Virus record (IMG/VR): IMGVR_UViG_3300024221_000033
Span: 1 to 33,703 of that record
From: a virus
Direction: 5' to 3' (one strand)
DNA: 33,703 nt
The translations under genes were made by a program, and so were the position numbers. The notes under the pieces were generated by a model. It made no database searches, was not told where the DNA came from, and saw only the letters and a list, made by a program, of their open reading frames with translations. The stretch's first letter is position 1. Each line of letters opens with the position of its first letter. Below, piece by piece: positions 1-33,703 of the stretch.

Positions 1-3000
1 AATGTTAGTGTGCGTGAATGTCAGCCCATACATGTTACCGGCTGAAGTTCCTGCGTCATTTGTACGATACGCCGCGCCCATCGACCACACATGTTGGTAT
101 CTAGTAGCCGAGTAAACCCCAACTAGGCCGCGGCCATAATTTTGATCTGAGACTATGTCAGAGACCTGCCTGATAGACCCAGCGGCGAAGTAGGTGTCGT
201 AACCGTTCATGTACTGGGTGCCGTACAGCCAGTTGCTGCCGGTGCTGTAGATTCCGCTGGGGTGGTACGACGCGTTGCCGGTGCCTGCTACGTTAGAGTT
301 CCCAATATAAGAGTAAGAATCTGTCTGGGAAGAAACCTTCAGGTTGTAGAGAACTCGGGTATTGCTGTCACCGTTACCGAGGCTGAAAATTTCAGTTCCG
401 TTAAGAGGATTATCATTGTAAAAGCGCGTCCCGTTGTAGTTCTGATGCCCCCCTATCTTTATACCTGTGTGATATCCGATAATCAGATCAGGGTACGGGT
501 GGCTCCATGCTCCGGCTTCTTGAAAAAGAGCGTAGCGGTCATTTCCAACATTGGAGTTACCGCCTTCCCCTGTAAATTTCAGCCTAGCCACTGTTAGTTG
601 TGATGTCTGTGTGTCAGCGACATCAGAGCGAAGGAATTGAGAGGCTTGAACTCCATCAAGCACGTCAGCATCTAACCCAGAGCCAGAGCCGTCGTTGAGG
701 TTATCCCACATGAATCTATGAGCTTGCCACGTTCCGCTATTTTTGCCCCTTGTAGAGAGTTTTCCTGTCCGAAAGTCTACAAATAACTGCCCTACCCAAG
801 AACTGCTATACGCGGCAGAAAACCCTGCGCCATCGGCGAACCCAGCAGCAGAGGAGCTGTTCACATAGCCGACCATGTTGGTGGTGACGCTGTCTATTGC
901 AATTGGGTTGCTACTATTGCGAGAGGTAAACGCAGAGCCTGTGAACTGTGATTGGTTGTAATAGCTACCTTGCTGACCATCCAGCAGATCAGCATCTAAC
1001 CCAGAGCCAGAGCCGTCGTTTGATACGCCCCACAGCGTCCCTTGAGGAGTTGTGCTAAGAGAGCCGGTGGTGCTAAGGACAGCTTTAGCAGAACCATTTA
1101 CCATTAAGTGTAGAGGATGATTAGAGTAAGTTCCGACCTTGCCCGACGCTTGACCTGTATGAGAATAAATGCTCGTTATAATCCCATCACTAACAGACTT
1201 TACATCCAGCCTAGCGTGAGAACTTCCTGCAATATTTACCCTTGCATTCCAACCACCATCATTGCTAACACTGCCAGTGCTGTTACCAAACTCGTTGTAA
1301 GAATTTGAGAAGCTATTTGAACCTGAAAGAGTGGCAAACGCAGATGCGTGTTGACCATCCAACAAATCAGCGTCTAGACCAGAGCCTGAGCCGTCGTTGC
1401 CTGCGTGCCATACACCATTACCGCCGATCTGTAAGGCACCGCGTGTGATAGACGTGTTGCCTGCGTGATCTATCGATAAAGCAGTTTTAGAACCTGAAGC
1501 ATAACTATCTGTGGTACTGAAATATAGCTTGGTTCCATAGTTCCCATCAGATCGTGTGTAGATTCCAGCTTGTGCATTTGCGCCAGCAGAAGCGTCACTC
1601 GCGCCGAAAGTTATAGCTGATCCAGCGTGATCTGTATTTGAATCTGGATCTAAATGAATAGTCCCTGTAGCTGTGCCTTGGACAGTCTCAGACCAAACCG
1701 CTCCATAATTAGCCGTTAAAGTTCCGATGTTTGTCAGGTTGCGGCTGGAGTCGATGACGGTGGTGCCGCCGATCTGAACCGCTGATGGGTTGATCGTGGT
1801 GCCGTCGATGCTGGCTGCGCTGCTGATCGTGAAGTTCGGGTACGTTCCACTAACTGTGGTGTCGCCAGAGCCGGTAAGTGCAACGGTTTGGTCTGGCGCA
1901 GAGTTCGAGAAAACAGTTCCGGTCAGTGTGATGCCAGAGCCAGCGGTGTAGGTGGTGTTGGTGTCGGTATCTGTATCAGTGCTTGTGATCGTGAAGTTCG
2001 GATACGCCCCGCTCACACTGGTAGCGCCAGACCCGGTCAACGATACAGTCTGGTCAGCCTGAGCGGCGGTGGCGTAGTCACTTGCAGCAGTGGTGGCTGC
2101 GCTGCCCAGACCCAAGTTAGTCCGCGCAGTAGCCGAGTTGTTTAGATCCGACAGGTTCTGGTTAGCTAGCAGCGCACCCGAAAGCGAGGCGTAGGCGTTT
2201 AGCCACTGACTGCCATCGTAAACCTTCATCGCGTTTGTCGTGCTGTCAAAATACAAAGCACCCGACACCAGTGCGTTGCCGTCGTTGTCTACCGTTGGTG
2301 CGCTCGACTTAGATCCTAAATATCGATCATCGAAGCTGTCCAGTGCGGCCAGTGCGGAGTCCCTTGCGGCCTCGGCGGCTGTCTGGGCCGACGCGGCAGA
2401 GGAGGCTGAGTTACTTGCAGCCGTGGCGGAGGTGGCGCTGTTACCGGCCTGCGTAGTGCTGGTGCCAGCCTGCGTGGTCGCCGTGGTGGCGCTGCCAGAT
2501 GCGGATGTAGCCGACGAGGCGGCAGATGTGGCCGATGAGGCGGCGTTTGATTCCGCAGTTTCAGCAGCAACCTGAGCAGCTTCACTGGCATTTTTCGCCG
2601 TCAAAGAGCTTGCGGCACTGGCCGCGCTGTTTGTGGCCTGCGTGGTCGCCGTGGTGGCGCTTGACGAGGCGTTGTTTTCGCTTGTCAAACTGTTGGCGGC
2701 TGATGCTGCTGCATCAACGGCCTTGGTATTTGCCGTACTGGAACTGTTAGCCGCGGATGTTGATGAGGAAGCGGCATTACTTTCGCTGGTGCTCGCCGCT
2801 GCCGCAGAAGCAGCGGATTCAGCCGCTTTTGTCGTGCTTGTTGACTCGGAGGAGGATGCCTCAGACGCTTTTGTTGTGCTTGTTGCTGCGGAGGCAGCAG
2901 AGGCGGCGGCTGATGCAGCGGCAGCGTTTTGCGAGGATGTGACTATTGCCTCTGAGTCCGATGCGTCAGAGGCGCTGGAAGCGGCAGAATCTCGCGCTGC

Positions 3001-3210
3001 CTCGGCTGCTACCTTCGCGGCCTCGGCTGCGTTCTTGCTGACAAGCGCGTCAGCCGTGTATGCGTCGGTGGTGGTCTGGTCGGGGGAGCCTTGAAAAAAG
3101 CCACCGGATGTGTCGGTCTGAGTTAACGCGTCCTCTTGAATGGTTGACTCGGTTGCGTCCTCTGAACCTACCTGCGTGGAAGGTGGGTTATCCTTAAAAA
3201 ATCCAGACAT
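1..3210 (-). CDS. Tail fibre / receptor-binding protein, 3' end beyond window
   Basis: An open frame of 1070 codons runs from ATG at 3210 to the left edge without a stop, so the C-terminus is missing. Residues about 50-293 are almost only Ala, Ser, Thr and Glu with heptad-like spacing, a long trimeric coiled-coil shaft. This is followed by a fibre neck segment (SGALYFDSTTNAMKVYDG, then a NQNLSDLNNSATAR stretch). Three copies of an NDGSGSGLDADLLDG motif start near residues 605, 731 and 839, a repeat common in phage fibres. The last part (GIYSTGSNWLYGTQYMN) resembles fibre tip regions that often precede an autocleaving chaperone; that part is not in the window. It starts 1 nt after the stop of the adaptor gene (TAGAATG). 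Its receptor is unknown. Fibre identity rests on composition and repeats. Confidence 0.88.
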   Translation of the reverse strand, partial: MSGFFKDNPPSTQVGSEDATESTIQEDALTQTDTSGGFFQGSPDQTTTDAYTADALVSKNAAEAAKVAAEAARDSAASSASDASDSEAIVTSSQNAAAASAAASAASAATSTTKASEASSSESTSTTKAAESAASAAAASTSESNAASSSTSAANSSSTANTKAVDAAASAANSLTSENNASSSATTATTQATNSAASAASSLTAKNASEAAQVAAETAESNAASSATSAASSATSASGSATTATTQAGTSTTQAGNSATSATAASNSASSAASAQTAAEAARDSALAALDSFDDRYLGSKSSAPTVDNDGNALVSGALYFDSTTNAMKVYDGSQWLNAYASLSGALLANQNLSDLNNSATARTNLGLGSAATTAASDYATAAQADQTVSLTGSGATSVSGAYPNFTITSTDTDTDTNTTYTAGSGITLTGTVFSNSAPDQTVALTGSGDTTVSGTYPNFTISSAASIDGTTINPSAVQIGGTTVIDSSRNLTNIGTLTANYGAVWSETVQGTATGTIHLDPDSNTDHAGSAITFGASDASAGANAQAGIYTRSDGNYGTKLYFSTTDSYASGSKTALSIDHAGNTSITRGALQIGGNGVWHAGNDGSGSGLDADLLDGQHASAFATLSGSNSFSNSYNEFGNSTGSVSNDGGWNARVNIAGSSHARLDVKSVSDGIITSIYSHTGQASGKVGTYSNHPLHLMVNGSAKAVLSTTGSLSTTPQGTLWGVSNDGSGSGLDADLLDGQQGSYYNQSQFTGSAFTSRNSSNPIAIDSVTTNMVGYVNSSSAAGFADGAGFSAAYSSSWVGQLFVDFRTGKLSTRGKNSGTWQAHRFMWDNLNDGSGSGLDADVLDGVQASQFLRSDVADTQTSQLTVARLKFTGEGGNSNVGNDRYALFQEAGAWSHPYPDLIIGYHTGIKIGGHQNYNGTRFYNDNPLNGTEIFSLGNGDSNTRVLYNLKVSSQTDSYSYIGNSNVAGTGNASYHPSGIYSTGSNWLYGTQYMNGYDTYFAAGSIRQVSDIVSDQNYGRGLVGVYSATRYQHVWSMGAAYRTNDAGTSAGNMYGLTFTHTNI
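665..1398. repeat. Three fibre-gene direct repeats (32 bp)
   Basis: A 32-bp sequence at 665-696 is repeated exactly at 989-1020 and with a few changes at 1367-1398. On the minus strand each encodes NDGSGSGLDAD(L/V)LDG, an internal repeat of the tail fibre. Identical copies 300 bp apart are likely substrates for recombination between fibre segments. Confidence 0.85.
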
Positions 3211-3211
3211 T

Positions 3212-3814
3212 CTAATATCCCATTTGGACTTGAGCCGTTGACCCCGCGTTCTCTGCAATTGCAGCGTGCTGCATCAATCGCCCTAGTGCGTTCTGGTAGC
3301 CGCCCTCCCATCGAGCGCCATCGCTGCCCAGATACTGAGCTGCCTCGACTAATGTACCGTACAGGTACAGCTCCGGGGCCGCGGCGAACACGACGTTGCT
3401 GGTGGCGCTGTTTGTTAGCCTACCGGGGTCGTAATAGTAAATCATACGAAGCTCGTCGCTGGCCTCGGCTGTTGGTATTGGATAAAAACGCAGGCGATAT
3501 GTCTCCCGGGCAAAAACCTCGGGCGCTACGCCCGTGCGCTCGGTATAGCTGTGGATCTGCGCCAGTGTTACGCGAGATAGAGGGTTGTAGTTCCAGAACA
3601 TATCCTTGGCCTCCAAGAAGTCGGACGGCAGAGTCGCATAGCCGTCGCTGCTCAGGCTTAGAAGGATAGTCTTCTCGTTTACTGGTGCTCGAAGCTCATG
3701 AAAAATACGATTCTCCGCAAGCTCAACAAAATCTGGTATGACATTGCCTAAGTCTTCTCGGTTCAACCAATCGGCCACCGAGACCTTCAGGCCATCATAT
3801 GTGGAAAGACTCAT
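3212..3814 (-). CDS. Head-tail adaptor (connector) protein
   Basis: 200 residues. The N-terminus (TYDGLKVSVADWLNREDL, then IPDFVELAENRI) is typical of the phage adaptor family that includes the SU10 and T7 gp11-like adaptors, which form a 12-fold ring under the portal. The middle has the YATLPSDFLEAKDM pattern and the C-terminal half a predicted helical bundle (LYLYGTLVEAAQYL). Size fits the family (about 180-220 aa). Its start overlaps the end of the preceding gene by 4 nt (ATGA), and it lies in the late operon between capsid and tail genes as expected. Assignment is from sequence pattern and position. Confidence 0.8.
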   Translation of the reverse strand: MSLSTYDGLKVSVADWLNREDLGNVIPDFVELAENRIFHELRAPVNEKTILLSLSSDGYATLPSDFLEAKDMFWNYNPLSRVTLAQIHSYTERTGVAPEVFARETYRLRFYPIPTAEASDELRMIYYYDPGRLTNSATSNVVFAAAPELYLYGTLVEAAQYLGSDGARWEGGYQNALGRLMQHAAIAENAGSTAQVQMGY

Positions 3815-4110
3815 AACCTACCGCCTCGGGTTCTCAGGTACGCATACTCAGGGCTGTTAAGGCGCTGCTTGATCTTCTTCTGATCCTCATAGGTAGGGTT
3901 CATGACATTGATCCCCTCCTGCATCCACTGCATCACAACCACCATTGGTATAGATGCCACGCGCTCTGTTTCGCCGTACTTGGCGTGCTTATCGATCTCA
4001 TTAGACCGAGCTTTATTGTCTGCGATGATGGACGATATATCCTGCGTGTGAGCCACATGCAGCTTGTCCTCCATCTCGTCGTGAACAATATGTGATTTGA
4101 TCTCTGACAT
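3811..4110 (-). CDS. Small conserved late protein, function unknown
   Basis: 99 residues, soluble, rich in charged residues, without signal peptide or membrane segment. It ends with a Met-rich helix (IPMVVVMQWMQEGINVM) and a basic tail. It is the first gene after the terminator hairpins that follow the capsid gene, and its stop overlaps the adaptor start by 4 nt. A gene in this place in SU10-type phages could be a head-completion or chaperone protein, but I recognise no domain. The overlapping 61-codon frame at 3933-4118 is a shadow. Confidence 0.72.
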   Translation of the reverse strand: MSEIKSHIVHDEMEDKLHVAHTQDISSIIADNKARSNEIDKHAKYGETERVASIPMVVVMQWMQEGINVMNPTYEDQKKIKQRLNSPEYAYLRTRGGRL

Positions 4111-4120
4111 TCTTTCACCT

Positions 4121-4179
4121 CAAAAGAAAAAGGTGCCTCCCCCCGGAGGGGGAGACTTGCTCAGGGGAGGGATGAGCAA
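4121..4179 (-). terminator. Tandem hairpins after the capsid gene, rho-independent type
   Basis: Reading leftward after the capsid stop, a first hairpin has 6-bp arms (TTGCTC 4157-4162 with GAGCAA 4174-4179). A second, GC-rich hairpin has 7-bp arms (CTCCCCC 4137-4143, loop 4144-4147, GGGGGAG 4148-4154). It is followed within 5 nt on the minus strand by CCTTTTTCTTTTG. This is a good intrinsic terminator, probably leaky, so that capsid mRNA is made in excess over adaptor and fibre mRNA. Confidence 0.8.
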
Positions 4180-4182
4180 ACT

Positions 4183-5082
4183 TTAAGCGGTCAGTGCGTC
4201 GATCTTGCCGCTTGCCTCGTCGTGCTCGCACACCAAGGTAAGCTCAGTCAGCATCTGACGCTTGTCGCTGTCGCCGGTCTTAGCCAAAACGATAGTCTGC
4301 ATGGGTCGCAGAACTGCTCGTGACCAATACTCGGTATCCAGCATCAACACGGTGTTGGCGTCGAGAAAACGATTAGGAACAACCGATATCGTTGAGAACG
4401 GAGTTACCAAGATATCCACAGAGTTAACTACCGTAGTGCTGCTTCCGAAGTCTCGCTGGCGACCAGAGGCCGTAGCGAAGCCTGCAACTGTCACAGAGTG
4501 CGAAGGTGTTACCTGCATCTGCGTTGCGTCGCCGCCTTTTTCGTACACTTTTTGTGCCACGTCGAGGACGAGTGCTTCCGTTAGCGAACGATTGCTTCCA
4601 GCGGTATTTGTGGTGGCCGCGCTGATCTGGTTGGCAGCGGAGGTCAATTGACGTGCAGTTGAGCTGTTTCCAGCGGTTCCTGCCTGTCCAGCGCCAACAA
4701 AAGAATGCTCTATGTCGCGCTTGATTTCCTTGCCAGCTTTTGCTATAGCGTATGCCAAATCACTGGTGCGCCCGTATGTGCCTACCGCTTCGGCGGTGCC
4801 TGATACCTGCACGACCTTATCAAAAATCTGCGTGTTAGCAGTTTTTGTGGTCTGTGTAACGGTAGAGGCCGTTCCTGCGTCCGCTCCTTCGACGTTAGCA
4901 TTTGTGCCAACAGCCGCGAGCGAGTCCTGTAGCCACTGATGTAAAGTGTTAGAGGCTGTGGAGGTGCCGATGCTGGTAAGCATAGGGCATTCAGTTGGGT
5001 CAATTTGGTAGATGATGTCCTCGACATCTTCGCGCTTACCGACCTGATCAAAACTTGAGAGAGTACCTGTTACTGTGGGCAT
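4183..5082 (-). CDS. Major capsid protein, SU10 type (DUF5309)
   Basis: 299 residues. The N-terminus (REDVEDIIYQIDPTECPML, then TLHQWLQDSLA) and the middle (KAGKEIKRDIEHSFVGAG) match what I know of the SU10 major head protein family, an HK97-fold capsid protein without a long cleaved delta domain. The C-terminal half contains the DILVTPFSTISVVPNRFLD and MLDTEYWSRAVLRPM segments typical of this group. It lies directly after the scaffold gene (stop and start 1 nt apart, TAAAATG) and before a strong terminator, which fits a very highly expressed product that builds the shell. Confidence 0.87.
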   Translation of the reverse strand: MPTVTGTLSSFDQVGKREDVEDIIYQIDPTECPMLTSIGTSTASNTLHQWLQDSLAAVGTNANVEGADAGTASTVTQTTKTANTQIFDKVVQVSGTAEAVGTYGRTSDLAYAIAKAGKEIKRDIEHSFVGAGQAGTAGNSSTARQLTSAANQISAATTNTAGSNRSLTEALVLDVAQKVYEKGGDATQMQVTPSHSVTVAGFATASGRQRDFGSSTTVVNSVDILVTPFSTISVVPNRFLDANTVLMLDTEYWSRAVLRPMQTIVLAKTGDSDKRQMLTELTLVCEHDEASGKIDALTA

Positions 5083-5083
5083 T

Positions 5084-6043
5084 TTATTTCATCCTGTTCA
5101 AAAGGGCCGCTGCGGCGTCTTCGACGGTGCCTGTCTTACCTAGCCGCTCCCGTGTCTTCCGGGCGCGTTCTGATTCAACAGCCTTGGTCGAGTCAGCTTT
5201 GCTGCCTGACAAAGTTTTGGTAGGTGATGACTTAGCTTTTTTCTTAGCCGTCACCTGTTTTGCCTGATCAAATTGCATGGCCTTCCATAGCGCGGTAATC
5301 ACACGGTGGTCGGAGACTTGATTAAACTCCTCACCGCTGACACCTAAACCTTGAGCATAGTCCCCAATCTTATAGTAAAGATCGTTGTTCCAGTTTGGGA
5401 TATTGGTCTTCAGGACAGTCAGACTTTCTTTTGCTGCCTCTTTAAAGGCCGCGTCGGTCTGTTGCTGTTGCTGAGTCTGAAACTGATCCGCCTGCGCCTT
5501 AATTAAGTTGTAGGTGGACTGTGCCTGCTCGTAGGCCGCCTTGGCCTGTCTGTATTGATCAGGGTTGTCTATCGCTGCCTGCTCCCAGTTCACGTTCTGA
5601 AAACGCGAAATGTCAGCGCCAGCGGCGGACATCAACGCACTAATGGTCGCCTCAGATGCTGCGGTTTGGGCTTCAAAAGCCTTCCGCTGCTCGGCTACCG
5701 CCTGCGTCTTTTTTGTGTAGTCGCTTTGTCTGAGATATCCCAGCTTCAGCTCTTCGGCAGTGACACTCTGGCCGTCCACCTCGAACATAGCTTCTGATTC
5801 CTCCGCCTCGGCTTCATCGGTTGGGTCTTCATCGACCTCCTCGGCTTCTTCGGTTTCCTCTTCGGGCGCTTCCTCGAACTCTGCGTCTACTGTTTCGGCT
5901 TCGTCAGCCTCTTGATCGGATTGCTCCTCAACCTCCGGGTTATCCAGCTCGGATTCCAGTAGCGCGGTCAATCGTTCAATTGTGTCTTGTTCCGAAGAGT
6001 CTTGAGTAGGTTGCTCTGCCGGATCAATGTTCGATTCCGCCAT
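5084..6043 (-). CDS. Capsid scaffolding protein
   Basis: 319 residues from ATG at 6043, chosen because GGTGAG lies 5 nt upstream; an ATG 12 nt further out is possible. Residues about 25-95 are extremely acidic. Then comes the motif FEVDGQSVTAEELKLGYLRQ followed by SDYTKKTQAVAEQRKAFEAQ, a signature of phage scaffolding proteins in which a short core leads into a coiled coil. The Gln-rich middle is helical and the C-terminus is basic (KKKAKSSPTK, RARKTRERLGK), the usual capsid-binding end. The position directly upstream of the capsid gene agrees. The protein is expected inside the procapsid and to leave before DNA packaging. Confidence 0.84.
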   Translation of the reverse strand: MAESNIDPAEQPTQDSSEQDTIERLTALLESELDNPEVEEQSDQEADEAETVDAEFEEAPEEETEEAEEVDEDPTDEAEAEESEAMFEVDGQSVTAEELKLGYLRQSDYTKKTQAVAEQRKAFEAQTAASEATISALMSAAGADISRFQNVNWEQAAIDNPDQYRQAKAAYEQAQSTYNLIKAQADQFQTQQQQQTDAAFKEAAKESLTVLKTNIPNWNNDLYYKIGDYAQGLGVSGEEFNQVSDHRVITALWKAMQFDQAKQVTAKKKAKSSPTKTLSGSKADSTKAVESERARKTRERLGKTGTVEDAAAALLNRMK

Positions 6044-6044
6044 T

Positions 6045-6308
6045 CTACTCACCATCCTGTTGCTTACGCAACTCTAAGTTGTTGATAATTGAGGCAAATT
6101 GCTGCACGAACATTTGGCCTGCCTTAAACATCGCGTAGAGCCTTTCGCGCTCCTCGGGTGCCTCCGCCGGTGTCTGTAGCATCTGATCCACTATCCCCTG
6201 ATTCAGCATCTGGAACGCCTCATTGAACACCTGCGAGTTCATCATCGCGCTGGCCGCGTCTGCCTTGCCTTGGAGTTCGTGCATTTCCATTGTTTCTACG
6301 TCGCTCAT
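6045..6308 (-). CDS. Small helical late protein, unknown
   Basis: 87 residues, predicted all-helical, Met- and Gln-rich, no signal or membrane segment. It overlaps the previous gene by 4 nt and ends 1 nt before the scaffold start, so it is coupled to capsid morphogenesis genes. The pattern MFKAGQMFVQQFASIINN suggests an amphipathic oligomerisation helix. No family recognised; a role as scaffold or portal partner is a guess from position only. Confidence 0.65.
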   Translation of the reverse strand: MSDVETMEMHELQGKADAASAMMNSQVFNEAFQMLNQGIVDQMLQTPAEAPEERERLYAMFKAGQMFVQQFASIINNLELRKQQDGE

Positions 6309-6508
6309 ACTAAAAAGTCCTCTTCAGGTTGCTTTGGTTTTTTGGGTTTACCCACTTTTTCGGGTTTCTCACTTTTCTCAGCTACAAGGGCAGCCGCCTG
6401 CGCCTTGTATGCCTCGAATTCCTTGAATACCTGCTTAATGTCGGGCTTGGGTTTCTTGTTCTCATTTGCCCGGTTAATTAGGTCATCGAATCTTGATAAA
6501 TCAGCCAA
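6305..6508 (-). CDS. Small basic late protein, unknown
   Basis: 67 residues, Lys- and Pro-rich: a helical N-terminal half (LSRFDDLINRANENKK, then IKQVFKEFEAYKAQAA) and a disordered basic tail (EKPEKVGKPKKPKQPEED). It starts 8 nt inside the 3' end of the portal gene and its stop overlaps the next start by 4 nt. It lies between portal and scaffold, as do small unknown genes in related phages. No domain recognised. Confidence 0.62.
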   Translation of the reverse strand: MADLSRFDDLINRANENKKPKPDIKQVFKEFEAYKAQAAALVAEKSEKPEKVGKPKKPKQPEEDFLV

Positions 6509-8591
6509 TGTTTACGTTCCTCGCTTGTGTTTTCTCTAGCTCCAGCTCCTCCTCGTCCATCTCGACCTTGTGAGCGTGCTGCTTCACGTCGATCATGGTC
6601 TTGGTCTCTTCGTTCTCCTCGTGAAACTCCTGCTTCAGGGACTCTAGCTGAACCCGGTTGGACTCCTTCAGCGCATCCAGCTCTAGCTGGCCCTCTACAA
6701 CAGCCGTTTGGCGATCTGCCAGTTGCGCTTGGAACTGCATCTGCTCCATCTGCATCTGCTCCTGAGCCTGCTGCTGCTGCTGCTGCATCTGCTGCTGCTG
6801 CATCTGCTGCTGCTGGTAGGCGGGATCGTTTGGATCTTGCAGGAACGCCGCACCGTCCTTGATGTTCAGCAGCTCAAAGGCCCGGGACAGAAGGGCGTGG
6901 CGCTGCTGCTGGCCGTAGAGGCCGCCAGCGGTTGGGTCTGCTGGGTTGGAGCTGAACTGGGTGTCCAGAGTCAGCAGCTTCTGGGCCTCTGCCTGCTGCT
7001 CCTCCGGGGTCAGTGCCACGGCCACCGTCATCTCGGTGCGGTCACCAAGCGCCGAGGGCGTTACGGGCTGGAACGATCCATCGAGCTGTAGCATCACGGT
7101 CTCGTTCTCGTACTCCACGCCCAGCCTGTACAGGTCCTGCATCAACGGCTTCAGGAAGTTCTCAGCGAAGTTGCGGCACATGACCATGATCCGCCGGTTG
7201 CTGGCGTTCATAAACGTATTGATTAAGTCGGAGCTGTTCTGCTTGCTGATCGCAGTTGTGTCCATGCCCCGCGACATCCTGCTGGAGCCAGATCGCTGCT
7301 CTTTTTCTTGCTCGAAGTTTTCGATGGCGGCGTATACGTTGCTGTTTAGCTGCGGAGTGGGCAGGGGCCGCACCACGCTCTCAGGGTTCGGCGACATTAC
7401 ATCCACCACGGCGCCAACTCTGTTGTCTAATAAGTCGCGTGGGTTCTTCACTAGGCTGAGGTTCGCAACCCAGCGGCTGGTGGTGGTCAACATAAGGTGA
7501 TCGACCACGCCGCGCTTGAGTGAGGACATAGTCTTCTGCAAGTCACATAACTGGTCCGCCAGCGACATGCCATAGAAGCGATGCGGAAGCGGGAAGGGCG
7601 TAAAGGTGCGGAAAGGCATCTCGGCCACCATCTCGATGTCCAGCATCACCCGGCGGCTGTGGATGCACTTGTAGTAAACGCACTCATTTAACTCGGGATC
7701 GTGGCGCTTGATGTAAGACTCGTACAGCGTCACATACTCCCTGTCCCGGGAGTCATCCAAGCCAAAGCGGTCATGGCGGAAGCTATCGACGGAGTCTCGA
7801 CCAATCGAGCCATCCTCCTTCAGCATGTCCTCCTCGTCGAGCTTGGCGACCACATCGGGATCGAAGCCCTCAGACAGCAGCTCGCCACGGGTACGCGCCA
7901 TGCGGTGCGAGCAAAAATCAGAGTCCTGCACGGTCTTGGCGCGTGGGTTGATCAAGAAGTCTTCAGGCTCCACGGTCTCGACGCAGACCTTGCTGATGTC
8001 GATGCGGCGGCGGGTGGAGCCAGAAATCGCCACCTGAGAGTAGGCGGCTCCGGTCTGCTCGTCCACGACCTCGACCGACTCCTCCATCAAATCAATCAGC
8101 TCCACGTCGGGCGCTGACATCATGACGTTGAACTCGTTCTCGCTGAACTGCTCAAACTCCTCGGACTCGTAGCGGTAGTCTGCCTTCCAATACCTTTTCA
8201 CCACCCCGGTCTTGGCAACCAGCGCGTCGTGGATTACATCCGCGAGGATCTTGTAGCCGTTGTTCTGGCGGTAAAAGTTGTAGTTAGTCCACGCGCTAGC
8301 CAGCCGGGCGGTGTTCACATCGTCTGGAGACTGCGGGTCGAAGCGGCAGATGTTCCTGTCAGCCGAGAAAGTTTCTAGCATGAGCGCCTTGCAAGCCTCG
8401 ACAGCGTCAAAAACATCTCGGCTTACATGCTGAGAGCGGCCACGGACCTCGTTCCCCATCGGCTCGCCGTAATAATATCGGTGGGCCTTATCACGCTGAT
8501 CACCTACCTCAGAATTGGCGTATGTGTCAGCCGCATCAATATTCCGCTCCAGTGTCGAGAGCAGCTCCTGCTCGTCAATAATCATACTCAT
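6501..8591 (-). CDS. Portal protein, P22 gp1-like
   Basis: 696 residues from the ATG at 8591 (AAGGA about 10 nt upstream, 17-nt overlap with TerL). A frame start at 8648 would overlap TerL by 74 nt and is less likely. The early segment (DKAHRYYYGEPMGNEVRGRS, then VFDAVEACKALMLETF) and the middle (VAEMPFRTFTPFPLPHRFYG, then DLQKTMSSLKRGVVDHLML) are typical of the large podoviral portal family whose 12-mer forms the DNA channel. The C-terminal barrel region is Gln- and Met-rich, with a CAG-codon run at residues about 592-608, then a long coiled coil. In P22-like portals this end forms a helical barrel inside the head. Position between TerL and scaffold is canonical. Confidence 0.9.
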   Translation of the reverse strand: MSMIIDEQELLSTLERNIDAADTYANSEVGDQRDKAHRYYYGEPMGNEVRGRSQHVSRDVFDAVEACKALMLETFSADRNICRFDPQSPDDVNTARLASAWTNYNFYRQNNGYKILADVIHDALVAKTGVVKRYWKADYRYESEEFEQFSENEFNVMMSAPDVELIDLMEESVEVVDEQTGAAYSQVAISGSTRRRIDISKVCVETVEPEDFLINPRAKTVQDSDFCSHRMARTRGELLSEGFDPDVVAKLDEEDMLKEDGSIGRDSVDSFRHDRFGLDDSRDREYVTLYESYIKRHDPELNECVYYKCIHSRRVMLDIEMVAEMPFRTFTPFPLPHRFYGMSLADQLCDLQKTMSSLKRGVVDHLMLTTTSRWVANLSLVKNPRDLLDNRVGAVVDVMSPNPESVVRPLPTPQLNSNVYAAIENFEQEKEQRSGSSRMSRGMDTTAISKQNSSDLINTFMNASNRRIMVMCRNFAENFLKPLMQDLYRLGVEYENETVMLQLDGSFQPVTPSALGDRTEMTVAVALTPEEQQAEAQKLLTLDTQFSSNPADPTAGGLYGQQQRHALLSRAFELLNIKDGAAFLQDPNDPAYQQQQMQQQQMQQQQQQAQEQMQMEQMQFQAQLADRQTAVVEGQLELDALKESNRVQLESLKQEFHEENEETKTMIDVKQHAHKVEMDEEELELEKTQARNVNIG
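6768..6816. repeat. CAG/CTG trinucleotide repeat in the portal gene
   Basis: On the plus strand CTG units run from 6768 to 6816, broken by two CAT triplets. On the coding strand they encode Gln runs separated by Met in the C-terminal barrel of the portal. Such a tract is prone to length change by slippage and by assembly error. Confidence 0.85.
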
Positions 8592-10062
8592 GGCTTGTGT
8601 ATCCTTCTTTGTTTCCAAGTTGATGCTGCTCTGCGTTGTTTTGACCAAATCGGGTCACTGATATGGCCGCGTAGCGTGTAGCGTCCATCAAGTCGTCGAA
8701 TTCTTTGTGAATCTTCCCCTTCTTCCTGTGATATCTTCTGAACTCCTCGAACCAAGGGGATAGAGTGTTAAAAACCTGTAATCTGCCGGTTCGGAACCGC
8801 TCTAACATTTCCATCAAACCGGGTTCGACGTAGTTTGTGCCGTCGGCGTTGGTGAAGCGGCCAACCATCAACACCCCGGCCTCGGTATACATCTCTGCAA
8901 GCGTCTTGCCGGAGCCTTTCTCGGTGGAGTCGCCGTCGTGGGGGTAGATCATTGGGATTGTTTTGCCGCGAGACTTGATGGCAGAGGCGTGAACCGCCGG
9001 TATCTCGCCCTCTTTCTTGTAAATGTCATATACATAGATACAGTCGTTATCTGGGTTGTAGGCCGTCCACACAACGGTTGTGGGGTGGGTTATTCCAAAG
9101 TCGATGGCCGCCAGTTTTTTGTAGTGGCCCGGTATTTCGAAGGGATCGCACTTAACGACCTCCTCGGAGAGCGCGAACACCATGCCCTCGCCAAGCACCG
9201 GGATGCCCTTGGAGCGCATGTCTCTTTGATACTCGGGAATCGCAGCCAGTAGCTGCTCCTTGGTCTCTTTGTTTAGGTGCTTCGCGTCTTGCCAAGTGGC
9301 GTTTGCGAGGTGCTGCCCTTTGGCGCGGTTATCTAAGAACTGGCTGACAAGCTCAGTCACGCCATTTTCAGGCGTGAATGTCATCGTGACATAACCTCCT
9401 TCTCCGCCGTTCCCGGTGGCTGTACGGGTCAAACACTGGGGGTATATGGTAGGGTCAGTTGGCTCCTCATCGATCCAAATAAAATCTTGTGAGCTGCCCA
9501 TTAGTACATGTTGGCCCTGTGTGTAAGACTTGAACGATACCAATGAGGTGTTGCCGGTGGCGTATCGGACCGCAACGTCTCTTGGCAATCTTGGAGTTCC
9601 CATTGCAGGGGTGACTTGATAGACCTGATCCTGCCGAACTAGGCCGTTGCCGTCGAACTTGCCGTCACCTAAATAGGCACCGAACAACTCCTTGACCACA
9701 ACGTCTCGGAGCTGCTCACCAGATACCCCGAGGCACCAGACTGACACAGGCTTGTTGAATCTTATGCCTTTCCACCAGTCTGGGTACGCTCCCGTGAGGT
9801 GGTACGCTACCTCAACCGCCATAGAAAATGTTTTTCCAACTCGGTTTGCTGCCATAAGCAAACGCTGCTTGTTCTCGCCCCCGGCCTTGTAAAACTTTTG
9901 CTGCCACGGGTAGGGCTTGAAGTGGTCTAGCCGGTGGGTTCGCTTATGTTCCTTAACGACAGCGATGGCTTTGGCTATATCCGCCGCTTTTTCCTGCTGC
10001 TCTTCTGTCAGTTCAGGAGTCCCTTTTTTGCGAACCGCTTTTTTTGAAGTGCTTACTGTCAC
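8575..10062 (-). CDS. terL: Terminase large subunit (packaging ATPase-nuclease)
   Basis: 495 residues from a GTG start (10060-10062) that overlaps the stop of a small upstream ORF (GTGA). The ATPase domain shows Walker A AANRVGKT near residues 71-78 and Walker B FIWIDEE at 194-200 with the catalytic Glu. The C-terminal RNase H-like nuclease begins at LAAIDFGITHPT (Asp321) and has a late acidic motif DLMDATRYA near 465-473. Length and motifs fit the P22 gp2/Terminase_6 group. With TerS it cuts concatemers and drives DNA through the portal. Headful packaging is likely from relatives but not shown by the sequence. Confidence 0.93.
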   Translation of the reverse strand: MTVSTSKKAVRKKGTPELTEEQQEKAADIAKAIAVVKEHKRTHRLDHFKPYPWQQKFYKAGGENKQRLLMAANRVGKTFSMAVEVAYHLTGAYPDWWKGIRFNKPVSVWCLGVSGEQLRDVVVKELFGAYLGDGKFDGNGLVRQDQVYQVTPAMGTPRLPRDVAVRYATGNTSLVSFKSYTQGQHVLMGSSQDFIWIDEEPTDPTIYPQCLTRTATGNGGEGGYVTMTFTPENGVTELVSQFLDNRAKGQHLANATWQDAKHLNKETKEQLLAAIPEYQRDMRSKGIPVLGEGMVFALSEEVVKCDPFEIPGHYKKLAAIDFGITHPTTVVWTAYNPDNDCIYVYDIYKKEGEIPAVHASAIKSRGKTIPMIYPHDGDSTEKGSGKTLAEMYTEAGVLMVGRFTNADGTNYVEPGLMEMLERFRTGRLQVFNTLSPWFEEFRRYHRKKGKIHKEFDDLMDATRYAAISVTRFGQNNAEQHQLGNKEGYTSHEYDY

Positions 10063-10199
10063 AAAACGCCCTCAGTATGTATCTCGATATACCCCGCGTA
10101 GCCCCCCCACGGGGGAGTCCCTGATTTGCGAAGCCGCTTTGACCCGGATTGCGCCCCGGAGCCTTGACGGCATCGAGATTCGTAAGTCATTGATTTCAT
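10059..10199 (-). CDS. Possible small ORF between terS and terL
   Basis: A frame of 46 residues (longer if begun at 10259) ends at 10059 with a TGA that overlaps the GTG start of terL. This arrangement is found at most gene joints in this genome and is the main reason to believe it. The product is basic and Gly/Ser-rich (QGSGAQSGSKRLRKSG) without a known domain. The ribosome site before the ATG at 10199 is weak (GGA about 10 nt away). It could be only a leader that couples terL translation. Confidence 0.4.
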   Translation of the reverse strand: MKSMTYESRCRQGSGAQSGSKRLRKSGTPPWGGYAGYIEIHTEGVL

Positions 10200-10301
10200 T
10201 GAAGTTTTTTCCAACCCCTGCGGCTCGATGTACCAATTACTGTACCAAGAGGGCTGCACCCCCCGTCACAGCTCGACATATGACCCATGCCGTATCGGGC
10301 G

Positions 10302-10679
10302 CTATAGCTTAGATGGATCAATACCTGCGTCCTTCAGTGCCTCGATGGCTGCATCGAGCTGCACATCTACGCCCACTGAGCCGCTTACATCGACCTCCTG
10401 CCGGTCTGTCCAGCCGCCCCTATTCTTGAGGAAGAAGATTTGGGCACTGGTGGAGGGCTTGTCGGGGTTCGTGGCTCCATCGTACAGCGCGTTCGTCACG
10501 GCGCGGACGCCAGCGGCCTTCCCCGCCTTTAATACCTCTGCAAATTCTGTGTCATCTTTCTTGCGGCGCGTCATCGTTGACACATGTATCCCTAACATGT
10601 CTGCGATCTGCTGCTCCGACAATCCAATCTGGGCGTAGTGGTATAGATCATCGAGATCTATATCTTTTGTGTGTGCCAT
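10302..10679 (-). CDS. terS: Terminase small subunit
   Basis: 125 residues. The N-terminal half is a helix-turn-helix (DDLYHYAQIGLSEQQIADML, then GIHVSTMTRRK), and the C-terminal half carries IFFLKNRGGWTDRQEVD, a segment seen in many small terminases of this group. The ring-shaped oligomer recognises the pac site and loads TerL. AAGGGA lies 5 nt before the ATG. It is the first gene of the late operon, just downstream of a long non-coding region with repeated motifs that could hold its binding site or the late promoter. Confidence 0.85.
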   Translation of the reverse strand: MAHTKDIDLDDLYHYAQIGLSEQQIADMLGIHVSTMTRRKKDDTEFAEVLKAGKAAGVRAVTNALYDGATNPDKPSTSAQIFFLKNRGGWTDRQEVDVSGSVGVDVQLDAAIEALKDAGIDPSKL

Positions 10680-10764
10680 GTAATTCCCTTGGAAATCAGT
10701 TGCTTATGATTGCGGAGTATGCACCTACAACAATCAATTGGCTATACCACGGGCAGTTGTTTTT

Positions 10765-10796
10765 TCTACGCCTCTACGCCTCTACGCCTCTACGCC
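10765..10796. repeat. Four perfect 8-bp tandem repeats
   Basis: TCTACGCC is repeated four times without a change (10765-10772, 10773-10780, 10781-10788, 10789-10796), about 90 bp upstream of terS. It follows a run of six T residues. It may be a protein-binding array or a slippage product. Confidence 0.9.
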
Positions 10797-10802
10797 TCAA
10801 GG

Positions 10803-11074
10803 CACCCCGACTCACCGGCACGGCCCCAGTGCGCCACAGGCCCCGTCACATAAGGCCGTGCCGGGTATGTGCCATGTGCCGGGTTAAATTTTCAATCCAT
10901 ATGAGATTTACTTTCTTATCTTTTACTCTCGTCCCTCTGGATACACTTTTACCTTGTCTCTCTTATCTCTCTCTTAAATTAAAGAAAAAAGAGTAAGAAA
11001 AACAAGCACTTAGCTGCTCCGGGTTAATATCTCACAGACCGGCACAATTCTGCGCCACCCCGACTCCCCGGCAC
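10803..11074. repeat. Iteron-like CCGGCAC heptamers around an AT-rich tract
   Basis: CCGGCAC or its complement GTGCCGG occurs at 10815-10821, 10858-10864, 10876-10882, 11039-11045 and 11068-11074. Two copies form an 11-bp perfect inverted repeat (10815-10825 with 10854-10864). Two lie in a 19-bp direct repeat with one mismatch (10803-10821 and 11056-11074). The copies flank an AT-rich tract. Five copies in 270 bp is far above chance for a 7-mer (about 0.03 expected). Candidate initiator or terminase binding sites. Confidence 0.65.
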
Positions 11075-11085
11075 ACACCGGGCAT

Positions 11086-11119
11086 AAAAAAACCCTCGGG
11101 GCTTCGCAGCCGGGAGGGC
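11086..11119 (-). terminator. Rho-independent terminator of the small-gene operon
   Basis: On the minus strand, CCCTC-C-CGGCT-GCG-AAGCC-C-CGAGGG forms a stem with one internal mismatch and is followed directly by seven T residues (plus-strand A run at 11086-11092). It lies 24 nt after the stop of the last small gene (11144), so it separates the early leftward transcript from the terS late operon. Late genes then need antitermination or their own promoter. Confidence 0.85.
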
Positions 11120-11143
11120 TTAAAGAGAATGAAATTCACCTCC

Positions 11144-11356
11144 TTACGAGCGTGTGTGCTCTTTCTTAATCTTACCTATCTGGGACTGGTAGGCAAATGT
11201 CTTGACTACCTGCTCCCTAGACAGCGTACCGGCCTCGCGCTTGTATTCATCGGGGCCAACCCTTTGGATTGTACCGCCTTGATCGAGGTATTCCTGTAGA
11301 GCCTTATCGGTGGCCGCTCGCAGCGCCTCCCTGCCCTTATCGATTGAGGGCCTCAA
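11144..11356 (-). CDS. Small unknown protein, TTG start
   Basis: 70 residues from a TTG at 11354-11356 that overlaps the stop of the preceding gene (TTGA), with GAGGA 9 nt upstream. The same frame is open further upstream to 11512, but that part is the Arg-rich shadow of the neighbouring gene. The product is charged and helical (IDKGREALRAATDKALQEYL), with a basic C-terminus (GKIKKEHTRS). No family recognised. It is the last gene before the terminator. Confidence 0.65.
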   Translation of the reverse strand: MRPSIDKGREALRAATDKALQEYLDQGGTIQRVGPDEYKREAGTLSREQVVKTFAYQSQIGKIKKEHTRS

Positions 11357-11514
11357 TGTAGCCGGTCCTCGGTCTCCAGTATCTCGACGCCTGCGCGGCA
11401 GCAGATCGACCAATACTCGTATGTGCGTCGCTCGACGCGCTGGTCGCCGTAGGGTTCCATGTCTATACATACCTCCTCGATCACGTCGCAAAGCTTGCCG
11501 CACTTGTCGCACAT
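11353..11514 (-). CDS. Small Cys-rich protein, zinc-finger-like
   Basis: 53 residues, below common gene-finder limits. The sequence opens MCDKCGKLCDVIEE and ends with YEYWSICCRAGVEILETED. The CxxC near the N-terminus and CC near residue 40 could bind one zinc ion, as in many small phage zinc-ribbon proteins. It overlaps the downstream TTG start by 4 nt and begins 4 nt after the stop of the exported protein gene. The function is unknown; a nucleic-acid or host-protein binding role is possible. Confidence 0.7.
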   Translation of the reverse strand: MCDKCGKLCDVIEEVCIDMEPYGDQRVERRTYEYWSICCRAGVEILETEDRLH

Positions 11515-11518
11515 AAAA

Positions 11519-11695
11519 TCAGTAACGGTCATAGCAGACGCCCCCCAGCTCTAGGTAATCGGTGTGCGTCCCTGAAAGAACGCGCTTGCAGTAGTCTGCC
11601 TCGGATGCCTTGGCGTCCTCATAGTCTGCGTTTCCCGCCATGCCCATCAGGGCAAACGTGAGGGCCGTTAGCCCTGCACCTATAAATATCTTCAC
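11519..11695 (-). CDS. Small exported protein with N-terminal signal/anchor
   Basis: 58 residues from GTG at 11693-11695, with GGAGG 7 nt upstream and a 4-nt overlap with the preceding stop. The first residues (VKIFIGAGLTALTFALMGMAG) form a hydrophobic signal or membrane anchor after one Lys. The rest is acidic with two Cys (DYCKRVLSG, GGVCYDRY) that could make a disulfide outside the cytoplasm. Small phage proteins of this form are often found in early accessory regions. Functions such as superinfection exclusion are possible, but nothing in the sequence shows it. Confidence 0.7.
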   Translation of the reverse strand: MKIFIGAGLTALTFALMGMAGNADYEDAKASEADYCKRVLSGTHTDYLELGGVCYDRY

Positions 11696-11958
11696 GCTAT
11701 ATCCTCCATGAACCCCTCCCATCGGGCGCGGAACATTGCCTTTATCTTGGTCACTGACGAGGGCGATATGCCCAGCCTGTTTGCTATTCGTTGAGGGGAG
11801 TGGCCCTTACGGCTCCCTTCTATTACCCCCTCAACAATTCGAGGGTCTTGATCCAGCCTCGGCTGGGCGCTGGCGCCCTTGGCCCTTGGGCCGGTGAACA
11901 TGCGCCCAAGGCGGCCATCCATGACCACCCTAGTCGCTTGGTAGAATCTATCACTCAT
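11692..11958 (-). CDS. Small HTH protein, putative DNA-binding
   Basis: 88 residues from ATG at 11958; ATG at 11976 or GTG at 12036 would also keep the frame, and none has a strong ribosome site. The C-terminal half (IVEGVIEGSRKGHSPQRIAN, then RLGISPSSVTKIKAMFRARW) is a clear helix-turn-helix like those of recombinase tails and small terminase-type proteins. The N-terminal part is basic. Its end contains the GGAGG ribosome site of the next gene. It could regulate the small-gene cluster or late genes; target unknown. Confidence 0.65.
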   Translation of the reverse strand: MSDRFYQATRVVMDGRLGRMFTGPRAKGASAQPRLDQDPRIVEGVIEGSRKGHSPQRIANRLGISPSSVTKIKAMFRARWEGFMEDIA

Positions 11959-12127
11959 TTGTCGTTGATACCCCATTTTGTTGTAAGTAAATGCGGCGGC
12001 GTGGATCGATTGGGGTGTCGTGACTAGAGGGGCCACCCGCGGTCATCGATCCTGTTTCACGTCTGGACATATGAGCCAGCACACACTGAGGCCGCCGCTC
12101 CCCTGCGGGAGATGCCCCGGAATCTAG

Positions 12128-12442
12128 TTAAACCCTCCAGATCCTTACCGCCTTACCGTCATCGACTACGCGGTGAGAGCACTTGCGGTTTAGCTTTTGC
12201 AGTTGATACCGAAGCGACGAGGAGGTGTACCCGGCGCTGCCGCCCTCTGGGATCAGCATCTTAACGCTGTCGCCGACCTTCATCTTGGCCGCCACGGCTG
12301 CCATGCCCTCCAGCTTCTTTGCCCTCTTGGGCATCTCGATCCCGGACTCGATGGCGATACCGCCGACCATTTTAATTTTTGCGCCGTGTGCAGCGGCGTA
12401 CATTTCTAGGCGTCGATCCTCGGCGTATTCTCGTAGTGTCAT
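12128..12442 (-). CDS. Small protein, unknown, possible DNA-binding C-terminus
   Basis: 104 residues with GGAGGG 6 nt before the ATG. The middle shows a KMKVGDSVKMLIPEGGSAGY segment followed by SSLRYQLQKLNRKCSHRVVD, then a short beta-like end (GKAVRIWRV). This looks like a small regulatory fold in which a helix reads DNA and a beta-hairpin closes, but I do not recognise a named family. About 90 bp between it and the next gene (12037-12127) hold no gene; a GC-rich hairpin there lacks a T run. Confidence 0.68.
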   Translation of the reverse strand: MTLREYAEDRRLEMYAAAHGAKIKMVGGIAIESGIEMPKRAKKLEGMAAVAAKMKVGDSVKMLIPEGGSAGYTSSSLRYQLQKLNRKCSHRVVDDGKAVRIWRV

Positions 12443-12559
12443 GTCATCCCTCCATGGATGTCAGTTAATGTTGTGATGCAGTCGCATCGCGGAGCGCACC
12501 CATGCTATGCGCTCGACGTTGTGGCTGTATGCGGTAAAAGGGTGCCGGGGTTATTCCGC

Positions 12560-12818
12560 ATGGGCCGCTTACGCGGCAAGCTCTGGTCGTTTCCATTCAA
12601 GCTCTGCGATCACCTCTTTCTTGGTGCAGCGTCCGCTCACGATGCGAGTGCCGTTCTCGGTAGCAACCCATCCGCTTCCGCTTTTGCGTACAACGATGTC
12701 CTCTGCGCCTTTGACTACCCACTCAGCAGCTTCGTTGCCAAAGCCGTTACCAGCCCAGAATGCGTCTGCTTTTTTAGTAAGCTTGATCATTTCGTTCTCC
12801 CTATGGGCCGCTTACGCG
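12560..12818. repeat. 16-bp direct repeat at two stop codons
   Basis: ATGGGCCGCTTACGCG occurs at 12560-12575 and at 12803-12818. In both places it spans the stop codon (TTA on the plus strand) of a small minus-strand gene. This is a probable trace of duplication of a small gene unit. Confidence 0.75.
12569..12790 (-). CDS. Small early protein, unknown
   Basis: 73 residues with AGGGAG 6 nt before the ATG. The sequence looks like one small alpha/beta domain (EWVVKGAEDIVVRKSGSGW, then VIAELEWKRPELAA). It shares with its upstream neighbour a short KK-[ER]-VI motif and an identical 16-bp DNA stretch around the stop codon, which suggests the two arose by tandem duplication and then diverged. The 125 bp after its stop (12443-12568) hold no supportable gene. 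Confidence 0.65.
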   Translation of the reverse strand: MIKLTKKADAFWAGNGFGNEAAEWVVKGAEDIVVRKSGSGWVATENGTRIVSGRCTKKEVIAELEWKRPELAA

Positions 12819-13009
12819 ACCTCTTTTAGTTCAACCCAGCCCCAGCAAAATTCAACGTAGTCGATAACTCGTTTTTTGCTCCAGCTTTGAGGTAGCCACA
12901 TATCTTCGCCATTCTCTAGGACAATCTGATAAGCCTTTCCAGTGACAACTTTGTTGGTGCGAAAGTTGATGTAGTCAGTGACTAGAGTTTTTCTGATGGT
13001 TCCGTTCAT
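12812..13009 (-). CDS. Small early protein, first gene of small-gene operon
   Basis: 65 residues from ATG at 13009, chosen because GGAG lies 7 nt upstream; a start at 13051 would lie inside the promoter. Beta-rich N-terminal half (DYINFRTNKVVTGKAYQIVL) and an aromatic C-terminus (RVIDYVEFCWGWVELKEVA). No family recognised. As the gene nearest to a strong, operator-controlled promoter it is likely made early and repressed in the lysogen. Confidence 0.66.
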   Translation of the reverse strand: MNGTIRKTLVTDYINFRTNKVVTGKAYQIVLENGEDMWLPQSWSKKRVIDYVEFCWGWVELKEVA

Positions 13010-13046
13010 GTCGATCTCCGTTGTGTTTCTTGTTAAGACAAGACAG

Positions 13047-13074
13047 ATCATACAGACATCTGTGGTAATGACAA
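13047..13074 (-). promoter_or_regulatory. Sigma70-type promoter of the leftward small-gene operon
   Basis: Minus-strand TTGTCA (13069-13074), 16-nt spacer, TATGAT (13047-13052): five of six consensus matches in both boxes. Start of transcription would be near 13040, giving a leader of about 30 nt with CTTGT-TAAG-ACAAG symmetry (13029-13042) before the ribosome site at 12812-13009. Confidence 0.75.
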
Positions 13075-13086
13075 CTGTTTGTTGTC
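13070..13086. promoter_or_regulatory. Operator OL: GACAAC-N5-GTTGTC
   Basis: A perfect inverted repeat with 6-bp arms and a 5-nt centre, overlapping the -35 box of the leftward promoter. The core ACAAC-N5-GTTGT is shared with sites at 16331 and 21561. Position over a -35 box is typical for repression. Confidence 0.75.
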
Positions 13087-13088
13087 TC

Positions 13089-13568
13089 TTAACGCAAACT
13101 TTTTTCGAGGATATTTTGGCACCACCAATAGAGGTCGGACTCCTCCATGTCGTGCTTCATGAGGTTCACGCGCAGGCAGACGAGCTGCACGTTGCGGGGG
13201 CTGAACAGGTAGCCCTTGTCCTGATCGATACGATCTAACGAGACGTTTAAGTCTTTACCCTTCCGGCCCTTACCGTCCTTGGCGGCCTGCATCAGCACAC
13301 CGCTGAGGGCGCAGCGTCCGCCCTGCTCGCCCCAGATTTGCATCACCTTGTCGATGTCGATCTCAAAAGAAAGTCCGCGCTTCTTGGCGCCATACTTTGC
13401 CTTGGCTAGCGTGTTTCTGAGGTAGTCCCTCGGGCTGTTGTTTTGTGTCTTGAACTCGGCGCGAGTCCTGCAAGGACGGCATGTATTCTCGATAGAACCA
13501 TCTGGCCTCTTGTAGAATCTCGCGCTGCCTTTTTCCTCCCCGCAGACGACGCATTTTTTTGTATTCAT
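13089..13568 (-). CDS. HNH endonuclease with N-terminal zinc fingers
   Basis: 159 residues. The N-terminus has two CxxC pairs (Cys6/9, Cys30/33), a zinc-ribbon module found on many phage HNH proteins. The nuclease part shows GGRCALSG (residues 83-90), VSLDRIDQDKGY (109-120), then N126, C131 and N135 with MKHD. That matches the beta-beta-alpha-metal pattern in which the first His is often replaced within LDRID. It lies between the primase-helicase gene and the operator region. It may be a free-standing homing nuclease or help in packaging or recombination. A TATAAT hexamer 10 nt before the ATG has no clear -35. Confidence 0.85.
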   Translation of the reverse strand: MNTKKCVVCGEEKGSARFYKRPDGSIENTCRPCRTRAEFKTQNNSPRDYLRNTLAKAKYGAKKRGLSFEIDIDKVMQIWGEQGGRCALSGVLMQAAKDGKGRKGKDLNVSLDRIDQDKGYLFSPRNVQLVCLRVNLMKHDMEESDLYWWCQNILEKSLR

Positions 13569-13585
13569 GGAGTAAAATTATACGC

Positions 13586-15847
13586 CTAAAACGGCGCCTC
13601 ATCCTCCCAGTTATCGGGGTCCAAGGGATCAAGCTCCTCGACGGCCTCGGCCTCGAACACGTTCTCCTCAATGTTATGGAACAAGTTGAAGGCCTTCAGC
13701 GCCAGCCGCGGGATCACGAACTGCACGAACCGCACCTGCCTGTTGCCGACACGCCTCCGGGTCTCGCCAGCGATCAGCCCCGGCATGCTGTGGAGCTGCT
13801 TCCAAAACATCGACTCCTTCTTCGAGTGCTCGAACCTGCCCTTCACGCTAGTGACGTAGCACTGGTACAGCGCGTTCTTCGGCTCGTCCTTGCCGAAATC
13901 CAGCACCTCACCGTTAAGCCTCTGCTCCCTGAACTCCCCGGCGTTGATCGAGTCCATCAGCCACTGATCGACCGAGTCAAGAGAGTAGAGCTTCTGCTCA
14001 TCGAGCGCGGCGGTCTTGGGTGCCGATCTAACATCGACGGTGTTTAGGTCGAAGTGTTTGAAGAAGTGAAGCATGTGCTCGGCACCGCCGCGGTTGTACC
14101 AGTTTCGCAGTGCGCCAAAATACTTGGCGTCCTGTTGCTTCACGTTTGCCACGTCGAAAATAGCGAACCGGCGCTCGTCCAGAGATGCTGGCACCACCCA
14201 CTGCTCGTTCGAGCTGAACAGGATGCGCGTGTAGTTTGCAGACGAGTAGGAGTCCATGCCCTTTCGCTCTACAGTGATGCGGCTGTTGGTCAGCAGATCC
14301 TTGAGCGCACCCTCGGCTGCCTTGTTGCGTGCCCAGTAAGCCTCGTCGCATTGCAGCAGCAGGGTGTCCTCAAGGTGCCGGTTAAACTTCCCGGTAACAT
14401 GCTCGGCCTTGCTCACGATGCGGTGGTGCTGCTTGAACAGTCCACCGATCAGCTCACCGAAGAACGTCTTGCCTGAACCCTTGGAGCCTCGAAGCACCAG
14501 ACCCACACCTACCTTGGCCTGCGGCTTCTGGATCATCTGCGCCACCCACCCCAAAATATAGTGCGCGTGTTCCTCGACCCCGCTGGCTATTACCTGCGTG
14601 ACAAAGTCTAGGAAGGGCTTCATCTCGCCCTCTACCGGGCGGTAGCTCCAGCCTCGCCACAGGTTGTACTTGAGCAGCACCTCGTTGTCTGGCGCGAAGC
14701 AGATACCTGCCGGGTAAGTCCGGCGGTCTTCGTGCTTGAGCCATAGATCGACAAGGTTAACCATGCGCGGGTTACGGCCAGACTCGTCCAGCACCTCCCG
14801 GTTGGCGAACTCCTTCTTTAGATCCTCGGTCTTAAAGAGCATCACTTGGTCGCTGTCCAGCTCCTCGCGCAGCACACGGGCAGAGCCTTCGACTTGGACA
14901 AACGCCCAGTTACGCAGCATCGAGGGCAGCTCTTCCTCAACCACCTCGACGCTGTCTGACTTTTTTGCCTCGAACTTCAGCGAGGCCATAGTGACCTGAC
15001 TGCCCGAGTAGTCTCCGAATGATTCCCACCGCTTGGCGCACTCGCCGTCCCGGTACTTGCTGCCCTGCGACGACCACGCATCCCACAGATATAGACCGTC
15101 AGTGTCGCCACCAAACTGATGATGCAGCGCCATACCGACGCGCACCCAGTTGTCGTGGTGATCGTCGGGGTCGAGAACTTCTAGGATCTCGTTGATCTCC
15201 TCGGCGGTCATGTCCAGCGACGCCTTGAGGTTCATCAGGTGATCCTGCTCCTCGGCCTGCTGCCTGCTGCCCGGCTTCACTTCGACCCAGCCAAGCTCCG
15301 CTGCCTGCGCCTCAAAGAACTCGATGAATCTGCTTGCCTGCTCACTCGTCAGCTCCGGCAGATCGTCGTGGAACACGTCGGCCAGCGTCGGGCCAGACAC
15401 CCACTCGTAGGGCTTGATGGTCTTGGGGTGTATCCCGTAGGCCACAAACTGCTGGCCCTTGCCAAGTATCTCTACCGCGTGACGCACACCCTCAGAGTCC
15501 TCAAACTCCGTCGAGCGCATCTTCTTGAAGCCTTCTTCATTGCGGAACGGCACGACGCACTTGGGGTTCTCACCGATGCGTATCGCTGCCAGCCCAACAT
15601 TATCCTTAAGCCAGTGCAGCATCTTGTTGTTCAGCGCCTTGTCCCGGCAGTCCATGTCCACGGCGCAGGTAGTGGCGCAAAGGACACCGATACCAAACTC
15701 CGCGTTCTGCTCTATCCACCCGGCAACCATCTCAGGGGTGCTGACAATCTTCTGCCAGTCCTTGCCCGGTGGCCTCTTCTTTCCCGCCAACAACGGGACG
15801 ATGTTGTAGCCTCGCTCAACTAAGCGATGCCCGTATTGATTGATCAT
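13586..15847 (-). CDS. Bifunctional primase (prim-pol)-helicase
   Basis: 753 residues. Residues 1-200 resemble the archaeo-eukaryotic-type prim-pol domain (NIVPLLAGKKRPPGKDWQ), with the metal-binding DMD at 64-66 and HAVEILGKGQQF at 123-134. Residues 220-285 form a PriCT-like linker (DDHHDNWVRVGMALHH). The C-terminal helicase has Walker A GSKGSGKT at 454-461, Walker B LLLQCDEA at 496-503, sensor Asn547 in ILFSSNEQ, and an Arg pair in DERRFAIFDV as arginine finger. It is expected to synthesise primers and unwind DNA at the phage fork. It is transcribed leftward with the Cro-like gene, apart from the polymerase on the other strand. Confidence 0.9.
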   Translation of the reverse strand: MINQYGHRLVERGYNIVPLLAGKKRPPGKDWQKIVSTPEMVAGWIEQNAEFGIGVLCATTCAVDMDCRDKALNNKMLHWLKDNVGLAAIRIGENPKCVVPFRNEEGFKKMRSTEFEDSEGVRHAVEILGKGQQFVAYGIHPKTIKPYEWVSGPTLADVFHDDLPELTSEQASRFIEFFEAQAAELGWVEVKPGSRQQAEEQDHLMNLKASLDMTAEEINEILEVLDPDDHHDNWVRVGMALHHQFGGDTDGLYLWDAWSSQGSKYRDGECAKRWESFGDYSGSQVTMASLKFEAKKSDSVEVVEEELPSMLRNWAFVQVEGSARVLREELDSDQVMLFKTEDLKKEFANREVLDESGRNPRMVNLVDLWLKHEDRRTYPAGICFAPDNEVLLKYNLWRGWSYRPVEGEMKPFLDFVTQVIASGVEEHAHYILGWVAQMIQKPQAKVGVGLVLRGSKGSGKTFFGELIGGLFKQHHRIVSKAEHVTGKFNRHLEDTLLLQCDEAYWARNKAAEGALKDLLTNSRITVERKGMDSYSSANYTRILFSSNEQWVVPASLDERRFAIFDVANVKQQDAKYFGALRNWYNRGGAEHMLHFFKHFDLNTVDVRSAPKTAALDEQKLYSLDSVDQWLMDSINAGEFREQRLNGEVLDFGKDEPKNALYQCYVTSVKGRFEHSKKESMFWKQLHSMPGLIAGETRRRVGNRQVRFVQFVIPRLALKAFNLFHNIEENVFEAEAVEELDPLDPDNWEDEAPF

Positions 15848-15856
15848 CCCTCTCTC

Positions 15857-15985
15857 CTAAACGTGATTGGCGCAGTTCTTGTCGGCCCAGTTCTCCAGAT
15901 CGTCCAGCCTGTCCGCGACCCAGTAGAAGATGTCCTTAAGAACCTTCGCCACGAGCCACAATGCTCGCCATGCTTGAAATTTCAT
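15857..15985 (-). CDS. Small helical protein after the Cro-like gene
   Basis: 42 residues from ATG at 15985, which overlaps the stop of the regulator by 4 nt. One long amphipathic, aromatic helix (MKFQAWRALWLVAKVLKDIF) followed by a charged helix (YWVADRLDDLENWAD). It could sit at the membrane surface or bind another helix. Too short for family assignment. The longer frame to 16063 runs into the Cro-like gene and is rejected. Confidence 0.6.
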   Translation of the reverse strand: MKFQAWRALWLVAKVLKDIFYWVADRLDDLENWADKNCANHV

Positions 15986-16233
15986 CGTGCCTCGATCTCC
16001 GCAAACTCTCGGACTAAGTTTGGGCACATCTGCATCCATGTAACTTTTTTGTCTGTCAGCCACTCAAGCTGCAAGGCTCTGGCTGGAGGCATCTCGCCGC
16101 GCATGCGCCACAGGCCCACGGCCTGACGGCTAACGTCTAGCTTGATGGCAAGCTGTCTGTCGCTCTTAAGCGACAACGCCTTCTTGGTTTCATTAAGCGC
16201 GGAATTGACTCGCGCTGCGTCCTTGCTTTTCAT
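15982..16233 (-). CDS. Cro-like HTH regulator
   Basis: 83 residues with a helix-turn-helix at about 26-48 (DRQLAIKLDVSRQAVGLWRM) and a short C-terminal dimer part. Size and place, first gene leftward from a divergent promoter pair opposite the replication operon, are those of a Cro or YdaS-like protein. It probably shuts off the opposing or its own promoter during the lytic cycle. AAGGAA is 11 nt before the ATG, a rather long spacing. Binding site not known; the large palindrome at 16261-16295 is a candidate. Confidence 0.8.
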   Translation of the reverse strand: MKSKDAARVNSALNETKKALSLKSDRQLAIKLDVSRQAVGLWRMRGEMPPARALQLEWLTDKKVTWMQMCPNLVREFAEIEAR

Positions 16234-16260
16234 TTTGTGTCGGCTTCCTTGTTAAAGTGT

Positions 16261-16289
16261 TTGACAAGATAGCGGACGCTATTTATCTT
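16261..16289 (+). promoter_or_regulatory. Rightward promoter for the replication operon
   Basis: TTGACA (16261-16266, perfect -35), 17-nt spacer, TATCTT (16284-16289). Transcription would start near 16296. The -35 lies beside the -10 of the opposing promoter and the reverse. The whole stretch is an imperfect palindrome with TAGCG-GA-CGCTA at its centre. Confidence 0.7.
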
Positions 16290-16295
16290 CGTCAA
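16266..16295 (-). promoter_or_regulatory. Leftward promoter for the Cro-like operon
   Basis: Minus-strand TTGACG (16290-16295), 18-nt spacer, TATCTT (16266-16271). Transcription would start near 16259 and give a leader of about 25 nt before the Cro-like ATG. It shares almost all its DNA with the rightward promoter, so only one polymerase can bind at a time. Confidence 0.65.
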
Positions 16296-16330
16296 CATAA
16301 TTTGCAATTGATCGTTGTCGAGTTCATCTT

Positions 16331-16345
16331 ACAACAGTAGGTTGT
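16331..16345. promoter_or_regulatory. Operator: ACAAC-N5-GTTGT before DUF2800 gene
   Basis: Perfect inverted repeat (T-ACAAC-AGTAG-GTTGT-A, arms of 6 bp) between the rightward promoter and the TTG start of the first gene. It overlaps the -10 of a possible second promoter (TTGATC 16308-16313, TACAAC 16330-16335). Bound repressor could block that promoter or act as a roadblock. Confidence 0.72.
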
Positions 16346-16365
16346 ACATCACTAGGGAGGTTGAG

Positions 16366-17100
16366 TTGAAGCAGTACGAGATTGATCTAGGGCCAGCGCA
16401 CGCGAAGCTCAGTGCCAGCTCTGCACACCGATGGATCGCCTGCCCGGCCAGCGTGAAGGCGCAGGAAGGTCTGCCAGATGAAAGCAGCCCAGCCGCTGAA
16501 GAAGGCACGGCCTTACACGAACTGTCAGAGACCTGCCTGCACAAAGGGCTGGAGCCGCACGAGCTGATGGGCGAGACCTTCAACGGCTATGTCATCAACT
16601 TAGAGCAAGCGAACATGGCGAGGGTGTATGTGAATCATTGTCGCTCACTACCGCAAACGCGGACACACATTGAGCAACGCTTGGATTACTCCATGTGGGC
16701 AGAGGGCGGCTTCGGCACCGCAGACTTTTTGTCGATCAAGGAAGGCGAGGCTTGGGTGGTGGACGCCAAGTTCGGACGCAATCAAGTCGATGCCGACTGC
16801 GACCAGCTCAAGTGCTACGCCCTCGGCGTCTTCGACAAGCACGGCTTCGATGCCCAGCTAGACACCATACATATGACCATTGTCCAGCCCCGGCTGGGGC
16901 ACATCGACACCCACACCATGCGACATAGAGAGCTTCTGAAGTGGGGCGCTGAGGTGCTGGCACCAGCAGCCGAGGCTGCGCTAAGTAAGAAGCCACCGTT
17001 CAATCCCGGCGAGTCGCAGTGCCGGTATTGCAAGGCCGCGCCGACATGTCGCGCTTTGTCACAGCATATTTTCGACAAGATCGGGGAGGATTTTGAGTGA
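16366..17100 (+). CDS. DUF2800 protein, Cas4-like nuclease part
   Basis: 244 residues from TTG at 16366, chosen because AGGGAGG ends 5 nt upstream and the family start motif KLSASSAHRWIACPAS follows. The PD-(D/E)XK nuclease core is seen in FGTADF (Asp120) and WVVDAKFG (Asp133, Lys135). Cys26, 219, 222 and 228 are placed like the Fe-S ligands of Cas4/RecB-type nucleases. DUF2800 proteins of phage replication modules are usually near 370 aa; here the C-terminal third is encoded by the next gene, whose GTG overlaps this stop by 4 nt. Probable role: end-processing nuclease with the ssDNA-binding protein. Confidence 0.85.
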   Translation: MKQYEIDLGPAHAKLSASSAHRWIACPASVKAQEGLPDESSPAAEEGTALHELSETCLHKGLEPHELMGETFNGYVINLEQANMARVYVNHCRSLPQTRTHIEQRLDYSMWAEGGFGTADFLSIKEGEAWVVDAKFGRNQVDADCDQLKCYALGVFDKHGFDAQLDTIHMTIVQPRLGHIDTHTMRHRELLKWGAEVLAPAAEAALSKKPPFNPGESQCRYCKAAPTCRALSQHIFDKIGEDFE

Positions 17101-17492
17101 GAGACCCACAAGTTTTGAGCAACGAGGAGATAGCAGGCCTGCTGCCGCACCTCGCAACGATCAAGAGCTGGTGCGATGCAGTCGCATCACACGCAGAGAA
17201 GCTGGCGCTGTCAGGAGTGCCCGTCGAGGGTTACAAGCTCGTGACCAGCCGCACGAACAGAAAGTGGTCAGACGATGAGGCAGCTATTCGCGCCATGACT
17301 CTGCTGACTAACGAGCCGGTGATGAGCCGGAAACCAATTTCTCCGAGCAGGGCGATCGCCATGCTGGGGAAAGAATGCGATGACGTTAACGCGCTCATCG
17401 TCAAACCAGAAGGCAGGCCGACTTTGGTGCCGGTATCCGATCGGAGACCAGCACTGGAAGCAACGGATGGCTTCGACGCAATAGACGACTAA
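17097..17492 (+). CDS. DUF2800 C-terminal part as separate gene
   Basis: 131 residues from GTG at 17097 (GTGA overlap). The sequence LSNEEIAGLLPHLATIKSWC, VEGYKLVTSRTNRKWSDDE and KPEGRPTLVPVSDRRPA corresponds to what is normally the C-terminal third of DUF2800 proteins, including the conserved G-Y-K-L-V and R-K-W-x-D segments. The two products probably form one complex, or ribosomes shift -1 at the overlap to make a fused form. A base error in the assembly would give the same picture. Either way its function is tied to the upstream nuclease. Confidence 0.78.
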   Translation: MRDPQVLSNEEIAGLLPHLATIKSWCDAVASHAEKLALSGVPVEGYKLVTSRTNRKWSDDEAAIRAMTLLTNEPVMSRKPISPSRAIAMLGKECDDVNALIVKPEGRPTLVPVSDRRPALEATDGFDAIDD

Positions 17493-17502
17493 GGAAAAAA
17501 CT

Positions 17503-18057
17503 ATGTCTACGGTAAAGATAGAAAACGCACGTTTGAGTTTCCCAAGCCTCTTCACGCCATCGGCGTTTGAAGGCTCCGACAATTTGAAGTACAGCGGTAC
17601 GTTGATTCTGGACAAGGATGCCGACGCCGAGCAGATTAAGAACCTGCGGAAGATTGTCAGCGAGCTGGCGAAAGAGAAGTGGGGAGAAAAGCAGCCAAAG
17701 AAACTGTTCCTGTCGCTGCAAGACGGCGACGAGACTGACCGCGCTGAGTACGAAAACAAGTACATCGTGAAGGCCAACAACCGCAAGCGGGTGCCAATCA
17801 TCGACAAGGATCTGTCGGCACTGGTCGAGGAAGATGGACGCCCACAGGGCGGTGATTATGTGAACGCCAAGGTGCGGTTCTACGCATGGTCATCTGGCGC
17901 TGCATTCTCTGGCGTGCTTTGCAGCCTAGAGGCTGTTCAGTTCGTGCGCGAGGGTGAGCGGTTCGGCGGAGGAGGTAACGCCCTCGACGGATTCGATGAC
18001 ATCAGCGGAGAGACTGCCGCCGACGTTGCCGAAGAAGCAGAGGAGTTCTTGGCTTGA
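17503..18057 (+). CDS. ssDNA-binding protein, DUF2815 family
   Basis: 184 residues. The start (VKIENARLSFPSLFTPSAFE, then LKYSGTLILDKD) and GDYVNAKVRFYAWSSGAAFS are hallmarks of DUF2815, an OB-fold phage single-strand DNA-binding protein. A Gly-rich hinge and an acidic C-terminal tail (EEAEEFLA) resemble the partner-binding tails of SSB proteins. It lies between DUF2800 and DNA polymerase, its standard place in this replication module. It likely coats ssDNA at the fork and recruits polymerase or nuclease. Confidence 0.88.
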   Translation: MSTVKIENARLSFPSLFTPSAFEGSDNLKYSGTLILDKDADAEQIKNLRKIVSELAKEKWGEKQPKKLFLSLQDGDETDRAEYENKYIVKANNRKRVPIIDKDLSALVEEDGRPQGGDYVNAKVRFYAWSSGAAFSGVLCSLEAVQFVREGERFGGGGNALDGFDDISGETAADVAEEAEEFLA

Positions 18058-18416
18058 TCGTAAGCCTCGACTTTGAGACCTACTCCGAGTGCGACATCAG
18101 GGCTGCGGGTGCGTGGGCATATGCCGACCACCCCAGCACCGAGGTGCTGTGCCTAGCTTGGGCGGTTAACGATGAGCCGCCTGAGCTTTGGACGCCGGAC
18201 ATGCCTGCGCCGACTGAGCTGTTCCGCTTGATCGAGCGCGGCGCTGAGGTCTGGGCATGGAACTCGTTCTTCGAGCTGGCTATCTGGCAGCGTGTACTCA
18301 TGTGGCCGACGATACCGATATCGCAGTGGAACGACACCGCCGCGCTGGCTGCGGCGCAGGCTTACCCCCGCGCGCTCGGTAAGTGCGGCGACTTCATGGG
18401 GATGGACGATGAATAA
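18054..18416 (+). CDS. DNA polymerase, split exonuclease part
   Basis: 120 residues from TTG at 18054 (4-nt overlap with the DUF2815 stop; AGGAG 8 nt upstream). It has the DEDD exonuclease motif I (SLDFETYSE, Asp6 and Glu8) and motif II (WNSFFELAIW, Asn70 and Glu74). It then stops at GMDDE, TAA 18414-18416. Motif III (YCLQD) lies in the next gene in another frame. So this is the first two thirds of a proofreading domain normally joined to a family A polymerase. It must work with the downstream product or be fused to it by a +1 shift near the stop. Confidence 0.85.
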   Translation: MIVSLDFETYSECDIRAAGAWAYADHPSTEVLCLAWAVNDEPPELWTPDMPAPTELFRLIERGAEVWAWNSFFELAIWQRVLMWPTIPISQWNDTAALAAAQAYPRALGKCGDFMGMDDE

Positions 18417-19932
18417 GCTAAAAGACAAGCGCGGCAAGTACCTGATCCAGCGTCTCTGCAAACCCTATAGGGGCAAGCGCGTCCGCGATCAGGATCTGCT
18501 GAGGGAGCTATACGACTACTGCCTCCAAGATGTTGTTGCCGAGAGGGCGATTCGGAAAGAGCTTCGGCCACTCCACCCCGGCGAGCGATTGGTTTGGGAG
18601 GCTGACCAGCGCATGAACCTGCGCGGTGTGAAACTAGACGCAGCGAACTGCGAGCACGCCATCGAGATCATCAAGAAAGTTGAGGCCGAGCTGAACCAAG
18701 AGGTGTTCGAGCTTACTGACGGCGAGCTGGCCTCAACTTCCTCAAGGGCTAAGTCCCTCGATTGGATCAACCGGCAGGGGTTGGTGATGGAGTCTTATGA
18801 CAAGGCCGCGGTCACCTGTGCGCTCGAAGGTGTATGTCCACCGAAGGTGTATCGCTTCCTGCAAATTCGGCAGGCGCTGTCGAAGTCGAGCACTAAGAAG
18901 TTTCAGGCGATGCTGGCCTGCTTGGGTCGGGATGGCCGCGCCCATGGCACGGGCATGTACCACGGGGCAGCTACCGGGCGCTGGTCGGGCAGACACTTCC
19001 AGCCCCAGAACCTCCCGCGCCCCATCGTCGATGATGTTGACCCCATTATCGATGCATTGCGGTTCCGCTGCCCGGATCAGCTCCCGGGAGAGCCGATGGC
19101 TCTGCTGGCCTCGTGCCTTCGAGGGATGCTGATCGCCAGCAAGGGTCGCAGGCTGATTGTCTCTGACTACTCCGCCATCGAGGCGCGGGTGCTTGCATGG
19201 CTGGCCGGTCACGAGACCGTGTTGAAGTCGTTCCGCGAGGGTCTGGATCTCTACAAGGTCACGGCATCTGACATGTACGGAATAACGTACATGAACGTCG
19301 ATAAGGATCAGAGGTTCGACGGAAAAATAGCTGTCTTAGCCTTGGGGTATCAGGGTGGGTCGAGAGCCTTTACCAAAATGGCGGCCAACTACGGAACCGA
19401 CGTTGACGATGCCACGGCGCTCAAGATCCGAGACGATTGGAGGGCCGCCAACAGGCCCATTGTGAAGCTGTGGCATGAGGTCGAACGCGCCGCATCTAAC
19501 GCGATCCAATATGGCAGGCGCGAGGAGACTCGGGCCGGTGACTTTATGATGGTTAAGGGTGACCTGCTGTTCAAGCTGCCATCTGGAAGGTGCCTGTCGT
19601 TCCCGCAGGCGGCGCTGATCAGCAACAAGATCACCTACCAAGGTATGAACAACTTCACACACAAGTGGGGAACCATTGAGACATACGGCGGCTCGCTGGT
19701 GCAGTCGATAACGCAGGCAGTGGCCCGTGACCTGCTGGCCCACGCCCTTCTAAAGCTCGACGCCGCTGGCTACGACCCCATCATGACGGTTCATGATGAG
19801 ATTGTTGCCGACACAAAGATAGGCCACGGCTCACTGGAGGAGTTCAACACATTAATGTGCGAGCTTCCCGACTGGGCCAAGGGTCTGCCAATCGACGTTG
19901 AAGGCTACGAGGCCGACAGGTACCGCAAGTGA
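18409..19932 (+). CDS. Family A DNA polymerase, main part
   Basis: 507 residues from ATG at 18409, which overlaps the preceding gene by 8 nt (ATGAATAA). The N-terminus begins inside the exonuclease (motif III YCLQD, residues 37-41). Polymerase motif A is IVSDYSAIEARV (Asp253), motif B starts GKIAVLALGYQGG (Lys306, Tyr315), and motif C is TVHDEIVAD (Asp463). All catalytic residues are present, so polymerisation should be intact, whereas proofreading depends on the separate N-terminal part. The frame is open further upstream to 18292, but that part is a shadow of the exonuclease gene. Expected to replicate the phage genome with the primase-helicase. Confidence 0.92.
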   Translation: MNKLKDKRGKYLIQRLCKPYRGKRVRDQDLLRELYDYCLQDVVAERAIRKELRPLHPGERLVWEADQRMNLRGVKLDAANCEHAIEIIKKVEAELNQEVFELTDGELASTSSRAKSLDWINRQGLVMESYDKAAVTCALEGVCPPKVYRFLQIRQALSKSSTKKFQAMLACLGRDGRAHGTGMYHGAATGRWSGRHFQPQNLPRPIVDDVDPIIDALRFRCPDQLPGEPMALLASCLRGMLIASKGRRLIVSDYSAIEARVLAWLAGHETVLKSFREGLDLYKVTASDMYGITYMNVDKDQRFDGKIAVLALGYQGGSRAFTKMAANYGTDVDDATALKIRDDWRAANRPIVKLWHEVERAASNAIQYGRREETRAGDFMMVKGDLLFKLPSGRCLSFPQAALISNKITYQGMNNFTHKWGTIETYGGSLVQSITQAVARDLLAHALLKLDAAGYDPIMTVHDEIVADTKIGHGSLEEFNTLMCELPDWAKGLPIDVEGYEADRYRK

Positions 19933-20189
19933 GGGAGTCCCATATAGAGGGAACCGTCAACCGCTACGCCCGTGACCGGGGGTGGCTGGCCTTCAAGTGG
20001 ACATCTCCCTCGCAGCGCGGGGTTCCCGACATGATTTATTTCAAGGATGGCGAGTGCCTGATGATTGAGTTCAAGGCACCCGGCAAGTCCGCCACCGCCT
20101 ACCAGCACGCGATCCACAAACGACTGAAGGAGCATGGCTTCCACGTCTACGTCGTTGACAACATCGAGCAGGGGAGACTCTTATTCTAA
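19929..20189 (+). CDS. VRR-NUC domain nuclease
   Basis: 86 residues from GTG at 19929 (4-nt overlap with the polymerase stop). The N-terminal EGTVNRYARDRGWLAFKWTS and the nuclease core GVPDMIYFKDGECLMIEFK give the PD-(D/E)XK pattern (P-D, then E-x-K), then an SATAYQHAIHKRL helix. VRR-NUC stand-alone proteins of about 90 aa act as Holliday-junction or branched-DNA nucleases and are usual between polymerase and SNF2 helicase genes. It probably resolves replication or recombination intermediates before packaging. Confidence 0.9.
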   Translation: MRESHIEGTVNRYARDRGWLAFKWTSPSQRGVPDMIYFKDGECLMIEFKAPGKSATAYQHAIHKRLKEHGFHVYVVDNIEQGRLLF

Positions 20190-21547
20190 AGCACACAGAC
20201 CTTCACCAGTACCAGCTTCGGGCCGCGCAGTTCATCAAGGACAATAATCACTCGGCGCTGTGGGTAGACATGGGACTCGGCAAGACCGTCAGCACACTGA
20301 CGGCTCTGGTCGATCTACTTGTCACCAAGGACATCAAGAAGGTGCTAATCATCGCCCCGCTTCGGGTGGCGCAGCACACATGGCCTGCCGAAATCAAGAA
20401 CTGGCAGCACCTTCGGGCGCTGCGCTTTTCAGTCATCGCGGGGCTAAGCCCCGCCAAGCGCGAGGAGGCTATGCACTCCTCGGCGCCGGTACATATCATA
20501 AACAGGGAAAACATACCATGGCTCGTAGAAGTTTCAGGGCACAACTGGCATTACGACGCCGTAGTAATCGACGAGTCCAGCTCATTCAAAAGTCACGGCT
20601 CGAAGAGATGGAAGGCACTGCGTCAGGTGGTGAAGTCCGGCAAGATCAAGCGCATGGTGCAACTGACCGGGACACCGGCGCCCAACAGTTTGATGGAGCT
20701 GTGGCCCCAGATATATCTTCTGGATAAAGGTAAGCGCCTCGGCGACACCAGAGGCAAGTTCCTCGACACCTACTGCCGCCAAGTCGGCAACCCGCAATGG
20801 TCGCAGTATGCAGTCAGATCTGACCGCGTTGACCTACTGCAAGAGAGGGTTGCTGATCTGGTGCTGCGGATGGACGCAGACGACTACCTCGAACTGCCGC
20901 AGCGAATCGACAGCGACGTTGTGGTGTCACTGCCTCCAAAGGCCCAGAAGGCGTACAAGCAGATGCAGGATGATTTCCTGATAGAGCTGGAGCAGGGCGA
21001 GGTGCTCGCGGCCAACGCCGCGGTCAAGATCAACAAACTCCTGCAAGTATCGTCCGGGTCGCTCTACACCGGGGACGGCTACGAGGTTCTGCACGACGCC
21101 AAGATCGAGGCGCTGAAGGAAATCGTCGAGGCATCCAACGAGCCGGTGTTGGTTGCGTATAACTTCCAGTCTGACGCAGAGAGAATTGTGTCACACATCA
21201 AGGGCGCACAGGTTCTCAAAAAAGATCCAAACTTAATTGATAAGTGGAACCGGGGAGAGGTGCCGGTTATGTTGGCGCACCCTGCCGGCGCCGGCCACGG
21301 GCTGAACCTACAACACGGAGGATCTCTGATCGTCTGGTTCGGCCTGTCTTGGTCATTGGAGCTGTACCAACAGTTTAATGCCCGGCTGCACCGTCAGGGG
21401 CAAACGCGCCCGGTTCGCGTGATACATATACTGGCAGACACCGCTGCCGACAGGATGGTCAGAACCGCACTAAGCGAGAAGGATGTCGCGCAGGATTCTC
21501 TGCTTACATTCGTCGAACAATTTCGCATGGCGACAACACATGGTTGA
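20183..21547 (+). CDS. SNF2-family (SF2) helicase, probable ATT start
   Basis: 454 residues if begun at ATT 20183. An ATG at 20270 would cut into motif I and remove the conserved LHQYQLRAAQFI Q-motif region. The frame is closed by a stop at 20156, leaving no ATG, GTG or TTG in between, and GGGGAG lies 7 nt before the ATT, overlapping the VRR-NUC end. Motif I is DMGLGKT (29-35), motif II VVIDESSS (about 127-134), motif III LTGTPAPNS, motif V AHPAGAGHGLNLQ, motif VI QFNARLHRQGQ. It is a DNA translocase that likely acts with VRR-NUC in fork repair or recombination. Confidence 0.9.
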   Translation: MLKHTDLHQYQLRAAQFIKDNNHSALWVDMGLGKTVSTLTALVDLLVTKDIKKVLIIAPLRVAQHTWPAEIKNWQHLRALRFSVIAGLSPAKREEAMHSSAPVHIINRENIPWLVEVSGHNWHYDAVVIDESSSFKSHGSKRWKALRQVVKSGKIKRMVQLTGTPAPNSLMELWPQIYLLDKGKRLGDTRGKFLDTYCRQVGNPQWSQYAVRSDRVDLLQERVADLVLRMDADDYLELPQRIDSDVVVSLPPKAQKAYKQMQDDFLIELEQGEVLAANAAVKINKLLQVSSGSLYTGDGYEVLHDAKIEALKEIVEASNEPVLVAYNFQSDAERIVSHIKGAQVLKKDPNLIDKWNRGEVPVMLAHPAGAGHGLNLQHGGSLIVWFGLSWSLELYQQFNARLHRQGQTRPVRVIHILADTAADRMVRTALSEKDVAQDSLLTFVEQFRMATTHG

Positions 21548-21575
21548 CGGTGTAGGATGCACAACTTTATGTTGT
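21533..21575. promoter_or_regulatory. Two operators at the repressor promoter
   Basis: ACAAC-N5-GTTGT is perfect at 21561-21575. A copy with one change, ACAAC-N5-GTTGA, lies at 21533-21547. Centres are 28 bp apart. The left one overlaps the -35 and the right one the -10 of the repressor promoter, which suggests autoregulation by two dimers. Confidence 0.72.
21544..21573 (+). promoter_or_regulatory. Promoter of the CI-like repressor gene
   Basis: TTGACG (21544-21549), 18-nt spacer, TATGTT (21568-21573), then AAGG 7 nt before the GTG start at 21588. It lets the repressor be made while the upstream replication genes are off. Confidence 0.6.
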
Positions 21576-21587
21576 TAAGGAATATTC

Positions 21588-22232
21588 GTGAGCGAGTTCT
21601 CCACTCGGTTAAAGCAGTCGTGTCAGGACAACCCTGATGTGCCTGAGTATGGGAAGGGCGAGCAGGTATATCTCTCTCAGCGTCTTGGCGTATCACAAGA
21701 GGCTGTCCGCAAGTGGTTCGCGGGGGACAGCAAGCCCAAGGCGGCAGTGGGCCGCAAGCTTGCCGAGCTGCTCGGCGTGGATTACGTTTGGTTGGCGTTG
21801 GGTACATCGCACGGTGAGATTGAGAAAAGACGAGAGGCCGCAGGGCGTCAGGACTCTGCCGTGTACGCGTTGATGAGCTTCCTGATTGAGAAAGGCTATA
21901 GCGCCGCCTTCGATAACGACCATGAAAAAATAGACATAACCACCATCTACCAAGGGCAACAGAATCACATCTCTGTTCAACTTGCCGAGGGGAAAAAGGA
22001 CAAGCTGATGGCCTCATTCAGATTGTCGGTGATCAACGATGTCAGCACAATTATAGCTGTCAGAACAAACACCTTTAGCCTGTCCTATGACTTTATCTGG
22101 GCCGGTCCAGAGGTTTGGGCTAACCACGGGACGCGGGAGGGCAACGAGGTGGTGCTGCGGTTCAAGAACCCGCAGAAGAAAAAGTACACCGTGGGTGGCA
22201 CGAAGCTGACGCGGTATCTGGAGGGCTACTAA
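21588..22232 (+). CDS. CI-like XRE repressor without S24 peptidase
   Basis: 214 residues from GTG at 21588. An XRE-type helix-turn-helix lies at about residues 26-50 (QVYLSQRLGVSQEAVRKWFA), followed by a linker helix and a C-terminal domain of about 110 residues (KGYSAAFDNDHEKIDITTIY, then NTFSLSYDFIWAGPEVW). The S24/LexA Ser-Lys peptidase motifs are absent, so RecA-triggered self-cleavage is not expected. Its own promoter carries two operators and the same operator stands before two other early promoters. It is most likely the lysogenic repressor, with induction by another route. Confidence 0.82.
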   Translation: MSEFSTRLKQSCQDNPDVPEYGKGEQVYLSQRLGVSQEAVRKWFAGDSKPKAAVGRKLAELLGVDYVWLALGTSHGEIEKRREAAGRQDSAVYALMSFLIEKGYSAAFDNDHEKIDITTIYQGQQNHISVQLAEGKKDKLMASFRLSVINDVSTIIAVRTNTFSLSYDFIWAGPEVWANHGTREGNEVVLRFKNPQKKKYTVGGTKLTRYLEGY

Positions 22233-22453
22233 TGGAGCGACCCTACCTGACAACCCACGAACTAGCCGAGCTGTTTAACATTAGCAAGGGAGGTCTACTG
22301 AATGCTATCTCCCGCGAGGAGTTCCCGCTGCCGACCTACCGATTAGGCAAGCAGCGCGTGGCAGACCGACAGGTCGTGGAGGCTTTCTTTAAGGCTCGAC
22401 GCCTTGAAGGCTTGCAGAAAATTACAACCAAAAGTGGAGCACACAACCAATGA
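22232..22453 (+). CDS. AlpA/excisionase-like HTH protein
   Basis: 73 residues; its ATG overlaps the repressor stop by 1 nt (TAATG). The LTTHELAELFNISKGGLLNA and FPLPTYRLGKQRVADRQVVE segments are the MerR-type HTH and wing of the HTH_17/AlpA group, which contains excisionases and integrase regulators. Its position near the integrase gene supports a recombination-directionality role, although it is transcribed with the repressor. The C-terminus is a short basic tail. Confidence 0.75.
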   Translation: MERPYLTTHELAELFNISKGGLLNAISREEFPLPTYRLGKQRVADRQVVEAFFKARRLEGLQKITTKSGAHNQ

Positions 22454-22719
22454 GCGAAAACAAAGAGGCATTTTCCGAGTGGGTCGAGAGCAAGACAGAC
22501 ATGATCAATAACCCCCCGCACTATAACAAAGGCAAGATCGAGTGCATCAAATATCTGGAGGACAATCTAGGCGAGGGCTACTCCTACTATCTAGAGGGCA
22601 ACATTAAGAAGTACCTCCACCGCTGGCGCTACAAGGAAGCCCCGGTGGAAGATCTGCGGAAGGCCGCGTGGTATCTAGGTAAGCTCATTGAGAGCCAAGT
22701 CTTTTCAAAACCTGAGTAG
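22450..22719 (+). CDS. DUF3310 protein
   Basis: 89 residues; ATG overlaps the previous stop by 4 nt. NNPPHYNKGKIECIKYLEDN and LEGNIKKYLHRWRYKE are the DUF3310 signature, a small phage protein often placed in nucleotide or replication regions; biochemical role not settled. Its last 35 nt overlap the 3' end of the integrase gene on the other strand. It is the last gene of the rightward operon. A 6-bp stem at 22710-22728 without T run is a poor terminator. Confidence 0.86.
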   Translation: MSENKEAFSEWVESKTDMINNPPHYNKGKIECIKYLEDNLGEGYSYYLEGNIKKYLHRWRYKEAPVEDLRKAAWYLGKLIESQVFSKPE

Positions 22720-23662
22720 CATTCAGGTGCGTGTATCGGCGCAGCATGTTGATGTCCCGGTGGCCTGAAAACAGCGCCACCGTCATGGCATCCAGTCCCA
22801 GCTCAAACAAGCGGCTGCACCCCTCGTGACGCAGGTCGTGCCAGCGAGCATCTAGGCCGATACGGTTGCGTGAACGCTGAAAGGCCGCGCTAACGGTATC
22901 TCCGTTGTAGGGGAATATCCGGGAGCCGTTGCGGGGCTGGCGCTGGATGATCTCAGCAGCCTCTTGCAACAGCGGCACACGAGAGTATCGCTTGCCTTCC
23001 GGGTGCTTGCGCCACAGTCCGATGCTGCGGCCCTCGTCGCCCAGCTCGTCCCATGTCATGCTCAACACCTCTCCGCGCCGCATAGCCGTCAGGACACTGA
23101 ACCTGATCAGGTCTGCCAGCGGCAAGCGGGTGTCTGCGTTCTGCACGATCAGATCGATCTCAGCGTCAGTGACGCGCCGCTCGCGCTCGTTGGACTCGGA
23201 GATAACCTGCTTTGATTTCAAGAAGTGCATGGCCTTCTCGTACTCGTCGATCTTGGGCTTGCAGTCCCACGCCGCCTCGGCGGCCTTGAGCACGACACCA
23301 ATGTAGATCATGTCCTGCTGCACCGTACTGCCCTGCGCGGTCTTGGCCCTGCTGTTGGCGTAGCTTATGAGCGTAGAGGACTTGAGGTCTTTGAGGCTGT
23401 GGTGCCCTATGTTTCGCCGTACCAGACGCAGCACACCCTGCTTGGTATCACCGAATGGCCCGTACTCGTCAATGTACTTATCGACGCACCTGCCGAAGTT
23501 CATCTGATCCTCGCGGTAGTTGCCCTTGGCGATATTGGCCTCGGTCTCAGTCATCCACGACTGGGCCAGTGCCTTCTTGGGGAAGGTCTTGGAGATCGCT
23601 GGCATGCCAGCCTTGCGTATTAGAACCCGGTAGCTGTCGCCACGCTTTTGTATCACACCCAT
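22685..23662 (-). CDS. int: Tyrosine recombinase integrase
   Basis: 325 residues from ATG at 23662 (AGAGGG 9 nt upstream); a frame to 23722 exists but reaches into the promoter. An N-terminal arm-binding beta part (GVIQKRGDSYRVLIRKAG), a core-binding helical part, then the catalytic domain: Arg195 (LTAMRRGEVLS), His275 and Arg278 (WHDLRHEG), His301 (SGHRD) and nucleophile Tyr310 (MLRRYTH). All key residues are present, so the enzyme should integrate the phage genome into the host chromosome. Its 3' end overlaps the convergent DUF3310 gene by 35 nt. Confidence 0.93.
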   Translation of the reverse strand: MGVIQKRGDSYRVLIRKAGMPAISKTFPKKALAQSWMTETEANIAKGNYREDQMNFGRCVDKYIDEYGPFGDTKQGVLRLVRRNIGHHSLKDLKSSTLISYANSRAKTAQGSTVQQDMIYIGVVLKAAEAAWDCKPKIDEYEKAMHFLKSKQVISESNERERRVTDAEIDLIVQNADTRLPLADLIRFSVLTAMRRGEVLSMTWDELGDEGRSIGLWRKHPEGKRYSRVPLLQEAAEIIQRQPRNGSRIFPYNGDTVSAAFQRSRNRIGLDARWHDLRHEGCSRLFELGLDAMTVALFSGHRDINMLRRYTHLNATQVLKRLGSQ

Positions 23663-23693
23663 TTGGTACACCCTCTGGTACAGTTTGAGTGTG

Positions 23694-23722
23694 AGTCTAC
23701 GTTGACAACCGTGTATTGACAA
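23694..23722 (-). promoter_or_regulatory. Integrase promoter
   Basis: Minus-strand TTGTCA (23717-23722), 17-nt spacer, TAGACT (23694-23699). The spacer holds GTTGACAAC (23701-23709), a 9-bp palindrome, and a degraded operator ACAAC-N5-ATTGA (23705-23719). Repressor or excisionase control is possible. Confidence 0.55.
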
Positions 23723-23862
23723 GCGTTTTAGGGCAGGCAGGTCAATGGCTTAGTGATGCTATGTGATTGATTGTTATGCGTTGTGAGTATATTGGCCCCA
23801 TGATGGGTGGGATCAGGGGCCATATGAATCAGTCACTTATAGACCGATGGTACCTACTTGGT
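23723..23862. other. Non-coding region with inverted repeat, possible attP area
   Basis: 140 bp between the integrase promoter and the end of the right structural operon, no gene. TGGCCCC (23793-23799) and GGGGCCA (23816-23822) form a 7-bp stem with a 16-nt loop. It has no T run on either strand, so a terminator is doubtful. The place next to int is usual for attP, but no tRNA-like sequence or clear core was recognised. Confidence 0.4.
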
Positions 23863-24030
23863 TCACTTCTTCTTTTTCTTGGCGGATTTCGCTGCCTGCT
23901 TAAAGGCCTTGGCTGTAGGCGCTCCCTTGCTTCCCGGCTTACGCATTGTCTCCTTTGAGCCTGCCTTTATTCTGGCCTTTTTTGCTTTGATGTTGGCGTA
24001 GAGACCCTTTTTCTTTCCGACCTTCGGCAT
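23863..24030 (-). CDS. Lys-rich small protein, unknown
   Basis: 55 residues from ATG at 24030, which shares one base with the stop of the preceding gene (TAATG; AAGGA upstream). Very basic: GKKKGLYANIKAKKARIKAG, then KPGSKGAPTAKAFKQAAKSA and a run of five Lys at the end. I know similar short proteins from podoviruses of aquatic bacteria. A packaged DNA-binding or internal head protein is plausible but unproved. The frame upstream to 24153 is a shadow of the neighbouring gene. Confidence 0.75.
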   Translation of the reverse strand: MPKVGKKKGLYANIKAKKARIKAGSKETMRKPGSKGAPTAKAFKQAAKSAKKKKK

Positions 24031-24287
24031 TATTTTTTCCTTGATTTGGCGCCAGAGCATTTCCAGCGTTTGCGTGACAAATTGTTGGGGGTGTTGGGGT
24101 CGTTGGCCTTCTTCTTCGGCAGGCCTTTTTTGATCCCCAGCGACCTCGCGCAATAGGCATCGCCTTTTGCCGAGTTCGGCTTCACTCTCGCGCCACCACC
24201 CTTGGCCTTACCGGCTTGTCCGTAGCTGACCTTCTTGCCCGATGCGGTAACCTTGACTTTTGCTTTTCCTTTCGCTGGTTTTGGCAT
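24030..24287 (-). CDS. Conserved basic Gly/Lys-rich phage protein
   Basis: 85 residues; AGGAG 6 nt before the ATG. GQAGKAKGGGARVKPNSAKG, then DAYCARSLGIKKG and KANDPNTPNNLSRKRWKCSG, with two Cys, form a pattern I recognise from many uncharacterised tailed-phage proteins. Highly basic and low complexity in its first third, so it may bind DNA in the virion. It forms a pair with the downstream Lys-rich gene and ends the virion operon. Confidence 0.8.
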   Translation of the reverse strand: MPKPAKGKAKVKVTASGKKVSYGQAGKAKGGGARVKPNSAKGDAYCARSLGIKKGLPKKKANDPNTPNNLSRKRWKCSGAKSRKK

Positions 24288-24296
24288 TAGCTTCTC

Positions 24297-24761
24297 CTAT
24301 GTGAATGAGTTGATTACGCCCCAGATTAAGCCAAACGCTACTATTCCACCCACCACAAAAACCGTCAATGCGACAGTGATTTGATGCATTAGCTCGTCGT
24401 GGGCCTTGCGTTTTTTCGCAAGCATAGCCATGTGCCTTTGCCGTGCGTCTTCCTGTTGCTGCTTTGCTTTCTTAAAATCTTGCAAAAGCTCTGGATCGAT
24501 CATCGCAAGCAAATCGTGAACATCCCTCCAATAACGCTCCTGCTGCTTCCGCAGTTGGGTGAGCTTAAGAAGATCGTTCTGACTAAGGGGCTTGAAGGTT
24601 CCACCTTTGCGCTCGATCTCGAAGCTGGTAAGCGCCTCACCGAAGTCGCTTATTGTCCCCATGACCTGCTGGATGCCTTCTCCGGTCTCATTAGCCTGCT
24701 TGATGAGTCCGTTAATAGAGGTCAGGATTGCTGACGCGGCTGCTACCGATTCTATTATCAT
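24297..24761 (-). CDS. Helical protein with C-terminal membrane segment
   Basis: 154 residues. A helical N-terminus (AAASAILTSINGLIKQANET), a long charged coiled coil in the middle (LQDFKKAKQQQEDARQRHMA), and one hydrophobic segment near residues 128-150 (VALTVFVVGGIVAFGLIWGV). Its ATG overlaps the stop of the large virion gene (TGATG). A tail-anchored helical protein in a virion operon could aid DNA passage or lysis, but it does not look like a holin or spanin I know. Function unknown. Confidence 0.72.
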   Translation of the reverse strand: MIIESVAAASAILTSINGLIKQANETGEGIQQVMGTISDFGEALTSFEIERKGGTFKPLSQNDLLKLTQLRKQQERYWRDVHDLLAMIDPELLQDFKKAKQQQEDARQRHMAMLAKKRKAHDELMHQITVALTVFVVGGIVAFGLIWGVINSFT

Positions 24762-27118
24762 CAGTAGGGGCTGACGTTCATCAGCGCATCTACATGCATC
24801 TTACTCTTATCTTCTAGACCCTTATAAAAATCATGCAGCGCACCGATTCCGTCAGCAGCAGTGCGGTAGACGTTCAGGCCGCCCATGTCGTAGAGGCCTT
24901 GATGTGTTCTTTGAATATCTGGCGCCAGCGCCTGCACGCCCTCAGCCAGTATACCCTTGAAGTCATCGGTGTATTGCTGCCCCAGCTCCGTGCGCGGTGA
25001 GTAGTTCAGCATCTGCCCCAGTTCGTTTTGCTGGGCCTGCAAGGCCTCAAGGCTTTGAGTTGATCCATCGGCTGTGGGCCTGCCCATGGCGTTAATATGC
25101 TGCACCCCCTGCACAAACGGTGCAGTAAGAGCCGATCCCATGTTTGCCATAAAGTCAACGCCCCCCAGAACACCGTCAGCAAAAAGCTGGGCCTTACTTG
25201 GCTGGTTGTTCTCGGAGTAGGTCAAGTAGTTTGCGCCAAGCCCACCGGCAAGCATTACAGGCCCGAGGTCGTACAGTGCGCCCTTGCCTTGGATAAAGTT
25301 TTTCAGCGCCTTCTTCTTGGTCACGCCGTCTCGCTCTGCGGTGCTTGCAACGACATCGTCAAAGACGGCCATGAACGGCCTGTCATCCGCCACGCCAGTC
25401 TCGCCACCCATCCAGACAGAGGCCTGAAACTGCGCCGGGGTCATGCCCATCTTCTCGGCTATCTGCCCTTGGAACTCCTCAAGGTATCTGTATTGAGCAT
25501 CTGAGGGACTCTTCTTGTCCTTGGGATCGCCTTTGAGTGCGGCAAAGTTGTGGGTGTCGATAGTCATCGGGGCTTGGTTGCCCTTCAGGTTCTCCGCGAA
25601 GCTCGATGTCTTGGGCCGGTTCAGGGCGGCAAAGGTGCCGTTCTCTTGAAGGTCTCGCAGGCTGTGGTCGTGGGTGGTGTGTGCAATGTGACCATACCCT
25701 TTAGGCATGTCTGCGTTGCTTAGACCGGCAAAAGGCTGGCCCTGCCTGTCAAGGACATCGAGGTAGCTGGCGCGTCGAATGTTGTTTGCCACCTTGGCGC
25801 GTGGGCTGGTTGCCGCCAATTTGTCAACATAGGAGTTAAAAGCAGATGCGCCCTGATCATCGCCAAGCTCCTCCATAAACGACTGCCGCAGCGGATCTAG
25901 GTTGTACCAGCCGAGGCCGCCTTTATCTTTGCCTATGTTCGCGTATCCCTCCATTCGGGCAGCGGTCTCTGGCGTCAGCAGCGGCTCAATTTTTGGAGAC
26001 AAGCCCCTCGGCGGATCAATTCTTTCTAAAGGCACCTGCGGGACATCTGGAACCTCTTCCAGCCTACTGAGGTCGAAGAGGGTCTCACCGGCCTTGCGTA
26101 CACCGGCCTGCGACTCTTGAGGCGCTCCCGCACCTGCGGCTGCCGTGGCGCTCAAGGTAACCGGAAGCGCGTAGCGGCGCAGGATGTTCAGGCTATCGTC
26201 GTCGAAGACTACATAGTTTTTAGTGCCTTTTTTCTCGCCTCTAGATAGTTGATCTTGGTACTGGACACCTTTTACCCCTCTGCTGGATAGGGCGTTCTCC
26301 CAGCCGTCTATTGATCCGGTTGACTTGCCAATGTTGTACAGCGCATCGGTGCCTGTCATGTTGTCGCTAACAATGTTGGCCCTGTCGCCGCCGAAGTAAT
26401 CATCTACAATCTGGGGGTCAATTGATTCTCTTGCGTCGTAAATAGCTTTCTTAACAAAATCTGATTGATCGGATATGTTGGCGTCATAGTCAAACATTTC
26501 CTCGTTCAACGCATCGATCTCTACCTCGTACATATGTCCAAAGTTCACCGGCTCGTTGCTGCTGTTTCTAAAGGCCTCCATCTCGTCCGCCATTTCGTCA
26601 GCGGCCTGACGGTAATCCTCGTCATAGTCTAAATCGCTGGCTTTTTCCCTGAAGTCCGACGGCCTGTCGTGCATCATTGCACTCTCAAGCATCTCCATGC
26701 GGGTATAGTCTTGGTTTCTATCCGCTATGCTGTATTGGTCAGACAGGTACTCCTCGAAATCATAGTCCCGCATCGTAGTCGAATCACGATAATACTCGCC
26801 CGTTTCCTTTCTCTGCGCGATGTAGTGGCCCATACCATATGCCTGACCGCCTTCGCCGGTTCCCATTTGAGATGTGTTAAACATGCCCAAGGGGTTAGGC
26901 TCACCGACCTTCTCAAAGTTCCCGTCGCGCACGATTCTCATGTGCAGGGGGTTCTCTAAGTTGGCGATGTATGTCTCCCCGGTGTCCGTGTTCCGATACC
27001 GCTGCGCCGGAGGAAACTTATGCGGGGAGCCGTGGTAGCCTGTTAGCTTTATCCTTTCCTTTGCGCTCGGCTTGGCCTCGGCAAGCTCTTTCATAAACAT
27101 ACTGAATAGATTACTCAC
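24761..27118 (-). CDS. Virion/ejection protein with ADP-ribosyltransferase-like domain
   Basis: 785 residues from GTG at 27116-27118 (AGGAGGG 8 nt upstream; overlaps the upstream stop). The N-terminal part shows YHGSPHKF (residues 28-35), GTGEGGQAYGMGHYIAQRKE, and later KGVQYQDQL and NYVVFDDDSLNILRR. This is the pattern of ART-like domains in large phage polyvalent proteins (H, Y and late strands). The middle (GLGWYNLDPLRQSFMEEL, then RPKTSSFAENLKGNQAPMTI and AQFQASVWMGGETG) is a conserved helical domain that I cannot name. The end carries Gly/Ala-rich hydrophobic stretches. It lies in a row of ejection protein genes, so it is probably injected with the DNA and may modify a host target. Confidence 0.75.
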   Translation of the reverse strand: MSNLFSMFMKELAEAKPSAKERIKLTGYHGSPHKFPPAQRYRNTDTGETYIANLENPLHMRIVRDGNFEKVGEPNPLGMFNTSQMGTGEGGQAYGMGHYIAQRKETGEYYRDSTTMRDYDFEEYLSDQYSIADRNQDYTRMEMLESAMMHDRPSDFREKASDLDYDEDYRQAADEMADEMEAFRNSSNEPVNFGHMYEVEIDALNEEMFDYDANISDQSDFVKKAIYDARESIDPQIVDDYFGGDRANIVSDNMTGTDALYNIGKSTGSIDGWENALSSRGVKGVQYQDQLSRGEKKGTKNYVVFDDDSLNILRRYALPVTLSATAAAGAGAPQESQAGVRKAGETLFDLSRLEEVPDVPQVPLERIDPPRGLSPKIEPLLTPETAARMEGYANIGKDKGGLGWYNLDPLRQSFMEELGDDQGASAFNSYVDKLAATSPRAKVANNIRRASYLDVLDRQGQPFAGLSNADMPKGYGHIAHTTHDHSLRDLQENGTFAALNRPKTSSFAENLKGNQAPMTIDTHNFAALKGDPKDKKSPSDAQYRYLEEFQGQIAEKMGMTPAQFQASVWMGGETGVADDRPFMAVFDDVVASTAERDGVTKKKALKNFIQGKGALYDLGPVMLAGGLGANYLTYSENNQPSKAQLFADGVLGGVDFMANMGSALTAPFVQGVQHINAMGRPTADGSTQSLEALQAQQNELGQMLNYSPRTELGQQYTDDFKGILAEGVQALAPDIQRTHQGLYDMGGLNVYRTAADGIGALHDFYKGLEDKSKMHVDALMNVSPY

Positions 27119-29330
27119 TAAGCGCGCCCTCCTGCTCTTTCCTCTCGGTGCCAAGGTACTGCCGCATCATCAAATTGAACGCGCCGTGGTTGGAGTCATT
27201 TAGCTTTAGCTGAAGCTCTATGCCGCCCGGAAGGTTTACCGACGGGATTGCATTAGATATTGCGCCAAACAGATCCGGCTGCTGGTTGGTGTCCAGCGCC
27301 CCGCGTGTTGCATTGCTGACACGGGCGGCGTCCGCCATACCCTTGGCGTCGAACATGCCTACCGCTATACCAGCCCCCGGCTGGGCCACGTTCGCAAACA
27401 GTTGAGCTATCCGGCTCATGGTCTCGTATGAGGTGTTGGATGTGTTCTCTGCCGCCCTCGGCACATATGTGGCCTTCTCGATCTGCGTCACCAGACCTTG
27501 CAGGGCATTGAACTGCTCCTCTCCCAGCAGTGCCTTGTAGGTGGTGGCCTTGGCGTTGAGCTTCGTTCTCAATTTCTTGCCGCTGATCATTTGCGCCGTC
27601 GTGCGGCCTGCTTCAATAGACTGATCGAACAAGTCCTTCAGAGCAAAAGTCCGCAGCTCTGCAATGGCCCCGCTGGCCTGACGCTCATCCAACAGGTTAA
27701 CGACCTGCGCCGCGCCCTCTGGTGACTGCATTACCTTCTGAAACACAGCCGATGGCGAGACCTTGTCGGTTGTAGACTTGGACTTTGAGTCTGTGAGGTC
27801 TTGCAGAACGTCCTTGTTCTCCCACAGTTGAGAGTACGAGCGCCTGCTGGCCCTTGCCTGCCTCGCGGTATCCAGAGCCTTGCGAGTGGCGTCGGTCATA
27901 TCGGGAGCAATCTGCAACTGGCTATCGAACACCTCCATCGCGTCATCTGCCGATTCAATTATGGAGTTCTTGACGTTCTCCACAATACGAGCGGCTCGCC
28001 TGTCGCTAGGGTCATACAGGGAGTTGAGTTCCTGTATCAGATTCTCGTTATTGGTCAAAGACAGTTGACGAGCCTCCACGTCATCTAAGTCAAAGGGGTT
28101 GCTTATAGGTGAGCCGGGGCGTGCAGCTCGGTAGCTGGACAGCTTGGCCTCGATGGATCTAAGGAGGTCGGTGTGGGTGTTACCGTAGTCTCGCATCATC
28201 TCGACCAAAGCGTTTTGAATTTTTTCTGTCTTAACCGGCAGCTCCGCGCCTATCTCCTCAGAGAGCGCGTTCGCCGCAGTGTACAGCTCTTGATACTGGC
28301 TCTTGTCGGCCTGCCTTGTTTCTTCCAGCGCGCCCTTGACCACGCCGCCTGTATCATCTCTGCCTACGACGCCGCCCTGCATAGAGACATCGGTGCCCCC
28401 TTGGGACTTAGCGAAGTCGTCTGCTGCGGCGAAGATGCCGTCGGTCTGCTCCTGCGTGAAGTCTCTAAACTCGTCGGAGTTACGCAGCGCGGCCTGCTCT
28501 GCTCTGAGGGTGTCAAAGTCGCCGGTCTGCTGCCCAGTGGTCAGCTTGATACCAAACTCGGTCTCAATGGCCTGATTGATGGCGGCATCTACATCGTCGG
28601 TGCTGGTCAACTTGGAGAGCATTGCCTGCGTCTCTGGCTTGAGGGTGGCTATGTCCACGCCAGACTCTTGCAGTGCGTCCTTGACCTGATCCTGCATCGG
28701 CGCAGAGGCAAGAACGCCTGTGTTTTTAAGGGCGCTGTACGCCTTTTTAAGCCCGATTGATATGCCGGTGGCGACAGGCTCCGACACCGCGCCAAGCATC
28801 ATGCCCTCGCCCATGTTAGTGAACCGGGTCTCGCCTTGATCTTTGTCTGGCAGCATGAGACCGGACTCTGCGCCGCCCAGAAAAGTGGATAGCGCGGTTC
28901 GCCCCAGAAAACCCATACCCGCTGGCACGGCTCCCTCTGCGCCAATCGCCAAGGGCGCTGCGGCAAGGACGCCGCCGGTCATATTACCGGCCAGATTGAT
29001 CCCGGGAGAGCGTTGAGCTATGGCCTGATCGACCAGCTTCTGCTGCCCTATCTCTGCCTGACGCTGCTGCGGGTCGCCTGCTCCAAACAGATCCTTAACG
29101 CCCTCAACCATGCGGTTTGCCTGTATCCCAGCGGATGTCGTGAACTGCTGTAGCCCCGACATAGGGTTGGCGTCCATCTGAGCGGACTGCATGGCAAGGA
29201 ACTGCATCTGACGATCAGACATATTCTGATCAATCTCAGCCAACTCCTCGTCCCTCATGACGCTTTCAGGCTCCATAGCCGTAAGCTCTCGAAGGCGTTT
29301 CAGCTTCTGTAGATCTGATGCTAACGTCAT
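27111..29330 (-). CDS. Internal virion (ejection) protein
   Basis: 739 residues, nearly all helical, Ala/Gln-rich. Residues about 105-200 hold Gly/Ala-rich hydrophobic stretches (GGVLAAAPLAIGAEGAVPAG, then GFLGRTALSTFLGGAESGLM) as found in podoviral proteins that leave the head and form a conduit through the envelope. The rest is coiled coil (EARQLSLTNNENLIQELNSL). Its ATG overlaps the stop of the previous gene by 4 nt. The role is inferred from composition, size and position after the tail hub, comparable with P22 gp16/gp20 or T7 gp15/16. Confidence 0.7.
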   Translation of the reverse strand: MTLASDLQKLKRLRELTAMEPESVMRDEELAEIDQNMSDRQMQFLAMQSAQMDANPMSGLQQFTTSAGIQANRMVEGVKDLFGAGDPQQRQAEIGQQKLVDQAIAQRSPGINLAGNMTGGVLAAAPLAIGAEGAVPAGMGFLGRTALSTFLGGAESGLMLPDKDQGETRFTNMGEGMMLGAVSEPVATGISIGLKKAYSALKNTGVLASAPMQDQVKDALQESGVDIATLKPETQAMLSKLTSTDDVDAAINQAIETEFGIKLTTGQQTGDFDTLRAEQAALRNSDEFRDFTQEQTDGIFAAADDFAKSQGGTDVSMQGGVVGRDDTGGVVKGALEETRQADKSQYQELYTAANALSEEIGAELPVKTEKIQNALVEMMRDYGNTHTDLLRSIEAKLSSYRAARPGSPISNPFDLDDVEARQLSLTNNENLIQELNSLYDPSDRRAARIVENVKNSIIESADDAMEVFDSQLQIAPDMTDATRKALDTARQARASRRSYSQLWENKDVLQDLTDSKSKSTTDKVSPSAVFQKVMQSPEGAAQVVNLLDERQASGAIAELRTFALKDLFDQSIEAGRTTAQMISGKKLRTKLNAKATTYKALLGEEQFNALQGLVTQIEKATYVPRAAENTSNTSYETMSRIAQLFANVAQPGAGIAVGMFDAKGMADAARVSNATRGALDTNQQPDLFGAISNAIPSVNLPGGIELQLKLNDSNHGAFNLMMRQYLGTERKEQEGALSE

Positions 29331-30577
29331 CGCTTATCCCCCGGCTGCATATTTAACTCGCCTCGCAGCCTGCGAATTTCCTGCTGGCGCTCAAAAACAT
29401 CCAAATTTTGTATGTCGCGTTGCGAGTCTCTCATAGCCTTATCGAGACCTTTTAAGAGAATAGCTCTGTACGCTTCGGCTTGTGCCTTGAACTGTTTTGG
29501 ACTTTGCCCGGTATCCAGTTGCGCCCTAGCTTGTGTTGCTGCTGTGCCTTCTGTATCAGTTATTGGGCCACCGCCTTTTAAGCCTTGGAAGGCCTCAAGA
29601 AATACATTTCCTTTGACCTTATCTACAGCCGCAACGAAATCGTAATGCTCCGTTCCGGGTTGCATTTTAGTTATCAGGTTCATGTCATTTGCCCCTGTAA
29701 AGCTATCTGCACGGGCGATGAGGCTATCAACCTCGGCTATGTTTCTTTGAAATTGCTCAACCGCAGTAGGGGCGTCGTACACCGCCTGAGCGTCTGCCTT
29801 GACTTCATCGCCAGCCACTTCGCCAACCGCCGACGAAGTCGCTTGCTCTACAACCTGCCCTTGGGTCATTGTCGAGGTGGCTACTGGCCCTTGCCCCGTG
29901 TTGGATACTGCTATGGGTATACCGTTGGGGCCGGTCATGAACTTGGCCGCGTATGCGCTGTTTGGCCCCATCGACACCGCCTCGGGGTTTCCTTGATCGT
30001 CGTACATCATTCCCATTGTTCCGTCCGCCAAGGCAACCGTTCCCATGGCCTTGCGGAGAGCGCCCGAAACGGCAGCAGACCTGTCGATACGGGCCTGCCG
30101 CAGCACGTCAAAGGCCTCCCTTGCGGTGTTGCTGGCGGCCAGTGTCGCGGACTGCGACCTAGTTAGCTGCTCCTCTGAGGGGTCGCCAAAGGGCTTCATG
30201 TTGCCCCCCGCAAGTACATTCAAAGGCCCTAGAAATAAGTTGCCTGTCTCTGCAAAGACATCGGACATGGTGGCGTTGTTTCTTTGGAACTTACTCTGCG
30301 CCATAGCCGCCATCTGCTGCGCCTGCTGTATCTGCGCGATGGCGTCGGCTCGCTCTGGCAGCATGAATTGATTAGCAGCACCCGGAACCGGGATCATGGA
30401 CTGCTGCATTCGGTAAAGATCTCGCTCATTGACGGTACCGTCATCATTAAGGCGAGGGGTCTGATAGGGCATGGCGTCTATCATACTCAGGTACTGCTCG
30501 GAGTTATCCAGCACCCCGCGCGAGGCTTCCTCTTCCTCCAGCGCCGCCTTTCTTGATGTAAAGAATGGGTTGCTCAT
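29327..30577 (-). CDS. Virion protein, probable ejection protein
   Basis: 416 residues. A helical Met/Gln-rich N-terminal region (IAQIQQAQQMAAMAQSKFQR), an Ala-rich coiled coil, and a C-terminal segment GNVFLEAFQGLKGGGPITDT followed by EGTAATQARAQLDTGQSP and a long helix (FKAQAEAYRAILLKGLDKAM). That last segment is shared with many phage virion proteins of unknown detailed role. Its end overlaps the start of the 739-residue gene. It probably belongs to the ejected complex. Confidence 0.68.
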   Translation of the reverse strand: MSNPFFTSRKAALEEEEASRGVLDNSEQYLSMIDAMPYQTPRLNDDGTVNERDLYRMQQSMIPVPGAANQFMLPERADAIAQIQQAQQMAAMAQSKFQRNNATMSDVFAETGNLFLGPLNVLAGGNMKPFGDPSEEQLTRSQSATLAASNTAREAFDVLRQARIDRSAAVSGALRKAMGTVALADGTMGMMYDDQGNPEAVSMGPNSAYAAKFMTGPNGIPIAVSNTGQGPVATSTMTQGQVVEQATSSAVGEVAGDEVKADAQAVYDAPTAVEQFQRNIAEVDSLIARADSFTGANDMNLITKMQPGTEHYDFVAAVDKVKGNVFLEAFQGLKGGGPITDTEGTAATQARAQLDTGQSPKQFKAQAEAYRAILLKGLDKAMRDSQRDIQNLDVFERQQEIRRLRGELNMQPGDKR

Positions 30578-30580
30578 TTT

Positions 30581-32107
30581 TTATTCCTTTTTACCGAAGC
30601 CGATGTTGAAGCCAGAGGATGAACCTTTCGACGAGGCAGTTGCCTGACTGAGATTGTTGGGGCCACCGATGATTGAGTTATAGAACTCCAGATTCTGGTA
30701 CGGTGCCATGCCTTGGCGGAATTGCTGGTTATATAGCTGCTGCTGGTAGTCCCTGCCATACTGGCCTGCTGCCATCTGCATGTTGTTTCCAAAGCCAAAC
30801 ATCTGAGCGCCGGTATTCATGTTGTTGGTGCCTTGGTTGCCCAAGGTGGCCGCTAATGAAGCGCCAAACTGCTGGTTCTGCATGTTATTGTTGAATGCGT
30901 TTGCGCCTATCTGGCTGCCAAAGTCCCGGGCGTCGTTGTAGGATCTGGCGTCGAACTGATTGCCTTGCTGCTGTCGGCCTAGATTATTCTCAAGCTGGCT
31001 TGCTCCAATGCCGTAGCCTTGGCTGAGAAGCGTATTCTGCGCCCCGGCGTTGTACTGGTTAGCGCCCTGCGCGAAGCCTGCATTGGTACGCATGGAGTCC
31101 TGCATGAAGTTGGCATTGGCTTGATTTGCGCCCTGCTGAAATCCGGCGTTGGATTGATTTGCTGCCTGCTGAAACGCGGCGTTCTGATTCGCTCTTCCTG
31201 CTTCAATTCCAAGCCCTTGGCTATACGCATTGCCTCTCATATTTGATGATATGTCGTATATAGCATCCTGCGCCCCGCGTGTTGCAACGCCTATTGCGTT
31301 ACCGATTCTGGAGCTGCCAGAATTCATCGATCCCGCGGCTTGGCTTTGGATGCTTGGCAGTTGATTCTCGTTTAGGTTTCGCGTTACGTCTCGGCTTGCG
31401 GCATCAATCTGCCCCTGTAGAACATCGTTGTTGATGTAGTTGTTTAGGTTGTCTTGATTGAAGCCTGCGTTGGTGGCGGCGTTCATGCCTGCCGCGTTCA
31501 TCGATGCGCTGCCCATAGCCGCTGGGTTCATTGTCGCCGCGTTCCCAGCCATCTCGTTCGCCATGCCAGAGTCCACGCCAGAGCCTTGGGCTACGCCGCC
31601 TTCCGCAACGCCTCCCGCGTATCGGTTACCGGCCCCGAATGCCGTACCAAGTGGGCTTCTTGTGTTTTTCACAAAAGAATTTTTAGGCATACCGTTGGTG
31701 GGTTGCAGACTCGGCATGTTGTTACCAAAACGCGGGGTCTGTCCATAGTGACCCATACTTTCTGGACCTTGAGATCTCATTTGCGGCATGCCAACCTGAC
31801 CGCGCATGGCTTGGTTGGCAAAGCCCAAGGCTGACTGAGATCCGCCAGCTAATGCCGACCCTTGGTTCATCATCTGGTTACCGAAGCCCGATATATTTGC
31901 CCCGCCCATGTTTTGATTGTAGAGCGCGTTAGAAAGCATCGGGTTTATCCCGGCAACGCCCTCAACCGGCATACCGCCTTGATTGTACAAAGACTGAGCG
32001 TTGCGCCTTACGTCTTGCAGAAAGGGCTGCTGCGAGGGGTCTACAAAAGTGCTCGACTGCTGCTTAGAGGAGCTTTTTTGTTTTTTGCTGCCAAAACTAA
32101 ATATCAT
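30581..32107 (-). CDS. Asn/Gln/Gly-rich virion protein with tandem repeats
   Basis: 508 residues. The N-terminus has FVDPSQQPFLQDVRRNAQSL, a motif I associate with phage internal or tail-associated proteins, then low-complexity Met/Asn/Gly-rich segments (MGSASMNAAGMNAATNAGF). Residues about 300-355 are five 11-residue repeats of the form A-N-Q-x-N-A-x-F-Q-Q-G. The C-terminus is Gly/Ser-rich with a basic end. It probably forms an extended or coiled structure in the virion; first gene of the ejection-type series after the tail hub and a small protein. Confidence 0.68.
   Translation of the reverse strand: MIFSFGSKKQKSSSKQQSSTFVDPSQQPFLQDVRRNAQSLYNQGGMPVEGVAGINPMLSNALYNQNMGGANISGFGNQMMNQGSALAGGSQSALGFANQAMRGQVGMPQMRSQGPESMGHYGQTPRFGNNMPSLQPTNGMPKNSFVKNTRSPLGTAFGAGNRYAGGVAEGGVAQGSGVDSGMANEMAGNAATMNPAAMGSASMNAAGMNAATNAGFNQDNLNNYINNDVLQGQIDAASRDVTRNLNENQLPSIQSQAAGSMNSGSSRIGNAIGVATRGAQDAIYDISSNMRGNAYSQGLGIEAGRANQNAAFQQAANQSNAGFQQGANQANANFMQDSMRTNAGFAQGANQYNAGAQNTLLSQGYGIGASQLENNLGRQQQGNQFDARSYNDARDFGSQIGANAFNNNMQNQQFGASLAATLGNQGTNNMNTGAQMFGFGNNMQMAAGQYGRDYQQQLYNQQFRQGMAPYQNLEFYNSIIGGPNNLSQATASSKGSSSGFNIGFGKKE
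31045..31195. repeat. 33-bp tandem repeats in the Asn-rich virion gene
   Basis: About four to five diverged copies of a 33-bp unit, read on the minus strand as 11-residue units such as NQSNAGFQQGA. The two best copies meet near 31140. The exact repeat of 11 codons suggests growth by unequal exchange. Confidence 0.65.
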
Positions 32108-32116
32108 GATCTTTTC

Positions 32117-32368
32117 CTATGCAATGTGCGTCCAAGCATTTGTGTCGTAGTAATAAAGTCCTCGACCAGAGCCGGGGTTCCAAGCCGTTCCGTCCGCGAA
32201 CACCACCTGACCAGTTTCCGGCTTCGATGGCTCAACGCTCAGAACCGGCAGCGTTGTCGTTTGACCGGCAACGGTGAATCCGTTGGCGATCCTGTTGAGT
32301 TCCTGCACCAGCCAGCTACGCAGGCCCACCGCGCTATCTGCCGATGTGCTTGATGGTATGTAGCTCAT
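32117..32368 (-). CDS. Small virion protein, tail-associated
   Basis: 83 residues; start overlaps the stop of the tail hub gene by 4 nt (ATGA). An amphipathic N-terminal helix (LRSWLVQELNRIANGF) is followed by a beta-rich part (GQVVFADGTAWNPGSGRGLY). The W-N-P-G-S-G-x-G-L-Y-Y-Y pattern is common in small phage structural proteins that dock on tail or fibre parts. No exact family known. Confidence 0.7.
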   Translation of the reverse strand: MSYIPSSTSADSAVGLRSWLVQELNRIANGFTVAGQTTTLPVLSVEPSKPETGQVVFADGTAWNPGSGRGLYYYDTNAWTHIA

Positions 32369-33703
32369 CGTCCTGCCACCTCCTGCACGTCGATATCGAG
32401 GCCGGTCAGACGCCAGTAGTCGGACGCTGAGGTGGACTCGATTCGCAGCGCGAAGTACCTGCCAGATGTGCGGAAGTCGATCTTGTGATCAGACTCGACG
32501 TTGAAGGTCTTATCGACTTGCCAGCGTATGCCGTCCTGCGGCGCGTCGGAGATGCCGACCTGAACGCGCACGGTGCCTGTGCCCTCTATCTGGGGCATGA
32601 TGCCCTTGAGCTGCTTGATGTTGCGCGTTGACTGACCGAGCACCTGATCTAGATCGATCTTTGTGGCCTCTAAGTAAGCTGGCATTGCCGACCCAGACAA
32701 TCCGTTTGTGTCATTCATCATGCGAACCTTGTCGCTTACAGAGTCTGCGGCAAATAGCTTGATGTTGTTGGCCTGCGTACCAAGCGAAACATTAGACCAG
32801 TAGTCGCTGGAGGCGTTCCAAGTGGCAGTCGAGTTGGTGTAATTACCACTGGTGTCCATTCGGTCAGCGATACTCAGCGCCCTAGCGTTTGGCAGGTCGA
32901 TGAACGTAAAGGCATTTTGCGTCCAGTTGTAGACCAGCGCACGATTCGCAGACTGCGAGTCTGCCGCGTCATCGTCGGCGTAGCACACCCACACCTCTGT
33001 TGTGTCTGGTATCGTCTGGCAGAACACAGAGCGTGTGTCAGCCAAGTCGTTGAAGAAGGTGCGCCTTACTTTGTTGTCCACGATGCTGCGCTTTTGGCTT
33101 CCATCGTGTAGGTAAATATCGGACTGACCTACCACAACGTGGCCGTTGGGTATCGAAGCCACAGCGCCTCTGTTGATGATGCCGTCATCGCTGAAGACCT
33201 CGCGGAAGCTGAACACGAGCGGGAAGCCGATGAAGTCCATTGCGAACACGCCGCGCTCGGCGTAAATGATGTTCGAGTTGTTCAGCGTCAACTGATCAAC
33301 CAACTCGCCGTTGGAGCCGCCCAGTGTGTTCTCACCTGACAGGTTAGTAGTGCTTGTTATGTCGTAGGAGCCGGGGATGCCGGAGGGGTCGTACTCGTCA
33401 GACCAGCGGACGGTGAATGGCCGCTTGCTGCTGCCGATCTCATAGCCGGTCATGACCAAGAAGGAGTTGAAGGGCTTGACGCACTGAGTAACCAAGTTGC
33501 TGGGCCAAGAGGGCAGGTCAGCAAAGCGAGACCCAGAAGGCAACATATATTGAGGTGCCTCAGATCCGTTGTTCATCAACATGGCTGTACCTAGCTGCGC
33601 CCCCTGCCATCGAGGCGAGTTTGAGTAGTTGGTCGAGTCCGATGTCTTGGTCACATTGGTCACGGTTGTCCCATCAAACCTATACAGCTTGTTGAGGCTT
33701 CCA
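32365..33703 (-). CDS. Tail hub/nozzle protein, P22 gp10-like, 5' end beyond window
   Basis: The frame is open to the right edge; at least 446 residues remain. A GTG at 33663 is only internal, since the upstream codons (GSLNKLYRFDGTTVTNVTK) continue the same beta-strand repeats. The protein is beta-rich with propeller-like blades: RPFTVRWSDEYDPSGIP, VFAMDFIGFPLVFSFREVF, NGHVVVGQSDIYLHDG, TEVWVCYADDD, ALVYNWTQNAFTFIDL. The C-terminal beta-sandwich ends YWRLTGLDIDVQEV. This fits hub or nozzle proteins that close the tail (P22 gp10, or more distantly T7 gp12). The missing N-terminus and the position next to fibre genes after circularisation support it. Confidence 0.8.
   Translation of the reverse strand, partial: GSLNKLYRFDGTTVTNVTKTSDSTNYSNSPRWQGAQLGTAMLMNNGSEAPQYMLPSGSRFADLPSWPSNLVTQCVKPFNSFLVMTGYEIGSSKRPFTVRWSDEYDPSGIPGSYDITSTTNLSGENTLGGSNGELVDQLTLNNSNIIYAERGVFAMDFIGFPLVFSFREVFSDDGIINRGAVASIPNGHVVVGQSDIYLHDGSQKRSIVDNKVRRTFFNDLADTRSVFCQTIPDTTEVWVCYADDDAADSQSANRALVYNWTQNAFTFIDLPNARALSIADRMDTSGNYTNSTATWNASSDYWSNVSLGTQANNIKLFAADSVSDKVRMMNDTNGLSGSAMPAYLEATKIDLDQVLGQSTRNIKQLKGIMPQIEGTGTVRVQVGISDAPQDGIRWQVDKTFNVESDHKIDFRTSGRYFALRIESTSASDYWRLTGLDIDVQEVAGR

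What the first reader, a model, noticed from the sequence alone, without database searches (positions are those of the whole stretch)
24761..27118. ADP-ribosyltransferase-like domain in a probable ejected virion protein
The N-terminal region has the YHGSPH, GTGEGGQAYGMGHY and NYVVFDDDSLNILRR pattern of ART domains in phage polyvalent proteins, fused to a conserved domain of unknown role (PKTSSF...NL..., QASVW) in the ejection gene row. Such a protein could modify host proteins as soon as DNA enters, as T4 Alt does, and in a temperate phage it might influence the lysis-lysogeny choice.
Basis: partly seen in the sequence, partly recalled or inferred. Interest (0 to 1): 0.62.

Follow-up and report, generated by a model that had tools for sequence, protein, structure and literature searches.

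The report
Ejected phage ART–DNA glycosylase fusion
A virus of bacteria appears to pack, next to its genome, one protein made of two enzymes: an ADP-ribosyltransferase and, not recognised before, a domain with the fold and catalytic residues of a DNA-repair glycosylase, so the virus may bring its own base-removing enzyme into the cell together with its DNA.

Summary
The gene is real (24761-27118, minus strand; GTG start behind AGGAGG; 785 aa, or 797 from an upstream TTG). The N-terminal ART call holds: 50 of 54 aligned relatives match Pfam ART-PolyVal, and the AlphaFold model (pLDDT 88.5) best matches a cyanophage A4 pre-ejectosome protein (Z 10.8), then tankyrases/PARPs. His and Tyr are invariant in 54/54.

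Its model (core pLDDT over 90) matches HhH-GPD DNA glycosylases: all 21 best PDB rows, led by Ogg2 8-oxoguanine glycosylase/lyase (Z 11.1); the first unrelated row has Z 4.0. All 81 relatives keep Lys-(17)-Asp-x-His, the register of Ogg2 K129/D147/H149. Activity is untested.

The protein lies in the ejection row of a LUZ24-like temperate podovirus. In relatives the same slot holds an ART alone, or the same glycosylase plus tail (about 75% identical) behind another N-terminal part, with a sharp breakpoint at the linker. Best reading: a modular polyvalent protein ejected with the DNA. Virion presence, both activities and the targets are inferred.

The parts
24761..27118 (-). whole gene, 785 aa (GTG start; ORF open to TTG at 27154 = 797 aa); residue numbers below are those of the 797-aa ORF
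   Evidence: AGGAGG about 9 nt before GTG 27118
26165..27040 (-). ART domain, aa 39-330; H41 (27032-27034), Y111 (26822-26824), N313 (26216-26218), D318 (26201-26203)
   Evidence: A3 conservation; ART-PolyVal in 50/54 relatives; fold
26105..26170 (-). hydrophobic linker ending in APQESQAG (aa 329-350); breakpoint of the domain swap lies here or just after it (26062-26118)
25268..26077 (-). HhH-GPD / Ogg2-like DNA glycosylase domain (contains DUF7178), aa 360-629; K515 (25610-25612), D533 (25556-25558), H535 (25550-25552)
   Evidence: PF23802; invariant residues; model and PDB matches; Ogg2 motif register
24764..25267 (-). C-terminal helical tail, aa 630-797, low model confidence; 75-76% identical in L007/L008
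24297..24761 (-). following gene, 154 aa, hydrophobic C-terminal stretch; 93% identical at the same place in L007
27111..29330 (-). preceding gene of the ejection row, 739 aa, function unknown
   Evidence: no phage record match
29327..30577 (-). phrog_2534 protein ('released from the phage upon host infection')
   Evidence: E 2.5e-17
30581..32107 (-). DNA ejection protein (phrog_4287); homologues in L007, L008, L104, L125, L167
   Evidence: E 4.5e-5
32365..33663 (-). LUZ24/tf-like virion structural protein
22685..23722 (-). phage integrase (temperate lifestyle)

Best explanation
The gene makes a two-enzyme polyvalent protein: a late product packed in the head of a LUZ24-like temperate podovirus and ejected with the DNA. 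Its N-terminal ART (H-Y type) would use NAD+ to modify a host macromolecule on entry. Its middle domain is an HhH-GPD DNA glycosylase of Ogg2 type that keeps the Lys of glycosylase/AP lyases, the catalytic Asp and the DxH motif; it would flip out and remove bases from DNA, most likely damaged or host-modified bases of the entering genome. The hydrophobic linkers and helical tail would serve packaging or passage. Shown here: gene, domains, folds (predicted), conserved residues, gene position, domain swapping. Inferred: packaging, ejection, catalysis, substrates.
For: ART: homology to phiGT1_5, which scores 30 bits (E 1e-6) against ART-PolyVal; 50/54 relatives match ART-PolyVal; invariant His and Tyr; model pLDDT 88.5 whose best PDB match is a cyanophage A4 pre-ejectosome chain, Z 10.8, then tankyrase/PARP Z about 8. 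Glycosylase: model core over 90; top 21 rows all HhH-GPD enzymes, Z 11.1 down to 5.1, first unrelated row 4.0; K-17-D-x-H in 81/81, same spacing as Ogg2 K129/D147/H149, with Lys changed to Gln in the DNA complex 3knt. Ejection context; other carriers lie between portal and coat genes (CRP-3 gp36 with a cell-wall hydrolase; MJing1) or after internal/lysozyme-like virion genes (CRP-901).
Against: No assay and no virion proteomics. The window ART itself does not reach any Pfam ART model, and the usual acidic third residue appears to be Asn. The helix-hairpin-helix glycines (GxG before Lys) are not kept. The sequence-level link to glycosylases is weak on its own (p 0.005-0.012 for three Ogg2 motifs against shuffles; hhalign P 0.03), and middling Z values are common for helical folds.
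Confidence: 0.6

Rival explanations
1. Same protein, but the glycosylase domain acts on host DNA: ejected base removal or AP-lyase nicking damages or reprograms the host chromosome while the ART disables a host protein.
For: Polyvalent proteins are thought to act on host targets (PMC5512222); domain swapping between close relatives is typical of arms-race effectors.
Against: The phage is temperate, so chromosome damage would harm a future prophage; no immunity gene was recognised.
Confidence: 0.15
2. The DUF7178 domain binds DNA without catalysis and tethers the ejected ART or other effectors to the entering genome.
For: HhH-GPD folds bind DNA; the hairpin motif is degenerate; the domain is joined to many different partners.
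Against: Lys, Asp and His are invariant in 81/81, which DNA binding alone would not demand.
Confidence: 0.1
3. The DUF7178 domain is a base-hypermodification enzyme of the glycosylase fold (like phage PaMx11 gp46/PUGT), not a base-excision enzyme.
For: PaMx11 gp46 is among the structural matches (Z 5.6).
Against: Ogg2 fits much better (Z 11.1); the gene lies in the ejection row and not with nucleotide-metabolism genes; no hypermodification pathway gene was seen among the genes annotated.
Confidence: 0.07
4. Both domains are mainly structural parts of the ejection apparatus; the ART fold is used as a scaffold, as it may be in the A4 pre-ejectosome.
For: The best structural match of the ART is a pre-ejectosome chain in which no ART sequence motif is detectable.
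Against: Active-site residues are invariant here; each domain can be absent from the same slot in close relatives, unlike an essential scaffold.
Confidence: 0.08

Closest known systems
ART-PolyVal (Pfam PF18760), ARTs of polyvalent proteins (Iyer et al. 2017, PMC5512222)
   Same: Same ART family by relatives and fold; His and Tyr of the active site; fused to other domains; encoded among late virion genes
   Different: The window sequence alone scores below detection; long insertion after YHGSPH (aa 55-92); invariant Asn where PARPs have Glu (inferred from alignment end-points); fused to a glycosylase-like domain
Ogg2-type 8-oxoguanine DNA glycosylase/AP lyase (MjOgg, SsOgg, Tm1821)
   Same: Fold (Z 10.5-11.1) and Lys/Asp/His register, D-x-H-x-x-R in most members
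   Different: Only 10-14% identity; helix-hairpin-helix glycines lost; WYN and ATSP..N motifs of its own; phage-borne, in the ejection row; activity unknown
DUF7178 (Pfam PF23802), phrog_3842
   Same: Member above the curated cutoff
   Different: Those families have no function assigned; here given a fold and a catalytic motif
T4 Alt
   Same: Works like it, if packaged: a head-borne ART acting at entry
   Different: Another ART clade (R-S-E, PMC5512222)
Cyanophage A4 pre-ejectosome protein (PDB 9k3a chain B, residues 1418-1606)
   Same: Closest solved structure to the ART model; part of an ejection apparatus
   Different: No recognisable sequence similarity; the paper was not available

Membership tests
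ART superfamily, ART-PolyVal type | Homology to ART-PolyVal | tested here: met
   50/54 aligned relatives match PF18760, best E 1e-7; the window's own sequence does not reach it
ART superfamily, ART-PolyVal type | ART fold | tested here: met
   Model pLDDT 88.5; tankyrases, PARP1, MbcT and ParT at Z 6.4-8.1
ART superfamily, ART-PolyVal type | Catalytic His in strand 1 and Tyr in strand 2 | tested here: met
   H41 and Y111 invariant, 54/54
ART superfamily, ART-PolyVal type | Acidic third residue in strand 5 (H-Y-D) | tested here: inconclusive
   N313 invariant at the likely PARP-Glu position; D318 five residues on is Asp in 44/54
ART superfamily, ART-PolyVal type | NAD-dependent transferase activity | not testable with these tools
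   needs an assay
HhH-GPD DNA glycosylase superfamily (Ogg2 branch) | HhH-GPD all-helical fold | tested here: met
   All 21 best VIA rows are HhH-GPD enzymes, Z 11.1 to 5.1; first unrelated row 4.0
HhH-GPD DNA glycosylase superfamily (Ogg2 branch) | Catalytic Asp, with Lys 18 residues before it in bifunctional enzymes, and D-x-H | tested here: met
   81/81 relatives; Ogg2 spacing read from solved chains
HhH-GPD DNA glycosylase superfamily (Ogg2 branch) | Helix-hairpin-helix glycines (GxG before the Lys) | tested here: not met
   N/R-P-K in place of G-x-K; hence called HhH-GPD-like, not an Ogg2 member
HhH-GPD DNA glycosylase superfamily (Ogg2 branch) | Significant match to Pfam PF22175 or PF00730 | tested here: not met
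   No hit in the window or in any A4 member
HhH-GPD DNA glycosylase superfamily (Ogg2 branch) | Base excision | not testable with these tools
   needs an assay
Polyvalent proteins | Two or more disparate enzymatic domains in one phage protein encoded among virion genes | tested here: met
   ART plus glycosylase-like fold, ejection row
Polyvalent proteins | Present in the virion and delivered to the host | not testable with these tools
   needs virion proteomics

The most novel reading that the evidence does not exclude
DUF7178 is a widespread, unrecognised family of head-packaged DNA glycosylases of phages: the virus carries its own base-excision enzyme in the capsid and ejects it with the genome, as one exchangeable module of polyvalent proteins beside ARTs, lysozymes and acetyltransferase-like domains.
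Probability: 0.5. Interest if true: 0.75.

Novelty: new variant of a known kind. Interest (0 to 1): 0.6.

Why it matters
Polyvalent proteins with ARTs are known, but a DNA glycosylase delivered with the entering genome seems not to have been described (within the papers that could be searched). If active, it gives a directly testable answer to how short-tailed phages deal with damaged or defence-modified bases before any gene is expressed, gives a function to Pfam DUF7178, and shows one ejection slot exchanging whole enzyme domains at a defined linker.

Tried and rejected
A whole-protein scan of viral contigs found no relative, because the two domains have separate relatives; searching each domain apart worked. 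The idea of a hypermodification enzyme (PUGT/aG-PT-PPlase type) was set lower because Ogg2 fits better. PADLOC and NCBIfam gave nothing relevant. PF22175 in 145 genomes of the phylum of the Opitutia MAG: none, so no Ogg2 alignment could be built there; EndoIII sequences were used instead. A tail domain shared by many proteins could not be shown: the tail profile finds only the window, L007 and L008. The link of the ART to the A4 ejectosome chain could not be seen in sequence, and that paper is not held. Influence on lysis-lysogeny: no evidence found. PDB sequence searches with the window protein or the two alignments gave only chance hits.

Full report
Observation. The ORF 24761-27154 (minus) is open for 797 aa from a TTG. 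Every motif quoted is there. Residue numbers here are those of the 797-aa ORF (subtract 12 for the GTG start).

Context. The 33.7 kb record is a virus contig. On the minus strand it holds terminase (8575-10062), portal (6501-8648), scaffold, major head protein and another virion protein at the left end and, at the right end, a virion protein related to those of LUZ24/tf-like podoviruses (32365-33663). After that come an ejection protein (30581-32107, phrog_4287), a protein of the family 'released from the phage upon host infection' (29327-30577, phrog_2534), a 739-aa gene (27111-29330), the target, a 154-aa gene with a hydrophobic C-terminal stretch, and an integrase (22685-23722). A repressor-like gene lies at 21588-22232. 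The gene order suggests a nearly complete, circularly permuted genome of a temperate LUZ24-like podovirus (inference).

N-terminal domain. It is 28-31% identical to ART regions of Sulfitobacter phage phiGT1 and of the virus vir555; phiGT1_5 scores E 1e-6 against ART-PolyVal, just under the cutoff. An alignment of 54 members (A3) keeps H41, G42, the GTGEG-Q--G loop, Y111, Y209, D301 and N313 in all rows, and 50 of 54 rows match ART-PolyVal at E up to 0.1. The AlphaFold2 model (pLDDT 88.5) matches best a chain of the cyanophage A4 pre-ejectosome (Z 10.8, 155 residues), then tankyrases, PARP1, MbcT, ParT and ART toxins. The end-points of the tankyrase-2 alignment put model residue 12 (H41) at 1031 and model residue 284 (N313) at 1138, the His and Glu of the H-Y-E triad (tankyrase numbers from own knowledge), so this branch may be H-Y-N. 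That step is inference.

Middle domain. It matches DUF7178. A search with three homologues gave 86 viral relatives and one contig of an Opitutia MAG. In the 41-row alignment A4 the only invariant Lys, Asp and His are K515, D533 and H535, and the pattern K-17 residues-D-x-H holds in all 81 loci. The model (core pLDDT over 90, all helical) matches HhH-GPD DNA glycosylases in all 21 best rows: MjOgg Z 11.1, Tm1821 10.8, SsOgg 10.6, EndoIII-3 8.2, MagIII, AGOG, MutY and phage PUGT, after which the score falls to 4.0 (Foldseek alone: Tm1821 E 0.025, probability 1.00). The aligner's notes warn that middling Z values are common for helical folds; the uniform list and the motif carry the claim. The solved Ogg2 sequences read K129-EASHFLRNVG...D147-R-H149-x-x-R, the same spacing, with the Lys replaced by Gln in the DNA complex 3knt. 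The end of the structural alignment (model 255 to chain 207) gives an offset of 48, and K176 to 129 and D194 to 147 give 47, so fold and motif agree in register. Sequence-level tests are weaker: an ungapped profile puts all four Ogg2 chains and 13 of 16 EndoIII sequences in exactly this register, with p 0.005-0.012 against shuffles for the three Ogg2 chains that keep the Lys, and 1-4% of random phage 36-mers scoring as high; hhalign to EndoIII aligns only the DTH motif (P 0.03). Predicted viral structures show the same fold in proteins named ART-PolyVal-like, cell-wall hydrolase, helicase, N-acetyltransferase and large polyvalent protein, and in 200-aa stand-alone proteins of Salinibacter and Synechococcus phages.

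Modularity. L007 and L008, from phages with closely similar neighbours (virion protein 92-97%, following gene 82-93%), carry the same glycosylase domain and tail at about 75% identity, but another N-terminal half and other genes 2 and 3 of the ejection row. DNA similarity stops at 26062 (L007, L008) and 26118 (L167), at or just after the hydrophobic linker APQESQAG. In L104 and L125 the same slot holds an ART of 367-381 aa without a glycosylase. Elsewhere the domain is joined to a lysozyme (L031) and, in CRP-3 gp36 between portal and coat genes, to a cell-wall hydrolase and a methyltransferase-like part.

Mechanism. Position and modularity fit the polyvalent proteins of PMC5512222, thought to be injected with the DNA. 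The ART would modify a host target. The glycosylase domain, with the Lys of bifunctional enzymes, would excise bases and may cut the strand. I hold the entering genome to be the likeliest substrate (about 0.4), then host DNA (0.15), a non-catalytic tether (0.1), hypermodification (0.07); the rest is open. None of this has been assayed.

Novelty. ARTs in ejected proteins are known. The word glycosylase does not occur in the polyvalent-protein paper, no held paper names DUF7178, and two literature searches for virion-borne glycosylases of phages listed no such report by title. I therefore call it a new variant of a known kind; absence from this library does not prove absence from the literature.

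Noticed in passing
window 26105-26170; L087, L089, L104, L125, L127, L007, L017, L167: Domains of these proteins are separated by a hydrophobic A/G/L-rich stretch followed by P-E/Q-E-A/S-x-A-G/S, resembling a signal-peptide h-region with an AxA site; it occurs twice in L087 and L089. The strict pattern is about 38 times denser than in other ORFs of the same loci, though mostly in related sequences. Role unknown: processing site, membrane passage or recombination hinge.
   Followed up: partly
L007 5764-7100, L008, L167 5227-6600: The alternative N-terminal part has a strongly conserved stretch HDYYGHGKHGFGFRAGGE.NAF.AHSGMFSDLARQA..TETRGQNSLLNYGP without any Pfam match, followed by a second domain starting VEAVHYSNR that may be ART-like.
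   Followed up: no
PDB 9k3a chain B, residues 1418-1606: A cyanophage pre-ejectosome protein contains a domain closer in fold to this phage ART than any PARP is.
   Followed up: partly
window 24297-24761: Small gene with coiled-coil-like stretch and hydrophobic C-terminus directly behind the target, 82-93% identical in L007/L008: possible membrane partner.
   Followed up: no
L017 3225-5567, L057 5569-7506: DUF7178 is followed by a region that reads like a GNAT acetyltransferase (GYALKGDDIVSVFN...VYSRMGFK); seen by eye only, no Pfam hit.
   Followed up: no
window 1-33703: Head genes at the left end and tail/ejection genes at the right end of the same strand suggest a circularly permuted, nearly complete genome.
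   Followed up: no
L167 (PBSV01000087.1): A 7.3 kb contig binned to an Opitutia MAG holds a 79% identical DUF7178 protein; either a prophage, and so a hint at the host, or a binning error.
   Followed up: no
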